Assembly: GCF_020166495.1 (NCBI RefSeq) | Contig: NZ_JAINZS010000005.1 | Coordinates: 1-64,000, forward strand | DNA from: Robertkochia aurantiaca | GTDB taxonomy: Bacteria > Bacteroidota > Bacteroidia > Flavobacteriales > Flavobacteriaceae | Reading direction: 5' to 3' | DNA: 64,000 nucleotides | In this document: piece by piece, positions 1 through 64,000 of the stretch | Position numbering within the stretch: the first letter of the stretch is position 1 | Layout of the letters: each line of letters begins with the position of its first letter | Notes under the pieces: model-generated | Told to the model about the DNA's origin: nothing | The model's input: the letters and a program-made list of their open reading frames with translations, nothing else | The model's database searches: none | Translations under genes and position numbers: made by a program

Positions 1-69
1 GAGCTGATTCAAAGCATCCTCGAAGAGTTGCTCCAACTCACTTTTTGGGGTTGTTTTCTTGTTTGACAT
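1..69 (-). CDS. N-terminus of an unidentified protein, cut by window edge
   Basis: A reverse-strand ATG at 67-69 opens a frame that runs without a stop to the window edge and gives 23 residues beginning MSNKKTTPKSELEQLFEDAL. The Lys/Thr/Ser-rich start followed by an acidic amphipathic helix looks like a soluble protein. Ferritin-like DUF892 proteins start in a loosely similar way, but 23 residues are too few to assign a family. Function unknown. Confidence 0.5.
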   Translation of the reverse strand, partial: MSNKKTTPKSELEQLFEDALNQL

Positions 70-137
70 CGTGTACATAAGTTATTGTTTTAATTAATAC
101 CTATGACACACTTTTTTGAACAGTCTCACCATTCCTA

Positions 138-207
138 ATTCATCATTCATCATTCACAATTCACAATTCACAATTCACCATTCACCATTTAACATTTACC
201 ATTCCCC
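138..207. repeat. Heptamer tandem array, ATTCACA-type
   Basis: About ten 7-bp units follow one another: ATTCATC twice, ATTCACA three times, ATTCACC twice, then diverged ATTTAAC, ATTTACC and ATTCCCC. A short run built on CCGATGTACC/TACGTACC follows at about 219-248. An open frame crosses the array but translates to low-complexity Ser/His/Ile repeats, so it is treated as non-coding. Confidence 0.85.
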
Positions 208-255
208 CTTCCCTATTTACCGATGTACCGATGTACCTACGTACCTATTTCCCTG

Positions 256-399
256 CTACATCTCCTTCCGGAAGAGCAATATGCTGATGGCAAAAAAACC
301 GATTCCGGTCAATGCCGGAGGTAAAATATTTCTGGTATACCCGATATAAAGCATGGCGGCTCCCAGTAAGATCAAAATGATGGCGACCAGTCGTTTCAT
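256..399 (-). CDS. Small membrane protein, 47 residues
   Basis: The reverse-strand frame starts at ATG 397-399 and stops at TAG 256-258. It begins MKRLVAIILILLGAAMLY and has two hydrophobic stretches (about residues 4-20 and 28-44) around a short polar turn (GYTRN), ending FRKEM. That suggests a two-helix inner-membrane mini-protein. It is divergent from another mini membrane protein starting at 476, with 76 bp between them that would carry both promoters. No family recognised. Confidence 0.55.
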   Translation of the reverse strand: MKRLVAIILILLGAAMLYIGYTRNILPPALTGIGFFAISILLFRKEM

Positions 400-475
400 A
401 AGTTTTAGCTTTTGGTTTCCATGAATTTACACTTTTTTTGCCTTGAAACGAAGGCTTCCTATATTATAGATACAT

Positions 476-628
476 ATGAAGTGGACTAATAAACAGATCA
501 ATATCGCCATACTTCTGGCCGGACTGCTGGTAACGGTGATCGGACTGGTAACCGGTTGGTACCTTTTCATTTTTCTCTATCTGCCTCTTGGCATGCTGTT
601 CAGAAGAAATAAAAACGACCGGGATTAA
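476..628 (+). CDS. Small membrane protein, 50 residues
   Basis: ATG 476-478 to TAA 626-628. The peptide begins MKWTNKQINIAILLAGLLVT and carries a hydrophobic core from about residue 10 to 43 that can form two helices around GWY. It ends in a basic and acidic tail (FRRNKNDRD), so the C-terminus should be cytoplasmic. It is divergent from the mini membrane gene at 256-399. Codon use and the clean stop support a real gene. Function unknown. Confidence 0.55.
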   Translation: MKWTNKQINIAILLAGLLVTVIGLVTGWYLFIFLYLPLGMLFRRNKNDRD

Positions 629-780
629 AGCCTGTATTGAACAGTTGAAATGTTACTCCAAGTATCATCTTACCTCAACTTATATTCAAATCCCCGGAAA
701 GTTTTAAAAATCACAAATACGCATTTCCCTGAAAGTCAATCATTTTATCCCCGGATACAAAATTCACTTACATTTCATTT

Positions 781-807
781 TATTTATATTTGGTCTAAAT
801 AAGAATA
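781..807. promoter_or_regulatory. 27-bp imperfect palindrome over the receptor promoter
   Basis: The sequence is symmetric about position 794. The inner 15 bp (787-801) has the form TATTTrG-t-CyAAATA, and the outer arms TATT (781-784) and AATA (804-807) also match; only 785-786 and 802-803 fail. It covers the -33 element of the TonB receptor promoter. An iron-sensing repressor (Fur or DtxR/IdeR type) is the natural inference for a siderophore receptor; the sequence does not identify the regulator. Confidence 0.6.
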
Positions 808-820
808 GCCAATATATTTG
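789..820 (+). promoter_or_regulatory. Promoter of TonB receptor-PepSY operon
   Basis: TTTG at 789-792 and TATATTTG at 813-820 are separated by 20 bp, a near-perfect match to the Bacteroidota consensus TTTG-N19-21-TAnnTTTG. Transcription would start near 826, about 10 bases before ATG 836. The in-frame TTG at 818 lies inside the -7 element and therefore cannot be the start codon. Confidence 0.75.
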
Positions 821-835
821 CCTCAAAAAAACAAG

Positions 836-3259
836 ATGAAATACAGAACTAACCTTCTCAGCTTACTCTTATTCTTCACAGCATTTATCACTTACGGACA
901 GCACCTGGTCAAGGGAAAAGTAACCGATGAATCGGGAGCCGCTCTTCCCGGAGCCACTGTTTTGCTTGACCAACAGGGAACTACTACAGATTCAAACGGC
1001 TATTATGAATTTGAAAATGTTTCTTCCGGGCAACATCAGGTCGTGGTCAGCTATATCGGGTTTAAAACCCAGGAAAGACAGATCAGTCTGCAACGTAGCC
1101 GGAACAACCTCGATTTCGTGTTGATCGAAGACAGCACTCAATTACAGGAAGTTGAGATTACCGGTCGTCGCAACACCACCTACAAGAATGAGGTATCATT
1201 CGCAGCGACGAAAACCGCAACTCCTATCAAAGATACCCCTCAGGCCATCAGCTATGTGACCAAAGAGGTAATGGCCGATCAACAGGCATACCGCGTGAAC
1301 GATATCATGAAAAACATCAGTGGTGCCAATTTATTCTCCTATTACGATGATTTTACCTTCAGAGGATTTCGTTCAGGAGAAACCCTCATCAACGGACTCA
1401 GAGTAGTTGGTCTTTTCGGTCCGCAGCCCATCCTGGCAAATATTGAACGTGTAGAGGTGATCAAAGGACCTGCCTCAGCTATGTTCGGGAATTCCATACC
1501 CGGCGGAATCATGAACCGGGTAACTAAAAAGCCCCTGGCAGAAGACCGAAAGGCTATTAACTTCACCCTGGGAAGCTTTAACACCCTTCGTACCACCATG
1601 GATTTCACCGGGGCGGTAAACGAGAACGAAACCTTGTTATACCGACTGAATCTGGCCTATGAGAACAGCGACAGTTTCAGAACACTTCAGGAATTCAAAT
1701 CCTGGATGATCGCTCCTTCCATTTCCTTTCTTCCTACCGATAAGACCCGGATCAACTTCGACCTGGTGCTTACCAATTTCGACGGAAAGCTGGACAGGGG
1801 TCAGCCCATATTCGGTGCCACTGCCGGTACCGATCTCAATTCAACGCCCATTTCATTTGCCATTGCGCAGACCAATGACTATCAAAGAACAGATGTCAAC
1901 TATGCCACTATTTCACTCAACCATACTTTTAACGACCAACTTTCATTCAACGCCTCGTACATGCGGTATCTCTTCGATGAAGACCTGCTGGAACACAGAA
2001 CCTCTAATCAGTTTGCCATAGACGGCAACGGAGATCCCATACCCACTTTGATGGGAATGCAGGTGATCAATCGCCAAAGAGAACTTCTGGCCGATAACCT
2101 GTCGACTTATTTCGTATATAAAGCCAACACAGGCGGGCTGGAACATAAGGTAGTTGCCGGGGTTGACTATATCGAGCAAAGACAACCGGCAGGTGGCGGA
2201 CAGGCCAGAGCCCGCGGATATCGTACGGTCGACGGTGGCGTTACCACAAACACTTCCAATCCGGATATTTTGCTGAAAGATGAAAACGGGATCCCGGTTC
2301 CCAATGTACCCCACTTCAATCTGCAAAATCCCCAATACACAGTAGCTCAATTAAGCGACTATGAATTCGACCAGGGCAGCTTTACCCCTACCAGGTATTA
2401 TTCTTATGGGGTCTATATTCAGGACCAGATCAGGTGGAATGACTGGCAGTTTCTTATCGGGGGAAGACAGGAATTCTATACCGATGTAAATAAAGCAGAT
2501 CAGCCCGATGAACTGAAAACACAACAGCAGAAATTTCTCCCGCGTGTAGGCGTGGTGTATACCTTAAATCCGGCCCTGAACCTTTACGGAACGTATACAG
2601 AAAGCTTTCAGCCTCAGGGAGTGGCCGCACAGAACAATCCGAATAACGGCGGACCCTTCGATCCTCTTTCCGGTCAAATGGTGGAATTCGGTGCGAAAGG
2701 TGAATTCTTCAACGGACTGTTGGCTGCAAATCTCGCCGTTTATCAAATAGATAATAAAAATATCCTGGTGAACGCCAATGACCCGCTCAACCCTGAATTA
2801 CTCAGGCAACGCGGCGCAGAACGTTCTAAAGGAGCCGAAGTAGATATCAATGGTAGGATCCTGCCAAACTTCACCCTCACTGCAAATTACGCCTATAATG
2901 TCGCAGAGATTACAGAAAGCGATAATGAGGAGGAAGTGGGCCGTATCAAAGAAAATGCACCTCAGCACCAGGGTGGTCTTTTTGGAAAGTACACGATTCA
3001 GGGAGGTGCCCTTGACGGACTCGCCATTACAGGAGGAACCAACTTTGTGACCGAAAGGAATACCTTTGCAGAAGAATTGCAATTACCGGGCTATATGCTG
3101 GTCGATGCAGGACTTTCTTACAGGGTAGACAAGTTCAATATTTCACTGCTGGTTAATAACCTGCTGGATCAGACTCACTGGGTGGGTGGCTATGATTATG
3201 TAAGGTTGTTCCCGGGAGCCCCACGAAATTACCTGCTAAGTGTTGGCTATTCATTCTAA
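836..3259 (+). CDS. TonB-dependent siderophore receptor
   Basis: Outer-membrane active transporter for a ferric siderophore or similar ligand, energised by TonB. The 807-residue protein has a signal peptide (1-21, before QHLVKG), a carboxypeptidase regulatory-like domain (about 22-100), a plug (about 115-235, with TPQAISYVTKEVM typical of siderophore receptors) and a 22-strand-type barrel ending in GYSF with terminal Phe. ATG 836 is preferred to TTG 818 because the latter sits in the promoter. The stop overlaps the next start (TAATG), so receptor and PepSY protein are co-translated. The palindrome at 781-807 suggests metal-dependent repression. Ligand not predictable. Confidence 0.92.
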   Translation: MKYRTNLLSLLLFFTAFITYGQHLVKGKVTDESGAALPGATVLLDQQGTTTDSNGYYEFENVSSGQHQVVVSYIGFKTQERQISLQRSRNNLDFVLIEDSTQLQEVEITGRRNTTYKNEVSFAATKTATPIKDTPQAISYVTKEVMADQQAYRVNDIMKNISGANLFSYYDDFTFRGFRSGETLINGLRVVGLFGPQPILANIERVEVIKGPASAMFGNSIPGGIMNRVTKKPLAEDRKAINFTLGSFNTLRTTMDFTGAVNENETLLYRLNLAYENSDSFRTLQEFKSWMIAPSISFLPTDKTRINFDLVLTNFDGKLDRGQPIFGATAGTDLNSTPISFAIAQTNDYQRTDVNYATISLNHTFNDQLSFNASYMRYLFDEDLLEHRTSNQFAIDGNGDPIPTLMGMQVINRQRELLADNLSTYFVYKANTGGLEHKVVAGVDYIEQRQPAGGGQARARGYRTVDGGVTTNTSNPDILLKDENGIPVPNVPHFNLQNPQYTVAQLSDYEFDQGSFTPTRYYSYGVYIQDQIRWNDWQFLIGGRQEFYTDVNKADQPDELKTQQQKFLPRVGVVYTLNPALNLYGTYTESFQPQGVAAQNNPNNGGPFDPLSGQMVEFGAKGEFFNGLLAANLAVYQIDNKNILVNANDPLNPELLRQRGAERSKGAEVDINGRILPNFTLTANYAYNVAEITESDNEEEVGRIKENAPQHQGGLFGKYTIQGGALDGLAITGGTNFVTERNTFAEELQLPGYMLVDAGLSYRVDKFNISLLVNNLLDQTHWVGGYDYVRLFPGAPRNYLLSVGYSF

Positions 3260-4539
3260 TGATAAGAAGATTCAAAAAACAGGCATTCCGGCTGCACGGC
3301 TGGATAGGTATCAAGTTGGGCATACTGTTCTTTACAGTATGCCTGACAGGTACTATAGCTACCCTTAGCCATGAATTAGACTGGGTTTTCAATTCAGAGA
3401 TCAGAGCCACGCCTCAACCTGAACTGGTGGGGCGAAACGCTATATTGGCCAATCTCAGAGAAGCCTATCCGGAAGGTAAAATTGAATACTGGATGAGGCC
3501 TGAGGAAGCCTATCTCTGTGACATCGTGTATGTACGTACTAACGGCATTCGGGAATATGTCTTTACAAATCGATACACCGGCGAGGTTCAGGGGTCTTCG
3601 CGACTGACGATACAGCGATTTTTCCGGGATTTTCATTATTTCCTTTTCATACCTTTTCAGATAGGTCATTTCACCGTGCTGCTATTCGGCTTTCTATTAT
3701 TCTTCTCGTTAATAACCGCTCTGATATTTTACAAAAAGTGGTGGAAAAAACTGTTTGATCTAAAGCGCGGTAAAAACACACTTGTTCTTTTAAGGTCACT
3801 GCACCGACTCGCAGGTTTATGGTCCATCCCCTTTACCATTATCTTCTCCCTGACCGGTATCTGGTATTTTCTGGAAAGATCCAATGCCGGCGGCCTTTCT
3901 AAAGAGGTCAATCCGGCGTTTCCGAAAATCGAATCCAGAGCATCATCCTCTTCCAAGCCCGAAAATCTTACATTTGAAATCGACTATGATAAGGCCACAG
4001 AGATAGCGCAGCAGGCCATACCCGGACTTAGAGTTACCGACATCGTTCCTCCCCAGAATGAACAAGTCCCTATCTATATTACCGGAAAAACCGATGTGCC
4101 TTTGGTAAGATCACGTGCCAACCGGGTTTACCTTGATCCCTATTCCTATGAAAAAGTGGAAATACAAAAGGCAGATTCAATCAGTAACCTTATGTGGCTT
4201 AATGATATCGCAGACCCTTTACATTTCGGATATTGGGGTGGCTTAATAACTAAAATCATCTGGTTCATTTTCGGTCTTGGAATCACTTCATTGGTTTATT
4301 CCGGTTTATGGATCAGTATCAAACGCAAATATGCCAGGAATCAACGGTCTGCCCTCGGAGCATGGAAGATTTTCAATTGGTCTGTAATGGGACTCATATT
4401 TATACTCATGAATATAGTACTCATTAAACAATATCAGATTTTCATCCAAACCCTGATCGCCATTGACTTGTCATTCATCCTGGTAACATGGCTCCTTACC
4501 TGGACATTCAACCTTAGTATCAGAAAGACCGGAAGATGA
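3259..4539 (+). CDS. PepSY-associated TM helix domain protein
   Basis: A 426-residue inner-membrane protein of the PepSY-TM family, which accompanies siderophore receptors and is thought to act in reductive iron release or siderophore handling. Visible features: an N-terminal amphipathic lead (RLHGWIGIK), a first helix at about 15-37 (GILFFTVCLTGTIATLSHEL), later helices near 128-155, 180-205, 325-350, 375-395 and 400-420, and His residues (HRLAG, PLHFGYWGG) that could bind haem. The start overlaps the receptor stop by one base. The exact reaction is unproven. Confidence 0.85.
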   Translation: MIRRFKKQAFRLHGWIGIKLGILFFTVCLTGTIATLSHELDWVFNSEIRATPQPELVGRNAILANLREAYPEGKIEYWMRPEEAYLCDIVYVRTNGIREYVFTNRYTGEVQGSSRLTIQRFFRDFHYFLFIPFQIGHFTVLLFGFLLFFSLITALIFYKKWWKKLFDLKRGKNTLVLLRSLHRLAGLWSIPFTIIFSLTGIWYFLERSNAGGLSKEVNPAFPKIESRASSSSKPENLTFEIDYDKATEIAQQAIPGLRVTDIVPPQNEQVPIYITGKTDVPLVRSRANRVYLDPYSYEKVEIQKADSISNLMWLNDIADPLHFGYWGGLITKIIWFIFGLGITSLVYSGLWISIKRKYARNQRSALGAWKIFNWSVMGLIFILMNIVLIKQYQIFIQTLIAIDLSFILVTWLLTWTFNLSIRKTGR

Positions 4540-4598
4540 CACATAAGATCTTAGATAAGTTATTTAAAAGAAATATGTAAAAAAATTATATCCGTATT

Positions 4599-4621
4599 TA
4601 CCTTTATCGTAATATTGCAAT
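4599..4621 (+). promoter_or_regulatory. ars promoter with ArsR operator 1
   Basis: A -7-like TACCTTTA (4599-4606) is followed at once by the 16-bp imperfect palindrome ATCGTAATATTGCAAT (4606-4621; 12 of 16 positions symmetric). A near-identical copy lies at 4986-5001. Repressor binding here would block the promoter and be relieved by arsenite, the usual ArsR mode. Confidence 0.7.
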
Positions 4622-4638
4622 AAATAAATGAACCCAAA

Positions 4639-4968
4639 ATGGGAGTTACCAAAACCGAAATATTTACCGAAGAGCAGAACCGTCTCTCACAGATCGCCAA
4701 AGCACTGGCTCATCCTGCACGGATAGCTATTCTGCAACATCTCTTTAAGATCAACTCCTGCGTTTGTGGAGACCTGGTTGAGGAGATCGGTCTGGCACAA
4801 CCTACCATCTCCCAGCATTTAAAAGAATTAAAACGACTGGGTTTTATAAAAGGAACCGTGGAAGGCACGAGCGTTTGCTATTGTATCGATACAGATAACT
4901 GGCGATCCATGCGAAAAATGCTTTTCAATTTCCTTGACCGCGACAACCCGATTGAGAATTGCTGTTAA
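4639..4968 (+). CDS. arsR: ArsR-family metalloregulatory repressor
   Basis: A 109-residue winged-helix repressor. The HTH is at about 41-75: CVCGDLVEEIGLAQPTISQH followed by LKELKRLGFIKG. Cys41 and Cys43 in the CVC motif are the classic As(III)-sensing pair; further Cys80, Cys82 and a Cys108-Cys109 tail could supply more ligands. It heads an operon with DUF6428, an arsenate reductase-like phosphatase and Acr3. Twin operators at 4606 and 4986 imply autoregulation plus a second control point before DUF6428. Antimonite is an alternative inducer. Confidence 0.9.
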   Translation: MGVTKTEIFTEEQNRLSQIAKALAHPARIAILQHLFKINSCVCGDLVEEIGLAQPTISQHLKELKRLGFIKGTVEGTSVCYCIDTDNWRSMRKMLFNFLDRDNPIENCC

Positions 4969-4985
4969 AAAATTTGAAACTATAC

Positions 4986-5001
4986 ATTGTAACATTGCGA
5001 T
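4986..5001. promoter_or_regulatory. ArsR operator 2, inside the operon
   Basis: ATTGTAACATTGCGAT differs from operator 1 (4606-4621) at three of sixteen positions. It lies in the 44-bp gap between arsR and the DUF6428 gene, 11 bases before its ATG. It could serve a second promoter or act as a transcriptional roadblock limiting readthrough when arsenite is absent. Confidence 0.65.
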
Positions 5002-5012
5002 AAAACGATCAT

Positions 5013-5483
5013 ATGAAACTTTCAGAAATAAAAAAACATCTTAATACCCTGGAGACCATCAGTTTTAAATTGCCTTCAGGACAACTGGTACCCGAGCACT
5101 TTCATGTAACCGAAGTGGGCCGCGTTAGCAAACATTTCATCGATTGCGGAGGGACCGAGAGGAAAGAAGATAAAATCAATTTCCAACTTTGGGAAGCAGA
5201 CGACTACAACCACAGACTGCATCCCGAAAAACTGCTCGCGATCATTGAGCTTTGCGAGAAGAGGCTCGGTCTGGAAGATCTGGAAATAGAGGTCGAATAC
5301 CAGGGTGAAACCATTGGGAAATATGCGCTTGCTTTCGATGGCACTTCGTTTCTTCTTACTTCGACCCTCACCGATTGCCTGGCAAAAGATGCCTGTGGCA
5401 TTCCCCAGGAAAAACCGAAACTCAGACTCAGCGATCTGCAAAAATCAGAGAATAGCTGTGTTCCCGGAAGCGGCTGTTGTTAA
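5013..5483 (+). CDS. DUF6428 family protein, cysteine-rich tail
   Basis: A 156-residue cytoplasmic protein without signal or membrane helix. The family is recurrent beside ArsR and arsenate reductase in Bacteroidota but has no established activity. Thiols are at residues 45, 81, 122, 128, 149, 155 and 156, in DCLAKDACG and the C-terminal SCVPGSGCC; His29 and His31 (EHFHVTE) add ligands. Position between two ars genes and control by operator 2 suggest an arsenite-binding chaperone or accessory reductase factor; that role is inference. The 28-bp gap to the phosphatase supports one transcript. Confidence 0.8.
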   Translation: MKLSEIKKHLNTLETISFKLPSGQLVPEHFHVTEVGRVSKHFIDCGGTERKEDKINFQLWEADDYNHRLHPEKLLAIIELCEKRLGLEDLEIEVEYQGETIGKYALAFDGTSFLLTSTLTDCLAKDACGIPQEKPKLRLSDLQKSENSCVPGSGCC

Positions 5484-5511
5484 TTCTCCCTGTAAAGATA
5501 AACCCTGAACA

Positions 5512-6135
5512 ATGAATAACCTCTACCCTGCTGTACAGGCATATATCGAACAACTCGATACGGAAAACATATCTTCTGACAGAAAGGATATATTAGATGA
5601 GATCATCGGCTCACTCCAGAGCCTCCTTAACAAAGACAAGGGCCTGAACCTTACTTTTGTCTGCACCCACAATTCGAGAAGAAGTCATCTTTCACAGGTC
5701 TGGGCACAAACCATGGCCCATTATTTTGAAACGGAAAGAGTCTATTGCTATTCTGCCGGAACAGAAAGTACTGCCCTTTTCCCTGTGGTTGCAGAAACTC
5801 TTAAAAAGCAGGGGTTAACCATTGTCAAACTGAGTGAAGGGAAGAATCCGGTTTACAGCATCAAATCCGGCCCGGGCATCAAGCCGGTGATCGGGTTTTC
5901 AAAAACACTTGACCATCCATACAACCCTGAAAAGGGCTTTGCCGCTATTATGACCTGCTCTTCTGCTAATGAATCATGTCCCTTTGTTCCGGGAGCTTCT
6001 GCGAGACTGGCCCTTGAATACGAAGATCCGAAGGCATTCGACGGCACACCCCAGCAATTGGAGAAATACGAAGAGAGAAGCAAACAAATTGCCACAGAAT
6101 TAAAATATATCTTTTCAAAACTTACCGTATCATGA
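5512..6135 (+). CDS. Low-molecular-weight phosphatase-like arsenate reductase
   Basis: Probable reduction of arsenate to arsenite by a low-molecular-weight tyrosine phosphatase fold. The catalytic loop CTHNSRRS starts at Cys51 and gives the CX5R signature (Arg57); the Asp-containing distal part is DPKAFDGTP near the C-terminus. At 207 residues it exceeds the usual 130-150, with a 45-residue helical N-terminal extension. Later Cys ([12 protein letters not shown]) may form the relay disulfide used by thioredoxin-coupled ArsC. The ATGA overlap with acr3 indicates translational coupling. A true protein phosphatase is less likely in this context. Confidence 0.83.
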
Positions 6136-7187
6136 AAAAAATGAGCTTTTTAAACCGCAACCTGACCCTGTGGATATTCCTGGCCATGGCGGTCGGTGTC
6201 GGGATGGGATATTTCTTTCCGGGTATTGCAGATCGCATACAATCGATGAGCACGGGAACTACCAACTGGCCTATTGCGCTGGGACTCATCCTGATGATGT
6301 ATCCACCCCTGGCCAAAGTAGATTATAAGTTGCTCCCCAAAGTGTTTAAAAACACAAAAATTCTTTCCATTTCCCTTCTGCTGAACTGGGTGATCGGCCC
6401 GCTTCTGATGTTCGTTCTGGCGATTTTGTTTTTACGGGACGAACCGGAATATATGGTCGGGCTGATACTTATCGGACTGGCCCGTTGTATTGCCATGGTG
6501 CTGGTTTGGAACGACCTGGCTGAGGGAAGTCCTGAATACGGAGCCGGTCTTGTAGCCCTGAACAGTATCTTCCAGGTGTTTGCTTACAGCTTCTATGCCT
6601 GGATCTTTATAACCAAACTACCCCCTCTTTTCGGGTTTGAAGGTGCCATCGTAGATATTTCGATCGCAACCATAGCAGAAAGCGTTGCCATATACCTTGG
6701 GATTCCTTTTGTTATGGGATTGCTGAGCAGGCTGATACTGGTGCCTGCAAAAGGCAAGTCATGGTACGAAGAGCAGTTTTTACCTGCCATAGGGCCAGTA
6801 ACCCTGGTAGCCCTTTTGCTCACTATTGTTTTGATGTTCTCATTAAAGGGAGAACTTATCGTGACCATCCCGCTAGATGTAATCAAGATCGCCATCCCAC
6901 TGTTGCTCTATTTCCTGATCATGTTTTTTATCGGCTTCTTTATCAGCAAGGCCAGAGGCGCTTCATACGATAAAAATGCAGCTATTGCCTTTACGGCAGC
7001 CGGAAACAACTTCGAGCTGGCTATAGCGGTTGCCATAGCCGTATTCGGCCTTAACAGCGGACAGGCTTTTGCCGGAGTTATAGGTCCACTGGTTGAGGTA
7101 CCTGCACTTATCTTACTGGTCAGGGTTGCCTTCCGTCTAAAAGAAAAATATTACGATAAGCCGTCGTACAGCAAAAACCTGAACTAG
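6132..7187 (+). CDS. acr3: Acr3-family arsenite efflux permease
   Basis: A 351-residue inner-membrane exporter of As(III), completing the operon: phosphatase reduces arsenate, Acr3 exports the product. About ten helices are visible. Family hallmarks are [11 protein letters not shown] (about 56-65), [16 protein letters not shown] (115-130) with the essential Cys119, and [18 protein letters not shown] near 285 with the conserved Glu. The start overlaps the preceding stop (ATGA). A strong terminator at 7213-7248 ends the operon. Confidence 0.93.
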
Positions 7188-7212
7188 CTCAATCTCTATA
7201 TTTATTTACCTG

Positions 7213-7248
7213 GCCGCCCTCAAAATACAATTAAAGGGCGGCTTTTTT
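7213..7248. terminator. Terminator of ars operon, shared with convergent gene
   Basis: GCCGCCCT (7213-7220) pairs with AGGGCGGC (7235-7242) around a 14-base AT-rich loop, followed by six T. The T-run overlaps the TAA of the reverse-strand gene at 7247, so the two convergent transcripts end back to back. Confidence 0.9.
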
Positions 7249-7435
7249 ATTTGCGTCGCCGTCTTTTCCATAACTGCCTCCAAAGAACATACAGAAAGAT
7301 CAGAGCCAATGGTACCAGTATCCAGAAAAGCAGATACTGATCGGTGGTAAGATCTCCCTCACCGCCGGTGACTGAGTCTGTGGTTTCAGAGGTAGTCTGT
7401 AAAATGAACGAACAGATGAGGTCTGAGAATGCCAT
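7247..7435 (-). CDS. Small membrane protein A, 62 residues
   Basis: The reverse frame starts at ATG 7433-7435. The peptide has a polar N-terminal half (TTSETTDSVTGGEGDLT), one helix (about 35-54, FWILVPLALIFLYVLW) and a strongly basic tail KRRRRK, so the tail should be cytoplasmic. The next reverse-strand gene (7465-7632) has the same plan and a matching helix-tail junction (LILYILWRRGRR), so the two are probably paralogues in one transcript. Function unknown. Confidence 0.65.
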   Translation of the reverse strand: MAFSDLICSFILQTTSETTDSVTGGEGDLTTDQYLLFWILVPLALIFLYVLWRQLWKRRRRK

Positions 7436-7464
7436 CGGTTTATTTGTTTAAATGTATGTCGTAC

Positions 7465-7632
7465 TTAGCTGTTTCTGCGGCCACGACGCCATAAGATGTA
7501 AAGAATCAGTAACAGAACGGGTATCACAATATAGATCAGGATGTCACTTGTCGAAGTGAGATCGATGGGATCGTTATTGTGTGGAGTGGGTATTTCTCCC
7601 GGAGTCTGAATGAACCACATAGCTTTAGACAT
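7465..7632 (-). CDS. Small membrane protein B, 55 residues
   Basis: ATG 7630-7632 to TAA 7465-7467, starting MSKAMWFIQTPGEIPTP. A soluble N-terminal part with a Pro/Asn/Asp-rich segment (about 10-28) precedes one helix (about 31-48, ILIYIVIPVLLLILYILW) and the basic end RRGRRNS. It lies 29 bp upstream of protein A and resembles it. Small proteins of this plan occur in other flavobacteria; their role is not known to me. Confidence 0.6.
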   Translation of the reverse strand: MSKAMWFIQTPGEIPTPHNNDPIDLTSTSDILIYIVIPVLLLILYILWRRGRRNS

Positions 7633-7719
7633 TTTATTCCCTATAATTTACGAATTTCAGGGCGACTGACAGAAAATCAGTAATGATTTTATTTACTTTA
7701 GTTTTTAAAACCATTTCAA

Positions 7720-8568
7720 ATGAGAATAATACTTGTCCTGCTCCTTATATGTGCTGTGAGTTTAACCCATGCCCAACCGGAGCCCTACGAAATTTTCAAT
7801 GCCAAAGGTAAAAAGGTCTCCTACCGTAAAATGCTTCACAGACTGGAGGATCAGCAAGTTATTCTTTTCGGGGAATTGCATAATAACGCCATCGCTCACT
7901 GGCTGCAGGTGGAAGTGACCAAAGATCTCGCCTCGCGCAGAAACATCGTTCAGGGAGCAGAAATGTTCGAAGCCGACAACCAGGAAGCGATAGATAAATA
8001 TCTGAAAAAAGAGATCGACCAGAAAGGCCTGGATACCCTGGCCCGCCTTTGGCCTAACCATAAAACAGATTATGCTCCTCTTCTGGACCTTGCCAAAGAA
8101 AACGATCGCAAATTTATCGCCACCAATGTACCGCGCCGCTACGCCAACAGGGTTTATCGTTACGGATTTAAAACCCTTGACTCTCTGCCTGAGGAAGAAA
8201 AATCATGGATCGCACCCTTACCCATAGCCTTCGACCCCGATCTACCAACATATCAGAACATACTGAAGATGATGGGTGACCATGGAAGCGAAAAGCTGGT
8301 GATGGCCCAGGCGATAAAAGATGCCACTATGGCGCATTTCATCCTTGAAAATATCGAAAGCGACAAGGTATTCATTCATTATAACGGCGCCTACCATTCT
8401 GACTTTTACGAAGGTATTCTCTGGTATCTCAATAGAGAAAACCCCGATCTGAAGTTCAGCACTATCTCAACCGTTGTTCAGGAAGAACTTTCTTCTTTGG
8501 AAGATGAACATCTGGGAAAAGCTGATTTCATCATCGTTGTAGACAGCGATATGACAAATACCTACTAA
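7720..8568 (+). CDS. ChaN-like haem-binding lipoprotein-family protein
   Basis: A 282-residue exported protein of the ChaN/Tiki superfamily. A signal peptide (1-18, ending THAQ) has no clear lipobox Cys, so it may be periplasmic rather than lipidated. The family signature LFGELHNNAIAHWLQ (about 49-63) supplies His54 and His60, and GAEMFEADNQEAID follows at about 87; HYNGAYHSDFYEG near 226 gives the distal His. ChaN binds haem, while Tiki relatives are proteases, so iron acquisition or proteolysis are the options. The terminator at 8560 overlaps its stop codon. Confidence 0.85.
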   Translation: MRIILVLLLICAVSLTHAQPEPYEIFNAKGKKVSYRKMLHRLEDQQVILFGELHNNAIAHWLQVEVTKDLASRRNIVQGAEMFEADNQEAIDKYLKKEIDQKGLDTLARLWPNHKTDYAPLLDLAKENDRKFIATNVPRRYANRVYRYGFKTLDSLPEEEKSWIAPLPIAFDPDLPTYQNILKMMGDHGSEKLVMAQAIKDATMAHFILENIESDKVFIHYNGAYHSDFYEGILWYLNRENPDLKFSTISTVVQEELSSLEDEHLGKADFIIVVDSDMTNTY

Positions 8569-8582
8569 GAGTAGGTTTTTTC
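8560..8582 (+). terminator. Terminator overlapping the ChaN-like stop codon
   Basis: ACCTACT (8560-8566) pairs with AGTAGGT (8570-8576) around a 3-base loop, followed by a T-run. The left arm contains the last Tyr codon and the start of TAA, so the gene ends inside its own terminator. Confidence 0.8.
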
Positions 8583-8626
8583 ACTTCGTTCTGATAATTT
8601 AGTATTCTAATCCAAATCTAAACACC

Positions 8627-8827
8627 ATGAAAAATTTTTGTCTGATTCTCATTTTGGGAGCCTTTATGCTTACGGGATGCCGCTCTTCAGTAGCCATCTT
8701 TGGCAAAGGACCGGGACATGCGCCTCCGGGACAGGTTAAAAAAGCCACAGGAGCACAGTCGGCCAAGGAATACGCCCCGGGCCAGCAAAAAAACAAGAAC
8801 AAAAACAAGAATAAGAATCAATATTGA
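8627..8827 (+). CDS. Small lipoprotein with Lys/Asn tail
   Basis: A 66-residue protein with lipobox LTGC (Cys18), then GKGPGHAPPGQVKKATGAQS, AKEYAPGQ and a tail of alternating Lys and Asn (KNKNKNKNKN). The GHAPPGQ...KKATGAQSAKEYAPGQ block recurs in many short Bacteroidota lipoproteins, some carrying a doubtful quinol-oxidase label; nothing in the sequence supports that enzyme role. The tail is encoded by near-perfect AACAAGAACAAA repeats that could slip. Monocistronic, with its own terminator. Confidence 0.7.
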   Translation: MKNFCLILILGAFMLTGCRSSVAIFGKGPGHAPPGQVKKATGAQSAKEYAPGQQKNKNKNKNKNQY

Positions 8828-8836
8828 TTTTATCAG

Positions 8837-8863
8837 AGCCTCCTTAGAAAAGAGGCTTTTTTT
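8837..8863 (+). terminator. Terminator of small lipoprotein gene
   Basis: AGCCTC (8837-8842) pairs with GAGGCT (8852-8857) around a 9-base loop and is followed by about seven T. Confidence 0.85.
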
Positions 8864-8886
8864 ATTTCCAAATTAAAATCGTGTTT

Positions 8887-10293
8887 ATGCAACATCTCCC
8901 GGCACTGCTTATTTCTTTAGCCCTCTTCGCCCTGTCGAGCTGTAGTTCAGAACCTGAAAAATATGATCTGGTTATCACAGGGGTTCATGTGGTCGATATC
9001 GAAGAAGACCGCATATTACCCAATCAGTATGTAGCCATTACAGATAACCGCATCCAAAGAACGGCTATGATGGATTCTCTGGTACTGGCCAATGACCAGC
9101 GCATGCTTGACGGTGAAGGCAGATATGTAATGCCCGGGTTATGGGATAACCACGTTCATTTCAGGGGCGGTGATAGTCTGGCCGGTGAAAACAAGGCGCT
9201 ACTGCCTCTTTTCCTGTATCACGGGGTTACGACCGTGCGTGATGCCGGGGGTGATCTTGCTCCACAGGTGATTTCATGGAGGAATGCCATTGCTGCCGGA
9301 AAACTCGATGGCCCCAATATCTTTACGCCGGGATATAAGATCGACGGCGCCCAACCTGCCTGGCCGGGATCGCTGAAGGTTACAGATGAAGCCTCACTTG
9401 AAAGAGCCCTGGATTCACTGGAATCAATGGAAGTCAATTTTATCAAAACCTATGACGGCAGCCTGACCCCGGAGATGTATTATGCCACCATAGACGCAGC
9501 TCTTGAAAGAGGTTATAAGACAACGGGGCATATGCCTCTGAATGCCGACCTGAGAAAAGCCATCGAAACAGGGTTGAAGGGAAGTGAACATCTTTACTAT
9601 GTTCTGAAAGCCGCTGCCGATTCTCTGAAGAGAGCCGAAAACGCCAGTTATAAGGCCGATTACCTTACTTCGCTGGTAAGGCATTATGAGGAGGAATCAG
9701 CCCGGGAAATTTTTAGGCTTCTGGCTGAAAATGAGGTGTATGTCACCCCTACCCTCTATATCGGTAAAGTACTTTCCGAACTGGCAGATACAGATCACAG
9801 TCAGGATCTTTTGCTCGACTATATAGGTGAAGGTATTCAACAAACGTATAGCAGGCGCCTGGAAAGTGCTCTACGGGCAAAAGAAGCCGGCAACAATTCA
9901 AGAGAAATACTGCTTGAAGAAGGGTTTAAAAAAATGATCCTTCCCATGTTTGAATCAGGTGTTGAGATTCTCTCCGGATCTGACTGCGGACCTTTCAATT
10001 CATATGTCTACCCGGGTTCTTCGCTGATTGAGGAAATGAAAATGTTAGGTGAATGTGGTCTTCTGCCCTATCAGGTATTGGCCACCTCGGTGATCAACGG
10101 TCCGGCCTTTTTCGAATTACAGGAGTTTTACGGTTCCGTGGAAAAAGGGAAAGTTGCCGATCTCATTCTTTTAGATGCCAACCCGCTGGAAGATATCGCA
10201 AACCTGGAAACACTTTCTATCGTTATTAAAGGAGGTAAGGTAATGGGTGAAAACGAATTAAAAACCATGGTCGAACAGGCTAAAACACCTTGA
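8887..10293 (+). CDS. Amidohydrolase family lipoprotein
   Basis: A 468-residue metal-dependent hydrolase of the imidazolonepropionase-like type, probably acting on a cyclic amide or dipeptide in the periplasm or at a membrane. Lipobox LSSC gives Cys19. Metal ligands visible: His89 and His91 in WDNHVHFRGG, His in TTGHMPL (about 217), His in GSEHLYY (about 235), and Asp in SGSDCGPF (about 366). The C-terminal VEKGKVADLILLDANPLEDI is the usual small beta domain. ATG 8887 is chosen; GTG 8881 is possible two codons earlier. Substrate unknown. Confidence 0.85.
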   Translation: MQHLPALLISLALFALSSCSSEPEKYDLVITGVHVVDIEEDRILPNQYVAITDNRIQRTAMMDSLVLANDQRMLDGEGRYVMPGLWDNHVHFRGGDSLAGENKALLPLFLYHGVTTVRDAGGDLAPQVISWRNAIAAGKLDGPNIFTPGYKIDGAQPAWPGSLKVTDEASLERALDSLESMEVNFIKTYDGSLTPEMYYATIDAALERGYKTTGHMPLNADLRKAIETGLKGSEHLYYVLKAAADSLKRAENASYKADYLTSLVRHYEEESAREIFRLLAENEVYVTPTLYIGKVLSELADTDHSQDLLLDYIGEGIQQTYSRRLESALRAKEAGNNSREILLEEGFKKMILPMFESGVEILSGSDCGPFNSYVYPGSSLIEEMKMLGECGLLPYQVLATSVINGPAFFELQEFYGSVEKGKVADLILLDANPLEDIANLETLSIVIKGGKVMGENELKTMVEQAKTP

Positions 10294-10397
10294 TTATCAA
10301 ATTATTATGATTATATTTACAGGTACCTGACTTATTATCTTTCAAATCGTTGCTACTTATGACTATGGAGTAAATCAACCATTAGCCATATGAAGTA

Positions 10398-11765
10398 ATG
10401 AAAAAAGTGTTTTCCGGCCTGCTCCTGGCCACATCACTTACCTTTCTTAACGCACAGGATTTTACCCGACAGCAGGTTACTGAAGAACTCTCTTTTCTAA
10501 GGGAAGAGATCATTAGGCTTCAACCGGGTTTACAAGTCTTTACTCCCACATTCGAACAGGAATCCCGGTATTTGATTCAAAAAATCACGTCTCCCTGTGA
10601 TACGATCGGTTTGTATGCAAAAGCATCACGGGTGGCAGCCCTTGCCGGTGAAGGACATTATACAATAGGAAATTGGCATGATGCTGTACACAAGGGCTTT
10701 TTGAATAACCGGTACCGGTATTTCCCATTTACCATACGTTTACTGGGACATCGAATGTATCTCTGGCATAATTACAGCGGTGATCAAAGTCTTGAAAAGG
10801 GCCGGGAGATCCTGGCAATTAACGGTCAGAATATCACCGAGATCATCAACCTGCTCAGTGATCATATCCCGGCAGACGGTAAAAATTCATCTTTCATCAG
10901 GGAAGAGATATCAAGAGGTTTTCAGTGGATGTATTATTTGTTCATAGCTACACCGGATACATTTAGGCTGCTGTTTGACGATCAGGAAGAAAAAGTGATT
11001 CCGGCATTGAAACGATCAGAGATGATAAGGAACTACAGGAAGGACAAAAATATGGTCTCTTCAGAATCCACTATCAATAAAAATGAGGTGTATGAACTGA
11101 TTTTACATAAAAATCATGCCTTATTGAGACTGAAAACCTTCGACCGGTATAGCATAGAAAAACAAAATTTACACGCAAGGACCTTCTACGAAGATCTTTT
11201 CAGAAAACTTCGGTCTCAACAGCTGAATAATCTGATCATCGATCTCCGGGGGAATATGGGAGGCCTGCATGAATTTGCCTTTGAGATACTCTCCTTTGTA
11301 AAAAGCCACACTTCCATGCCTTACTTCAAAACCACGGTTCCCAAAGAGGGGAAGCAGATCTCCTACCCCTTTCCTCCAAAGGAACCATTGAGCTGGGAAG
11401 GAAAAATCTATGTGCTTGTCAATGGGCTCACCTATTCGGCTGCTGCGTCGATGGCCCGCTATCTCAGAGAATACTGCCATGCCGTTATCATAGGTCAGGA
11501 AACAGGGTCCAGGTATGAAGGATTTGCCGCAGGAGCCCGTGAAATGATCGTATTACCGCATTCAGGCATCCATATCGGTGTTCCCAAATACGCTACTTTC
11601 TTTCCTCCCTCTCAAAGACAGACGGAAGGACTTGGAGGAATGTATCCGGATATCTTTGTTGAGCCGGGCATAGATGACTTATTGTCGGAGGTTGATCCCG
11701 AACTGGATACCGCCTTGCGACTTATCTATACAGAATCACCTATGCTTAGCAGTGCGCAGAACTGA
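10398..11765 (+). CDS. S41-family peptidase-like exported protein
   Basis: A 455-residue protein with signal peptide 1-19 (ending LNAQ) and a C-terminal tail-specific-protease fold. The motifs are LIIDLRGNMGG (about 278-288) and LVNGLTYSAAASMARY (about 338-353), where Ser346 in YSAAAS fits the S41 nucleophile; the C-terminal TEGLGGMYPDIFVEPG is also typical. No PDZ domain is obvious, although GREILAINGQNIT (about 135-147) resembles a PDZ core. Periplasmic processing or turnover is likely. No operon partner; the next gene starts 34 bp on. Confidence 0.8.
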   Translation: MKKVFSGLLLATSLTFLNAQDFTRQQVTEELSFLREEIIRLQPGLQVFTPTFEQESRYLIQKITSPCDTIGLYAKASRVAALAGEGHYTIGNWHDAVHKGFLNNRYRYFPFTIRLLGHRMYLWHNYSGDQSLEKGREILAINGQNITEIINLLSDHIPADGKNSSFIREEISRGFQWMYYLFIATPDTFRLLFDDQEEKVIPALKRSEMIRNYRKDKNMVSSESTINKNEVYELILHKNHALLRLKTFDRYSIEKQNLHARTFYEDLFRKLRSQQLNNLIIDLRGNMGGLHEFAFEILSFVKSHTSMPYFKTTVPKEGKQISYPFPPKEPLSWEGKIYVLVNGLTYSAAASMARYLREYCHAVIIGQETGSRYEGFAAGAREMIVLPHSGIHIGVPKYATFFPPSQRQTEGLGGMYPDIFVEPGIDDLLSEVDPELDTALRLIYTESPMLSSAQN

Positions 11766-11799
11766 GGTTACTCACCTGACTTTTCGTATCTTCAGTTTC

Positions 11800-12252
11800 A
11801 TGAAAACCATACGTCTTTTTAATAATCACATACTTCTTACAATATGCTTACTACCGCTTTTTTTTATTAGCTGTCAATCTGAGAGTGAACAGGATCAGGT
11901 TAACTGCGGAGAAGTGGTTTGCACCCTGGAATTCAGAATGATTCATATCAAAATTCGTAATGCGGAAGGAGGTGCCGTGGCCCTTGACAGTTACAGGGTT
12001 GTACGAAAAGATAACGGCTCAGATCTGGGTCTTGAACCTGAACAAACAGCTATTCAAAATATGCGGGAAACAGGAGAATACCTGCTGATCGACGATTCTT
12101 TTTCAGAACAGTTACGAAATTCTGAACAGGTAGTTAAGTTCGAAGGGTTTAAAGATGGTGAGATGATCGTTTCCGAAGACTATACTGTCGGAGCCGACTG
12201 CTGCCATGTACGCCTGATTAGCGGGAACCCTGAGTTGGTGATTAGAGGTTGA
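11800..12252 (+). CDS. Hypothetical lipoprotein, 150 residues
   Basis: ATG 11800 starts a peptide with a positively charged start and lipobox-like FISC (Cys25), then NCGEVVCTLEF and later ADCCHVRLISG; four Cys could form two disulfides in a small beta-rich domain. An upstream in-frame start at 11674 would overlap the S41 gene and lacks a signal peptide, so it is rejected. It resembles short flavobacterial lipoproteins of unknown role. The repeat array begins 15 bp after the stop. Confidence 0.65.
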   Translation: MKTIRLFNNHILLTICLLPLFFISCQSESEQDQVNCGEVVCTLEFRMIHIKIRNAEGGAVALDSYRVVRKDNGSDLGLEPEQTAIQNMRETGEYLLIDDSFSEQLRNSEQVVKFEGFKDGEMIVSEDYTVGADCCHVRLISGNPELVIRG

Positions 12253-12267
12253 TCCAATCTACAGGCT

Positions 12268-12926
12268 CCCTTCGACAAGCTCCCTTCGACAAGCTCCCTT
12301 CGACAAGCTCAGGGTGACATCCGGTTACAATTACACTTCTCACACTAGCATGATCGCAGGGTCACACTGAGCAGCGTCGAAGTGCGACCCGCTATCCAAT
12401 TTGTATCACATCATATCACCTTAGGATATGTTTCCAAAAACAGCACCCCTTCGACAACCCCGATACTTCGGGGCAGGGTGACAACACATTATCACTTCAC
12501 CGTTGACAAAGGCTGACAGCAGGGTCACACTGAGCTGCGTCGAAGTGCGACCCGATTGCTATTTATACCTAACCTATTAAATATCATATTTAATGACTAT
12601 GAATGAAGCTTTCTACGGCAGGCTCCCTTCGACAAGCTCCCTTCGACAAGCTCCCTTCGACAACCCCGATACTTCGGGACAGGGTGACATCCGGTTACAA
12701 TTACACTTCTCACACTAGTATGATCGCAGGGTCACACTGAGCTGCGTCGAAGTGCGAGCTGCTATCCAATTTGTATCACATCATATCACCTTAGGATATG
12801 TTTCCTAAAACAGCACCCTTTCGACAACCCCGATACTTCGGGACAGGGTGACATCCGGTTACAATTACACTTCTCACACTAGCATGATCGCAGGGTCACA
12901 CTGAGCAGCGTCGAAGTGCGACGCGC
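12268..12926. repeat. Palindromic repeat array, left part (elements 1-4)
   Basis: Four long inverted-repeat elements lie at about 12268-12390, 12447-12553, 12625-12757 and 12816-12926. Each has a left arm starting CCCTTCGACAA and ending AGGGTGACA, a 36-40-base loop, and a right arm AGGGTCACACTGAGC followed by a GTCGAAGTGCGAC end, so the arms fold back on each other. Elements 1-2 and 3-4 are joined by a 56-58-base conserved linker (CTATCCAATTTGTATCACAT...). A separate 9-bp AT palindrome lies at 12576-12594. No other gene fits. Confidence 0.9.
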
Positions 12927-13225
12927 TATTTATTATTTTTATTGTAAGGCTTTGATAATTCTTTGAGCAAATTGAAATCTCCATTAATCAATGCTTCCTT
13001 TTTCTTTCGACGCCAACCTTTCACCTGCTTCTCAAAGCTTATTGCCTGCTTCGGATCTGAAAATTCCTGGACCCAAACCAGCTTAACGGGGCGCCTTGAA
13101 TATGTATATGAAGTGTATACTTTCCCATCATTATGTTGCATTACTCTTTTATCTACATCAGATGTAAATCCCGTATAAAAGGATCCGTCAGAACATTCGA
13201 GGATGTATACATAATAGAATCTCAA
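12926..13225 (-). CDS. Solitary GIY-YIG nuclease embedded in repeats
   Basis: A 99-residue single-domain protein of the UPF0213/UvrC N-terminal type. It has YYVYILECSDGSFYTGFT (about 4-21, with YVY and YTG as the GIY and YIG motifs), Arg27 and His31 (KRVMQHN), and Glu65 (SFEKQVKGWRRKKK), the metal-binding Glu; the tail is basic. The start is TTG (13223-13225): no ATG is available in frame before an upstream stop. The TAG stop (12926-12928) lies in the end of repeat element 4, and element 5 begins 140 bp upstream of the start. DNA nicking at the surrounding palindromes is a reasonable hypothesis, not shown. Confidence 0.88.
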   Translation of the reverse strand: MRFYYVYILECSDGSFYTGFTSDVDKRVMQHNDGKVYTSYTYSRRPVKLVWVQEFSDPKQAISFEKQVKGWRRKKKEALINGDFNLLKELSKPYNKNNK

Positions 13226-13364
13226 CTTGCATTTATTGTGCTTAACAGAAAGCTGTGAATATTAATCAATATAAATCTATAGAAATTATTCTATATCATG
13301 ATGGTTTCAGTCTAAAAGTCTTTATCGAACGGATAAAAAAATCAATTTCAACTCAGCCGTGATA

Positions 13365-13797
13365 CCCCTTCGACAACCCCGATACTTCGGGGCAGGGTGA
13401 CAACGCATTATTACTTAACTATTGGCAAAGCCTGACAGCAGGGTCACACTGAGCAGGGTCGAAGTGCGACCCGCTAACCAATTTGTATCACATCATATCA
13501 CCTTAGGAAATGTTTCCTAAACAGCACCCTTCGACAAGCTCCCTTCGACAAGCTCAGGGTGACAACGCATTATTACTTAACTATTGGCAAAGCCTGACAG
13601 CAGGGTCACACTGAGCAGGGTCGAAGTGCGACCCGCTATCCAATTTGTATCACATCATATCACCTTTGGATATGTTTCCAAAAACAGCACCCCTTCGACA
13701 ACCCCGATACTTCGGGGCAGGGTGACAACACATTAACACTTCACCGTTGACAAAGGCTGACAGCAGGGTCACACTGAGCAGCGTCGAAGTGCGACCC
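13365..13797. repeat. Palindromic repeat array, right part (elements 5-7)
   Basis: Three more elements lie at about 13365-13472, 13527-13634 and 13691-13797, separated by the same 54-56-base linker as in the left part. Left arms come in two versions: CCCTTCGACAAGCTC, sometimes in tandem, and CCCTTCGACAACCCCGA with an internal CCCCGA-TACT-TCGGGG hairpin. Elements 5 and 6 share one loop; element 7 shares loop and 3' flank (GATTGCT) with element 2. 13226-13364 and 13798-13919 are AT-rich with no recognisable gene. Confidence 0.9.
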
Positions 13798-13919
13798 GAT
13801 TGCTGTCTTCTCTTTCTATATCTCCCTGAAACGACCGGAAAAACAAACTAAAAAAACTCAAACCGTACGCTTAACCCCTTGAAATCAAATAATATGTATC
13901 TTCCATAAAAAATTAAGCT

Positions 13920-15077
13920 TTGAAATCGCATCTTTCACTCTTCAGCCATTTTATCTTTCTGCCTTTGGCCGTTTTACTGTTTTTCTCTTGTAATAACGAC
14001 GATCTGAATGATTCACCAGACTCACGAGTATCTCCTGAACTCACCCTGATAGGCTACCTTCAGGGGTCAGTGGTACAAGCAGACCTAACCGAAAACGGAA
14101 ATCCATTTACCCTAACCGATCACAGCGCGATCAATGGCGTTCCCGCTTCGTTTCTCAGGTACGATCTGTATGCAGAAAGGATCTCGTTCTACAGCAGAAT
14201 CCCAGAAAACTTCAGAAGCTGGGACATTTTTTATGATGCTCCTGAAGGGACTTATTACGAAAGCTTCTGCTCTTTCAACCCGGAAGACATTTTGCTTTAC
14301 CCTCTTTCATCGGCTGAAAAATTGATAGCGGTAACAGGAACTCCCATCACCGAAAATCTCAGAGAAATCGCGGTTTATTTACGCGATAAGCAGGAATCTG
14401 AATGTGTGCGGCTGACTGTTGGCAATACGGCATTTTTCGAATACAGCGCCATCACCGAAGGAGAAAACCTGTATATCGGGTATCTTGATGAAACCGGAAA
14501 TACCGTGATCACAAAAATCGATCTGACTACCCTCGAGGGGGTCTGGAATATCAACCTGGGAGTTCAGGAAAGCTTCAAGGCCACCCTGGATCAGGACCGT
14601 ATCTATTTCTTTCTTTCCGGTAATGAGCTGGAAGTGAGATCAACTCAATCAGGAGAATTGATAAGCAGAAAATCGCTCAACTCAGTAAATCTGGATATGC
14701 CACAAGGTTTCTTCAGGACTGCCATTTACAACGACCAGATACTGTTGCGCAGTGTGAATCCGCAACCTAACCGGTTTCCCTATTCCCCGGTGATTCTCGA
14801 TATTAATACACTTGAAATGAATTATCCAAGTGAGAACGATCTCAGCAACAGGATATCAAATGACCTGAAGGGCATGCTCCCTGCCGGCAAGATGCTTGTC
14901 GAGCTCAGCTTACCTTATACGGTCGATCTGAGCAATGACCTGGTTATTTACAGCTGTACCTTCAGCAACGGAAGCGAAAACAGCTCGGGAGTGGTTATAA
15001 GTGATCTGCAGGGTACGGTTTTCGATTATTTTGATTTAGGATTATCAATGACCATTGGTGAAATTCTCGTTCGGTAA
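13920..15077 (+). CDS. Hypothetical lipoprotein, probable beta-propeller
   Basis: A 385-residue protein starting at TTG 13920-13922 (no ATG nearby gives a signal peptide). Lipobox-like FFSC gives Cys24, followed by an acidic linker NNDDLND. The rest alternates short beta strands with repeating motifs such as LYIGYLDETGNTVITKIDL, IYFFLSGNELEVRS and IYNDQILLRS, suggesting a WD40-like propeller. Bacteroidota have many such exported lipoproteins. No partner gene and no recognisable family; function unknown. It sits between the palindrome array and a gene remnant. Confidence 0.65.
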   Translation: MKSHLSLFSHFIFLPLAVLLFFSCNNDDLNDSPDSRVSPELTLIGYLQGSVVQADLTENGNPFTLTDHSAINGVPASFLRYDLYAERISFYSRIPENFRSWDIFYDAPEGTYYESFCSFNPEDILLYPLSSAEKLIAVTGTPITENLREIAVYLRDKQESECVRLTVGNTAFFEYSAITEGENLYIGYLDETGNTVITKIDLTTLEGVWNINLGVQESFKATLDQDRIYFFLSGNELEVRSTQSGELISRKSLNSVNLDMPQGFFRTAIYNDQILLRSVNPQPNRFPYSPVILDINTLEMNYPSENDLSNRISNDLKGMLPAGKMLVELSLPYTVDLSNDLVIYSCTFSNGSENSSGVVISDLQGTVFDYFDLGLSMTIGEILVR

Positions 15078-15167
15078 TTAACAACATTAAGCATTAGGCG
15101 ATAAAAATAGGCATGGCACACATGGCCCCTGTATGCCTGGATAAAAAACACCCCTCATTAGGAGAAA

Positions 15168-15410
15168 ATGATGAAGGCCCTTCCCGAAATCCTTGCCGAA
15201 GGGGGCTCGTTAATCGCCTCCCCCGATGGTGAATGGCTCATGCCTCGACTAAGGAATGATCAAAAACTGATCACCGCTGAACTGACCATCCGGAAGGTCA
15301 TTGAAGAGAGACAAAATTTTGATCCGTCGGGTCATAATTCGAGACCTGATGAGATCCAGCTATCAGTGAATAACTCCCGGCAGTCAATACTGAAAAAGCT
15401 TAAATATTAA
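15168..15410 (+). pseudogene. C-terminal remnant of a nitrilase-family hydrolase
   Basis: The 80-residue open frame reads GGSLIASPDGEWLM, then LITAELTIRKVIEERQNFDP and SGHNSRPDE, which is the last part of a carbon-nitrogen hydrolase (nitrilase). An intact enzyme has about 300-320 residues, with catalytic Glu, Lys and Cys in the missing portion. A TAA in frame just upstream, and no other nitrilase-like sequence in 15078-15167, show that about three quarters of the gene is lost. The SD-like AGGAGAAA before ATG 15168 may be chance. Confidence 0.75.
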
Positions 15411-15447
15411 AACCGGAAGCCACAACTGTCTCATGTCGCTTCCGGTT
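15411..15447 (-). terminator. Terminator of aceB-aceA operon
   Basis: AACCGGAAGC (15411-15420) pairs perfectly with GCTTCCGGTT (15438-15447) around a 17-base loop. Read on the reverse strand it is followed by TTTTAATATTT, so it ends the aceA transcript; the nitrilase remnant lies on the other side. Confidence 0.85.
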
Positions 15448-15463
15448 AGGAATAATTATATAA

Positions 15464-16744
15464 TCAGAATTGAGCTACTTCGGTAGATCCCTTCATGGCC
15501 ACGGTGGCAGACCTGCCACAGGTGATGACCGATTGTACAGCATCAAAATAGGTAGTTCCCACGAAACTCTGATGTTTAACCGCTCTGAATCCATCTTTCT
15601 GAAGTGCAAACTCCCTTTCCTGTAATTCAGAATACCCGGCCATTCCACGATCTTTATAGGCTCGCGAAAGCTCGAACATACTGGTGTTCAGCGCATGAAA
15701 GCCGGCCAGGGTAATAAACTGAAATTTGTAACCCATGGCTGCGAGCTCTTCCCTGAAGGTCTCCATTTCAGCCACAGAAAGTTTAGCTGCCCAATTAAAT
15801 GAAGGGGAACAGTTGTATGCCAGTAATTTACCCGGATACTGTTCATGTATGGCTTCGGCAAAGGCTTTGGCCTGTGCCAGGTCCGGGGTGGAGGTTTCCA
15901 TCCATAGGAGGTCTGCGTAAGGCGCATATGACAGCCCTCTGTCGATTCCCTGCAGTATTCCGTTCCTTACATAGAAGAAACCCTCATCTGAGCGTTCGCC
16001 GGTTAAGAACTTACGATCCCGCTCATCGATATCTGAGGTCAGCAAAGAAGCTGCGTCTGCATCTGTACGGGCAATGATCAGCGTTGGTACATTCATGACA
16101 TCAGCAGCCAGTCTGGCGGCCACCAGTTTAGCGATAGCTTCTGATGTGGGTACGAGTACCTTACCACCGAGGTGACCACATTTCTTGGCTGAAGAAAGCT
16201 GATCTTCAAAGTGCACTCCGGCTGCACCGCTTTCTATCATGCCTTTCATCAGTTCAAAGGCATTTAGGTTCCCACCGAAACCCGCTTCAGCATCGGCAAC
16301 GATGGGCACCAGGTAATCCTTAATGTTTTCACGACCTTCCAGGTGTTGTATCTGATCGGCCCTCATCAGGGCATTATTGATTCGCTTCACTACCATGGGT
16401 ACGCTATTGGCAGGATAAAGGGACTGGTCAGGGTACATTTGGCCGGCAAGGTTGGCATCTGCCGCAACCTGCCAGCCGCTCAGGTATATGGCTTCGAGTC
16501 CGGCCTCAACCTCCTGAACGGCCTGGTTGCCTGAAAGTGCACCCAGACCGGCCACAAAGGGCTTTTCATTCAGTTTTCTCCAGAGGGTTTCTGCACCTCT
16601 GCGGGCCAGGGAATGTTCAACGGTTACACTTCCTCTGAGTTTCAATACGTCTTCTGCCGTATAGGGCCGTTGAATGCCTTTCCAGCGAGGATCGTTTTTC
16701 CATTGTTCGGCCAATGCCTTTACTTCTTTTTGGGTTTTCATCAT
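15464..16744 (-). CDS. aceA: Isocitrate lyase
   Basis: Cleaves isocitrate to glyoxylate and succinate, the first glyoxylate-shunt step for growth on acetate or fatty acids. At 426 residues it is the short bacterial form. The catalytic [13 protein letters not shown] is at about 187-199, with upstream [20 protein letters not shown] and downstream [12 protein letters not shown], all family hallmarks. It is the second gene of the operon, 86 bp after malate synthase. Start ATG 16742-16744 is used; the second Met is equivalent. Confidence 0.97.
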
Positions 16745-16830
16745 TTAAAAATTTCGGTTAAAAATTGAATAAAGTATTCCTGTCCGCCCGAGACGGATCG
16801 ATTAAAAAAGGTGTCAAATTAATATTGGAT

Positions 16831-18429
16831 TTATGCCAGGTACCTGTAAGCCTTTAAAGTGAGAAAGTCTTTAAAACTGTTGCATAGCACCAGTTCATGA
16901 AAGATCTCGATCGCCTTTTCAAGATGATCAGCGGCAATTCCGTGTTTTGCCATATAGTGCCGAACCCTGGCGAGTTCCTTATCAAATAGCAATTGATAGC
17001 AGGCATCGTCAAAATGCTTCCCCGAATCCAGCCTTGCCGACCGATGATACCACTGCCATAACTGGGCACGGCAGATCTCGGCAGTCGCCGCATCTTCCAT
17101 CAGATTATAAAGGGCTGCTGCTCCGTTTCCGTTCAGCCAGCAAACCAGGTAAAGCAGTCCTACATTTATGTTCAGGCGAACCCCGGCCTCAGTGACAGGC
17201 CCGTCGGGCTCTTCAAGCAAATCTGCTGCGCTGATCGTACCGAATTCGACCGGTTTTTCGATCTGATTGGCATCGGGCATATGCTTATCAAATATTTTCC
17301 GGGCAACCGGCACCAAAGCCGGATGGGCTACCCAGGTTCCGTCGTGCCCGTCTGTAACCTCACGCAACTTGTCTTTTTCAACCTTGGCCAGGGCTTCCCT
17401 GTTGGCATTTTCATCACCTTTTACAGGTATTTGTGCAGCCATTCCGCCGATTGCATGTATACCCCGGTTATGACAGACCTGAATAACCCTTTTGGAATAG
17501 TTTCTCATAAAAGGGGTTTCCATAGTGATCAAAGACCGGTCAGGTACGATCCCGATCTGGTTCCTTAATTTTTTGATGTATGAGAAAATATAATCCCACC
17601 GGCCACAGTTTAAACCGACTATGTGATCCTTCAGCTCATAAATGATCTCGTCAAGCTGAAACGAGGCGGTAATGGTTTCGATAAGTACCGTGGCTTTAAT
17701 GGTTCCCGTGGGGAGCTCCAGATAATCTTCGGTAAAGTCGAAAACATCGTTCCATAGTCTTGCCTCCAGGTAATGCTCCAGTTTGGGCAGGTAGAAATAA
17801 GGACCTGTCTCTCGTTTTACCAACTCCTTCGCATTATGAAATACATACAATCCAAAATCGGTCAGGGAGGCAGAGGCCATTTCCCCATCGATAAATATAT
17901 GCCTTTCATTCAGATGCCAGCCTCTTGGTCTGACGATCAGGGTTGCGGTGTTATCATTAAGCCGGTACTTTTTACCGTTATCGGGATTTTCAAAGCTGAT
18001 CTCCCGTTTTACAGCATCGATCAGGTTCCGCTGGCCCGAGACAATATTTTCCCATGAAGGCGCAGTACTGTCTTCAAGATCTGCCATATAGCAGCTCGCG
18101 CCGGAATTCAGGGCATTGATCATCATCTTCCGGTCGGTGGGTCCGGTGATCTCAACCCTGCGGTCAAGCAGATCAGCCGGAATGTTCCCAACCCTCCATT
18201 GGGAAGAACGTATATCGGCGGTTTCAGGAGGAAATTCAGGACGTTTCCCCTCGTCAAACAACAGTTGATCGGTTTCACGCCTATGCAGTAATGAAAGCCT
18301 TTTCGGATTAAATCGGCGGTGTAAAGCTACCAGAAATGCCTGTGTCTCCTGGGTGAGCAGATCTTGACAGTTGTCTTCAGGTGCGGCAATTTCGAGCTCT
18401 TGGTTTTTGGTTGTCAGTGTTTTAAACAT
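16831..18429 (-). CDS. aceB: Malate synthase A
   Basis: Condenses glyoxylate with acetyl-CoA to malate, completing the glyoxylate shunt with AceA. The 532-residue length matches the A isoform. Visible hallmarks are GASCYMADLEDSTAPSWEN (about 109-127), IVRPRGWHLNERH (the Arg that holds the enolate), GLNCGRWDYIFSYIKKL, METPFMRNYSKRVI and DGTWVAHPALVPVA. The promoter at 18450-18481 abuts an operator palindrome, and the divergent RamB-like gene at 18549 probably regulates it. Confidence 0.97.
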   Translation of the reverse strand: MFKTLTTKNQELEIAAPEDNCQDLLTQETQAFLVALHRRFNPKRLSLLHRRETDQLLFDEGKRPEFPPETADIRSSQWRVGNIPADLLDRRVEITGPTDRKMMINALNSGASCYMADLEDSTAPSWENIVSGQRNLIDAVKREISFENPDNGKKYRLNDNTATLIVRPRGWHLNERHIFIDGEMASASLTDFGLYVFHNAKELVKRETGPYFYLPKLEHYLEARLWNDVFDFTEDYLELPTGTIKATVLIETITASFQLDEIIYELKDHIVGLNCGRWDYIFSYIKKLRNQIGIVPDRSLITMETPFMRNYSKRVIQVCHNRGIHAIGGMAAQIPVKGDENANREALAKVEKDKLREVTDGHDGTWVAHPALVPVARKIFDKHMPDANQIEKPVEFGTISAADLLEEPDGPVTEAGVRLNINVGLLYLVCWLNGNGAAALYNLMEDAATAEICRAQLWQWYHRSARLDSGKHFDDACYQLLFDKELARVRHYMAKHGIAADHLEKAIEIFHELVLCNSFKDFLTLKAYRYLA

Positions 18430-18449
18430 GTGGTTGCATTTTGTCTGTA

Positions 18450-18481
18450 CAAGAATAGAAACAAAATTTCAATAAAACAAG
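18450..18481 (-). promoter_or_regulatory. aceB-aceA promoter
   Basis: On the reverse strand CTTG (18481-18478) and TATTCTTG (18457-18450) are separated by exactly 20 bp, close to the Bacteroidota consensus. The palindrome at 18480-18493 touches the -33 element from upstream, a position compatible with either activation or repression. Confidence 0.7.
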
Positions 18482-18530
18482 CGAACGTTCGCTAAATCGA
18501 TAAAGTTCGTTAATTTTGGATATTCGCTAA
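18480..18530. promoter_or_regulatory. Operator cluster between aceB and regulator gene
   Basis: The 14-bp perfect palindrome AGCGAACGTTCGCT is at 18480-18493. Its right half-site TTCGCTAA (18488-18495) recurs as TTCGTTAA (18506-18513) and TTCGCTAA (18523-18530), same orientation, 17-18 bp apart, roughly two helical turns. The third copy lies between the -33 and -7 elements of the regulator promoter, which fits autorepression. Confidence 0.7.
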
Positions 18531-18544
18531 AGAGTTTATCTTTG
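18515..18544 (+). promoter_or_regulatory. Promoter of RamB-like regulator gene
   Basis: TTTG (18515-18518) and TATCTTTG (18537-18544) with an 18-bp spacer. The ATG follows at 18549, so the leader would be nearly absent unless transcription starts right at the codon. Two TTCGYTAA operator half-sites flank the -33 element. Confidence 0.6.
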
Positions 18545-18548
18545 GTGT

Positions 18549-20048
18549 ATGCAAATAGAAGAAGAGTACATACGGTTGATATTCGGACTAAAACTGAAGC
18601 AGCTGCGAACAGATAAAAACCTTTCATTATATGGCCTGTCAAAGCTATCAGGGCTCTCAAAGTCATATCTGAACGAGATCGAGAACGGTAAGAAATACCC
18701 CAAACAAGATAAGATCCTCATCCTTTCACGTTCACTTGGGGTCTCGTACGACGAGCTTGTATCCTTAAAACTGGATAAGAACCTGGCTCCGGTTGGAGAA
18801 ATTCTGGAATCAGGTATATTAAAGGAAATACCTCTTGAACTCTTCGGAATAGCCGAAAATGACCTGATCAGTATCATTTCAAATGCACCTACCAAGGTCA
18901 ACGCCTTTATCAGCACCATAATTGAGATTGCGCAACATTATAATGTGGGGATCGAGGGCTTTTACCTGGCCGCCCTGCGGTCATACCAGGAAGCTGAAAA
19001 CAACTTCTTCCCAGAGTTGGAAGAAGCGGCCGTACGTTTTGCAGAAGCCTATCAGGTAGACCTGTCAAAGCCGATAAAGTCTGAAGAACTGGCTGCCATA
19101 TTGCAGGAAGAATACGGTTACACCATTATGGAACAAGGTATCGCGAATGATCCCATGCTGGATAATCTGCGTTCAATCTTTGTGCCATCCAGCAAACGCC
19201 TTCTGTTGTCAACCGAAATCGATGAAACACAGAAACTCTTTATTTTCGGCAAGGAGATCGCCTACAACTTTTTAAAGCTCAGCGTACGTCCGTATACCTT
19301 CAGCTGGATCACTTACAACAGCTTTGACGAAGTACTGCATAATTTTCGTGCCTCTTACTTCTCAGGAGCCCTGGTTGTACCCCGGGATCAATTGAGTCAA
19401 AAACTGGAAAACCTGCTTCATCAGGATACGTGGAGCGATACGAACTTCCTGGAATTACTTAACGGTTTTAACGCCTCTCCTGAAACGGTTTACCAACGAC
19501 TCACCAATATTCTTCCTAATGATTTTCGATTCAGGAACCTTTTCTTTCTGCGCTTTACGCATAAAAAGGGAGATGCCCGTTACTACCTGAACAAGGAATT
19601 GCATATTACACACCAGCAGGAACCACAGGCTAACGAATATAATGAGCATTATTGCCGCAGATGGATCTCAATCAAAACTCTCCATCAAATCGAAAACCAG
19701 CCGAAAGATCACCATTTTGACTCGCAGATATCGGTATACGAAAACGGCAGCCGTTACCTGGTGCTGTCATCGGCTACCCCTGACCCCTTCAGATCAGATC
19801 ACTACAGAAGCATCAGTCTGGGCATCCTGCTTACCGACAGGGTGTTAAAGCAGTTCAAAATTCTGAATGATACCGCAAAACCTGAAATAAAGGTGGGAAT
19901 TACCTGTGAAAGCTGCAGTATCAGTGATTGTGAATTGAGGGCAGCCCCACCCCGCAGGCTTCAGAAGGTCAAGCGGCATCAGGAAACCGAAGAAAGGGTG
20001 GCGGCACTGATGAAAGCACATGCAGGCAAACCTGAGGAGAAAGCCTGA
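18549..20048 (+). CDS. RamB/ScfR-like XRE regulator of the glyoxylate shunt
   Basis: A 499-residue transcription factor. An XRE helix-turn-helix occupies about 10-64 (LKQLRTDKNLSLYGLSKLSG then LSKSYLNEIENGKKYP). The middle part carries a degenerate ImmA/IrrE-like segment (KEIAYNFLKL, lacking HExxH). The C-terminal short-chain fatty acyl-CoA regulator domain ends in a Cys cluster, TCESCSISDCELRAAPPRR (about 451-469). Actinobacterial RamB of this architecture controls aceA/aceB; divergence from aceBA and the shared operators imply the same target. The co-effector (acyl-CoA or redox) is not determinable. Confidence 0.88.
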   Translation: MQIEEEYIRLIFGLKLKQLRTDKNLSLYGLSKLSGLSKSYLNEIENGKKYPKQDKILILSRSLGVSYDELVSLKLDKNLAPVGEILESGILKEIPLELFGIAENDLISIISNAPTKVNAFISTIIEIAQHYNVGIEGFYLAALRSYQEAENNFFPELEEAAVRFAEAYQVDLSKPIKSEELAAILQEEYGYTIMEQGIANDPMLDNLRSIFVPSSKRLLLSTEIDETQKLFIFGKEIAYNFLKLSVRPYTFSWITYNSFDEVLHNFRASYFSGALVVPRDQLSQKLENLLHQDTWSDTNFLELLNGFNASPETVYQRLTNILPNDFRFRNLFFLRFTHKKGDARYYLNKELHITHQQEPQANEYNEHYCRRWISIKTLHQIENQPKDHHFDSQISVYENGSRYLVLSSATPDPFRSDHYRSISLGILLTDRVLKQFKILNDTAKPEIKVGITCESCSISDCELRAAPPRRLQKVKRHQETEERVAALMKAHAGKPEEKA

Positions 20049-20089
20049 AAACCGATATTTTTGGTAACTTAGGAGTATAGTACACCGGC

Positions 20090-21049
20090 ATGATGATCAA
20101 AACCTTTAATATCCTCCTTATTTTTCTGGTTTTTCTTTTTTCCCTCGGAGGCTGTAAAAAGCATAAAGAAGCCAGGGTGAACGGTACTGATCCCGCCGAG
20201 CTGATTGTTGAAGACCTGGTATACATCTCAGATAAGTCAGGGAGTTTCGACATCTACCGAAATACCTTGCATGGTCAGAAAGAGAGCCGCATCACCAGTG
20301 CGACTGGCTGGGAGTGGTTTCCGCAATACGTGCCGGCAAAGAACATCGTTGTCTATAATAGTATGGATACCACCGGCGTTTTCCGCACTATGGCCATGAG
20401 TCTGAAAGGTGACACTATCGTAAATTTCCCGAAGCTGAGTCTCCCCGAAATTCGAATTTCTGATGAAGGTAGATGGATCGCCTACGTACGGCAGAAGAAC
20501 AAGGATACTTCAAATATCCTGATTGCTCCTCTCTACCGGCTGGGTGACAGCCTGCAGGTAACGCATGATGAGGGCTATAACGGGCGTCCCGTTTGGTCTC
20601 CCGATTCAAAAAACCTTGCTTTTATTTCAGATCGTACGGGTACAAACGAAGTTTACCTTTTCGACATGCAAACCAAACAGGTTAGAAGGGTGACCAAAAA
20701 TAACAAAAGAGAAAAATACATGAGTTGGAGACCCGACGGGAAATTGCTGGGGGTAACCATGGAAAATGAAAGAGGCATAAATGACATTTATGTTATCGAC
20801 TTCAAGAACCAACGCACCGAAAGGCTAACCGACACCCCTTATAGTGAGGAGGAGATAAGGTGGTCTGATTCGGGAGATAAAATTGCCTATCATTCCAAAA
20901 TTGATGATCGTGACGATATCTATGTGCTGAAATTGAAATCTGACACCCTGGCCATCGATTCTATTTGGAAAGTGACCGACAGCAAGGCTTATTACGGGGA
21001 ACCGGAGTGGATCTGCACCGATTCCTGCCGAAGCAGACTTAACAAGTGA
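20090..21049 (+). CDS. TolB-like beta-propeller lipoprotein
   Basis: A 319-residue lipoprotein (lipobox LGGC, Cys22) containing PD40/WD40-like repeats: LVYISDKSGSFDIY, RPVWSPDSKNLAFISDRTGT, YMSWRPDGKLLGVTME and IRWSDSGDKIAYHSKIDD. These resemble TolB propeller blades and sugar- or peptide-interacting repeats. It is 41 bp after the RamB-like gene with an AGGAG sequence upstream, so it may be cotranscribed, but no functional link is evident. Two adjacent Met codons make the start uncertain by one residue. Confidence 0.8.
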   Translation: MMIKTFNILLIFLVFLFSLGGCKKHKEARVNGTDPAELIVEDLVYISDKSGSFDIYRNTLHGQKESRITSATGWEWFPQYVPAKNIVVYNSMDTTGVFRTMAMSLKGDTIVNFPKLSLPEIRISDEGRWIAYVRQKNKDTSNILIAPLYRLGDSLQVTHDEGYNGRPVWSPDSKNLAFISDRTGTNEVYLFDMQTKQVRRVTKNNKREKYMSWRPDGKLLGVTMENERGINDIYVIDFKNQRTERLTDTPYSEEEIRWSDSGDKIAYHSKIDDRDDIYVLKLKSDTLAIDSIWKVTDSKAYYGEPEWICTDSCRSRLNK

Positions 21050-21077
21050 AAAGCCTGTCCCCCTAAAAGGAACAGGC
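21050..21077 (-). terminator. Terminator of TlpA-like gene
   Basis: GCCTGT (21053-21058) pairs with ACAGGC (21072-21077), with further C/G-rich pairing inside. On the reverse strand the stem is followed by TTTTC, so it ends the TlpA-like transcript. Confidence 0.6.
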
Positions 21078-21104
21078 CATATTTCCCAAAAGGGTGGTAT
21101 CATT

Positions 21105-22490
21105 TCAGATATCCAGTTCTTCAAAAACCTTTCTGATCTCTTCGCTTGAAGGTCGTGGGGCATTATAATTTACAATATTTCCCTGGGGGTCGATAAGAAT
21201 GAACCTGGGAATACCTTTTATCAGGTAATCTTCCACCCATTCAGATTCCCACGCATTGTCGGCCAGCAGCTGAATCCCTCCAAGTTCTCTTTCCTTCACC
21301 ATTGTTTTCCATTTCTCATATGCATCTTCGGTATCTATCGAGACACTGACGAATTGAATGGGTTTATCATGATAATCAGCTTCCAGTTCCTTCAATGAAG
21401 GAATTTCTCGTAAACAAGGCCCGCACCAGGTAGCCCAGACGTCTATATAGACATACTTTCCTTTAAGGTCATCTAAGGAAGTGGTTCCGCCTGCATGGTT
21501 CTCGTATGCTACAAATTTCGGTGAAGGCCTTCCCTCAGAAACACGTAAGAGCGCCTCGTGATCTGCCCTGACATGCTTTTTATAAGTCTCATCAGTGGCA
21601 TACTTGTCGTAAGTCTGATAATAGCGCTCAGGGTCTCCACTAAAGCTCATGTAAATGCGGGCTGCATCATACAATAAGGCATTTTTGATTTTCTCATTCC
21701 TGTTAGCCGATACCTCCTCCAGAAATGCAATATCCTGAGCGATCGTACTGTCTTTTGCGGTTTTCTTTATCGCCAGATCCCGATAAGAAGACTCTAATAA
21801 AGACTTATAGGCAGGTGAAAATTCAAAGGCTGACTGGTCTTCCATATCCAGAGTGTCAAGGCCCCGTAAAAAGCCTTCTGACACTTCAAATTCATCTTTC
21901 TTCGTGTAGTATGGATGGTATTGAGGGTATTTTTGTATCTCACCGAGATATTCGTAGGCAAGGTTCTTTTCTTCCTTCTTCTTAAAATCGGAATCCAATT
22001 CCACGATTGCGTTCAGCTTCTCTTTCTGGGCTTCCTTTACAGCTGTGATTCTTTTGAGGAATTCATCCTCGCTTAACATATAGTGGTTGGTATCACCAAT
22101 TATTTCCTTCTGTATTTCTGACTTTTGCTGCAGGTAATTATTGATTGCAGCTCCCTTACCGGTAATTCGAAGGGTCTTTTCAAAGTCATTCATATCAACT
22201 GTAATGTCCAGGTTGGCGCCGTCAGAGAAATACAGGGGAATACGCTTTCTTCCGGCTATAAGATTTACTTTTTTTCCCGACATTTTCAGGGTATCAGAAA
22301 AGCTGCCGTCATCTTGTAAGGCAATGGTATCAGCTGGTGAATCTGCTAAGGATCGCGAAAGATCATATACCAGGAGATACGGGGCTTCGGTATGGGTGAC
22401 GTTTCCGGAAACGATCACTCCATTGGTGGGTTCCTCTGTGTTGCAGGCCATCAAGGCGATGCCACTCAGAGCCAGAATGGTTTTTTTCAT
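21105..22490 (-). CDS. TlpA-family thioredoxin lipoprotein
   Basis: A 461-residue periplasmic thiol-disulfide oxidoreductase anchored at lipobox LMAC (Cys16). The N-terminal DUF4369-like beta domain (about 20-120) is followed by a long helical linker rich in Lys and Glu (about 120-310). The C-terminal thioredoxin domain has VWATWCGPCLREIPSL (CxxC at about 353-356) and cis-Pro in GIPRFILID. The type is common in Bacteroidota; likely roles are reduction of apocytochrome or other periplasmic thiols. Transcribed convergently with the TolB-like gene, with a terminator between. Confidence 0.88.
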   Translation of the reverse strand: MKKTILALSGIALMACNTEEPTNGVIVSGNVTHTEAPYLLVYDLSRSLADSPADTIALQDDGSFSDTLKMSGKKVNLIAGRKRIPLYFSDGANLDITVDMNDFEKTLRITGKGAAINNYLQQKSEIQKEIIGDTNHYMLSEDEFLKRITAVKEAQKEKLNAIVELDSDFKKKEEKNLAYEYLGEIQKYPQYHPYYTKKDEFEVSEGFLRGLDTLDMEDQSAFEFSPAYKSLLESSYRDLAIKKTAKDSTIAQDIAFLEEVSANRNEKIKNALLYDAARIYMSFSGDPERYYQTYDKYATDETYKKHVRADHEALLRVSEGRPSPKFVAYENHAGGTTSLDDLKGKYVYIDVWATWCGPCLREIPSLKELEADYHDKPIQFVSVSIDTEDAYEKWKTMVKERELGGIQLLADNAWESEWVEDYLIKGIPRFILIDPQGNIVNYNAPRPSSEEIRKVFEELDI

Positions 22491-22667
22491 ATTTAAGGTT
22501 ACTTGGTTATATCACAGGTAAAAGTAAGAATAATTGCGAACACCTGCTGTCACCCCCTCATTTAGCGGTTCCGATCGATAATTTATCTCAGCATTTTAGA
22601 AAACTTTATATATAAAATACTCTTCCATACCCTATATTTGACCAACTTCAACATCAAAATACTACGT

Positions 22668-24230
22668 ATGAAAATTGTCATCTATGCTGCAGCCTTGCTC
22701 ACAATCGGCTGTAACAGCGCCCAGCAAAGCAGCAGTAAGAGCACTGCAGGTACAGAAGGAAAAGAGGCTTACAGGGTCTCCTACGCCAACTCTATCACAG
22801 AGGAAGAATTAAAGGAGCATTTATTCACCTATGCCTCAGATGAATTCCGTGGAAGAGAAACGGCCACGGAAGGAGAGCGTATCGCTACTGATTACCTGAG
22901 AGACTTTTATAAAGATCAAAGCATCAATCCGGGTGCAGGAGAAAACGCATATTTCCAAAAAGTGCCGCTGGTGATGAATTCAGTTCCTGAAGGAACGCTA
23001 ACCATTGAAGGAGAAACCCTGGAGCAGGGTGAGGATTTCATCATGTTTTCGGCCGTTCCCAAAAGCGAATATGAACTGGTTCATGCCGGTTACGGGATCG
23101 AAAGTTCAGAATACTCAGATTATGCCGATATGGATGTGTCAGGAAAAGTGGTAATCGTTTACGGAGGTGAACCCCGTAAGGAAGATGGCACTTATTTACT
23201 GACCGGCAACAATACCCCTTCAGACTGGTCAAACTGGCGTGAAACCCTTTCTGACCGTATAGAGATCGCGTCAGAAAAGGGCGCAGCCGGCATGATCTAT
23301 GTCGACGATGCTTACTTTAACAGGGCTTCCGGACGTTATAAATATTACCAGCAGGCAGATCACGGTGGCAGCATGCAGCTGAAAAAAGACACAGATAAAG
23401 TCGCCCTTGTTTTCATGTCAACTGAAAAGGCCACAGAGAAACTTGCTGTAGAGGCTGAAAAACCTAAAGGGGATACCGGCAAAACTTTATCATTTGACCT
23501 GAAGAATACGAACCAGGAATTGTTCGGCAACAATGTCGTCGCAGTAATTGAAGGAAGCAGCAAACCCGAAGAGTATGTGATCTTATCGGCACACCTCGAT
23601 CATGTCGGAATAAATTCAGAGGGAGAAATTCATAACGGAGCCGACGACGACGGGAGCGGAACCGTAGCCTTACTGGAAATAGCTGAAGCATTCAAAGAAG
23701 CTAAAGATGCCGGTCACGGCCCTGAAAGAACCGTTGTCTTTTTACATGTTACCGGTGAGGAAAAAGGACTTTTTGGCTCTGAGTATTATACCGATAACCC
23801 GGTATATCCACTGGAACAAACCGTAGCCAACCTGAACGTTGACATGATCGGCCGGATTGATCCTAAAAGGGATGGCGACCGTAACTATGTTTACCTGATC
23901 GGCTCTGATAAGCTCAGCTCTGACCTGCATGAACTATCTGAAGAGGTGAACGAGCGCTTTGCCAATATTACCCTTGACTACAAATACAATGCTGAAGATG
24001 ATCCGAACCGGTTTTATTACCGCAGTGATCATTACAATTTCGCCAAGCACAATATTCCCATCATTTTCTATTTCAACGGCACCCATGATGATTACCACCG
24101 CCCGAGCGACACCCCCGATAAGATCAATTACGATCTGCTTACGAACCGTGCCCGTCTGATCTTTCATACGGCCTGGGAGGTTGCCAACCGACCTGAAAGA
24201 CCGGTAGTGGATAAAGCTGTTTCGAAATAG
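22668..24230 (+). CDS. M28-family zinc aminopeptidase lipoprotein
   Basis: A 520-residue exported metallopeptidase (lipobox TIGC, Cys14). A PA domain (about 125-275) is inserted before the catalytic core. Zinc ligands are His/Asp in LSAHLDHVG (about 307), Asp in HNGADDDGSGT (about 324), Glu-Glu in TGEEKGLFG (about 361), Asp in NVDMIGR (about 390) and His in DDYHRPSD (about 475). ATG 22668 gives the signal peptide directly; TTG 22638 lies at the end of a TATATTTG -7 element (22633-22640) and is rejected. It should remove N-terminal residues from peptides in the periplasm. Confidence 0.93.
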   Translation: MKIVIYAAALLTIGCNSAQQSSSKSTAGTEGKEAYRVSYANSITEEELKEHLFTYASDEFRGRETATEGERIATDYLRDFYKDQSINPGAGENAYFQKVPLVMNSVPEGTLTIEGETLEQGEDFIMFSAVPKSEYELVHAGYGIESSEYSDYADMDVSGKVVIVYGGEPRKEDGTYLLTGNNTPSDWSNWRETLSDRIEIASEKGAAGMIYVDDAYFNRASGRYKYYQQADHGGSMQLKKDTDKVALVFMSTEKATEKLAVEAEKPKGDTGKTLSFDLKNTNQELFGNNVVAVIEGSSKPEEYVILSAHLDHVGINSEGEIHNGADDDGSGTVALLEIAEAFKEAKDAGHGPERTVVFLHVTGEEKGLFGSEYYTDNPVYPLEQTVANLNVDMIGRIDPKRDGDRNYVYLIGSDKLSSDLHELSEEVNERFANITLDYKYNAEDDPNRFYYRSDHYNFAKHNIPIIFYFNGTHDDYHRPSDTPDKINYDLLTNRARLIFHTAWEVANRPERPVVDKAVSK

Positions 24231-24256
24231 AACACGAATTTTTTAAACTTCAGTGA

Positions 24257-24282
24257 CCCCCGATAATATTCGGGGGTTTTTA
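24257..24282 (+). terminator. Terminator of M28 peptidase gene
   Basis: CCCCCGA (24257-24263) pairs with TCGGGGG (24270-24276) around a 6-base loop, followed by five T. Confidence 0.9.
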
Positions 24283-24285
24283 TTT

Positions 24286-24413
24286 GTAGTCAGGTAGTCA
24301 GGTAGTCAGGTAGTCAGGTAGTCAGGTAGTCAGGTAGTCAGGTAGTCAGGTAGTCAGGTAGTCAGGTAGTCAGGTAGTCAGGTAGTCAGGTAGTCAGGTA
24401 GTCAGGTAGTCAA
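24286..24413. repeat. Octamer tandem array GTAGTCAG, 16 copies
   Basis: Sixteen uninterrupted 8-bp units with only the final base of the last copy changed. A degenerate continuation (GTAGTCAGGTAGTCAG then AAGTCAGAAGGTCAG) recurs at 24734-24779, so the array was larger or has been interrupted. No coding frame or promoter is associated. Confidence 0.97.
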
Positions 24414-24418
24414 AAAAA

Positions 24419-24460
24419 CGTCTTTGCGAACCCCATCCAAATGGGGTGAAGCAATTTTTT
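24419..24460. repeat. Dispersed repeat relic with ACCCCAT hairpin
   Basis: The segment has the GTCTTTGCGAA...GAAGCAATTTTTT layout of a widespread class of bacterial intergenic repeats. An ACCCCAT-CCAA-ATGGGGT stem-loop lies in the middle. A second relic with GGTGAC-GAAG-GTCACC (24695-24710) lies in 24663-24727. Confidence 0.55.
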
Positions 24461-24570
24461 AGAGGAAGTCAATAAGTCAGAGGGTTAGATAATTAAAAGG
24501 ACAAGAGTTCAAATAGTACCATCACACCCCCATAACACCATACCTCCATACCTCCATAACAATAAGTCAT

Positions 24571-24610
24571 GTGAGATGGTGAGATGGTGAGATGGTGAGA
24601 TGGTGAGATG
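24571..24610. repeat. Octamer tandem array GTGAGATG, 5 copies
   Basis: Five perfect 8-bp units. The preceding 40 bases contain the related CCATACCTCCATACCTCCATAAC run. Gene-free. Confidence 0.95.
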
Positions 24611-24815
24611 GTAAAAAACCAAAATTTAATTTTGGTATACTTAATAGATTAACTATTCACTCTCATTTCGAACCTCTGGGTCATCCAAAGCTAAGGTGAC
24701 GAAGGTCACCGTAGTGAAGGATCTGCCAAATTTGTAGTCAGGTAGTCAGACGGTCAAGAAGTCAGAAGGTCAGAAGGTCATCCCGCAGCGTTTAGTTTGG
24801 ATGGGTGCCATATCC

Positions 24816-25163
24816 AATAAAGCCTTCAGCGCCATACGGCGCCGGGTCTTTTTTTGTGCCCATCACTTAGAAATGTAAGATTCCCCACCGACTCTGTTAG
24901 CTCCCTGTCGGTCGCTGAGCCAGGACTGAGCGTAAAGAAAACAGCCGGTGGCTGTTTTTAGCGAAAGGGCCAGCCGGCGCGCTGGCAAAACCTGTCAATA
25001 AAGCCTTCAGCGCCATACGGCGCCGGGTCTTTTTTTGTGCCCGTCACTTAGAAATGCATGATTGCCACCCGACTCTGTTAGCTCCCTGTCGGTCGCTGAG
25101 CCGGGAGTGGTTAACCTGCTAATAAAGCCTTCAGCGCCATACGGCGCCGGGTCTTTTTTTGTG
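24816..25163 (+). repeat. Three copies of a terminator-like element
   Basis: AATAAAGCCTTCAGCGCCAT continuing to GGGTCTTTTTTTGTGC starts at 24816, 24997 and 25121. The first two copies extend about 110 bp, sharing CACTTAGAAATG and GACTCTGTTAGCTCCCTGTC; the third is cut after about 43 bp. The inner hairpin is GGCGCC-like with a run of seven T. The same start (AATAAAGCCTTCAG) follows tRNA-His on the opposite strand. Together with the arrays above, 24231-25239 contains no gene that can be supported; a reverse-strand frame at 25007-25279 only reads through these repeats. Confidence 0.85.
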
Positions 25164-25202
25164 CTTACAGCCCCCTGAAAGCAAGCTTTCGGGGCTACGC
25201 AC

Positions 25203-25235
25203 AAAAAAAGCCTCCAGGTTTTACCTGAAGGCTTT
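25203..25235 (-). terminator. tRNA-His terminator
   Basis: On the reverse strand AAGCCTTCAGGT pairs with ACCTGGAGGCTT, with one mismatch and an AAA-type loop, then seven T. It starts within 10 bases of the tRNA 3' end. Confidence 0.85.
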
Positions 25236-25239
25236 ATTG

Positions 25240-25314
25240 GGTGGAAGACCGGGTTCGAACCGGCGACCTCTGGAACCACAATCCAGCGCTCTAACCAGCT
25301 GAGCTACAACCACC
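25240..25314 (-). tRNA. tRNA-His (anticodon GTG)
   Basis: The cloverleaf reads: D arm GCTC-AGCTGGTTA-GAGC, anticodon arm CTGGA-TTGTGGT-TCCAG (anticodon GTG), T arm GCCGG-TTCGAAC-CCGGT. The extra 5' G (25314) pairs with C73, the identity mark of tRNA-His. The acceptor stem GTGGTTG/CTTCCAC contains two T-T mismatches (5:68 and 6:67). No CCA is encoded. Confidence 0.95.
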
Positions 25315-25415
25315 GTGTATTTCTAACTGATATCGCTGTCAAAGCGAGTGCAAATGTAATTTATTTTACAATTTATCACCAAATATTTCTCAAAAAAATT
25401 TATCCCTGAAGGATG

Positions 25416-26138
25416 TTATTTCATACAATCCAGATTCTCAACCCCTACATACCTTTCCACGGTAAAGCCTTCACCGTTTTCAACACCTATCAGCCTTCCA
25501 AGATCCCTGGATCGGTAGATAAGGCTGTCGAAGAAATTTCTGCTGCTGATCGGGGTTTGCGGCTCCTTACTGTCCGGATCATAGAACTGGGAAGCATAAG
25601 CCTTAACCGATTCCACCTTCTTTTCGACAAAACCGGTTACATCGACCACAAAATCAGGTTCAAGATTCTTCCATTGAATATAGTGGTATACCACCCGCGG
25701 CCTCCATGGCTGCTGCCAGTCCTCCTCCCCTTCGAACCGGGTATCTATCTTTACCAGGCCGCTGAGAAAACAGGCGTCACTTACCAGCTTACTGCCCTTT
25801 CCATGATCGATATGACGATCTTCAACCGCATTACACAATACCATATCGGGACGATATTTGCGTATCATTTTAATCACCTCCAGCTGATGCAGTTTGTCGT
25901 TAACAAAAAAACCGTCTGCAAACTCCAGGTTTTCCCTGACCGTAACACCCAGAATATCCGCTGCTTTCCGAGCTTCCTCATCACGAATTTCAGGAGTACC
26001 CCGGGTACCGAGCTCTCCGCGTGTAAGGTCAATGATCCCTACTTTTTTTCCCCTGCTGATCTCTTTTGCCAGGGTAGCACCACAACCGAGTTCTACATCA
26101 TCCGGATGGCTGCCAAAAGCCAGTATATCTAACTTCAT
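25416..26138 (-). CDS. bshB1: Bacillithiol deacetylase BshB1
   Basis: Removes acetate from GlcNAc-malate, the middle step of bacillithiol synthesis. The 240-residue PIG-L/LmbE fold has the zinc motif SHPDDVELGCG (His11, Asp14) and the distal DRHIDHGKGS (about 107-116). BshB1-specific stretches are GELGTRGTPEIRDEEARKAA and SRNFFDSLIYRSRDLGRLIG. It is last in a reverse-strand run glutathione peroxidase, trans-sulfuration enzyme, bshB1, 32 bp after its neighbour; cysteine from the trans-sulfuration step would feed the last bacillithiol step. No bshA or bshC lies in the window. Confidence 0.95.
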   Translation of the reverse strand: MKLDILAFGSHPDDVELGCGATLAKEISRGKKVGIIDLTRGELGTRGTPEIRDEEARKAADILGVTVRENLEFADGFFVNDKLHQLEVIKMIRKYRPDMVLCNAVEDRHIDHGKGSKLVSDACFLSGLVKIDTRFEGEEDWQQPWRPRVVYHYIQWKNLEPDFVVDVTGFVEKKVESVKAYASQFYDPDSKEPQTPISSRNFFDSLIYRSRDLGRLIGVENGEGFTVERYVGVENLDCMK

Positions 26139-26170
26139 CTTATGTTTTTAGTCTTCAAAGGTACGGTTTT

Positions 26171-27337
26171 TCAGCATTCCTTTAGGCTTCCCGCAGCACA
26201 GGCAATAAGCGCCTGTTCTATGTCTGCCATCAGATCTTTACGGTTCTCGATACCCACCGAAAACCGCAGCAACCTATCGCTTATTCCCTGTCGTTTCCTT
26301 TCTTCTTCAGAAAGCAAGGCATGCGAGGTTTTTGCAGGAGACAGTATGGTGCTTTCAACTCCTGCCAGGCTCATGGAAGGTTTAATCAGTTTCAGACGCT
26401 TCAGAAAAAGAGCGGTATCCATTCCTTCCTCCAGCTCAAAAGACATCATTCCCCCGAAACCGTGCATCTGGGCTTTGGCAAGTTCGTGATCAGGGTGTGA
26501 CTTTAATCCCGGGTAATACACCTGCTTCACCTGCTCATGTTTATGAAGGAACTTGGCTAACTTTCTGGCGTTCCTGTTCTGGGCTTTCACACGAATACCC
26601 AGTGTTTTTATACTGCGCTCCAGTAACCACACCGTATAATCACTGAGACTTCCCCCGAAATTCTTGGCCAGCTGGAAGATACGATCGATATGCTCTTCTG
26701 AACCACAAACAGCTCCGGCCAGTATATCGCTATGGCCTCCCAGGTATTTGGTGGCGCTGTGTATAATGATATCGATACCCAGATCAGCCGGGTTTTGATT
26801 CACCGGACTGGCAAAAGTATTGTCTATAACACTTATCAGTATCTTTTCTGAGGCAAGTTCAGCCACCATCGAAAGATCTGTGATCTTCAGCAACGGGTTA
26901 GAAGGCGTTTCGACATAAATCACACGGGTGTTTTCTCTTATTTCACTCTCAAAATCCTCCCTTGCCAATCCCTTTGTAAAACTATACTCGATACCGTATT
27001 TATCGAACTCCTCAACCACCAGGTTATAGGTTCCTCCATAGAGCGAATGCTGTAACACCACGTGGTCTCCCTTGTGCAGCAATGCCATAAGCGTCGTGCT
27101 TACCGCTGCCATACCGCTACCGAATATCAACGCTCTTTCAGTATGCTCCAGTGCAGCCAGCTTTTGAGAAAGCGCCTCCTGGTTAGGCGTATTAAAATAA
27201 CGGGGGTAACGCTTCACCTCTACCCCTTCATAGGCGTAGGAGGTCGACATGTATAACGGAGATACAGCTCCCTTGAATTGTTCATCTTTTAACTCCCCCA
27301 CATGGGTGCAAATGGTATGTATGCCCTTTTTACTCAT
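26171..27337 (-). CDS. PLP-dependent trans-sulfuration enzyme
   Basis: A 388-residue Cys/Met-metabolism PLP enzyme. The Schiff-base Lys is in SATKYLGGHSD (about 197), the PLP phosphate site in FGSGMAAVSTTL (about 72-83), and NPLLKITDL and DNTFASPVNQNP are family blocks. Possible activities are cystathionine gamma-synthase, gamma-lyase, beta-lyase or methionine gamma-lyase; the sequence alone does not separate them. The first 8 bp overlap the glutathione peroxidase gene, so they are co-transcribed. Proximity to bshB1 favours cysteine or homocysteine supply. Confidence 0.88.
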   Translation of the reverse strand: MSKKGIHTICTHVGELKDEQFKGAVSPLYMSTSYAYEGVEVKRYPRYFNTPNQEALSQKLAALEHTERALIFGSGMAAVSTTLMALLHKGDHVVLQHSLYGGTYNLVVEEFDKYGIEYSFTKGLAREDFESEIRENTRVIYVETPSNPLLKITDLSMVAELASEKILISVIDNTFASPVNQNPADLGIDIIIHSATKYLGGHSDILAGAVCGSEEHIDRIFQLAKNFGGSLSDYTVWLLERSIKTLGIRVKAQNRNARKLAKFLHKHEQVKQVYYPGLKSHPDHELAKAQMHGFGGMMSFELEEGMDTALFLKRLKLIKPSMSLAGVESTILSPAKTSHALLSEEERKRQGISDRLLRFSVGIENRKDLMADIEQALIACAAGSLKEC

Positions 27338-27929
27338 TTTCTCCTGTTATCCAGTTAATGATAGATTCATCTGCAGGAAGTGTCTGCGGACTCTTCATTG
27401 CTACCACATGACCATCTGCATCTACCAGGTATTTCTGAAAATTCCAGCTCACCTCGGTATCCATATATCCATTCTGCTCCTTCGAGGTCAGAAAGCGATA
27501 GACCGGATGCATGTCTTCTCCCTTGACAGAGATCTTAGACATCATCGGAAAACTCACGCCATAATTCGCTTCACAAAATTCTGCGATCTCTTCATCAGAA
27601 CCCGGTTCCTGTCCACCAAAGTTATTGGCCGGAAACCCGACGATTACGAAATCACGATCCTTAAAGGTTTCGTATAGCTCTTGCAGTCCTTTATACTGAG
27701 GTGTCAAACCGCATTCACTGGCCGTGTTTACCACCAGTACTTTTTTGCCTTTGAGAGAGGCAAAATCAAAGGGTTCTCCATACAGGTCGATTACTTTAAA
27801 TTCATGAAGGCTTTTCATTTCTTGAGTTTTTTCAACGGGTTCAAGTGCAGACAATTCACCGGTCTTCTTCTGGTCTTTACAACCAAAGGCCAGGAAAGCG
27901 ACTGCCAGTAGCAAAATGTTTGTTTTCAT
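27330..27929 (-). CDS. Glutathione peroxidase-family lipoprotein
   Basis: A 199-residue thiol peroxidase of the GPx fold that reduces hydroperoxides, in bacteria usually with thioredoxin as donor. A lipobox at AFGC (Cys17) implies an envelope location. The active site is VVNTASECGLTPQYKGL with peroxidatic Cys73 (Cys, not Sec), then FPANNFGGQEPGSDEEI with the Gln, and WNFQKYLVD with the Trp of the tetrad. It heads the gpx, trans-sulfuration, bshB1 run. Confidence 0.92.
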   Translation of the reverse strand: MKTNILLLAVAFLAFGCKDQKKTGELSALEPVEKTQEMKSLHEFKVIDLYGEPFDFASLKGKKVLVVNTASECGLTPQYKGLQELYETFKDRDFVIVGFPANNFGGQEPGSDEEIAEFCEANYGVSFPMMSKISVKGEDMHPVYRFLTSKEQNGYMDTEVSWNFQKYLVDADGHVVAMKSPQTLPADESIINWITGENE

Positions 27930-28071
27930 TTTTCACAATTATTTGGATAAAAATAGGAATTAAAGTGCTTCTTCCCCACCACTGAACGATATGAATTCGT
28001 TAATAATGAAACTGCAGCATTCCCGATACAACAAATAATAGAATTATATTGCAACACCAAGTAATTTCACT

Positions 28072-30186
28072 ATGAAACTGAGATATTACAGCCCCGCATA
28101 CTTAGTTATTCTAATAATGCTTGTTGCCTGCGGAACAGAAGAAAAAGACAATTCAGCAGACAACCGACTGGCTGATGCGAGCAGCCCCTACCTCAGGGAG
28201 CATGCAGATAATCCCGTTCACTGGATGGAATGGGGAGAGGAAGCTCTTGCAAAGGCAAAAAAAGAGAATAAACCCTTGCTTATCAGTATAGGTTATGCCT
28301 CATGTCACTGGTGTCACGTGATGGAGGAAGAGTCGTTCATGGACAGCATTGTAGCCCAAAAAATCAATACTCAGTTCGTTCCGGTAAAGGTCGACCGCGA
28401 GGAAAGGCCGGATATCGACATGATCTATATGAACGCAGCCATGCTGCTGAACGGAAGAGGCGGATGGCCCCTGAATGTTTTTGCACTGCCCGGTGGGGAA
28501 CCTTTTTTCGCCGGAACATATTTCCCAAAGGAACAGTGGTTGCAGGTACTTGAAAAAGTTCATGAAACCTGGACAAATAAAGAATCGACTGTAAGAGAAC
28601 AGGCCGAAAAACTTACCAGGGGTATAAAGAGCCGTGAACTGATCGAAGTGGAAGCCACCGAGAGCGAAATGAGCAAAAAAGACTACCAAAACCTTTTTCC
28701 TATATGGAAAGAATATACAGATGCTGAAAGAGGCGGTTTCAATCAAACCCAGAAGTTCCCCATGCCTGCTGCCTGGGAATTCCTCATGCAGTACGCCTTT
28801 CTTACCGGAGAAGAAGAACCTATGGAACTAGTCACCACCACTCTGAACCATATGTCTGCCGGGGGAATATATGACCATCTGGGTGGCGGGTTCGCCCGTT
28901 ATGCCACTGACCCCGAATGGAAGGTTCCCCACTTCGAAAAAATGCTGTATGACAATGCGCAATTGCTGAGTCTTTATTCGAAAGGGTTCAAGATTACTGA
29001 AAATCCTGAGTATGCAAGGGTGGTTAAGGAGACCGCGGCGTTTATGAACCGGCGGTTGAGATCTCCTGAGGGGGGCTTCTTCAGCTCACTGAATGCTGAC
29101 AGTGAAGGAGAGGAAGGTCGCTATTATGTCTGGAAAGATGAAGATCTGAGAAATTTACTAAGCGATGCTGAGTATGATCTTATATCTGCCTATTATCAAA
29201 CCTCGGAAGCCGGGAACTGGGAATCCGGGAAAAACGTGTTGTACATAGCTCCGTCACAGGGTCAGTTTTCAGGCGCAATGGATGAATCAGAGCTAAAACT
29301 GCTTCAGCAGGCTCGCAATACCCTGCTCATAGAACGACAAACACGTATAAGACCCAGTACAGACAACAAAATTCTCACTTCATGGAATGCACTGGCTATC
29401 AGCGGATTTTTGGAAGCATACAAAGCTCTGGGTGATGAATCTTATCTGAACACAGCAAGGGAAACAGCCGGGTTTATTTTAGAATCACAGATGTCTGAAG
29501 AAGGTGCTCTTAAACGAAATAGAATTGACGGGCAGTCGAACACCCCGGCTATGCTTGATGATTATGCCTTCCTGGCAAAGGCATTGATCGATCTTTATGA
29601 AACAGACTTTGAGATTCAATGGCTCGAAAGCGCAAAAACAGTAACAGATTACGCTATCGCCCATTTCTATAATGATGAAAGTGGTATCTTCTACTATACC
29701 GGAGATTCAGGCTCTGATCTTATCACCCGGAATGTGGAACTGGAAGACGGGGTAACCCCGTCTTCGAACGGAATCATGTCTCAGGTCTTGTTCAGACTTG
29801 GAAATCTTCTCCAGGACCCGGAAATGATAAAGAAAAGTGAGCGAATGATCGCTGTGATGCAGGATCGCATTGAAAGAAACAGCACCGCTTATCCCAGTTG
29901 GGCTGTATCAATGGGTCTTATGGCCTACCAACCATTCGAGATTGCCATTATGGGTGAAAACGCACTGAAACTGAACCATGACTTGCAGGCTAACTATCTC
30001 CCAACAGCCATATTTATGGGCGGTGAAGATGAGAATTTACCGCTGTTAAAAAATAAAAAAGTACCCGGAGAGACCCTAATTTATGTTTGTCGTTCAAGAG
30101 TATGTAAATTACCGGTACGATCACCTGAGGCTGCCCTTGATCAGGTTAGAAACTTCCGGAAGGAGGAGCTGACAAATGACCTATGA
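28072..30186 (+). CDS. YyaL-type thioredoxin-domain lipoprotein (DUF255)
   Basis: A 704-residue protein with lipobox VACG (Cys20). The N-terminal DUF255 thioredoxin-like domain has the signature [18 protein letters not shown] and [16 protein letters not shown] (CxxC at about 78-81), then the (alpha/alpha)6 barrel of the N-acylglucosamine 2-epimerase type with [16 protein letters not shown] and [11 protein letters not shown]. The family (human SSP411/SPATA20 relatives) has no settled reaction. The lipidated, exported form beside a DsbD-like gene (150 bp downstream) favours a periplasmic redox role. Confidence 0.88.
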
Positions 30187-30282
30187 AAAATCAGGAACTG
30201 TCGTTCGCCCCGAAGAAAAAACCTCAGAAAATTAATGAATTGGGATTCCTCTTCTTAAATATTTCCAAAAAACAGCGCAGAG

Positions 30283-30314
30283 GTTGTAGTATCTGAGCCA
30301 ACCCTGTAGTTTTG
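30283..30314 (+). promoter_or_regulatory. Promoter of DsbD-like gene
   Basis: GTTG (30283-30286) and TAGTTTTG (30307-30314) are 20 bp apart, matching the Bacteroidota pattern; ATG follows 26 bases after the -7 element. It separates this unit from the YyaL-type gene. Confidence 0.7.
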
Positions 30315-30339
30315 TAAACACTTACTACTGTCGAACATT

Positions 30340-32307
30340 ATGAAAGGATTATTACTTACCCTGAGCTTTTTAATCACCGGTTTCATACACGGGCAAATAC
30401 TCGATCCCGTAGACTGGAATACCCGCGTTGAAAAGATCTCTGAAACAGAATACGACCTGGTCATAGAAGCCGAAATAGATAAAGGCTGGCACCTCTATGC
30501 TCAGGATGTCCCTGAAAACGGTCCGATTCCCACCAGTTTCACCTTCGAACCAACTGACAATTATGAGTTGATAGGCGATGTCACAGAAGACGAAGGTAAA
30601 ACCATCAATGATCCCGTCTTCGAAATGATGATCAAGTTCTTTGAAGACCATGCAGAGTTCAGACAGCGGATAAAGCTGCTATCTGATGGGGCACTGATCG
30701 AAGGAGAGGTGGAATTCATGGTTTGTGATGATGCCAGGTGCCTACCCCCTTCTTATGTCGATTTGAGTTTCAGGGCAGGTGATGTTACAGAGGTCTCAGA
30801 GGAGATAACTCCTGACGAAACAGATACCACAGACTCTGAAAAAATAACAGATTTTGACGAGGGAGAAATCGCCGGTTCCACCCGTCGCAGCTTGTGGGGT
30901 ATATTTTTCATTGCCTTTCTTTCCGGTTTTGCAGCCTTGCTTACTCCCTGTGTTTTTCCTATGATCCCGCTAACGGTTAGCTTCTTCACCAAACAGAGCA
31001 AGAACAAGGCTGCAGGCATTCGCAACGCTTTGTTTTATGGGATAGCCATCATTCTGATCTATGTTTTACTGGGGTCTCTGGTAACAGCTATTTTCGGAGC
31101 TGATGCGCTGAACGCCTTATCGACCAATGTAACTTTCAACATCCTGTTTTTCCTCTTACTGGTCATCTTTGCGGTATCCTTTCTGGGAGCCTTTGAGATC
31201 ACATTACCGAATTCCTGGGCCAGTACAGTCGATAAGCAGTCTACCCGCGGAGGCATTATCGGTATACTCTTTATGGCGCTTGCCCTGGCTATCGTCTCTT
31301 TCTCCTGTACAGGTCCTATCGTAGGAACGTTACTGGTAGAAGCAGCCTCAAAAGGCGGACTCGCCCCTATAGTGGGAATGTTCGGGTTCTCCCTTGCTCT
31401 GGCCCTGCCTTTTGCCCTGTTCGCAGCATTTCCGGGATGGATGAATTCCCTGCCGAAATCAGGGGGCTGGCTCAACACCGTAAAGGTAACCCTCGGTTTT
31501 CTTGAACTGGCACTCGCCTTTAAATTCCTTTCCAACGCAGACCTTGTTCTGCAGTTGCACTGGCTGGAAAGAGAAGTATTCCTGGCTATATGGATCGCTA
31601 TATTCGGTGCCCTTGCACTCTATCTCTTCGGGAAGATACGCCTCCCTCATGATTCCCCTGCAGAATACATTTCAGTGGGTCGTTTAAGTGTGGGATTACT
31701 GGTTCTCAGTTTTGTCATTTACCTGATTCCGGGCTTATGGGGTGCCCCGCTTAAAATGATCAGTGGCTTCCCTCCTCCCCTGAATTACAGTGAGGCGCCC
31801 TACGGAGTGGGATATACCCGAACCGGAGGAAGTGGCCTGGAAGGAACAGAAAGCATCCCTGAAGGAGCTCACCTCGGGCCGCACGACATAGTGGCTTTTA
31901 CAGAATACGAAAAAGGTCTGGCATATGCACGGGAGGTGAATAAACCGATTCTTATCGATTTTACAGGCCATGCCTGTGTGAACTGCAGAAAGATGGAAGA
32001 CAAGGTCTGGTCTGACCCGAAAGTTCTCGATGTTCTAAAGAATGAGGTGGTTCTGATATCGTTATATGTTGATGACAAACGCGACCTGCCTGATACGCCT
32101 GAAAACATTTCAGAAATCACAGGAGAAAAATTCCGTAACATCGGGCAAAAATGGAGCGAATTCCAGCAATTGCGATACAAGGCGAATGCCCAGCCCTTCT
32201 ATGTGCTTATCGATGAAAACGAGAATAAATTAATTGAACCCTCAGCCTACAATCCTGATGTTGAAGCATATTACGACTGGTTACAAAAAGGTATTAAAAA
32301 CTATTAA
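30340..32307 (+). CDS. DsbD-like thiol:disulfide interchange protein
   Basis: Carries electrons from cytoplasmic thioredoxin to periplasmic thiols. The three-part 655-residue layout is: signal peptide and DsbD-alpha-like domain (1-175, Cys pair in FMVCDDARCLPP, about 128-134); CcdA-like membrane core of about eight helices (185-485, with TPCVFPMIPLTVSFF and SFSCTGPIVGTLL carrying the membrane Cys pair); and thioredoxin-like C-terminal domain with FTGHACVNCRKME (about 541-553). It lies downstream of the YyaL-type protein and 10 bp before a class V aminotransferase gene. Confidence 0.93.
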   Translation: MKGLLLTLSFLITGFIHGQILDPVDWNTRVEKISETEYDLVIEAEIDKGWHLYAQDVPENGPIPTSFTFEPTDNYELIGDVTEDEGKTINDPVFEMMIKFFEDHAEFRQRIKLLSDGALIEGEVEFMVCDDARCLPPSYVDLSFRAGDVTEVSEEITPDETDTTDSEKITDFDEGEIAGSTRRSLWGIFFIAFLSGFAALLTPCVFPMIPLTVSFFTKQSKNKAAGIRNALFYGIAIILIYVLLGSLVTAIFGADALNALSTNVTFNILFFLLLVIFAVSFLGAFEITLPNSWASTVDKQSTRGGIIGILFMALALAIVSFSCTGPIVGTLLVEAASKGGLAPIVGMFGFSLALALPFALFAAFPGWMNSLPKSGGWLNTVKVTLGFLELALAFKFLSNADLVLQLHWLEREVFLAIWIAIFGALALYLFGKIRLPHDSPAEYISVGRLSVGLLVLSFVIYLIPGLWGAPLKMISGFPPPLNYSEAPYGVGYTRTGGSGLEGTESIPEGAHLGPHDIVAFTEYEKGLAYAREVNKPILIDFTGHACVNCRKMEDKVWSDPKVLDVLKNEVVLISLYVDDKRDLPDTPENISEITGEKFRNIGQKWSEFQQLRYKANAQPFYVLIDENENKLIEPSAYNPDVEAYYDWLQKGIKNY

Positions 32308-32317
32308 CCGGGAACCG

Positions 32318-33808
32318 ATGAAAAACGAAACCGCTTACGATAATGACCTGGAAACCTATTTCAGCACTTTCAGAAAAAACATTCTGGGGGTAGATAAGAC
32401 CGTAGAGACTCCTTTCGGGCCCAAGCCGCTGGTTTATGCCGACTGGACCGCCAGCGGAAGGCTTTACAGGGATATCGAAGAGAAATTCCTGAACCAGATC
32501 GGTCCGTTTGTTGCCAATACCCATACGGAAACAACCTTTACCGGAAGTTCGATGACCTTAGCCTATCACAAGGCAAGACACATCATAAAACGTCACGTCA
32601 ACGCCAAAGAAAACGATGTTCTTATCACCGTGGGTACGGGAATGACAGGGGCGGTAAACAAATTTCAGCGAATCCTGGGGCTGAAGATCGTAGAAAATCT
32701 GAAAGACCACACTCAGGTTCCAGAAGAGCTTCGCCCTGTAGTTTTCGTTTCGCATATGGAGCACCACTCAAACCAGACTTCATGGCTGGAAACCATTGCC
32801 AGGGTTGAAGTGATTCCTTGCAATGAGAACGGACTGATCTGTATGGAAAGTTTTGAAAAACTGCTGGAAACCCACAAGGAACGTCCTATCAAGATCGCTT
32901 CTGTAACTGCCTGCAGTAACGTTACGGGTATCAGAACCAACTATCACGAAATTGCCGGGATGATACACCGTTACGGCGGACTTTGTTTTGTTGATTTTGC
33001 CTGTTCAGGGCCCTATGTCGATATAGACATGCATCCTGAAGACGAGGAAAGTTACCTGGACGCCATTTTCTTTTCACCACACAAGTTTCTCGGTGGCCCC
33101 GGTTCTTCAGGTGTCCTGGTTTTCAATAAAAAACTGTACCGGAACATGGTACCCGATAACCCGGGAGGCGGCACGGTAGCTTATACGAACCCCTGGGGAG
33201 ACCACGATTACATCGATGATATAGAATCTCGCGAAGACGGAGGAACGCCCGGATTCCTTCAAGCCATGAAAGTGGCATTAGCCATTGAATTGAAAGAAAA
33301 GATGGGTGTTTCCAGGATTCTTGAAAGAGAACACCAGATGAATGAAACAATATTTGAACGGCTTGAAAAGATTTCGAATCTGAAGATCCTCGCAGGGGAA
33401 CACAAAGATCGTCTGGGTATTTTCTCTTTCTTTATCGAGGGAGCTCATTACAACCTCGTGGTAAAACTCCTGAATGACCGCTTTGGCGTACAGACCAGAG
33501 GCGGGTGCTCCTGCGCCGGCACCTATGGACATTTCCTCCTGAATGTTGACCAGTTAACTTCGAAGGAGATCGAAAAGAAAATCCTTCAGGGTTGCCTGAG
33601 AGAAAGGCCGGGATGGGTTCGTATGTCGGTACATCCGACCATGACCGATAAAGAGATCGACTATATTTGTGATGCTATACAGGCGGTAGCCGAAAATCAC
33701 AGCGAATGGTCTGAAGACTACGAATATGACGAAGCAGCGAATGAATTTCGCTATAAACAAAGTATCAAACTGGAAGAAGAATTTATAAAAGACTGGTTCA
33801 AGCTTTGA
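32318..33808 (+). CDS. Class V aminotransferase (cysteine-desulfurase-like)
   Basis: A 496-residue PLP enzyme of fold type I. The Lys-containing FFSPHKFLGGPGSSGV is at about 249-264, SHMEHHSNQTSW near 145 carries the stacking His, and TRGGCSCAGTYGHFLL near 389 holds the Cys that cysteine desulfurases use; ADWTASGRLYRDIE is the N-terminal signature. Start ATG 32318 is chosen because the longer frame (32234) runs inside the DsbD-like gene. Coupling to DsbD suggests sulfur chemistry, but desulfurase, selenocysteine lyase or isopenicillin epimerase-like activity cannot be told apart. Confidence 0.85.
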   Translation: MKNETAYDNDLETYFSTFRKNILGVDKTVETPFGPKPLVYADWTASGRLYRDIEEKFLNQIGPFVANTHTETTFTGSSMTLAYHKARHIIKRHVNAKENDVLITVGTGMTGAVNKFQRILGLKIVENLKDHTQVPEELRPVVFVSHMEHHSNQTSWLETIARVEVIPCNENGLICMESFEKLLETHKERPIKIASVTACSNVTGIRTNYHEIAGMIHRYGGLCFVDFACSGPYVDIDMHPEDEESYLDAIFFSPHKFLGGPGSSGVLVFNKKLYRNMVPDNPGGGTVAYTNPWGDHDYIDDIESREDGGTPGFLQAMKVALAIELKEKMGVSRILEREHQMNETIFERLEKISNLKILAGEHKDRLGIFSFFIEGAHYNLVVKLLNDRFGVQTRGGCSCAGTYGHFLLNVDQLTSKEIEKKILQGCLRERPGWVRMSVHPTMTDKEIDYICDAIQAVAENHSEWSEDYEYDEAANEFRYKQSIKLEEEFIKDWFKL

Positions 33809-33841
33809 TTACCTGAAAAAAACATTTGAACACCCGATAAT

Positions 33842-33874
33842 AAAAAAGCCACTTCTAATCGAAGTGGCTTTTTT
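33842..33874. terminator. Bidirectional terminator
   Basis: AGCCACTTC (33846-33854) pairs perfectly with GAAGTGGCT (33860-33868), with A-run before and T-run after, so both the class V aminotransferase (+) and CcsBA (-) transcripts can end here. Confidence 0.95.
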
Positions 33875-33892
33875 GTATCTCTTATTGAAGAG

Positions 33893-36800
33893 CTATTTTG
33901 TTTTCTTGTAAACGGCTTTGTATCGCCAGTAACTAATAATGCCCAATACACCTACAAAAGCTACCGAATACCATACGAAAGTAGGCGTGATAACCTTATC
34001 ACCGCTTGCATATGAATGCAGCCCGGTAAGATAGAAATTCACCCCAAAATAGGTCATCATAATGCTCGCAAAGGCCACAATACTGGCAAAGTTAAAGGCC
34101 CATCGACCTCTCAGGCCGGGAACCAGCCTCATGTGGATCACAAAGGCATACACCATAATACTGATCAGTGCCCAGGTCTCCTTAGGGTCCCAACCCCAGT
34201 ACCTACCCCAGCTCTCGTTAGCCCACTGACCTCCGAGAAAATTTCCAATGGTGAGCATCACCAGTCCTACTGTAAGAGCCAGTTCGTTGATAATAGTGAT
34301 CTCCTGTATGTTAAGTTCCATTTTGGACTTATTCTTCTTATTGGTGAATATAATGAGGAACAAGGCTACCACTCCCAGTATCATTCCCAGGGTAAACGGA
34401 CCATAACTACCCACGATAACGGCTACGTGTATCATCAGCCAATAGCTGTCAAGTACAGGTTGTAGGTTTGCGATAGCAGGATCAAGCCAATTCATATGAG
34501 CTCCGAAGAGAATGATAGCTGTCACAAAGGCGGTTGAAGCGATGGTCAGATCACTTTTACGACCAAAGGCCAATCCAAGCGCCATGGTACTCCATGCCAC
34601 GTAAAGCACGCTCTCATAAGCATCACTCCAGGGGGCGTGACCACTGATATACCAGCGAAAACCAAGACCAAAGGTCTGTGCAAGAAACAGCAGTCCGATG
34701 GCGATCCCACAAGCTTTAATAGCCACCTTGATCCACCTTTTATCATAGAAGATCTGCAGGATGATGAAGGTGAACATCACGATACCGAAAACCATGAACC
34801 AAATCAAAAGGCTTTCAAAAATATTTAGCTTGTTGTAAAGTATCTCTGCCTTCACCTTGTTATCAGAAGGCAATACCTCAGCACCGTAATTTTTCTGATT
34901 TTGTTTGAACGCTTCCAGTATTTTATCGGCCTGCGAATAATCTCCCGTTGCCCTGGCCTCTCTTAGTGCCATCAGATAGAACGGAATTGAATTCTTTATA
35001 AAATTCGCATACAGCGAGTCTTTTACCTGGAAATCTCCCCTGGCAAATTCGGCCGCAGAGATCCATTTGTTGTTCTCACTACCTGGTAAAGGATAGATTC
35101 TGAGAATCTCTCCCCCCAGGGCCTGATTCAACAGCCCCATCTTAAGATCGAATTCTCTGAACCCCTTCTGGAACTGATTTGGGGTATTGGTGGCATAAGC
35201 ATCCTCCAAATAGGGTGATAGTCGATAATTGGTGTTTTCATCAAAGAAATCGACGGCTTTTACCAACTTCTGATCTTCAGGTACCTCGATTATCTTTCGA
35301 ATACTGTCGTTCTTTTTGGTGATGTAAATAAAATCCACATTGTACCAGGCTGCAGGGTTCTGCATCATCGACAACATTACCTGGTTCGGGTTCATTCCTT
35401 TAAATTCTTCGCTCTTACTCATTTTGCGAAGTAACTCAGAAGCGAATGTATTGACAGGCTTCATGCGCCCTGATTCATCCTGTATAACCAGCGAACCAAA
35501 TTTTTCAGCATGCTCCTCATCTATTTTGGTAGCCTGCAATATCGAATCTATCTGCGACTGGGAAGGAGCTGTCACGTGAATGTGCCCATCATCAGCACTG
35601 TGCTCATGAGTGTCCTGGGCAAAACCCGAAACAGTTGTCAACAGCATCAGGGAAGTGAGCACCTTTGCCTTTTTTGTTTTGACTTTTTTCAGCATCCCGG
35701 CAAGATCTTTAAAACGTGTTTTTCCGAAAAACATGATTCCCATCAATCCGATATAAAGTAAAAAGTACCCAACATAGGTGATCCAGGTACCCCAGAAATC
35801 ATGATTAACCGATAGTACAGTACCCTTCTCATCAGGGTCAAAACTGGCCTGAAAGAAGCGGTAGCCCTCATGATCAAGTACATGGTTCATATAGATATCA
35901 TAATCAAAGGGTCTTTCATCTTCCACGGTTACCTTACTCATAAATGAAGAATATCCCTTTTCGGTGCCGGGATATTTCTCAGCTATAAAATCGTTCAACC
36001 TGACCGCAAAGGGTAATTCATGCCTTATCGAGCCGTAGGTGAGATAAAAGTCCAGGTTACCCACTTTAATTTCCTTAGGGTCATTGATAAAACCTTTACC
36101 TCCCATCAGGGTTACCTGTTTGGTTTCTCCCTCGGTGGAAACATTCAACACTATGGCGTCCTGCTGATTCTGAGTTTTATTTTCTGATTCGATGATTCCG
36201 TATCGGCCTCTGACAACAGGCTCAGGAAATACGAATTGCATCCCGGCGACATTATACAGCGAACGGAACATCAAAGGTTGTACGCTGTCCTGGATCACTG
36301 TTCCCTCCAGCTGATCTGCCATTCGCATATAGCTACCCTCAAAAGGGGATCTTATGGTTTGCACAGAGTCATTAACCACGATATTGATGGCGCCTTCAGT
36401 AGGCGCATTAAAAGCGAAAAGAATATTGTGAATACTCGAAACTTCTCCTGCCTTCAGATAGTGATCATGTCTGTTTCCTCCTCCGGCTTCGACGATCTTC
36501 AGATATGGGTCACCGGCTTCATCAGGTATCAGACCTTCTTCGGCACCATCTATAAAACCTGCATAACTTATGGTAAATGGCTGTCCGTTGAAATCAGACT
36601 TCCAGGGAAGCGAGGCATCCCGGGCCTCAGGAGTGATCATGATCTCATCCTGCAACCCACGCCGTCTGGTTTGTCCCTCGACGTCACCGTCTACAAAAAC
36701 GGTCAGATATTCCTTTTCTGTAAGTATGTAATCGACAGACTCTCCCTCACGTATGGGCATTACCCCCTCGAAACTGATATACCGGGTCACAAAGGCTCCC

Positions 36801-37072
36801 AGAATAATAAGTATAAATGACAAATGCAGCAGCAGTACCGGCCACTGCTCTTTACTAAAGAGCCGGTAGCGCTTAATGTTTCCGATAAAGTTGATCACGA
36901 AGAACACCATGATCACTTCAAACCACCAGGCGTTATATATCCATATCTTGGCGGTTTCTGTGCTGTACCAGCTTTCTATAAAAGTTCCCATCGCCATGGC
37001 AACGGCAAAAACCACAAATAACATGGCCATTAATCGCGTAGAGAAAAGTATCTTTTTTATTTTGTCTAACAT
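33893..37072 (-). CDS. CcsBA fused cytochrome c maturation protein
   Basis: A 1059-residue fusion of ResB/CcsB (N-terminal about 480 residues, helices near 12-32, 50-68 and 74-95, large periplasmic domain, helix near 425-445) and ResC/CcsA (about 745-1059). It exports and delivers haem for cytochrome c attachment. CcsA hallmarks are the WWD motif NESWGRYWGWDPKETWALIS near 965 and flanking His (SGHAPWSDAYES, MTYFGVNFYLTGLHSYASG). Between the halves, DTHEHSADDGHIHV is His-rich. A TATTTTTG -7 element lies at 37103-37110. The upstream DsbD-like gene fits the same pathway, which needs reduced Cys. Confidence 0.93.
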   Translation of the reverse strand: MLDKIKKILFSTRLMAMLFVVFAVAMAMGTFIESWYSTETAKIWIYNAWWFEVIMVFFVINFIGNIKRYRLFSKEQWPVLLLHLSFILIILGAFVTRYISFEGVMPIREGESVDYILTEKEYLTVFVDGDVEGQTRRRGLQDEIMITPEARDASLPWKSDFNGQPFTISYAGFIDGAEEGLIPDEAGDPYLKIVEAGGGNRHDHYLKAGEVSSIHNILFAFNAPTEGAINIVVNDSVQTIRSPFEGSYMRMADQLEGTVIQDSVQPLMFRSLYNVAGMQFVFPEPVVRGRYGIIESENKTQNQQDAIVLNVSTEGETKQVTLMGGKGFINDPKEIKVGNLDFYLTYGSIRHELPFAVRLNDFIAEKYPGTEKGYSSFMSKVTVEDERPFDYDIYMNHVLDHEGYRFFQASFDPDEKGTVLSVNHDFWGTWITYVGYFLLYIGLMGIMFFGKTRFKDLAGMLKKVKTKKAKVLTSLMLLTTVSGFAQDTHEHSADDGHIHVTAPSQSQIDSILQATKIDEEHAEKFGSLVIQDESGRMKPVNTFASELLRKMSKSEEFKGMNPNQVMLSMMQNPAAWYNVDFIYITKKNDSIRKIIEVPEDQKLVKAVDFFDENTNYRLSPYLEDAYATNTPNQFQKGFREFDLKMGLLNQALGGEILRIYPLPGSENNKWISAAEFARGDFQVKDSLYANFIKNSIPFYLMALREARATGDYSQADKILEAFKQNQKNYGAEVLPSDNKVKAEILYNKLNIFESLLIWFMVFGIVMFTFIILQIFYDKRWIKVAIKACGIAIGLLFLAQTFGLGFRWYISGHAPWSDAYESVLYVAWSTMALGLAFGRKSDLTIASTAFVTAIILFGAHMNWLDPAIANLQPVLDSYWLMIHVAVIVGSYGPFTLGMILGVVALFLIIFTNKKNKSKMELNIQEITIINELALTVGLVMLTIGNFLGGQWANESWGRYWGWDPKETWALISIMVYAFVIHMRLVPGLRGRWAFNFASIVAFASIMMTYFGVNFYLTGLHSYASGDKVITPTFVWYSVAFVGVLGIISYWRYKAVYKKTK

Positions 37073-37274
37073 TTCGGGCTAATGCTTTTCTTTTTCAGTT
37101 TGCAAAAATAGTACATTTAAATGGCAAATTTGCAGGAATTAACATCTGCTTTACCCTCTTTGCAATTCAGTCCTTCTTTGGCTGTTACTGTGATAAGTAT
37201 CCGGGTAATGCAGCTTTGTTATATTTGATCTATTATTAAAGAAACCGGGAATTAATTACTGAGGTTAGCAGGCT

Positions 37275-38039
37275 ATGATCGACATAAGTATTATTGGAAC
37301 AGGCAATGTTGCCAGGCATCTATTCAAAGCTTTTTACGAAGCTAAGGGTGTACGCATAAATTGGGTAATCACCAGGAAGATCACCGAAAAAAAGCGAGAT
37401 GCTTTCAGAGAATTTCTATCTGATGATTTCGGTCGCATCGAAGAGTCAGACATTACTATTCTGTCTGTTAATGACGATGCTATAGCCAAGGTCGCGAAGA
37501 AAATAAAAGACACAGGGGGCCTGCTCGCCCACACCTCTGGAAACACCTCAATTTCAGAATTGTTACCGGTTAGAAGGCGGGGAGTATTCTATCCGCTTCA
37601 AAGTTTCAGTGCCGAAAAAGAAATAGACTATCGACAAATGCCGCTCTGCCTGGAAGCCAACACTGAAGAAGATCTGATTTTGCTTAAAAAACTGGCCGCA
37701 AGCATCAGTTCAGCGGTTTACCAAATCGATTCAGAACAACGTAGCTCTTTACACCTTTCAGCTGTTTTCATCAATAACTTCAGCAATCACATGGTAACCC
37801 TCGGAAAGGAAATTTGCCAGGAGCAGCGCATCCCTTTTGAGATCTTTCAGCCGCTTTTAAATGAAACTTTTGAAAAACTAGAAAGACTTTCTCCAGAAGC
37901 GGCGCAAACGGGTCCGGCACTCAGAAATGATCAAAAAACCATAAATTCGCATCTGCAAAAACTGGGATCAGGAATCAAAAAGGATATCTACGAGATCCTG
38001 ACCCGTTCTATACAAAACAGCCATGGAAAAAAGCTATAA
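37275..38039 (+). CDS. Rossmann-like and DUF2520 domain protein
   Basis: A 254-residue NAD(P)-binding protein with IIGTGNVARHLFKAF (about 5-19) and HTSGNTSISELLPVRRRGVF followed by YPLQSFSAEKE; the C-terminal half is DUF2520, like ketopantoate reductase-type dehydrogenases. The substrate is unknown. It heads a run with KdsC-like, Maf, a hypothetical and an MscS-like gene; the next start lies 17 bp inside its 3' end. A TATATTTG element at 37220-37227 is the likely -7 box. Confidence 0.88.
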   Translation: MIDISIIGTGNVARHLFKAFYEAKGVRINWVITRKITEKKRDAFREFLSDDFGRIEESDITILSVNDDAIAKVAKKIKDTGGLLAHTSGNTSISELLPVRRRGVFYPLQSFSAEKEIDYRQMPLCLEANTEEDLILLKKLAASISSAVYQIDSEQRSSLHLSAVFINNFSNHMVTLGKEICQEQRIPFEIFQPLLNETFEKLERLSPEAAQTGPALRNDQKTINSHLQKLGSGIKKDIYEILTRSIQNSHGKKL

Positions 38040-38550
38040 AGAATATCTCGAACATATCACCACCTTTATTTTTGATGTAGATGGTGTTCTTACCGACGGA
38101 ACCATCGTGATCACATCAGACGGTCAACTTTTGCGTAACATGAGCCTGAAAGACGGATATGCACTTAAAACCGCGGTTCAGCAGGGTTATAACGTATGTA
38201 TCATCTCAGGAGGAAGCAATGAGGGGGTGAGAAGCCGCCTGCAGGGGTTGGGCGTAACAGATATACACCTGGGTATCGGTGACAAGGTAAAAGAGTTGAA
38301 TGCCTATTTTGAACGTAATGGTATCAAGGCTGAAAATGCGCTGTATATGGGTGACGACATTCCTGATTTTGCGGCCATGAAAATGATCGGCCTTCCGTGC
38401 TGTCCGAATGATGCCGTGACCGAGATAAAAGACATCTCACTCTATGTATCTCACAAACAGGGTGGGAAAGGATGTGTGCGAGATGTTATCGAACAGGTGC
38501 TCAAGGTACAGGGGAAATGGATGAGTAACCTGAACGCCCGGTACGATTAA
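38023..38550 (+). CDS. kdsC: KdsC-type HAD phosphatase
   Basis: A 175-residue HAD IIIA phosphatase of the KDO-8-phosphate phosphatase family: FIFDVDGVLTDGTI has the nucleophile Asp18 and Asp20, ISGGSNEGV is motif II, and MGDDIPDFAAMKMIGLP carries the Mg-binding Asp pair near 111. KDO-8-P is the usual substrate (lipopolysaccharide core), but nucleotidyl-sugar phosphates are possible. Overlaps the DUF2520 gene by 17 bp. Confidence 0.88.
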   Translation: MEKSYKEYLEHITTFIFDVDGVLTDGTIVITSDGQLLRNMSLKDGYALKTAVQQGYNVCIISGGSNEGVRSRLQGLGVTDIHLGIGDKVKELNAYFERNGIKAENALYMGDDIPDFAAMKMIGLPCCPNDAVTEIKDISLYVSHKQGGKGCVRDVIEQVLKVQGKWMSNLNARYD

Positions 38551-38577
38551 AACTCCAAAAACTTTATACAAGTAGGT

Positions 38578-39168
38578 ATGATCAACAGTGAGTTGGAAAA
38601 ATTCAATATAATACTTGCCTCGGGCTCTCCCCGAAGACAACAGTTCTTTAAAGACCTCGGGTTGAACTTTGAGGTACGACTGAAGCCCGTAGACGAGGTT
38701 TATCCGGAACGTTTATACAAATATGAAATCTCCGATTACCTCGCTCAGTTGAAAGCCCTCCCTTTCAAGGAGGAGCTCAAAGACAATGACATTCTTATCA
38801 CTTCAGACACCATTGTTTGGCATGAAGAAAAGGCCCTTGGTAAACCTTCTGGTAAAAAAGAGGCTTACGAGATGCTTCGTTCGCTTTCAGGGAAAGAGCA
38901 CGAAGTAATAACCAGCGTTTGCTTTACCAGTAAAAAACTCGAAAAGACCGTGAATCATACCACCCGGGTAAAATTCAGGGAATTAACAGAAGATGAAATA
39001 AACCACTACATCGAAAACTTCGAACCGTTTGATAAGGCAGGAGCTTACGGCATCCAGGAATGGATCGGTCTGATAGGTATCAGTGAGATACAGGGGTCTT
39101 ATTTCAATGTGGTCGGGCTTCCTACGTTCGAAGTGTATCAGAACCTCAAAATAATGGCTTCCATCTAA
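38578..39168 (+). CDS. Maf-like nucleotide pyrophosphatase
   Basis: A 196-residue house-cleaning pyrophosphatase that hydrolyses non-canonical nucleoside triphosphates. Characteristic ILASGSPRRQQFFKDLG (about 11-27), then SDTIVWHEEKALGKPSGKKE, TRVKFRELTEDEINHYI and DKAGAYGIQEW. These match the YhdE/Maf dTTP/UTP type. 27 bp after kdsC, same operon. Confidence 0.93.
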   Translation: MINSELEKFNIILASGSPRRQQFFKDLGLNFEVRLKPVDEVYPERLYKYEISDYLAQLKALPFKEELKDNDILITSDTIVWHEEKALGKPSGKKEAYEMLRSLSGKEHEVITSVCFTSKKLEKTVNHTTRVKFRELTEDEINHYIENFEPFDKAGAYGIQEWIGLIGISEIQGSYFNVVGLPTFEVYQNLKIMASI

Positions 39169-39199
39169 AAATTTTATATTTTTAGTGAAACACCCAGCC

Positions 39200-40117
39200 A
39201 TGAAATCCTTGCGTTATATTTTCCTCTCTTTCATCGCATTAGCCCTGCTCATTTTGGGCTATATGTATTTTTCCGGTAAAGGAATCTTTGCCAAACCCGT
39301 CAAAGCAAACCGGGAGCTGCCTGAAAATTTTGGCTCTTACTGGTACCAGGGAGAAGCTGAGATCACTTCTTACCATCTTGAACAAATGCGATATGGCGAA
39401 AAAAGAGAAGGGCGCGCTGTATTTATTTTCGTAACAGAACCTTTCTTAAAGAAGGAGCAGGTAAAAGCAAATGAGGCTTCACAGAAAACCCTTAATGTTC
39501 TGAAAATGAACCGAACCCGTAAGTTCCAGACGGGCATCTATCCGTATTCGGTAATGACGAGTGTTTTCAGCCCGGTCGAAAAACAGAATTACCCTCTGAA
39601 GGTGAGCAGCAGCATACAGGAGTGGTGCGGCCAGGTATATATGCAGCTGAATAACAGGCTCGATTACGAGGTGATGCTTCACTCGTACTTCCAGGGTGAA
39701 TCTGACAAGGATTTTCTACTGAAAAAAATGCCGTTGGAAGACGGAATATGGAATCAGATACGGTTGAATCCTGAAAATCTGCCCACCGGTGAACTTCAAA
39801 TGATACCTGGGTTTGAGTATCTGAGACTCTCCCACAACAAAATAAAATCGTACCAGGTAAAAGCCCGGCTGGAAAAAATGAAAGATTTTCAACGCTACAC
39901 CCTGGATTATCCGGAATTAGAGAGACGGCTTATCATTGATTTCGAAAATGATTTCCCTTACGAGATTAACCAGTGGACGGAAGAAGGTAAAGAAACCTAT
40001 AGCGACGGTGATACTGCCTATGTTACAAGAGCAAAAAAAATAAAGCGATTAAAGATCGATTATTGGAATAAAAACCGGAACCAGGATTTATATTTGCGCG
40101 ACAGTTTAGGCTTATAA
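39200..40117 (+). CDS. Hypothetical exported protein beside maf
   Basis: A 305-residue protein with one N-terminal helix (MKSLRYIFLSFIALALLILG) that acts as signal anchor, then a beta-rich domain with EITSYHLEQMRYGEKREGRA, QEWCGQVYMQLN and LRLSHNKIKSYQVKARLEKM. ATG 39200 is chosen; GTG 39185 would add a charged lead before the helix. Similar proteins are sometimes mislabelled septum formation inhibitor Maf because of their neighbour; no Maf motif is present. Function unknown; the MscS-like gene starts 3 bp after its stop. Confidence 0.7.
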   Translation: MKSLRYIFLSFIALALLILGYMYFSGKGIFAKPVKANRELPENFGSYWYQGEAEITSYHLEQMRYGEKREGRAVFIFVTEPFLKKEQVKANEASQKTLNVLKMNRTRKFQTGIYPYSVMTSVFSPVEKQNYPLKVSSSIQEWCGQVYMQLNNRLDYEVMLHSYFQGESDKDFLLKKMPLEDGIWNQIRLNPENLPTGELQMIPGFEYLRLSHNKIKSYQVKARLEKMKDFQRYTLDYPELERRLIIDFENDFPYEINQWTEEGKETYSDGDTAYVTRAKKIKRLKIDYWNKNRNQDLYLRDSLGL

Positions 40118-40120
40118 TTT

Positions 40121-40666
40121 ATGATTGCATTCTTAACCGAATATCAGGACTCTATTTTAAGAACCGTTTTCACCCTGGTTCTGCTGCTACTTATTCGTTA
40201 CATAACCGCCAAGGCTATCAGGCGGGTGGGGCGAATCGGTGAATTTGACCGGGCCAGAACCATCCTGATCATCAAATATGTGAATGTCATGATCTTTTTC
40301 CTGGGTGTTTTCAGTTTAGGATACATCTGGGGGCTGAACTTTCAAGATCTGGGATTGATCCTGTCTTCGGTTCTTGCAGTACTGGGAGTCGCCTTCTTTG
40401 CCTCCTGGTCTATTCTCAGTAATGTAACGGCAGGAGTGATACTCTTCTTCTCTTTCCCGTTTAAGATAGGTGACAAGATCAGGATCCAGGATAAGGACTT
40501 CCCGACAGAATCGGTGATAGAAGATATCAAGGCTTTTCATATTCACCTTCGTACCCCAGAGGGCGAATTGGTGACCTACCCAAACAACCTGTTTTTACAG
40601 AAAGGGGTCGTAGTGCTTACCAAATCGGTAGAGCCGGCTACCACCTCCCCTGACGAAAGCGAATAA
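40121..40666 (+). CDS. Small MscS-like mechanosensitive channel
   Basis: A 181-residue membrane protein with about three helices, much shorter than E. coli MscS (286). TM3-type pore segment and beta lead are visible as SWSILSNVTAGVILFFSFPF then KIGDKIRIQDKD; the beta domain continues to IEDIKAFHIHLRTPEGELVTYPNNLFL. Lacks the usual C-terminal alpha/beta domain. Osmotic release valve is the family role. Coupled to the hypothetical upstream by a 3-bp gap. Confidence 0.83.
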   Translation: MIAFLTEYQDSILRTVFTLVLLLLIRYITAKAIRRVGRIGEFDRARTILIIKYVNVMIFFLGVFSLGYIWGLNFQDLGLILSSVLAVLGVAFFASWSILSNVTAGVILFFSFPFKIGDKIRIQDKDFPTESVIEDIKAFHIHLRTPEGELVTYPNNLFLQKGVVVLTKSVEPATTSPDESE

Positions 40667-40780
40667 CCGGGACTATTCTGTTTTTCTCATCTCCGAACCA
40701 ATTCCGTTAAAGAATCTCTAAAAAAAGGTTAACGGGATGATTAATTTTTATATTTGATCGGTATACCTAATCCAGCTAAA

Positions 40781-43318
40781 ATGAAAAGATCACTGTTTTC
40801 CTTTCTTTTGGGACTGGTGCTCAGCATGTTCTCTTATGCCCAACAACCCCGCACCTTTACCTCGACTGAAATTTATGAGGCGGTCAAAAAACTCAACTTT
40901 CTTGGATCTGCCCTGTATGTGGCAGCCCACCCTGATGATGAGAATACCCGGCTTATCGCCTTCCTTTCGAACGAAGTCAAGGCGCGTACGGCTTATCTGT
41001 CTCTTACCAGAGGAGACGGTGGGCAAAACCTGATAGGCCCCGAGTTACGGGAACTTCTTGGTGTACTTCGCACACAGGAACTTCTTGAAGCAAGGCGCGT
41101 TGACGGTGGGGAACAGTTCTTTACAAGAGCTAATGATTTTGGGTATTCCAAGCACCCTGAAGAAACGCTTTCGATCTGGAATAAGGATTCAGTACTCGCT
41201 GATGTGGTTTGGGCTATCAGGAAATTCAAACCCGATGTCATCATCAATCGATTTGATCATCGCACTCCGGGTTCGACTCACGGACACCATACCTCTTCCG
41301 CCATGCTGAGCTATGAAGCTTTTGACCTGGCAGGAAACAAAAATAAATTCCCGTCGCAACTGAATTATGTCGACACCTGGCAACCCAAAAGGTTGTTTTT
41401 CAACACCTCATGGTGGTTCTACGGAAGTGAGGAAAACTTTGAAAAGGCAGACAAAAGCAAAATGCTCTCTTTCGACATTGGAACGTACTACCCTACCATA
41501 GGAATGAGCAATAACGAAATGGCGTCTATTGCCAGCAGTCAGCATTTGAGCCAGGGCTTCGGCAGAGTCTCCAGCCGTGGATCTGAAAAGGAATATATCG
41601 AGCTGCTCAAGGGTGATATGCCCGAAGACCGGTTATTCGAAGGAATAAACACCAGCTGGACAAGGGTGAAAGGCGGAGAGGAAATCAACAGCATTCTCAG
41701 TAAGATCGAAGAAGAGTTTAATTTCAAAGATCCCGCGGTTCATGTTCCGGAACTGATGAAGGCCTATGAGCTGATCACCCGTCTGGAAGACGATCATTGG
41801 AGAGAAATTAAGACAAAAGAGATCACAAAGATTATACAGGCCTGTAGCGGACTGTTCCTGGAGGCAACAGCAAATGATCCTTCTGCCGTACCCGGGGAAC
41901 AGATCACGCTGAATCTTGAAGCAATCAACCGAAATGGAAACAGCTTCACCTTAAAAGCGGTAAAGGTGAACCAGGACCTCGCACAAACCACTATCGATAA
42001 AACACTGGAAAGCAATACACCTTTACGCGAAGAGCTCAAGCTTACCCTTCCTTCCGATATAAGATACAGCACCCCATACTGGTTGAAAAATGAAGGAACT
42101 CTGGGAATGTACAGCGCACCACAAAGACTAATCGGAATGCCTGAGAGTCCGGATCCGGTGATCATAGACTTTATATTGGAATCATCCGGGAAATCACTCG
42201 TTATCAGCAAGCCATTAGTCTATAAATATTCCCGCCCGGATAAAGGAGAACTCTATCAGCCATTTGAAATTCTGCCAAAGGCAACGGTTTCAGTGAGCGA
42301 CAAGGTTTTTCTTTTCGACGACGGAAAAACCAAAACCGTCAGGGTTACGGTAAAAGCGGGAATCAGCAAGGTCAACGGCAGTGTAGGTCTTGATCTTCCC
42401 GAGGGATGGACAAGTCAGCCGGCCAACAGTACGTTCAGCATTGAAGAAAAGGGTAATACGCAGTCTTTTATCTTTTCAGTCAAGCCGGGTGAAACACAGG
42501 AAGGTCTGATGAACGCATATGTCGATATCGATGGCAACAGGATTTCAAAAGAACTCGTTACCATCGCCTATGACCATATCCCCACCCAACAGGTGCTTCT
42601 ACCCTCCAGAGCGAAGGTTGCCCGCCTGGATATAACCAAAAGAGGTGAAAAGATCGCCTACATTCCCGGAGCAGGTGATGCTGTTCCTGAAAGTCTGAAA
42701 CAGATAGGATATAATGTAAGTATTATAGAACCGGAAGCCATAACGAGTTCCCGCCTTAGCGGATATGATGCCGTAGTTGTAGGCATAAGGGCCTATAATG
42801 TGAGTAACGAGATCAGGTTCAAGCAGCCATATCTGCTTGAATATGTCAAAAATGGCGGTACACTGATCGTTCAATACAATACCGCCAGCAGACGCGGCGG
42901 ACTCGACTTTGAGCAGATCGCACCTTACCCTCTTAAGGTTTCAAGAGACAGGGTCACCGATGAAGATGCCGAAGTAACCTTTCTCAATCCTGACCATCCG
43001 CTGTTGAATACACCGAATAAGATCACGACTGATGACTTTAAGGGTTGGGTTCAGGAAAGAGGTTTGTACTTCCCCGATGAATGGGATCAGGCTTTCACTC
43101 CGCTCCTGTCTATGCATGACAAGAACGAAAGTCCGAAAAAGGGCAGTCTTTTGGTGGCACCCTATGGTAAAGGGTACTATATTTATACCGGCCTCAGCTT
43201 TTTCAGGGAACTTCCGGCAGGTGTTCCCGGAGCCTATAAACTCTTTGCCAACATGCTATCTGTAGGTAAAGAAGAAACGCAAAAAACACAACCCGAAAAC
43301 GACCAAACTAAAGGCTAA
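40781..43318 (+). CDS. Large PIG-L deacetylase with C-terminal GATase-like domain
   Basis: An 845-residue exported protein (signal peptide 1-20, ending YAQ). The PIG-L deacetylase domain (about 25-300) has AAHPDDENTRL (His50, Asp52, Asp53) and RTPGSTHGHHTSSAM near 163. Middle beta domains (about 370-620) lead to a C-terminal GATase1/trehalose-utilisation-like domain (KIAYIPGAGDAVPESLKQIG, VVVGIRAYNVS, EYVKNGGTLIVQYN). ATG 40781 is chosen; TTG 40754 overlaps the TATATTTG -7 element (40749-40756). It probably releases acetyl groups from a sugar, and the following symporter may import the product. Confidence 0.88.
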   Translation: MKRSLFSFLLGLVLSMFSYAQQPRTFTSTEIYEAVKKLNFLGSALYVAAHPDDENTRLIAFLSNEVKARTAYLSLTRGDGGQNLIGPELRELLGVLRTQELLEARRVDGGEQFFTRANDFGYSKHPEETLSIWNKDSVLADVVWAIRKFKPDVIINRFDHRTPGSTHGHHTSSAMLSYEAFDLAGNKNKFPSQLNYVDTWQPKRLFFNTSWWFYGSEENFEKADKSKMLSFDIGTYYPTIGMSNNEMASIASSQHLSQGFGRVSSRGSEKEYIELLKGDMPEDRLFEGINTSWTRVKGGEEINSILSKIEEEFNFKDPAVHVPELMKAYELITRLEDDHWREIKTKEITKIIQACSGLFLEATANDPSAVPGEQITLNLEAINRNGNSFTLKAVKVNQDLAQTTIDKTLESNTPLREELKLTLPSDIRYSTPYWLKNEGTLGMYSAPQRLIGMPESPDPVIIDFILESSGKSLVISKPLVYKYSRPDKGELYQPFEILPKATVSVSDKVFLFDDGKTKTVRVTVKAGISKVNGSVGLDLPEGWTSQPANSTFSIEEKGNTQSFIFSVKPGETQEGLMNAYVDIDGNRISKELVTIAYDHIPTQQVLLPSRAKVARLDITKRGEKIAYIPGAGDAVPESLKQIGYNVSIIEPEAITSSRLSGYDAVVVGIRAYNVSNEIRFKQPYLLEYVKNGGTLIVQYNTASRRGGLDFEQIAPYPLKVSRDRVTDEDAEVTFLNPDHPLLNTPNKITTDDFKGWVQERGLYFPDEWDQAFTPLLSMHDKNESPKKGSLLVAPYGKGYYIYTGLSFFRELPAGVPGAYKLFANMLSVGKEETQKTQPENDQTKG

Positions 43319-43321
43319 ACT

Positions 43322-43423
43322 ATGTTAGAAAAAATTACCTGGAAGCGATCGTATTCGATCGTGCTTATTGCAAATTTCATTTACATACTGGCTTTTTACC
43401 TCATTATGATCTCAAATCAATAG
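43322..43423 (+). CDS. 33-residue single-helix membrane peptide
   Basis: ATG 43322-43324 to TAG 43421-43423, encoding MLEKITWKRSYSIVLIANFI continuing to the last residue Gln33. One helix (about 13-30) follows a basic N-terminus, so the N-terminus should be cytoplasmic. It sits 3 bp after the deacetylase stop and 3 bp before the symporter ATG, so it lies within the operon. It may be a small symporter subunit; short enough to be missed by gene callers. Confidence 0.6.
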   Translation: MLEKITWKRSYSIVLIANFIYILAFYLIMISNQ

Positions 43424-43426
43424 CAG

Positions 43427-45160
43427 ATGGAAGTTATTGATTGGATCGTTCTTACCGGAACACTGGCCTTTATTGTCGGATTCGGGTACTGGCGTACGAG
43501 GGGAAGCAAAAACGTTAACGATTATATCCTTGGAGGAAAAGACGCCCAATGGTGGACCATCGGGCTTTCTGTTATGGCAACCCAGGCGAGTGCCATAACG
43601 TTCTTATCCACTCCCGGGCAGGCCTTTCACGACGGAATGGGCTTTGTTCAGTTCTACTTCGGGTTACCACTGGCAATGATCATCATTTGTATGGTCTTTA
43701 TACCTATCTATCACAGACTAAAGGTATATACCGCCTATGAGTTTCTGGAAAACAGATTTGACCTGAAAACACGGTCGCTGGCCGCCATTCTCTTCCTGAT
43801 GCAGCGTGGCCTGGCAGCAGGTATAACCATCTACGCACCTTCTATCATTCTATCGGCTGTTCTGGGATGGGAACTAAAAACCCTCAATGTGATCATCGGT
43901 ATACTGGTGATCATCTATACAGTGGCCGGTGGTACGAAAGCGGTGAGCGTAACTCAGAAACAACAGATGTTTGTAATCATGGTAGGGATGTTCACCGCCT
44001 TCTACCTGGTGATGAGCTACCTGCCCGACGACGTTGATTTCGGGAAAGCACTGAAGGTAGCGGGAGCCAATGACAAACTCAACATCCTGGATTTCTCCCT
44101 GGATACTAAAAGCCGTTATACTTTCTGGAGCGGGATTACCGGGGGCTTATTTCTTGCCCTTGCCTATTTCGGGACCGATCAAAGTCAGGTACAGCGATAT
44201 CTGTCCGGAAGATCGATCAGGGAAAGCCAGTTAGGACTGATCTTCAACGGACTTCTGAAAGTACCTATGCAGTTTTTCATTCTCCTGGTCGGGGTGATGG
44301 TGTTCGTTTTCTATCAGTACAACCACTCCCCTATCAACTTCAACCCAGCAGCCCAGGATGCCATCACCTCATCTGAGTTCAACGCAGACTATGAGCGCTT
44401 AAAGTCTGAGCATCTGAAACTGGAAGAAGAAAAACGCATCGCTCAGGATCATTTCACCGCTGTACTGGATGTCAAAGATTATGACCTCACCGTAGCGGCT
44501 AAAGAACGGATCAGAGAATTGAACCAGGCTGACCGAATGTTACGGGCTGAAGCGAGAACACTTATCGAAAAGGCAGATGAAAGCATAGAGACCAATGATA
44601 AGGATTACGTATTCATACATTTTATTCTCAACAATATTCCCACCGGTCTTATAGGTTTATTGCTGGCTGTTATTTTCTCTGCCGCTATGTCATCAACCGC
44701 TTCAGAACTGAATGCCCTAGGAACCATCACCACCATGGACCTGTATAAACGAAACCGGAAATCTGAAGGTGACGAAACCCATTATCTGAAGGCATCGAAG
44801 TGGTTTACCTTCCTCTGGGGAATCATCGCCATTCTCTTTGCCAACTTCGGTTCTCTGGTCGATAATCTTATTCAGCTTGTGAATATCATCGGCTCCATAT
44901 TTTATGGAAATGTGCTGGGAATCTTTTTGATCGCCTTTTTCATAAAATTTGTGCGGGGTAATGCTGTTTTTATAGCAGCACTCATCACACAGCTGATGGT
45001 GGTACTGACTTATTACTATGCCATTCATATACATGGACCCGGAGAAGAGAAACTCGGATACCTTTGGCTCAACTTTATAGGCTGTGCTTTGGTAATAGTT
45101 ATCGCTGTGCTTTTGGAAACCTCTTTCAGAACAGGTAAGCGTATAAAGACAGGAGCATAA
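43427..45160 (+). CDS. Sodium:solute symporter (SSS family)
   Basis: A 577-residue transporter with about 13-14 helices. Family features: DYILGGKDAQWWTIGLSVMA (about 32-51), ATQASAITFLSTPG, AGGTKAVSVTQKQQ and FSAAMSSTASELNALGTIT near 425. A long cytoplasmic, Glu/Lys-rich helical loop at about 315-380 is unusual. Coupled with the PIG-L deacetylase it may take up a deacetylated sugar or amine; the solute is not identifiable. Confidence 0.9.
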   Translation: MEVIDWIVLTGTLAFIVGFGYWRTRGSKNVNDYILGGKDAQWWTIGLSVMATQASAITFLSTPGQAFHDGMGFVQFYFGLPLAMIIICMVFIPIYHRLKVYTAYEFLENRFDLKTRSLAAILFLMQRGLAAGITIYAPSIILSAVLGWELKTLNVIIGILVIIYTVAGGTKAVSVTQKQQMFVIMVGMFTAFYLVMSYLPDDVDFGKALKVAGANDKLNILDFSLDTKSRYTFWSGITGGLFLALAYFGTDQSQVQRYLSGRSIRESQLGLIFNGLLKVPMQFFILLVGVMVFVFYQYNHSPINFNPAAQDAITSSEFNADYERLKSEHLKLEEEKRIAQDHFTAVLDVKDYDLTVAAKERIRELNQADRMLRAEARTLIEKADESIETNDKDYVFIHFILNNIPTGLIGLLLAVIFSAAMSSTASELNALGTITTMDLYKRNRKSEGDETHYLKASKWFTFLWGIIAILFANFGSLVDNLIQLVNIIGSIFYGNVLGIFLIAFFIKFVRGNAVFIAALITQLMVVLTYYYAIHIHGPGEEKLGYLWLNFIGCALVIVIAVLLETSFRTGKRIKTGA

Positions 45161-45234
45161 CAAGATGCACTTACCGTGGGGAGACGAGGGTCAAAAGATC
45201 CGGCCTTGCGTTATAATTATTCAGAATTAAAAAA

Positions 45235-45283
45235 GCTTATCTGCCTGATTCACAGAAACACTCCTGTGGTTGAGCAGATAAGC
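45235..45283 (-). terminator. Long hairpin, terminator of DUF2911 gene
   Basis: GCTTATCTGC (45235-45244) pairs perfectly with GCAGATAAGC (45274-45283), with an inner CACAG (45251-45255)/CTGTG (45264-45268) stem. On the reverse strand it is followed by six T, so it ends the DUF2911 transcript about 90 bases after its stop. The rest of 45161-45372 holds nothing recognisable. Confidence 0.8.
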
Positions 45284-45372
45284 CGGTTCTAATAGTAAAT
45301 CTGTCATTCAGCCTGGATAGGCCTTCAGCAGATATTATGCTTTTTATCTTTTTAAATCAGGCGGAGAGACCA

Positions 45373-46218
45373 TTACATAGCTCCCCACTCTTCCAGTGAT
45401 TTCTTGTTGAGTGCTACATAATCAGCATTTCCTGCAGCCTCAGCAGCTTCAAGTGATTTTTTGGCAGCTGCAACAGCACCTTCTTTATCACCTCTTGCGG
45501 CGTGGATCAATGATTTCTGACGTAGCATCCAGTAAGGTTCTCCGTCTGCTTTGGCTATCGCCATATCGATCCATTCCTGTGCTTTTTCAAGATCTTGCCC
45601 TTCTTCAAGGTAATAAACCGCAGCTCCGAAATAATCGTTGGCTGAAGGTCCGTTCATCACTTTGTCTATACTGGCCATAGCCTTTTCTTTAGTGGGTACC
45701 TCGAATGGCACAGCTACGTATGTGTTTTCCCAGATCATACCGAGTTCTGCCCCGTTATTATGCACATCATCTATAGTGATGGTAAAAGTCTCCACCGGCA
45801 TTGGCATCTCTTCGGCCTTGACTGTAGCTGAGGCAGCCACTTTACTCTGGTCCCATTCCTGAGGTATACCCCAGTTATTGGTATCTGTATAAAAATAAAC
45901 CTCCCAGTTCTCCTTTCCGGGTTTGCTGAAAACAGCATAAGAGCCTTTTTCCAGCTCCTGTCCACCGATCTTAACATTATCGCTGAAAGTTACTATAGTG
46001 TTTTGGTTCGCACCGGTTCTCCATACCTTATCGAAAGGTACAAGCTCTCCGAAAACCGTACGTCCCTTCATCGAAGGCCTCGAATACACCACGGAGACAT
46101 CGGTCAAACCTACTTTTTGTTCAAGTTTTGCCGAGGGACTCGGAGCCGGCGTTTGGATCTGCGCACTCAGGGAAACAAATGCGAAGATGGACATTGCAGT
46201 AAATAAAAATCGTTTCAT
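45373..46218 (-). CDS. DUF2911 domain protein with TPR tail
   Basis: A 281-residue exported protein with signal peptide (1-19, ending LSAQ). The DUF2911 beta domain (about 25-185) shows VSVVYSRPSMKGRTVFG, LVPFDKVWRTGANQNT and LEKGSYAVFSKPGKENWEVY. A C-terminal helical TPR-like part (about 190-281, DYFGAAVYYLEEGQDLEKAQ and ARGDKEGAVAAAKKSLEAAE) follows. Function unknown. Its promoter region carries the TTAGACAAAAA motif shared with the divergent photolyase operon. Confidence 0.9.
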   Translation of the reverse strand: MKRFLFTAMSIFAFVSLSAQIQTPAPSPSAKLEQKVGLTDVSVVYSRPSMKGRTVFGELVPFDKVWRTGANQNTIVTFSDNVKIGGQELEKGSYAVFSKPGKENWEVYFYTDTNNWGIPQEWDQSKVAASATVKAEEMPMPVETFTITIDDVHNNGAELGMIWENTYVAVPFEVPTKEKAMASIDKVMNGPSANDYFGAAVYYLEEGQDLEKAQEWIDMAIAKADGEPYWMLRQKSLIHAARGDKEGAVAAAKKSLEAAEAAGNADYVALNKKSLEEWGAM

Positions 46219-46236
46219 TCTTTAGTTGCTTTTATA

Positions 46237-46249
46237 TGTTTTTGTCTAA
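46237..46249 (-). promoter_or_regulatory. TTAGACAAAAACA motif, DUF2911 promoter
   Basis: On the reverse strand TTAGACAAAAACATATAAAA lies 19 bases before the DUF2911 start. The divergent SRPBCC gene has TTAGACAAAAATA at 46406-46418 in the opposite direction. No TAnnTTTG box fits here, so a different sigma factor or a MerR-type regulator is possible. Confidence 0.5.
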
Positions 46250-46405
46250 CTAAATTACACAGAAGGCTAAATGCCATATGTTAACAAAACCTTAAATAAA
46301 AACACTAAGCTCTTTGAATCCTGAATCCATGCACTTTAAAGGATGCTAAAACCATGGCCATAAAAACTAAAACACTTAACTTTGTTTAACATTTATTATT
46401 ATTCA

Positions 46406-46418
46406 TTAGACAAAAATA
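46406..46418 (+). promoter_or_regulatory. TTAGACAAAAATA motif, photolyase-operon promoter
   Basis: TTAGACAAAAATA lies 27 bases before the SRPBCC ATG and is followed by TATCTTTA (46423-46430), a possible -7 element, but only 13 bp separate TTAG from it, too short for the standard promoter. Match with 46237-46249 is 12 of 13. Confidence 0.5.
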
Positions 46419-46445
46419 CTTATATCTTTATTTAAAGAACTGGTT

Positions 46446-46943
46446 ATGACCTTATATCAATTGCATAGTGTTCAAAAATTACCGATCGACAAGGAGAAAG
46501 CCTGGAAATTCCTATCTGATCCGGCCAATCTCAAGGAAATTACTCCCGGTCACATGGGCTTTGAAATTCTATCGGGAGCTGACAAAGAGATGTATCCCGG
46601 GCAGATCATTCAGTACAAGGTAAATCCTCTACCCGGTTTTAAGACCAAATGGGTGACAGAGATCACCCATGTGCAAGCCGGAGAATACTTTGTTGACGAG
46701 CAGCGTTTCGGTCCTTATGCCCTTTGGCATCATAAACATTTTATTAAAGCCATTCCGGGAGGTGTCGAAATGGAAGACATCGTCGATTACAAGTTACCCT
46801 TAGGCCCTTTAGGAAGGCTGGCGCACTGGATGTTCGTCAGAAGACAACTGAAGCAAATCTTTGAATACCGCGAGAAAAAATTGATTGAACTCTTCGGAGC
46901 GTACAAGGGTGACCAGAAGATTATTAACATGAAAGCTATTTAA
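46446..46943 (+). CDS. SRPBCC-family protein of photolyase cluster
   Basis: A 165-residue START/Bet v1-like ligand-binding protein without signal peptide: PIDKEKAWKFLSDPANLKEI (about 15-34), TPGHMGFEI, RFGPYALWHHKHFI and EDIVDYKLPLGPLGRLAHW. The fold binds small hydrophobic ligands. It is 3 bp before the SDR gene and leads an operon with a photolyase; such trios are often light- or stress-induced in Bacteroidota. The ligand is unknown. Confidence 0.88.
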   Translation: MTLYQLHSVQKLPIDKEKAWKFLSDPANLKEITPGHMGFEILSGADKEMYPGQIIQYKVNPLPGFKTKWVTEITHVQAGEYFVDEQRFGPYALWHHKHFIKAIPGGVEMEDIVDYKLPLGPLGRLAHWMFVRRQLKQIFEYREKKLIELFGAYKGDQKIINMKAI

Positions 46944-46946
46944 ATT

Positions 46947-47633
46947 ATGTCAAAAAAAATACTGATGATTGGCGGTTCGCATGGTATAGGCCATGCCATA
47001 GCCCAACGACTAAAAGAAGAACACCAGGTTACTATTGCTTCCAGGAGCAAACCTGAAACAGATGATATCGATTATATCGAGTTTGATGCCACGAGCGATG
47101 AGCTCTCTGATGATGATCTTCCCGACGAGATTGATGGATTCGTGTTTTGTCCGGGAAGCATCAATCTCAAACCATTTAAAATGCTCAGCATAGATGACTA
47201 TGAGGCCGATCTGCAGATCAACTTTCTTACCGCTGTTAAGGTGCTCAAACAGGTAATGCCGAAGTTATCAGATTCAGCCTCGGTGGTACTGTTCAGCACG
47301 GTTGCCGTAAATACAGGTATGCCCTTTCACAGTAGTGTAGCGGCTGCAAAGGGCGCTATTGAAGGTTTCGCCAAAGCCATGGCTGCCGAATATGCACCAA
47401 AGGTTCGCTTTAACGTGATCGCCCCCTCGCTTACCGATACCCCCATGGCAGAAAAACTGCTGAACTCTGAAAAGAAAAAAGAGAAGATGGCAGAAAGGCA
47501 TCCGATGAAGCGCGTGGGTACTCCAGATGATATAGCAGAGGTCGCCACCTTTCTTTTAAGCGATAAATCCAATTGGATCACCGGACAGATCATCGGAGTT
47601 GACGGAGGAATGTCTACTTTAAACATCAACTGA
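46947..47633 (+). CDS. Atypical SDR-family protein
   Basis: A 228-residue Rossmann-fold protein with GGSHGIGHAIAQRLK (about 8-22, the TGxxxGxG site altered to GGSHGIG) and later DDIAEVATFLLSDKSNWITG. In the active site the usual Ser/Tyr/Lys appears changed: FSTVAV gives Thr for Ser, and HSSVAAAKGAIEG has Val where YxxxK places Tyr, with the Lys kept. It may therefore bind NAD(P) or flavin without classical reductase activity. 14 bp upstream of the photolyase. Confidence 0.85.
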   Translation: MSKKILMIGGSHGIGHAIAQRLKEEHQVTIASRSKPETDDIDYIEFDATSDELSDDDLPDEIDGFVFCPGSINLKPFKMLSIDDYEADLQINFLTAVKVLKQVMPKLSDSASVVLFSTVAVNTGMPFHSSVAAAKGAIEGFAKAMAAEYAPKVRFNVIAPSLTDTPMAEKLLNSEKKKEKMAERHPMKRVGTPDDIAEVATFLLSDKSNWITGQIIGVDGGMSTLNIN

Positions 47634-47647
47634 TAAAACCCTGACTT

Positions 47648-48955
47648 TTGAGCAGAGAAGCTGTAAATGTATTCTGGTTTCGAAGAGATCTGCGACTGGA
47701 TGATAATAAGGGATTACTGGAGGCGCTGAAAGGCAGTCTGCCGGTTCTCCCTGTTTTTATTTTCGATAAGCATATACTCGATAAATTACCCGAAGACGAT
47801 GCACGGGTTACCTTTATTTTTGATCAACTTCAAAAAATGCGAAAGGAACTGCAGGAAGAACATGGCAGTTCGATCGCAATCTATTATGGGTATCCGGAGG
47901 AAATATTCCAACAGATCATTGAAGATTTTGAAGTGGAAAGCGTTTATACCAATCACGATTACGAGCCTTACGCTGAAAAGAGAGATGATAAGATCAGTGA
48001 GCTGCTGGAGGAGGAATATATCGAGTTTCGCACCTTTAAAGACCAGGTGATTTTTGAAAAAAGCGAGGTAGTAAAAGACGATGGTGACCCCTATGTGGTC
48101 TATACCCCTTACATGAAAAAGTGGAAGGAAAATTTCAAAGATTACGACCTGGAAGTTTTCTACACCAGCCAATACACAGATAATTATATTCAACACAGCA
48201 GATTGCCCAATCTCGATCTTTCCGATATGGGATTTACAAGATCTGAATTGAAGGTACCTGATTACGATGTGACTCCTACCACCATAGATAGTTATGAAGA
48301 CACCCGTAATTATCCCGCTCAGGAAGGCACCTCCAGGCTGGGACCTCACCTGCGTTTTGGCACTGTAGGGCTCAGGAAGATCTATAAAAAGGCCCTTGCT
48401 GCTGAGAACGATACTTTTCTTAACGAACTGATATGGCGGGAATTTTTTATGCAGATATTATGGCATTACCCACACACTACCGATACCAGTTTCAAAGAGA
48501 AGTATGACCGTATTGAGTGGCGCAATAATGAAGAGGAGTTCAAAAAATGGTGTGAAGGCCGAACGGGATATCCTCTGGTCGATGCCGGAATGCGACAATT
48601 GAACGAATCGGGATATATGCACAACCGCATTCGTATGCTTACGGGAAGTTTCCTTTGCAAGCACTTACTTATAGACTGGAGATGGGGTGAAGCATATTTC
48701 GCAGAAAAATTGCTGGATTACGAAATGTCAAGCAATGTTGGCAACTGGCAATGGGTTGCGGGCAGTGGAGTTGACGCTGCTCCTTATTTCAGGATTTTCA
48801 ATCCTACCACCCAGATCAAAAAATTTGACAAAGACCGGGAATATATTAAAGAATGGGTCAAAGAAATAGATAGTGACGATTACCCTGAACCCATGGTAGA
48901 CCATAAAGAAGCCCGGGAAAGATGCCTGCAAACCTATAAGGAAGCCTTGCAGTAA
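47648..48955 (+). CDS. Class I photolyase / cryptochrome
   Basis: A 435-residue FAD protein of the photolyase family that splits UV pyrimidine dimers with blue light. N-terminal Rossmann domain starts NVFWFRRDLRLDDNKGL (about 7-23). FAD-domain signatures are GTSRLGPHLRFGTVG, NELIWREFFMQILWHYPH, GRTGYPLVDAGMRQL and MHNRIRMLTGSFL; the tryptophan chain is within WRWGE...SSNVGNWQWV. Start is TTG 47648 because no ATG precedes the conserved N-terminus. Cryptochrome function cannot be excluded. Confidence 0.93.
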   Translation: MSREAVNVFWFRRDLRLDDNKGLLEALKGSLPVLPVFIFDKHILDKLPEDDARVTFIFDQLQKMRKELQEEHGSSIAIYYGYPEEIFQQIIEDFEVESVYTNHDYEPYAEKRDDKISELLEEEYIEFRTFKDQVIFEKSEVVKDDGDPYVVYTPYMKKWKENFKDYDLEVFYTSQYTDNYIQHSRLPNLDLSDMGFTRSELKVPDYDVTPTTIDSYEDTRNYPAQEGTSRLGPHLRFGTVGLRKIYKKALAAENDTFLNELIWREFFMQILWHYPHTTDTSFKEKYDRIEWRNNEEEFKKWCEGRTGYPLVDAGMRQLNESGYMHNRIRMLTGSFLCKHLLIDWRWGEAYFAEKLLDYEMSSNVGNWQWVAGSGVDAAPYFRIFNPTTQIKKFDKDREYIKEWVKEIDSDDYPEPMVDHKEARERCLQTYKEALQ

Positions 48956-48975
48956 ACAGGTTTAATCAGGGAATG

Positions 48976-49031
48976 GTGAGTCGTGAGTCGTGAGTCGTGA
49001 GTCGTGAGTCGTGAGTCGTGAGTGGTGAGTG
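48976..49031. repeat. Heptamer tandem array GTGAGTC, 8 copies
   Basis: Six perfect GTGAGTC units followed by two GTGAGTG. It lies 20 bp after the photolyase stop. The rest of 48956-49287 has no supportable gene; a short CATGACCGTATAACCGCATAACCGC run (49195-49219) is another degenerate repeat. Confidence 0.95.
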
Positions 49032-49231
49032 ATAATGTATGCACATCCCTAAATAAGGTTGACCTGTTATTTATAACGCATAGTGGTCAGTTTTCAGATG
49101 GCTACATCGAATCACCTTGGCAGATTCTTCGCTCCCGAAAGCTTCCAGGACCTCTGAACGACCTTGATCTGAATTCTTCATCCCTGTATTACCGCATGAC
49201 CGTATAACCGCATAACCGCAAAACCCAAAAA

Positions 49232-49264
49232 CAAAAAAAGCCTCCGGAAATTCCGGAGGCTTTT
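49232..49264 (-). terminator. Terminator of rpsA
   Basis: GCCTCCGGAA (49240-49249) pairs perfectly with TTCCGGAGGC (49251-49260) with a single-base centre. On the reverse strand seven T follow; four T follow on the plus strand. Confidence 0.93.
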
Positions 49265-49287
49265 GTCTTAAAGAAAGGTCTCTGAGA

Positions 49288-51114
49288 TTACTCTCCTTTA
49301 CCTTCCATCTTATCTTTAAGGGCCTGCAGTTCAGCGTTAGCATCACCAAGCGTTGTTTTCTCCGCTTGTTTACCGCGCTTAGCAGCAGCCTTAACATTCT
49401 TCTCCTCCTCTTCTCTGAAGATAGCGGTATGAGAAGCTACTACTCTCTTGAATTCTTTGTTGAACTCAATGATCTTGAAGTCTGCTTCTTCACCTTTTTT
49501 CAGTTTCTTACCGTCTTCTTTCTCAAGGTGACGTGAAGGAACAAATGCAGTGATATCATCATTAAATTTGATGGTCGCACCTTTGTCAACGATCTCGTCG
49601 ATGGCAGCGGTGTGAACCGTACCTTCACCGTATTCTTCTTCATACTTATCCCAAGGGTTCTCCTGGGTCTGTTTGTGACCAAGACTCAGTTTGCGTCCAT
49701 CCACATCCAGCTCAAGTACTTCAACCTCCAGCTCATCTCCTACGTTTACGAACTCAGAAGGATGCTTGATCTTCTTGGTCCAGCTAAGGTCAGAGATATA
49801 GATGAGTCCGTCGATACCTTCTTCCAGTTCAACGAATACACCGAAGTTGGTGAAGTTTCTAACGATTCCTTTGTGACGTGATCCCACAGGATATTTCTCT
49901 GTGATATCAGTCCACGGATCAGGAGTAAGTTGCTTGATACCAAGTGACATCTTACGATCTTCACGATCAAGGGTAAGCACTACTGCTTCAACCTCATCAC
50001 CTACATTTACGAAATCCTGTGCAGATCTCAGGTGAGTAGACCATGACATTTCTGATACGTGAATCAGTCCTTCCACTCCTTCAGCTACTTCGATAAATGC
50101 ACCGTAATCAGCGATCACAACAACTTTACCTTTCACTTTATCTCCTACTTTCACCTCATCTCCAAGAGCTTCCCATGGATGCTTCTGAAGTTGCTTCAGA
50201 CCCAACTGGATACGTGACTTGTTATCATCGAAGTCAAGAATAACCACGTTCAGTTTCTGATCAAGCTCAACAACCTCGTTCGGGTGGTTGATACGTGACC
50301 ATGAAAGGTCGGTAATGTGAACAAGACCGTCAACACCTCCAAGGTCGATGAACACACCGTAAGAAGTGATGTTCTTAACAGTACCTTCAAGTACCTGACC
50401 TTTTTCAAGCTGTCCGATGATCTCTTTCTTCTGCTCTTCGATATCGGCTTCGATAAGCGCTTTGTGAGAAACAACAACGTTTTTGAATTCATGGTTGATT
50501 TTAACCACTTTGAATTCCATTGTCTTACCTACATACGCATCGTAATCGCGAATTGGTTTCACATCGATCTGTGATCCTGGAAGGAAGGCCTCGATTCCGA
50601 ATACGTCAACGATCATACCTCCTTTAGTTCTGCACTTCACAAATCCGTTTACGATCTCTCCTTTATCATAAGCCGCGTTCACACGATCCCAGGCCTTGAT
50701 GGTTCTTGCCTTACGGTGAGAAAGCACCAACTGCCCGGTTTTATCTTCACGAACGTCGATCAGTACTTCTACTTTGTCTCCTACCTTCAGGTTAGGATTG
50801 TAGCGGAACTCGTTCAAAGAAATAACCCCTTCAGATTTCGCGTTGATGTCGATGATCGCCTCCCTGTCGGTAAGGTGAACAACAGTACCTTCAACCACTT
50901 CCTCATCGGCTGTATCTACAAAGTTCTCTTCAACAAGAGATTCGAATTCCTTCAGTTTCTTGTCTTCAACCTGCTCAATACCTTCTTCGTATTTCTGCCA
51001 GTCGAAGTTCTCCAGAAATTCTTCCTGAGATACGGTTTCTTTAACTTCGTTCTTTGCTTCCTGCGATTTTGCCTCCTGGGCAGTATTCGCAGCGTTTTCT
51101 TTAGTTTCAGCCAT
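49288..51114 (-). CDS. rpsA: 30S ribosomal protein S1
   Basis: A 608-residue protein that binds mRNA and helps the 30S subunit start translation, especially important in Bacteroidota where Shine-Dalgarno use is weak. Six S1 (OB) domains follow a Glu/Gln-rich N-terminal segment (about 1-50). Examples are GTVVHLTDREAIIDI, GTVKNITSYGVFIDLGGVDG, GKVVVIADYGAFIEVAEGVE and GIVRNFTNFGVFVELEEGID. The start is ATG 51112-51114 (MAETKENAAN); a nine-codon longer frame is not needed. A long leader follows the promoter at 51239-51270. Order on the strand is lon, cmk, rpsA. Confidence 0.96.
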   Translation of the reverse strand: MAETKENAANTAQEAKSQEAKNEVKETVSQEEFLENFDWQKYEEGIEQVEDKKLKEFESLVEENFVDTADEEVVEGTVVHLTDREAIIDINAKSEGVISLNEFRYNPNLKVGDKVEVLIDVREDKTGQLVLSHRKARTIKAWDRVNAAYDKGEIVNGFVKCRTKGGMIVDVFGIEAFLPGSQIDVKPIRDYDAYVGKTMEFKVVKINHEFKNVVVSHKALIEADIEEQKKEIIGQLEKGQVLEGTVKNITSYGVFIDLGGVDGLVHITDLSWSRINHPNEVVELDQKLNVVILDFDDNKSRIQLGLKQLQKHPWEALGDEVKVGDKVKGKVVVIADYGAFIEVAEGVEGLIHVSEMSWSTHLRSAQDFVNVGDEVEAVVLTLDREDRKMSLGIKQLTPDPWTDITEKYPVGSRHKGIVRNFTNFGVFVELEEGIDGLIYISDLSWTKKIKHPSEFVNVGDELEVEVLELDVDGRKLSLGHKQTQENPWDKYEEEYGEGTVHTAAIDEIVDKGATIKFNDDITAFVPSRHLEKEDGKKLKKGEEADFKIIEFNKEFKRVVASHTAIFREEEEKNVKAAAKRGKQAEKTTLGDANAELQALKDKMEGKGE

Positions 51115-51238
51115 GTGCTGATAAAAATTTGTATTCTGCATTTAACCGGAAGATTAGCAACCTAAACACAGAAGGAGTTAACATTTACAGTTTTATTTTT
51201 TCCCTTTTTCCCTTCCGGATCTTGTTAAAAAAGGAGTG

Positions 51239-51270
51239 CAAAAATACAATTATATAAATTGATTCACAAA
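51239..51270 (-). promoter_or_regulatory. rpsA promoter and long leader
   Basis: On the reverse strand TTTG (51270-51267) and TATTTTTG (51246-51239) are exactly 20 bp apart. Transcription should begin near 51232, giving a leader of about 118 bases to ATG 51114. Within it CCGGAAG and CTTCCGG can pair over a long distance. This would give rpsA its own promoter, after the cmk terminator. Confidence 0.8.
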
Positions 51271-51282
51271 CAATTATAAACA

Positions 51283-51319
51283 AAAACCCCGACCCATGGG
51301 CAAAAGCCAACAGGTCGGG
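51283..51319 (-). terminator. Terminator of lon-cmk
   Basis: CCCGACC (51288-51294) pairs with GGTCGGG (51313-51319) around an 18-base loop. On the reverse strand a GTTTTTG run follows. It lies 24 bases after the cmk stop and just before the rpsA promoter. Confidence 0.85.
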
Positions 51320-51342
51320 ATTAAAATATCATAAAACACTGA

Positions 51343-52050
51343 TTAACTGCCTGATTCCTGTTTTTCTGAGATACAGGCTCTCGCCCGATCCATAATGGCG
51401 GCAAACTGTTCTTCGATGGTCATATGACTATTATCGATAGCGATGGCATCTTCTGCGCGGATCAAAGGAGATTCTTTTCGTGTCGAATCCAGATGGTCAC
51501 GCTTCCTGACATTTTCCAGTACCTCATCAAAAGAAACCTGATCACCTCTGTCGATTAATTCCTTATACCTTCTTTGGGCCCGGGTTTCGGCCGATGCTGT
51601 TATGAATAATTTCAGATCGGCATCGGGAAACACCACGGTTCCTATGTCCCGGCCATCCATGACCACGCCTTTATCACGGCCCATTTCACGCTGTTGCTCT
51701 ACCAGCTTTTTACGAACTTCTGCAATGGCAGCAACAATACTAACCTTACCTGACACCTCAAGAGTACGTATCGACTTTTCAACATTTTCTCCGTTCAGAT
51801 ACATATCTGCCTTACCCTGGCTGTCATTCTTTCCGAACCGAAGGGTGATTTCCGGCAGGGCGGCGATTAGTTTCTCCCCCTGAAGGGTATCATTCTCAAA
51901 CATCCCATTTCGCAAGGCATACAAAGTGACAGCGCGATACATGGCTCCACTGTCAACGTAAATATAATCGAGGGCTTTGGCCAGTTGTCTGGCTATGGTG
52001 CTCTTTCCGGTAGATGAATGACCGTCAATGGCAATAGTGATCTTCTGCAT
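51343..52050 (-). CDS. cmk: (d)CMP kinase
   Basis: Phosphorylates CMP and dCMP to diphosphates. The 235-residue NMP-kinase fold has the P-loop IDGHSSTGKSTIARQLA (about 5-21, GxxGxGKS), VDSGAMYRAVTL, VVMDGRDIGTVVFPDA and LFITASAETRAQRRYKEL. Starts 6 bp after the lon stop, so the two are probably co-transcribed and separated from rpsA by a terminator. Confidence 0.96.
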   Translation of the reverse strand: MQKITIAIDGHSSTGKSTIARQLAKALDYIYVDSGAMYRAVTLYALRNGMFENDTLQGEKLIAALPEITLRFGKNDSQGKADMYLNGENVEKSIRTLEVSGKVSIVAAIAEVRKKLVEQQREMGRDKGVVMDGRDIGTVVFPDADLKLFITASAETRAQRRYKELIDRGDQVSFDEVLENVRKRDHLDSTRKESPLIRAEDAIAIDNSHMTIEEQFAAIMDRARACISEKQESGS

Positions 52051-52056
52051 CAGGGA

Positions 52057-54507
52057 TTATAGTTTCTTGGCGTTCTTAACTTTTTGATTTGTGAGGGCGA
52101 TATCTATCACCTCACTCATTTCTGTGACATAATGAAACTTCAATCCTTTCAGATAATCAGCCTTGATCTCTTCCACATCTCTTTTGTTCTGTTCACATAG
52201 TATGATCTCTTTAATATGCGCTCTTTTAGCCGCAAGGATCTTCTCTTTAATACCTCCCACCGGGAGCACCTTACCCCTCAGCGTGATCTCTCCGGTCATC
52301 GCAATACTCTTTTTCACCTTCTTTTGTGTAAAGAGAGAAACCAGTGATGTAAGCATGGTGATACCGGCACTCGGTCCGTCTTTGGGTGTCGCTCCTTCCG
52401 GTACGTGGATGTGTACGTTATAGTTACCAAATACCTCAGGATCTATTCCGAGTTGTTCAGCATTAGACTTGATGTACTCCATGGCAATGGTCGCCGATTC
52501 TTTCATTACCTGCCCCAGATTCCCCGTAATATTAAGACTTCCTTTTCCTTTGGATAAAATAGACTCTATAAATAAGATATCACCTCCGACTCTGGTCCAT
52601 GCAAGACCGGTAACCACCCCGGCAATGTCGTTATTTTCATATTTATCTCTTTCAAGGCGGGCGGGTCCCAGGACCTTTTCAATATCATCGGAGGTAACCT
52701 TAACGTTATACTCTTCTTCCATCGCGATGGACTTAGCTGCGAAGCGAACCATTTTTGCGATCTGTTTTTCCAGGCCTCGCACCCCGGATTCCCGGGTATA
52801 TCCTTCTACGATCTTTTCCAGTTCCTTCTTACCTACCTTTAAGTCTGATTTTTTCAAACCGTGCTCCTCCAGTTGCTTTGGCAACAAGTGTCGTTTAGCG
52901 ATCTCAACCTTCTCTTCAATGGTATACCCATTCACGTTGATAACCTCCATACGGTCTCTCAAAGCAGGTTGAATGCTCGACAAATTATTAGCCGTCGCGA
53001 TGAACATCACTTTCGACAGATCATACCCCATCTCCAGGAAATTGTCATAGAATTCACTGTTCTGTTCCGGGTCCAGCACCTCCAGCATTGCAGATGAAGG
53101 ATCACCACTATGGCTCGAAGAAAGTTTATCGATCTCATCGAGTATGAAAACAGGGTTTGATGTACCCGCTTTTTTAATCGACTGTATGATACGGCCGGGC
53201 ATAGCTCCTATATAGGTTTTACGGTGACCGCGAATTTCGGCCTCATCACGCAGACCACCCAATGACATACGCACGTATTCACGACCCAGGGCTTCAGCTA
53301 CCGATTTCCCGAGTGAGGTTTTACCAACCCCGGGAGGTCCGTAAAGACACAGTATAGGTGACTTCATATCGTTCCTGAGCTTGAGAACCGCCAGGTATTC
53401 GATAATCCGGCGCTTAACATCCTCCAGTCCGTAATGATCCCTATCGAGTATTTTTTCAGCTCGTTTCAGGTCGAACTGGTCTTTGGAGAATTCATTCCAG
53501 GGTAATTCCAGGAATAGCTCCAGGTAATTTCTCTGAATGGAGTATTCGGCCACCTGGGGATTCATTCTCTGAAGTTTCATCAACTCCTTCTCGAAATGCT
53601 CTCCGACCTTTTTACTCCATTTCTTCTCTTTGGCCTGCTGCCGCATTTCCTGTATCTCGGTCTCAGAGGAAACCCCACCCAGTTCTTCCTGTATGGTTTT
53701 CATCTGCTGATGCAGGAAGTACTCGCGTTGTTGCTGATCAAGATCTGATTTCACCTTCGACTGAATATCATTTCTAAGTGCCAGCTTCTGAAATTCGACA
53801 TTCATGTGTTTGAGGGTGGCCAGGGCCCGTTCTTTCAGGTGACTGATCTCCAGCAGCTCCTGCTTTTCATCAACCTCCAGATTCATGTTGGCCGAGATGA
53901 AGTTGATAAGAAATGAGGAGCTCTCGATATTCTTGATCGCAAAGGAAGCCTCTGAAGGAATATTCGGGCTGTCTTTAATGATTTGCAGGGCAAGTTCCTT
54001 TACCGAATCGATGATGGTTTCGAATTCTTCATTCCCAGCTTCAGGCTTCACCTCAGGAAAATCCTTGATATCAGCCTTAAAATATGGATCTTCAGTGGTC
54101 AGCTCTTCGATCTCAAAGCGTTTCTTTCCCTGTATGATCACTGTGGTATTTCCATCGGGCATTTTCAACACCCGCAGGATCTTGGCAACCGTTCCGATCT
54201 TATGAAGGTCATCACTTCCCGGATCTTCAACGGTTTCATCTTTCTGAGCCACCACCCCGATCACCTTGGTGTCATTGGCTGCATCCTGTATCAGTTTGAT
54301 AGACTTATCTCTTCCCGCCGTAATAGGAATTACCACACCCGGAAACAATACCGTATTACGAAGAGGTAAAATAGGAAGGCTTTTAGGCAGCTCCTCCCTG
54401 TTTATCTCCTCCTCATCTTCCGGAGTCATTAAAGGGATCAGATCGGCATCATCATCGATATTCTGCAATGACAAACTGTCAATATTTATAAATTTTGAAT
54501 TGCTCAT
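52057..54507 (-). CDS. lon: Lon protease
   Basis: An 816-residue ATP-dependent cytoplasmic protease that degrades damaged and regulatory proteins. N-terminal LON substrate-binding domain (about 40-235, [20 protein letters not shown]), AAA+ module with Walker [21 protein letters not shown] (about 385-404) and Walker [12 protein letters not shown], and C-terminal Ser-Lys dyad: Ser in [12 protein letters not shown] (about 712) and Lys in [16 protein letters not shown] (about 753). Full length. 6 bp before cmk. Confidence 0.97.
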
Positions 54508-54806
54508 AATTTCATTTAGGTCATTCTGTCACCCGGACAGATTTTTCTTTTTCTCTACAATTTCGCTGACACCCTGTATTTCATAAGGTTTTGCTTTAAA
54601 CAATGCGAATCCACGCAACCGTGCAAAGGGTATCGCTTTTCTTAAGACAATAGCTGTGCCAATTTGAATGTTCGAACAGGCTGCAACCGGCTCCGGCACT
54701 TTAAAACCACAGGAATATAAGAGATTCAACAAGTATTTTCTAATTTTTTTCAGCTGAAGTGTAACAAATGGAAAAATGATTCATCTTTATAATAAAGAAA
54801 TACTTT

Positions 54807-55364
54807 TTGAGCCAACCTGTAATACATATCGATACGCTTGTCGAGGGCTGTCGCAATGGAGACCGAAATGCCCAGATGGAATTATATAATCGCTATTACA
54901 AGGCGATGTACAATACCGCTGTGAGGATCGTAAAAGACAGTTTTGAAGCTGAAGATATCATGCAGGAATCGTTCTTGAAAGCTTTTACGAAGATCGACAC
55001 CTTCAGGGGTGAGGTAACATTCGGAGCCTGGCTGAAACGCATCGTGGTTAATGACAGCATTTATCATTACAGGCAAAAGCTGAAAAAAAATGAAATCGCT
55101 CTGGACACAGTAATGTACAGGGTTGAAGACAATGCAGGTAGTGACCCTGATCATGAGTTTACCGACATACAGGCTCAAAAAGTGTTGCAAACCATGAAAA
55201 TGCTGAAGGACAATTACCGCATTGCTTTAACCCTTCACCTGATCGAAGGATACGATTACGAGGAGATGGGTGAGATCCTGGAACTGAGCTATGCCAATTG
55301 CAGAACCACTGTTTCGCGAGCAAAAGAGAGTTTAAGAAAAAAACTGGCCGAGGCCGTATTATGA
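54807..55364 (+). CDS. ECF-type sigma-70 factor
   Basis: A 185-residue sigma factor with region 2 (about 12-80, LYNRYYKAMYNTAVRIVKDS, FEAEDIMQESFLKAF) and region 4 (about 118-183, LKDNYRIALTLHLIEGYDYE then EMGEILELSYANCRTTVSRA). It starts at TTG 54807, the only in-frame start before the conserved region. TGA overlaps the next ATG (ATGA), linking it to a membrane protein that fits an anti-sigma role. Envelope stress is the usual signal. The 298 bp upstream (54508-54806) contains no convincing gene. Confidence 0.92.
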   Translation: MSQPVIHIDTLVEGCRNGDRNAQMELYNRYYKAMYNTAVRIVKDSFEAEDIMQESFLKAFTKIDTFRGEVTFGAWLKRIVVNDSIYHYRQKLKKNEIALDTVMYRVEDNAGSDPDHEFTDIQAQKVLQTMKMLKDNYRIALTLHLIEGYDYEEMGEILELSYANCRTTVSRAKESLRKKLAEAVL

Positions 55365-55915
55365 AAGAAAAAGATAACATAGAAAAATTATTCGATTCAC
55401 TTCAGAATCAGTTTGACCTGGAAGAACCCAGGGCCGGACATCAAGACCGGTTCGCAGCACGCCTGGAAGCTCAGAGAAACTCTGAAGCTGATGGGTCTTC
55501 ACAAGGTAGCAGCTGGTGGAAAGTGCTTTCGGTTGCTGCAGCGATTACCCTTATAGTGACAGTGGCAGCATCGTTGTTTTTCACCCAGCAGCAAAACGAT
55601 CAAATGCCCGAAGAGTTTCAGAAGACCGAGTTCTATTTCGCATCGGTAATTGAAGAAGAGATGCAGAAGGTAGAAGCCGCGGCCACTCCGGAAACCCGCA
55701 AGTTGATAGATGACACCATGCTTCAGATGGAAAAGCTGGAATCAGATTATGAATTGCTGGTGGAAGAGCTCAGGGAAGAAGGCAACCGCAAACAGATTCT
55801 CCATGCGATGATCACCAATTTTGAAACCCGAATCAACCTTTTACAAGACGTATTAGACCGAATAGAAGAAATTAAAGAATTTAAATCCGACAATGATGAA
55901 GCGAATATTATTTAA
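55361..55915 (+). CDS. Probable anti-sigma factor, one helix
   Basis: A 184-residue bitopic membrane protein: cytoplasmic acidic N-terminus (1-51, with LFDSLQNQFDLEEPRAGHQD and RFAARL), TM helix (about 53-75, WKVLSVAAAITLIVTVAASL) and a periplasmic coiled coil (about 85-180, rich in Glu/Lys/Leu). Coupling to the sigma gene by ATGA overlap and the N-in topology suggest it binds the sigma and releases it on periplasmic signal; no HCC zinc motif is present, so it is not a ZAS type. The longer frame from 55298 overlaps the sigma gene and is rejected. The inference rests on context. Confidence 0.75.
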   Translation: MKEKDNIEKLFDSLQNQFDLEEPRAGHQDRFAARLEAQRNSEADGSSQGSSWWKVLSVAAAITLIVTVAASLFFTQQQNDQMPEEFQKTEFYFASVIEEEMQKVEAAATPETRKLIDDTMLQMEKLESDYELLVEELREEGNRKQILHAMITNFETRINLLQDVLDRIEEIKEFKSDNDEANII

Positions 55916-56975
55916 TACCACCCTGACTTTGATCTGCCTGCCACTATTGGCACTGGCATCGAACCCTAAATGGCAGGGACGATACACCAAAGAAAAGAAG
56001 ATCAACAAGGAATTCCAGGTAAATCCTGATGCCCTCCTGGAGATCGAAAACAGTTACGGAAATCTGTATCTTACCAGCTGGAACGAAAACCGGGTGGTTA
56101 TAGAGGTACATATCAAAACAAACTCAGATAATGAGAGTAAAGCCCAGAAAAAACTGGACGAAATAAGCGTAAGCTTTGAGAATAATCCCGGAATGGTCAG
56201 TGCCAAAACCAAATTTGAAAAAAGCAGCTGGAACTGGTCATGGGGTGGAAACAACAATGTGAGTATGGAAGTGAATTACATTGTAAAACTTCCCCGTACC
56301 AACCGCGTTGACCTCAGCAATGACTACGGGAGCATCAACCTTGACAAACTAGACGGGAAAGCGGTGATCAGCTGTGACTATGGCAGAATCGACATCGGTG
56401 AACTCAACCATTCCGACAACGAGATCAGTTTTGATTATACCTCAAAATCAGCCTTTGGATACATCAAAGGTGGTGAGATCAGGGCAGACTACAGCACTTA
56501 TGAAGTGGAGGAAGCCGAAAGACTTACTATTGCCGCCGACTATACCAACAGTACCCTAAAAAAGGTTAACACCCTTAACTATGCCTGCGATTACGGAAGC
56601 ATGAAGGTGGAAGAGGTCAACAATATTGAAGGAAGAGCCGATTACCTGTCCACCAAGATAGGAACGGTTCACGGCGACCTGAACATCAGCTCTGACTACG
56701 GCTCCATACGCATCGATGAATTGGCCGCTGACGCAGGAAATGTTCAGATCAGCACTGATTACACCGGCATCAGAATCGGCTACAACAGTGGCTACCATTT
56801 TGATTTTGAAATCAACACAGAATATGCCGGAATCAGCGGAGATACCGATTTCGATTACGATATTGTACGGGAAAAATCATCTGAGAAATATTATAAAGGC
56901 TACTACGGCAGCAAGGGTAAAAATACCATGAGAATCAGTTCTGATTACGGAAGCATTAAAATGAGCAAACAATAA
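55893..56975 (+). CDS. Exported DUF4097-like repeat protein
   Basis: A 360-residue exported protein with signal peptide ending LALA (about residue 22). The rest is a repeated beta unit of about 20 residues, visible as NDYGSINLDKL, CDYGRIDIGEL, CDYGSMKVEEV, SDYGSIRIDEL, TDYTGIRIGY and SDYGSIKMSK, so the chain probably folds as a right-handed beta-helix. It overlaps the anti-sigma gene by 23 bp (or 20 if the second Met is used) and is in its operon. No enzymatic motif; a surface or periplasmic structural or sensing role is inferred. Confidence 0.82.
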   Translation: MMKRILFNTTLTLICLPLLALASNPKWQGRYTKEKKINKEFQVNPDALLEIENSYGNLYLTSWNENRVVIEVHIKTNSDNESKAQKKLDEISVSFENNPGMVSAKTKFEKSSWNWSWGGNNNVSMEVNYIVKLPRTNRVDLSNDYGSINLDKLDGKAVISCDYGRIDIGELNHSDNEISFDYTSKSAFGYIKGGEIRADYSTYEVEEAERLTIAADYTNSTLKKVNTLNYACDYGSMKVEEVNNIEGRADYLSTKIGTVHGDLNISSDYGSIRIDELAADAGNVQISTDYTGIRIGYNSGYHFDFEINTEYAGISGDTDFDYDIVREKSSEKYYKGYYGSKGKNTMRISSDYGSIKMSKQ

Positions 56976-57001
56976 TAATCATCAATTAAAAATCGACTAT
57001 C

Positions 57002-57730
57002 ATGAAAAAAGTAATTTTTTTAACCGCCATGTTAATCACTACTCTCACCCAGGCTCAATGGTGGGGAAACGACACCGTTAAGGGGAATGGCGAAATGACC
57101 AAAGAAGTCAGGGAAACCTCAGACTACGACGAGATAAATGTTGCCGGGTCTTTCGATGTACTTCTAACCTCCGGCTCCGAGGGCAAAATTGAGGTGGAAG
57201 CAGAGGCCAACCTGATGGAGTATATCATAGTGGAAACCAATGGAAGTAAACTTAAAATCAAGACCGAAGACGGTTATAATCTGCGACCCAGCAACGGAAA
57301 TTCGATCGTGATCAGAGTACCTGTTGAAGAGATCGAAGAATTGAATCTTGCGGGATCTGGTGATGTGAGATCTGAAATAACCCTTAAGGCTTCTGAATTC
57401 GAAACCAGCCTGGCCGGATCCGGGAATATCAGCCTGGACCTTGAGGTGAGCGAACTTCACGCAAATATAGCCGGTTCCGGTGACATTATCCTCTCTGGAA
57501 GCAGCGATGATTTCGACTGCAATATTGCCGGATCTGGGGATATAGATGCCTTTGATCTGAAATCACGTGATGTAACGGTTTCCATAGCCGGTTCAGGAGA
57601 TGCCAATGTTTATTGCGATGGAATCCTGAAAGCCAGCATCGTAGGTTCAGGAGATGTGAATTACAAGGGCAATCCTACCAAAGAAGAAAGCCGATCAATG
57701 GGATCAGGTGACGTGAGTAAAGCAAAATAA
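57002..57730 (+). CDS. GIN/DUF2807 domain exported protein
   Basis: A 242-residue protein with signal peptide ending TQAQ (about residue 18) and a DUF2807 (head GIN) beta-helix. Its repeating hallmark is the G-S-G-D/N element: NLAGSGDVRSE, LAGSGNISLD, IAGSGDIILSG, IAGSGDIDAF, IAGSGDANVY and IVGSGDVNYKG, spaced about 20 residues, one rung per repeat. It follows the DUF4097-like gene by 26 bp and ends the operon at a terminator. The function is not established; a sigma-controlled envelope protein is likely. Confidence 0.9.
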   Translation: MKKVIFLTAMLITTLTQAQWWGNDTVKGNGEMTKEVRETSDYDEINVAGSFDVLLTSGSEGKIEVEAEANLMEYIIVETNGSKLKIKTEDGYNLRPSNGNSIVIRVPVEEIEELNLAGSGDVRSEITLKASEFETSLAGSGNISLDLEVSELHANIAGSGDIILSGSSDDFDCNIAGSGDIDAFDLKSRDVTVSIAGSGDANVYCDGILKASIVGSGDVNYKGNPTKEESRSMGSGDVSKAK

Positions 57731-57758
57731 CTATTATAACTTCAGAATGAATTAAAAG

Positions 57759-57790
57759 GAACCTGTTCTATTACGACAGGTTCTTTTTTT
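57759..57790 (+). terminator. Terminator of sigma operon
   Basis: GAACCTGT (57759-57766) pairs with ACAGGTTC (57776-57783) around a 9-base loop, then seven T. The T-run overlaps the stop codon of the reverse-strand gene at 57789. Confidence 0.93.
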
Positions 57791-58088
57791 ATATACTCCT
57801 TTGGTTATTTGAATAGACAGAGTCCTTCGTTCGAGTCTCCTTTCTGAACCTGAACCGGTTCTTTTCATTCAGGTCATCAGAGAAAGGGATATAAAAGAAC
57901 TTCAGCTGGTTCAATTTATCTTTAGGTGTATCTCTGGAATCGATTAAATACACTTCGTAAGGCACCAGCATTTCAGGGAACAACTCCGGCAGCTCGGTTT
58001 GGGGTGAGATTACCGGATATTCCTGAGCATTCAACCATACGGGTAGTGCGATAAAAACTAAAAAACAGATGTTTTTCAACCATTTCAT
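57789..58088 (-). CDS. Small exported hypothetical protein, 99 residues
   Basis: The frame starts MKWLKNICFLVFIALPVWLN with a signal peptide ending LNAQ (about residue 22). The mature part is acidic, then basic, with LVPYEVYLIDSRDTPKDKL, FFYIPFSDDLNEKNRF and RFRKETRTKD. No family is recognised. It is convergent with the sigma operon, and its TAA overlaps the terminator's T-run. It is probably real because of the signal peptide and length. Confidence 0.6.
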   Translation of the reverse strand: MKWLKNICFLVFIALPVWLNAQEYPVISPQTELPELFPEMLVPYEVYLIDSRDTPKDKLNQLKFFYIPFSDDLNEKNRFRFRKETRTKDSVYSNNQRSI

Positions 58089-58160
58089 AACCTCAGTAAG
58101 ATAGGCTTACCTGCTGGTTCATTCAAAAGGAATATTCCCCGTTTTCATCCTTGTGGAAAT

Positions 58161-58192
58161 AAAAAGCCCGTGGGATTTCCACGAGCTTTTTA
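58161..58192 (-). terminator. Terminator of trxB
   Basis: AGCCCGTGG (58165-58173) pairs with CCACGAGCT (58179-58187) with one mismatch; on the reverse strand five T follow. It lies 25 bases after the trxB stop. Confidence 0.8.
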
Positions 58193-58212
58193 ATTCTATA
58201 TCACTATAATTC

Positions 58213-59181
58213 TCAGGCTTCCACCTCTTCTTTACTTTCTACGGCTGCAAGATATCGTTCAGCATCAAGTGCTGCCATACATCCTGTTCCGGCTGCGGTA
58301 ATCGCCTGCCTGTAAACCTTGTCCTGCACATCTCCACTGGCAAAGACTCCTGGAACATTGGTCTTGGTAGATTTACCGTCGGTTTGTATATAACCGGTCT
58401 CATCCATGGTCAACTGACCTTTGAAGATCTCTGTATTCGGTTTGTGGCCTATGGCTATAAAAAGTCCCGTTACCGGAATCACCTCTTTTTCGCCTGTCTC
58501 ATTATTGAAAACCCTGATTCCTTCTACCACCTGATCACCTAAAACCTCTTCGATCTCAGTATAGTAACGAACTTCGAGATTCTTGGTGCTATTTACACGG
58601 TGCTGCATCGCTTTAGAGGCACGCATCTCCCCTTTTCTGACCAGCATGGTCACCTTGCTGCAAATATTCGCAAGATAGGTTGCTTCCTCAGCCGCGGTAT
58701 CACCACCCCCTACGATGGCAACATCCTGACCTTTGTAGAAAAAGCCGTCACAAACCGCACAGGCAGACACACCCCCGCCTCGCAGACGCTGTTCACTGGG
58801 AAGGCCCAGGTATTTTGCGGTGGCTCCTGTGGCGATGATGATCGATTCGGCATGAATCTCGTGTTTGTCATCAACTATAGCTTTATGTACTCCTCCATGT
58901 TCTTTTGAAAGTTCGACCTTGGTCACCATTCCCATGCGAACCTGGGTACCAAAACGCTCAGCCTGCTTCTGCAGGTCCATCATAAGCGCCGGACCGTCTA
59001 TACCTTCCGGATAACCGGGAAAGTTATCTACCTCAGTGGTTGTAGTTAACTGTCCGCCCGGTTCCAGCCCGGTATACATAACAGGTTTCAGATCAGCACG
59101 TGAAGCATAGATCGCTGCAGTATACCCTGCAGGTCCTGACCCGATGATCAGACACTTTACATTTTCTGCTTTTTCAGCCAT
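58213..59181 (-). CDS. trxB: Thioredoxin-disulfide reductase
   Basis: Reduces thioredoxin with NADPH through FAD. The 322-residue enzyme has an FAD GxGxxG (IGSGPAGYTAA, about 12-22), the redox pair CAVC in CAVCDGFFYK (about 139-142), NADPH site VGGGDTAAEEATYL and the C-terminal FASGDVQDKVYRQ. ATG 59181 (MAEKAENVK) is chosen over an earlier Met because the TACATTTG -7 element (59206-59213) would overlap the longer frame. It supplies electrons for the thioredoxin-like and peroxidase proteins encoded at 21-32 kb. Confidence 0.96.
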   Translation of the reverse strand: MAEKAENVKCLIIGSGPAGYTAAIYASRADLKPVMYTGLEPGGQLTTTTEVDNFPGYPEGIDGPALMMDLQKQAERFGTQVRMGMVTKVELSKEHGGVHKAIVDDKHEIHAESIIIATGATAKYLGLPSEQRLRGGGVSACAVCDGFFYKGQDVAIVGGGDTAAEEATYLANICSKVTMLVRKGEMRASKAMQHRVNSTKNLEVRYYTEIEEVLGDQVVEGIRVFNNETGEKEVIPVTGLFIAIGHKPNTEIFKGQLTMDETGYIQTDGKSTKTNVPGVFASGDVQDKVYRQAITAAGTGCMAALDAERYLAAVESKEEVEA

Positions 59182-59396
59182 ATTTCTTGATTTATTATCG
59201 ATTAACAAATGTACTTTATTTTACTAAAATGCCCTCGTGAGTGCAAGCAAAATCTTGAAAGGTTCGAGACCATATAAAATGATCATTTACTTAGACGCAC
59301 GCAAATATCTTTGATTACAGTTGAATGATTTTCAATGATTTTTTGTAATTTAATAGTGACAATTCGCTGAATTTCAACTTTTTAATACATAAAAAC

Positions 59397-59846
59397 ATGA
59401 AATCAATTCTTTTCACCATCGGCTGTATTTTTGCTTTGATACTAATTTCCTTTAAAACGACTGAAACTACCGATAAACATACCATTGAGGGTATCTGGGA
59501 ACTCGTCGATCAATATACCTATGATGGCGAAAACGTGGTCGATACCATTGAAACCAGTGAAGGCTACCGTCAGATCAAAATGTATACAGACGGAAAGGTC
59601 ATGTGGACCCGTTTTGTTCCTCAGGATTCAGTGGAATGGTTCGGTTACGGTTCCTATATCGTTACCGACAGCAGCCTGATCGAAACACTTGAGTACGGTT
59701 CTGCCTCAATGATGCAAATCATCGATACGATGAGGGTCTTTACCTTTAAACTGGATCTGAAAGATGATTATTACAGTCAGATCACCCTTGATAGCGACGG
59801 TGATCCCATATTCTCTGAAAATTATAAAAGAATCGGTCCGAAATAA
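59397..59846 (+). CDS. Lipocalin-like exported protein
   Basis: A 149-residue protein starting with a hydrophobic helix (MKSILFTIGCIFALILISF), then EGIWELVDQYTYDGENVVDT and later FGYGSYIVTDSSLIETL. The GxW (GIWELV) and short beta strands fit a lipocalin-like or DUF4488 barrel. Function unknown. Promoter-like TATCTTTG is at 59306-59313. Confidence 0.7.
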   Translation: MKSILFTIGCIFALILISFKTTETTDKHTIEGIWELVDQYTYDGENVVDTIETSEGYRQIKMYTDGKVMWTRFVPQDSVEWFGYGSYIVTDSSLIETLEYGSASMMQIIDTMRVFTFKLDLKDDYYSQITLDSDGDPIFSENYKRIGPK

Positions 59847-59890
59847 CAGCATGCCCGTATAAACCTGACCAGCAAAGTTGATATTAGCCG

Positions 59891-61264
59891 CTAAAAATTA
59901 AAATTGGTAACCAGATTCACCTGGTGAAAATTACTACGGTTAAAAATAACATCAGGTGATACTTCATTGACGTTCCACTTATAAACATATAACAGGTCTA
60001 ATTCAAGATTTTTAAGGAATCCCTGAAAATCATAGTGCAGTCTTGAATTTACCTGGTAATATTCATCCTTTCCATATTTGTTGAATACAAAATTATCTGC
60101 CTCAGCACCAAACACTCTTGTAAAGTCTAAACCAAGATTCAGGTTTCTAACTCTACCCGGGTAAATATCCCCCCTTAGGGTAAGAACATCCACATCACCA
60201 AATCCCTCCAGCCTGGATCGGGGTACCGAAGTAAAAACCCTGTCTCTGCCCAACTCCCGGGGAAATAAAAAACGACCTGAATCAAACGCATGAGAAAAAG
60301 ACAGGCTTACAGCGTAGCCTCGGTCAGACATGCCTGCGTTCACGCTTATAACCTGCCCGTTTTCCCCCGGTTGAACATATCGATCAGGCTCCGGCAGATC
60401 CCGCTGTTGCTCCAAAGGCCACTGGTAGAGATACTGTAACCCGCCGAACCAGTTATTCTTCTCAAATACAGCCTGCAGCCAAACAGTGTTCATGATCCTG
60501 TCCAGGTACCATTCGTGAAACTCCAGTGAAAATGCGTCAATCGAATAGCTGTAATTGAGAAGGGCGATTCCATTTGACCCGGTCTTTTCATTATATTCAG
60601 CCGGGTCACCATTGGGAAGATAACCATTATTCTCCAGGCCGATTGCTTCGTTGAAGTCATACCACTCTACCGTTGATCTTGGAGAAACCCGGTTGATCCA
60701 GGCAGCATTAAGACGATGTTCAACAGCCGGTTGCCAATACAGCCAGCTGCCATTAAAAGCAAAAGGCTTCATACGTTCGTCACTTTCATTCAGCAAGGGT
60801 GTGTTCTGAATCTCCATCTTCCCGTAAGTGATATAGCCACTGTGAAACCGTTAGGTGATGTATAATTCTTCGAGACGATCAAGATCATTAAAATTATGAG
60901 GATCGGTAATATCATAAAGCTCGAATTCCCATCTGGCCATTTCACCCACAGTGGGATCTGCCCTGTTGAGATCTGAAGAGAACGTGCGATAGGTAAATAT
61001 ACCTTTAACTCCTGCTTCGAATCCCTTCCAGTTTGAGGTGCGAATGGCAATTGCACCCCCGGTGGCATTCGTATAATAATCCGTCAGTTCTCCTTCATTC
61101 AGGGTACTCATGAAGTAGTTTCTTATATGGCCGTGAAAATGGGCCTTTCCGAAAATATCAGACAATTTCTTGTCTTCCGTTTCAATTCCGTGCTGCTGCC
61201 CCTTGACGACATTTGCCCCTAACAACAGCAGTACCGGCAACATCAAAAATCTTTTCCCTTTCAT
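59891..61264 (-). pseudogene. OprD-like porin gene interrupted by an in-frame stop
   Basis: The 458-codon reverse frame runs from ATG 61262-61264 to TAA 59891-59893, broken once by TAA at 60851-60853. The two parts stay in phase: RLEELYIT-stop-RFHSGYITYGKMEIQNTP. The first 137 codons hold the signal peptide (ending VKGQ) and early strands; the rest gives the barrel with GSWLYWQPAVEH, LLNYSYSIDAFSLEFHEWYL and C-terminal NLVTNFNF ending in Phe. OprD-type porins form substrate-specific channels. Nothing else is damaged, so the mutation is recent, a sequencing error or read through. Confidence 0.75.
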
Positions 61265-61365
61265 AAATTACATTATCCATCAGTGAATTCCATGTCTGAC
61301 GCAGAACATCAGAAAAAACCATTAATCATAAAATCCATTGAACAAAGTAAACCTGAAAAGCCGTC

Positions 61366-61830
61366 TCAGTCAGTAACCTTGGTTACGTCAGGAAAAAACC
61401 GTGAAGTCTGCCTCGAATATGCTTCGTACGAACTGTATCGTTCTTTCAGAAGCTTCTCTTCAAAGTTCGATTTATAATAAAAGAAAATGTAGAGCACTCC
61501 AGCGATCAGGAGTTTGTAGAAAGAAGTATCAAAGATGGCATACCCCGTGGCCACAAGAATAATACCACCGTAAATAGGGTGTCTTACCCACTTAAAAATT
61601 CCGTTGGTGATCAGTTCAGAGTTTCTTCCGGGTGAAGGAAAAGGCGAAAGATTGGTATTAAGCCGAAGCAAAGCAAGTATAACCATAATAAGACCGGAGG
61701 CCATGAGAATAACCCCGGCTGTTGCCCACAGATAATGGCCCTGCCATGTAACCATGCTGACGGGTATCAGATACACCCCAAACAATATAAATTGCGAACA
61801 TACCCAGATATAGTCTTTCATTGTTTTCAT
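61366..61830 (-). CDS. Isoprenylcysteine methyltransferase-like membrane protein
   Basis: A 154-residue integral membrane protein with four helices and the ICMT/PEMT-like methyltransferase end: GIFKWVRHPIYGGIILVATG (about 93-112) and LLKERYSSYEAYSRQTSRFF. Family members methylate small molecules, lipids or Cys using SAM. ATG 61828-61830 (MKTMKDY) is chosen because a terminator hairpin occupies 61840-61867 between the preceding gene and this one; the longer frame (61878) would start inside it. Substrate unknown. Confidence 0.8.
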   Translation of the reverse strand: MKTMKDYIWVCSQFILFGVYLIPVSMVTWQGHYLWATAGVILMASGLIMVILALLRLNTNLSPFPSPGRNSELITNGIFKWVRHPIYGGIILVATGYAIFDTSFYKLLIAGVLYIFFYYKSNFEEKLLKERYSSYEAYSRQTSRFFPDVTKVTD

Positions 61831-61839
61831 ATAAACATA

Positions 61840-61867
61840 AAAGCAGGAGGTATTATCCTCCTGCTTT
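61840..61867 (-). terminator. Hairpin after SQR-like gene
   Basis: AAAGCAGGAGG (61840-61850) pairs perfectly with CCTCCTGCTTT (61857-61867) around a 6-base loop. On the reverse strand it is followed by TTATG-type T-rich sequence. It separates the SQR-like gene from the methyltransferase gene and sets its start. Confidence 0.75.
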
Positions 61868-61888
61868 AAATCAATCAATTAAACCAAT

Positions 61889-63151
61889 TTACACGTTCTT
61901 ACCTTTAAGCATTTTGTTCCAATACAGGTAAGGCAGCATGTATTTCTTCAATATCCATAACCTCCAATGCTCCTTTGAAGAGTCAGATATGAGCATCTGT
62001 TTTAGTTTGGGATCAGGGGTGAAATTGCCCTCGTAATCAAATTCAGCCAGGACCATTCTGCCGTAAGCCGTTACAAGCGGACAAGACGAATACCCATTAT
62101 ACCCCTTGTTGTCAGCACGTTTTTCGGCGATCATCTTTAAGATATTGTCGATGACTACCGGGGCTTGTTTCCTAACAGCTGCGCCTGTTTTGGCGGTGGG
62201 TAAGCCGGCCACATCTCCTAAACCGAAGATATTATCATATGTATTATGCTGTAGGGAATGAATATCAACATCCAGCCAACCGTCTTTATTAACCAAGGGC
62301 GAGTTTCTCACAAAATCAGGTGCTTTCTGAGGCGGGGCCAGGTGTAACATATCAAATGGCATCGCTATAAGCCCGTCATCAGTGAGTTTTTCGCCCTTGA
62401 TTCCCCCTGTTGGATCTTTTTCCTTTTTGTCTTCCGGTGCCACGTAATCGAAATAGACAATATTTCGATCTGCATCGATCTTAACCGGGCTATAAAATGG
62501 CTTAAATTTCATATCATACCGTGCCATGACCTTTTCGAGCGTTTCCCTGACCGGTTTAATACCGAAGATCACTGAGCCCGGAGTTGCGAAAATCACCTCG
62601 CTTTTATCAAGCAGATTGTTTTTTCTCAGATAGTCAGCTGCTAAATAAGCTATTTTCTGAGGAGCTCCCCCACATTTTATGGGTGTTGCAGGCTGCGTAA
62701 AAACAGCATTTCCTCCTTTAAAGTTCTTAAGAACCTCCCAGGTGTGTTCGGGATCGGTATAATTACTACAGACCACTCCCTTATCGATCGCTTCCCGCAG
62801 ACCTTCTATCTTATCATAATCCATCACCAGACCCGGTGCAACCACCAGGTAATCATATGAAAGATCACCGTTTTTCTCTGTACTTATTTTATTGTTATCA
62901 GGATCAAAAGCTGTAGCATAATCCCTGATCCAGGTTGCTCCCTCAGGGATCACCTCTTTCATGGGTTTAGCCGTCTTTTCGTATTCGTAGGTTCCGGCTC
63001 CTACCAAAGTCCAGGCCGGCTGGTAATAATGGGTGTCTGCAGGTTCAACAATAGCTACCTGCAGTGACTTGTCTTTTTCCAGAAACTGGGCTGCGGTCAT
63101 TATTCCGGCGGTTCCACCACCGATGATAAGGATTTGATAGTGCGTACTCAT
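61889..63151 (-). CDS. Sulfide:quinone oxidoreductase-like flavoprotein
   Basis: A 420-residue FAD oxidoreductase that probably moves electrons from sulfide to quinone at the membrane. FAD site IIGGGTAGIMTAAQF (about 8-22) and VVAPGLVMDYDKIEGL. Three conserved SQR Cys are visible: VVCSNYT (about 127), TPIKCGGAPQKIAY (about 157) and GYSSCPLVTAYGRM (about 355). The C-terminal YMLPYLYWNKMLKGK is amphipathic. Sulfur-handling neighbours (rhodanese, HMA) upstream on the same strand support persulfide chemistry. Other NADH dehydrogenase-like roles are less likely. Confidence 0.88.
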   Translation of the reverse strand: MSTHYQILIIGGGTAGIMTAAQFLEKDKSLQVAIVEPADTHYYQPAWTLVGAGTYEYEKTAKPMKEVIPEGATWIRDYATAFDPDNNKISTEKNGDLSYDYLVVAPGLVMDYDKIEGLREAIDKGVVCSNYTDPEHTWEVLKNFKGGNAVFTQPATPIKCGGAPQKIAYLAADYLRKNNLLDKSEVIFATPGSVIFGIKPVRETLEKVMARYDMKFKPFYSPVKIDADRNIVYFDYVAPEDKKEKDPTGGIKGEKLTDDGLIAMPFDMLHLAPPQKAPDFVRNSPLVNKDGWLDVDIHSLQHNTYDNIFGLGDVAGLPTAKTGAAVRKQAPVVIDNILKMIAEKRADNKGYNGYSSCPLVTAYGRMVLAEFDYEGNFTPDPKLKQMLISDSSKEHWRLWILKKYMLPYLYWNKMLKGKNV

Positions 63152-63190
63152 AGTTTGTTTAATTTATACTATAAAATTACGAAATGAAAA

Positions 63191-63227
63191 GGGGGGCTAC
63201 CGTAACTCATGTTACAATAGCTCCCCC
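63191..63227 (-). terminator. Terminator of HMA gene
   Basis: GGGGGCTACCGTAAC pairs with GTTACAATAGCTCCCCC with small bulges around a TCAT loop; on the reverse strand CCTTTTC follows. It lies between the HMA stop (63293) and the SQR-like start (63151). Confidence 0.7.
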
Positions 63228-63292
63228 TAATTTACCACTTCTATATCGCTCAAAACATGACCGATATCACCCCAGTCTGCCGCCGGCACAAC

Positions 63293-63535
63293 TCAGAACA
63301 GACTTTGCTTTTGCACCCAGGTTATTCTTTTCCCCTCAGGAGGGTAACCCATATCCTTCAATGCTTCATAAGCCCTTAGCACCACGGGAGTCTCAGTCAC
63401 TTCAAGTTTCACCATATGATCTTCAAGATTTATCTTTACCGATAGTATCCCGTTTATTTTCTCTAATTCTCTTATGATGGTTTTTGCACATCCACCACAC
63501 TTGAGATTCTGTATACTTATTTCGTAATTCATCAT
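63293..63535 (-). CDS. Small HMA-domain metal-binding protein
   Basis: An 80-residue ferredoxin-like heavy-metal domain with the CxxC metal site in NLKCGGCAKTI (Cys13, Cys16), then GILSVKINLEDHMVKLEV and AYEALKDMGYPPEG. A cytoplasmic copper or zinc chaperone is the usual role. It sits between the rhodanese gene (9 bp upstream) and SQR; no metal ATPase is in the window. Confidence 0.9.
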   Translation of the reverse strand: MMNYEISIQNLKCGGCAKTIIRELEKINGILSVKINLEDHMVKLEVTETPVVLRAYEALKDMGYPPEGKRITWVQKQSLF

Positions 63536-63544
63536 ATCCTGATT

Positions 63545-63889
63545 TTATATATTCATGATACCTCCCCTGAGATCGTAAATTTCTTTAAACCCCATATTAA
63601 GCATCTTAGCGCCCGCTTTCCTGCTGCGATTACCTGAACGGCAGTAAATATAAACCGGGAGATCTCTGGGTAATCCGTTGATTTTCCTGATAAATTCAGC
63701 TCCCTGCAAATAATCGATATTAATCGCCTTATCTAAATGTCCCGATCTGAATTCAGCTGGAGTTCTGACATCTATTATAGTGACACTTTTGTTCCCTGTT
63801 CTATTAAGGAACTCCGATTTTGAAAGCACCTTAAAGTTGTTGTTAACAGGCTTTCTCTTGAATAAGCTTTTCAAAAAATTCATCTTCAT
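63545..63889 (-). CDS. Rhodanese-domain sulfurtransferase
   Basis: A 114-residue single-domain sulfurtransferase with IIDVRTPAEFRSGHLDKAIN (about 38-57) and the active loop YCRSGNRSR with Cys83, where persulfide forms. A basic N-terminal extension (KSLFKRKPVNNNF) is present. With SQR and HMA it fits sulfane-sulfur handling. Confidence 0.92.
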   Translation of the reverse strand: MKMNFLKSLFKRKPVNNNFKVLSKSEFLNRTGNKSVTIIDVRTPAEFRSGHLDKAINIDYLQGAEFIRKINGLPRDLPVYIYCRSGNRSRKAGAKMLNMGFKEIYDLRGGIMNI

Positions 63890-63900
63890 CTTTTTTAAAA

Positions 63901-63928
63901 AAAGGAAGCAGTATCTACTGCTTCCTTT
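63901..63928 (-). terminator. Terminator near right edge
   Basis: AAAGGAAGCAGTA (63901-63913) pairs perfectly with TACTGCTTCCTTT (63916-63928); on the reverse strand seven T follow. It ends the partial gene at 63943. Confidence 0.9.
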
Positions 63929-63942
63929 ACAACCAACTATGA

Positions 63943-64000
63943 CTAACCAACAAATCCCTTGATTTCAAGCATATGATTATTATGCTCGCGTTCGTCAGCC
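63943..64000 (-). CDS. C-terminus of an unidentified protein, cut by window edge
   Basis: A reverse frame without stop from the window edge to TAG 63943-63945 gives the last 18 residues ADEREHNNHMLEIKGFVG, 15 bases before a strong terminator. The charged, His-rich end is not enough to assign a family. Its place just upstream of rhodanese, HMA and SQR genes makes a sulfur- or metal-related enzyme plausible, but this is not supported by sequence. Confidence 0.5.
   Translation of the reverse strand, partial: ADEREHNNHMLEIKGFVG

Follow-up and report, generated by a model that had tools for sequence, protein, structure and literature searches.

The stretch of DNA analysed here (the window) comprises 64,000 nucleotides from Robertkochia aurantiaca. 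At positions 12266-13794 it holds seven imperfect palindromes in a row, with a single small gene placed between palindromes 4 and 5. The gene encodes a solitary GIY-YIG nuclease. Every long palindrome consists of two short hairpins with a GTCA head (REPs) arranged head to head, giving 14 units in total. The features, in order of position, are:

12266-12293, minus strand: element 1 tail stutter, two extra 14-bp units CTCCCTTCGACAAG
12295-12318, minus strand: element 1 left REP (GTCACCC...GGG)
12361-12385, plus strand: element 1 right REP (GTCACAC...GTG)
12446-12482, minus strand: element 2 left REP, nested hairpin CCCCGAAGTATCGGGG replacing the loop
12524-12548, plus strand: element 2 right REP
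12623-12650, minus strand: element 3 tail stutter, two extra 14-bp units
12652-12688, minus strand: element 3 left REP with nested hairpin
12731-12755, plus strand: element 3 right REP
12816-12852, minus strand: element 4 left REP with nested hairpin
12895-12919, plus strand: element 4 right REP, the stop codon of the gene 7 bp beyond
12926-13225, minus strand: solitary GIY-YIG nuclease gene, 99 aa, TTG start, TAG stop
13365-13401, minus strand: element 5 left REP with nested hairpin
13443-13467, plus strand: element 5 right REP
13540-13563, minus strand: element 6 left REP, one extra 14-bp tail unit at about 13526-13539
13605-13629, plus strand: element 6 right REP
13690-13726, minus strand: element 7 left REP with nested hairpin
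13768-13792, plus strand: element 7 right REP

The right half of each palindrome is the right-arm core GGGTCACACTGAGCNNNGTCGAAGTGCGA, of which there are seven copies between 12359 and 13794, all on the plus strand; a search allowing up to 3 mismatches found it nowhere else in the 3.43-Mb genome (11 contigs). The left half is a similar unit, inverted. Right units read GTCACACTGAGCNNNGTCGAAGTG and left units GTCACCCTG...TTGTCGAAGGG, with a spacer of about 40 bp between the facing GTCA heads. The nested hairpin takes the place of the loop in five of the seven left units, and one or two extra 14-bp tail units stand at elements 1, 3 and 6. This tail stutter has the look of a nicked 3' end that slipped or was copied again; a comparable stutter, with a different loop, is seen at G000:C11:37206 (L315). 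Successive right arms are spaced 163, 207, 164, 548 (across the gene), 162 and 163 bp apart, and the array resembles a tandem repeat with a unit of about 163 bp. When folded as single-stranded DNA, the seven elements had z-scores between -1.6 and -4.5 relative to dinucleotide-shuffled sequences. A known RNA family was considered and rejected, as Rfam gave no match up to E 1 across 11500-14500. Uniqueness of the seven repeats to this locus as a family was likewise rejected: only the exact right-arm core is confined to it, and the wider REP unit pattern is found as 35 exact copies genome-wide, nine of which lie within the array. Outside the array 21 REP sites were taken; one near a contig end (L294) could not be placed, and none of the other 20 lies inside an ORF of at least 120 aa. 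Clusters of same-strand single REPs amid long repeated intergenic sequence occur at G000:C8:106317-108734 and G000:C11:54988-58998, with no GIY-YIG match of the genome scan near either.

The preliminary description of this locus had placed a 99-residue GIY-YIG protein between elements 4 and 5, with its stop codon in the conserved end of element 4, and both statements proved correct. The protein matches Pfam PF01541 (GIY-YIG) with an E-value of 9.6e-19 (67.9 bits, cut-off 22.6) as the gene's sole Pfam match, and the stop codon occupies 12926-12928. When 25 relatives were aligned, Y7, Y17, G19, R27, H31 and E65 were invariant; these we take to be the GIY-YIG catalytic positions, and judged by its sequence the protein carries the residues expected of an active enzyme. 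An AlphaFold2 model (pLDDT 86.3) has as its best PDB fold match 1zg2, a UPF0213 protein, followed in Foldseek by SLX1 chains at an E-value of 0.009 and weaker; SLX1 acts on branched DNA. NCBIfam has no model that matches the protein, and no Ssn model is among its Pfam or NCBIfam matches. A listed defence protein was ruled out, the nuclease having no PADLOC match.

Three more solitary GIY-YIG genes are present in the same genome (L002, L003 and L005), each lying between direct repeats of another sequence; at L002, for instance, a 93-bp copy built on GTCTTTGCGAACGTAGTGAAGCAA stands on each side, and the two are identical. The remaining four GIY-YIG matches of the genome fall in ORFs of 284 to 601 aa.

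How general this arrangement is was assessed with three sets of loci: 33 loci from a GTDB genome scan with the window protein; the best match in each of 29 other Bacteroidota genomes (30 before the window locus itself, L052, was excluded); and 60 further places taken in rank order from the same Bacteroidota match list, excluding those with internal stops, at contig ends or already in other sets. Some of the loci may come from species already in the first set. Ten plasmid-collection loci and four control loci were hand-picked for spread. The repeat test is motif-free: each locus was compared with itself by BLAST with the nuclease masked, and repeats of at least 18 bp were required within 600 bp on both sides. 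Such repeats flank 26 of the 33, 23 of the 29 and 51 of the 60 loci, as well as 9 of the 10 hand-picked loci from Alphaproteobacteria, Neisseria and a cyanobacterium, and all three of the other solitary GIY-YIG genes of the window's genome. None of the four YazA-type controls from Bacillota and Fusobacteriota has repeats on both sides, and the figure is 37 of 1063 for pseudo-gene positions of the first set lying at a distance of over 2.4 kb. Across the three sets repeats cover a share of 0.22-0.28 of the sequence close to the gene, compared with 0.02-0.06 at 900-1500 bp. The association between solitary GIY-YIG genes and palindromic repeats is therefore general: the proposed link would have fallen had such nucleases usually stood away from repeats, and 100 of the 122 loci are flanked on both sides, with 22 lacking this. 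Chance or an assembly artefact, to which we assign a negligible probability, is refuted by the recurrence of the pattern in three locus sets and in named records of several phyla, against that control value of 37/1063.

Among the named records, the homologue in Neisseria gonorrhoeae (a 2.17-Mb record filed as a plasmid) stands amid 16 matches to dRS3, ten on one side and six on the other, all within the 3.1-4.7 kb section of an 8.3-kb stretch. Copies of GTCATCCCAGGGCTTGACCCTGGGAT lie on both sides of the nuclease gene in Rhizobium CIAT894, one GTCGCCCCGTGCTTGACACGGGGC lies on each side in Novosphingobium, and GTCATTCTGAGTGAAACGAAGAA is on both sides in Planktothrix. On plasmid p1 of Planktothrix agardhii (L083), the REP-framed GIY-YIG gene is located between an MmeI-type restriction gene and the DISARM gene drmA. 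At seven loci (L019, L025, L032, L035, L039, L045 and L047) the C-terminus of the nuclease extends into the flanking REP, with ends such as DPSTSSR, GSTSSP and LGMTQ, the stop or the tail thus coming from the REP. Some nuclease copies carry stops or have a shifted reading frame, for example L043 and L044.

The repeats around these genes share a common build. A density scan used a REP motif in which GTC[AT] is followed by three free bases, then YGA, a loop, GA and finally the complement of those three bases. It gave 6.5 matches per kb in the nearest 100 bp around the gene and 0.02 per kb at a distance of 5-10 kb, against a background of 10 matches in 670,650 reversed bases; the count in this motif-density scan was 55 of 66 loci with the window locus entered once (56/67 when entered twice). 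To avoid circularity, covariation was examined with only GTCA...YGAGC..GTCGAR fixed and the stems left free. Under this scheme 66 of 84 distinct locus-stem combinations are complementary over all four pairs, while 1000 shuffles averaged 6.5 and never exceeded 16. A second detector, which requires a GTC head together with either the REP motif or a perfect stem of 7 and misses repeats of another build, found at least two GTCA-headed hairpins at 28 of 33, 17 of 29 and 31 of 60 loci, compared with 17 of 1204 background windows. Its calls around nucleases carry GTCA in 348 of 398 cases. For the third set, only 42 of the 60 loci have at least one head-anchored hairpin call, against 152 of the 1204 background windows.

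The nucleases and their hairpins were also compared as pairs. From 149 nuclease loci, 33 had no hairpin call and ten were dropped by eye as un-REP-like (L003, L043, L046, L048, L071, L078, L118, L164, L259 and L266), which left 106. Between genomes, protein distance correlates with REP distance (Mantel r 0.553), a value reached in none of 2000 shuffles. Given that close genomes share both the nuclease and the REP, a within-genome test was added, which takes a nuclease's own REP and asks what lies nearer to it, the REP of the closest relative in a different genome or the REP of a less related nuclease from its own genome. The relative's REP was the nearer one in 47 of 60 comparisons, with the other 13 pointing the opposite way; shuffling REPs within genomes gave a mean of 32.2 (sd 4.1) and a maximum of 46. 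The window nuclease itself pairs with a locus from a MAG (L019) at 62% identity and a REP distance of 0.16, whereas its REP distances to its genome mates are 0.51 and 0.49. Nuclease type and repeat type thus match across genomes. Were the two merely to live together, with repeat-rich intergenic regions tolerating insertions and repeat recombination carrying along a nuclease gene that does nothing to the repeats, neither this match, across and within genomes, nor the sharp fall in REP density within 600 bp would be predicted. Repeat arrays do recombine anyway, as Sinorhizobium meliloti Ak57 and Sinorhizobium sp. M103 illustrate, both having the gene but differing by about two repeat units of ~220 bp; we nonetheless consider such passive cohabitation very unlikely.

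Comparisons of filled and empty sites show that the module comes and goes between genomes. In Mucilaginibacter sp. OK268 the nuclease is present twice, on different contigs, and the two copies share a main block of 506 bp at 92.9%, consisting of a REP pair, the gene and a REP pair and ending near GTCA heads; the other matches between the two 20-kb loci coincide with REP copies. A search for the corresponding empty site found homology to either flank with broken synteny and no clean empty site. Two copies in G112 likewise have a common block, the right end of which is at a REP head. In the window's genome the interval between dus and a permease gene measures 788 bp and contains a REP pair, a nuclease gene and a REP pair. 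The same interval is 153 bp in G001, 326 in G003 and 231 in G004, all of the same genus, and 22 in G005 and in G015, of the same family, and in none of these five does it contain a GIY-YIG match even at E 10. In G011 (L221, G011:C24) the interval instead holds a ParD-type antitoxin gene (Pfam E 2.1e-25) and a 100-aa neighbour, two kinds of selfish cargo at a single intergenic spot.

At the fnrL site of Sphingobium, the aligned plasmids of TomMM7A and TomMM15 carry a REP, the gene and an inverted REP, and those of TomTYG64, 74, 72 and 65 are without the gene. TomTYG64 and 74 keep one REP-like palindrome, CGTCACCCCGGGTCAAGCCCGGGGTGACG, that is identical to the outer parts of both REPs, and the other two empty alleles (72 and 65) have no REP at the site; the difference could be either gain or loss of the gene. 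For the window array itself no empty site was found, a DNA search with its upstream flank in 40 relatives having matched only its own genome, and the search for L003 returned partial matches only. Eight tandem copies of another small GIY-YIG gene, in steps of 359-368 bp, were seen at L116 (G091:C34:6988-9745), and similar tandem runs in G266 and G242; the REP finder detected nothing at the L116 array, and genes of this type may be a different amplifying family. The tandem 163-bp units of the window, the unit difference between Ak57 and M103 and tandem nuclease copies would all fit breakage at repeats. We infer from the OK268 copies and the filled and empty sites, which lend it some support, that the nuclease may mobilise or copy the repeats.

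Repeats equally abundant in genomes without the nuclease would have spoken against the link, and on this point the outcome is mixed. Among Bacteroidota genomes with at least five REP copies, 20 of 22 have a related nuclease compared with 54 of 96 others (Fisher p 0.003, a value that ignores kinship and counts one REP class). The exceptions are G041, which has 237 matches to the TGAGC-type REP, and G071, which has 5: neither has a solitary GIY-YIG gene, and each has just two GIY-YIG frames, with lengths of 609 and 460 aa in G041 and 622 and 462 aa in G071. Within the genus of G041 a match to the nuclease profile at E <=0.001, in many cases a weak one, occurs in 30 of 60 genomes. The two exceptions imply that REPs can persist without a solitary nuclease, or that something else maintains them. 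Orphan REPs are likewise known to persist without RAYTs, and G041 offers a natural test case of orphan REPs.

Several known systems resemble this locus. The UPF0213/YazA proteins (PDB 1zg2 and 1ywl) are the nearest solved sequences and folds, but in Bacillus and Radiobacillus YazA belongs to a compact operon that includes trmNF and rsmI, and repeats are absent from its flanks; with the window gene alone in its REP array, assignment to that operon type was rejected. Free-standing GIY-YIG homing endonucleases, such as Seg and F-Tev, provide a parallel for a selfish nuclease gene that would spread via repair of its own cut. Here the target would differ: a short, abundant hairpin repeat, copies of which also border the gene left and right. 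A homing gene would be expected to stand within its recognition site and to have that site intact in empty alleles; of the four empty Sphingobium alleles, two retain a REP-like palindrome there and two do not. Resemblance to RAYT transposases and their REPs (REPtrons), with a different nuclease fold, had been pointed out in the preliminary description and is borne out: a single gene is framed by its palindromes, and dispersed, non-autonomous repeat copies occur elsewhere. The window gene, however, encodes a GIY-YIG hydrolytic nuclease (PF01541) and not a Y1 HUH transposase, and its repeats have the head GTCA, not GTAG.

The closest counterpart appears to be Ssn, and in this respect the earlier statement that no established system of this kind was known is not supported. 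Ssn is reportedly a GIY-YIG family of site-specific single-stranded nucleases, said to have been first characterised in Neisseria by the Veyrier laboratory (Nat Commun 2025); the Neisseria enzyme is reported to bind a repeat, the NTS, present in hundreds of copies and to affect transformation, and to have homologues of other specificities. The N. gonorrhoeae homologue in its dRS3 array we take to be Ssn itself. Common to both are a solitary GIY-YIG protein of about 95-100 aa and many copies of a cognate repeat; the gonococcal gene stands in a repeat array, and the window gene is similarly a small solitary GIY-YIG gene amid several copies of a matched repeat. The two differ in that the window protein is 37% identical to the gonococcal one over 78 residues, its repeat has another sequence, and its repeats form a local array instead of numbering in the hundreds; cleavage by the window protein is putative. 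As Ssn is reportedly a published GIY-YIG family with target repeats, the window locus is filed with it and would, if that work is taken as true, be a member of the known Ssn kind.

This likeness also lends weight to another reading, in which the nuclease serves the host as a gatekeeper that cuts REP-bearing incoming or displaced strands and thereby controls transformation or recombination, the REPs being kept as marks. Ssn and the NTS in Neisseria are reportedly described as such gatekeeper-type control of single-stranded DNA, and the gonococcal locus has the same layout, with 16 dRS3 around a homologue of that identity. Patchy presence in near relatives, however, looks selfish and unlike a conserved host function, as do the tandem or dispersed nuclease copies, and a gatekeeper sits poorly with several unlike nucleases in one genome, each with its own REP, and with the few REPs in the window's genome (those 35 exact pattern matches). 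We regard the gatekeeper role as unlikely here.

The repeats themselves can be placed with the CGTC-tagged REPs, a class of short extragenic hairpins that carry a GTC head and for the most part stand in pairs, head to head, TGTC heads being allowed as well (Di Nocera et al. 2013, PMC3733652); dRS3 is CGTC-1 in that scheme (PMC3733652). The window units resemble them in being short hairpins with a GTC head, here in seven head-to-head pairs. Left units have TGTCACCC or ACACCC-type heads with GTCA, and right units GGTCACAC; since the right units have GGTC, the published head is matched by the left units (the TGTC kind) and by the right units only as GTC. The four published families have an 8-9 bp stem, a 4-5 nt loop, A/T first stem pairs and a CCA tail (PMC3733652), whereas the window units have a 4-bp outer stem, an unpaired (bulged) A before the stem, a longer loop and no CCA tail. 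They are thus CGTC-like but outside the four published families.

A further difference is that repeats of the window type flank a nuclease gene, while the published CGTC repeats are said to lack a dedicated transposase, the missing enzyme being posed as an open question (PMC3733652). One might suppose that another transposase, such as a RAYT, moves the REPs and that the GIY-YIG protein only resolves or degrades intermediates. RAYTs do move GTAG REPs, and tyrosine transposases are noted in several CGTC-repeat species, but by the same account no CGTC repeats flank any of those transposase genes (PMC3733652), and we hold this to be extremely improbable. Our own search, in journals other than most subscription and non-commercial-licence titles, found no publication linking GIY-YIG genes with REPs or dRS3.

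Taken together, we think it likely that the gene and the repeats form one system, an Ssn-type GIY-YIG nuclease with matched hairpins that behaves as a minimal homing-like selfish element. The REP consists of a GTCA head, a short covarying stem and a loop whose form varies with the type of nuclease, and units are arranged in head-to-head pairs. Most likely the nuclease would recognise the head and hairpin in DNA made single-stranded by replication, repair or DNA uptake, and nick it. Host repair from other REP copies could then duplicate, spread or delete the REP-nuclease-REP block, the enzyme living inside its own repeat and cutting at that same repeat. Cleavage, the preference for single strands and the driving of spread by the cut are thus attributed to the enzyme provisionally, and the data suggest that the nuclease with its own matching repeats forms a selfish mobile unit of very small size.

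Possibly new are the connection with CGTC-type REPs as a superfamily, the statistical agreement of nuclease with hairpin from genome to genome, and the mobile unit framed by REPs; the literature search of the scope given above found no paper on them. Solitary GIY-YIG proteins may be the dedicated enzyme that the 2013 paper described as missing for CGTC-type REPs (PMC3733652). The wider proposition, which seems to us about evenly balanced, is that they are the missing mobility enzymes of a CGTC-like REP superfamily in several phyla. A REP pair, nuclease and REP pair of about 0.5 kb would then rank among the smallest autonomous selfish elements. It would spread in a homing-like manner by cutting hairpins of its own type in single-stranded form; nuclease and loop would coevolve, and orphan REPs would be left behind after nuclease loss. 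REPs are common in bacterial genomes, and the match between nuclease and hairpin offers a candidate enzyme for CGTC-type REPs in many of them. The matched pairs would constitute a natural set of enzymes and targets from which the recognition code might be read, and the single-strand nuclease family said to have been described recently would be tied to the origin and turnover of REPs.
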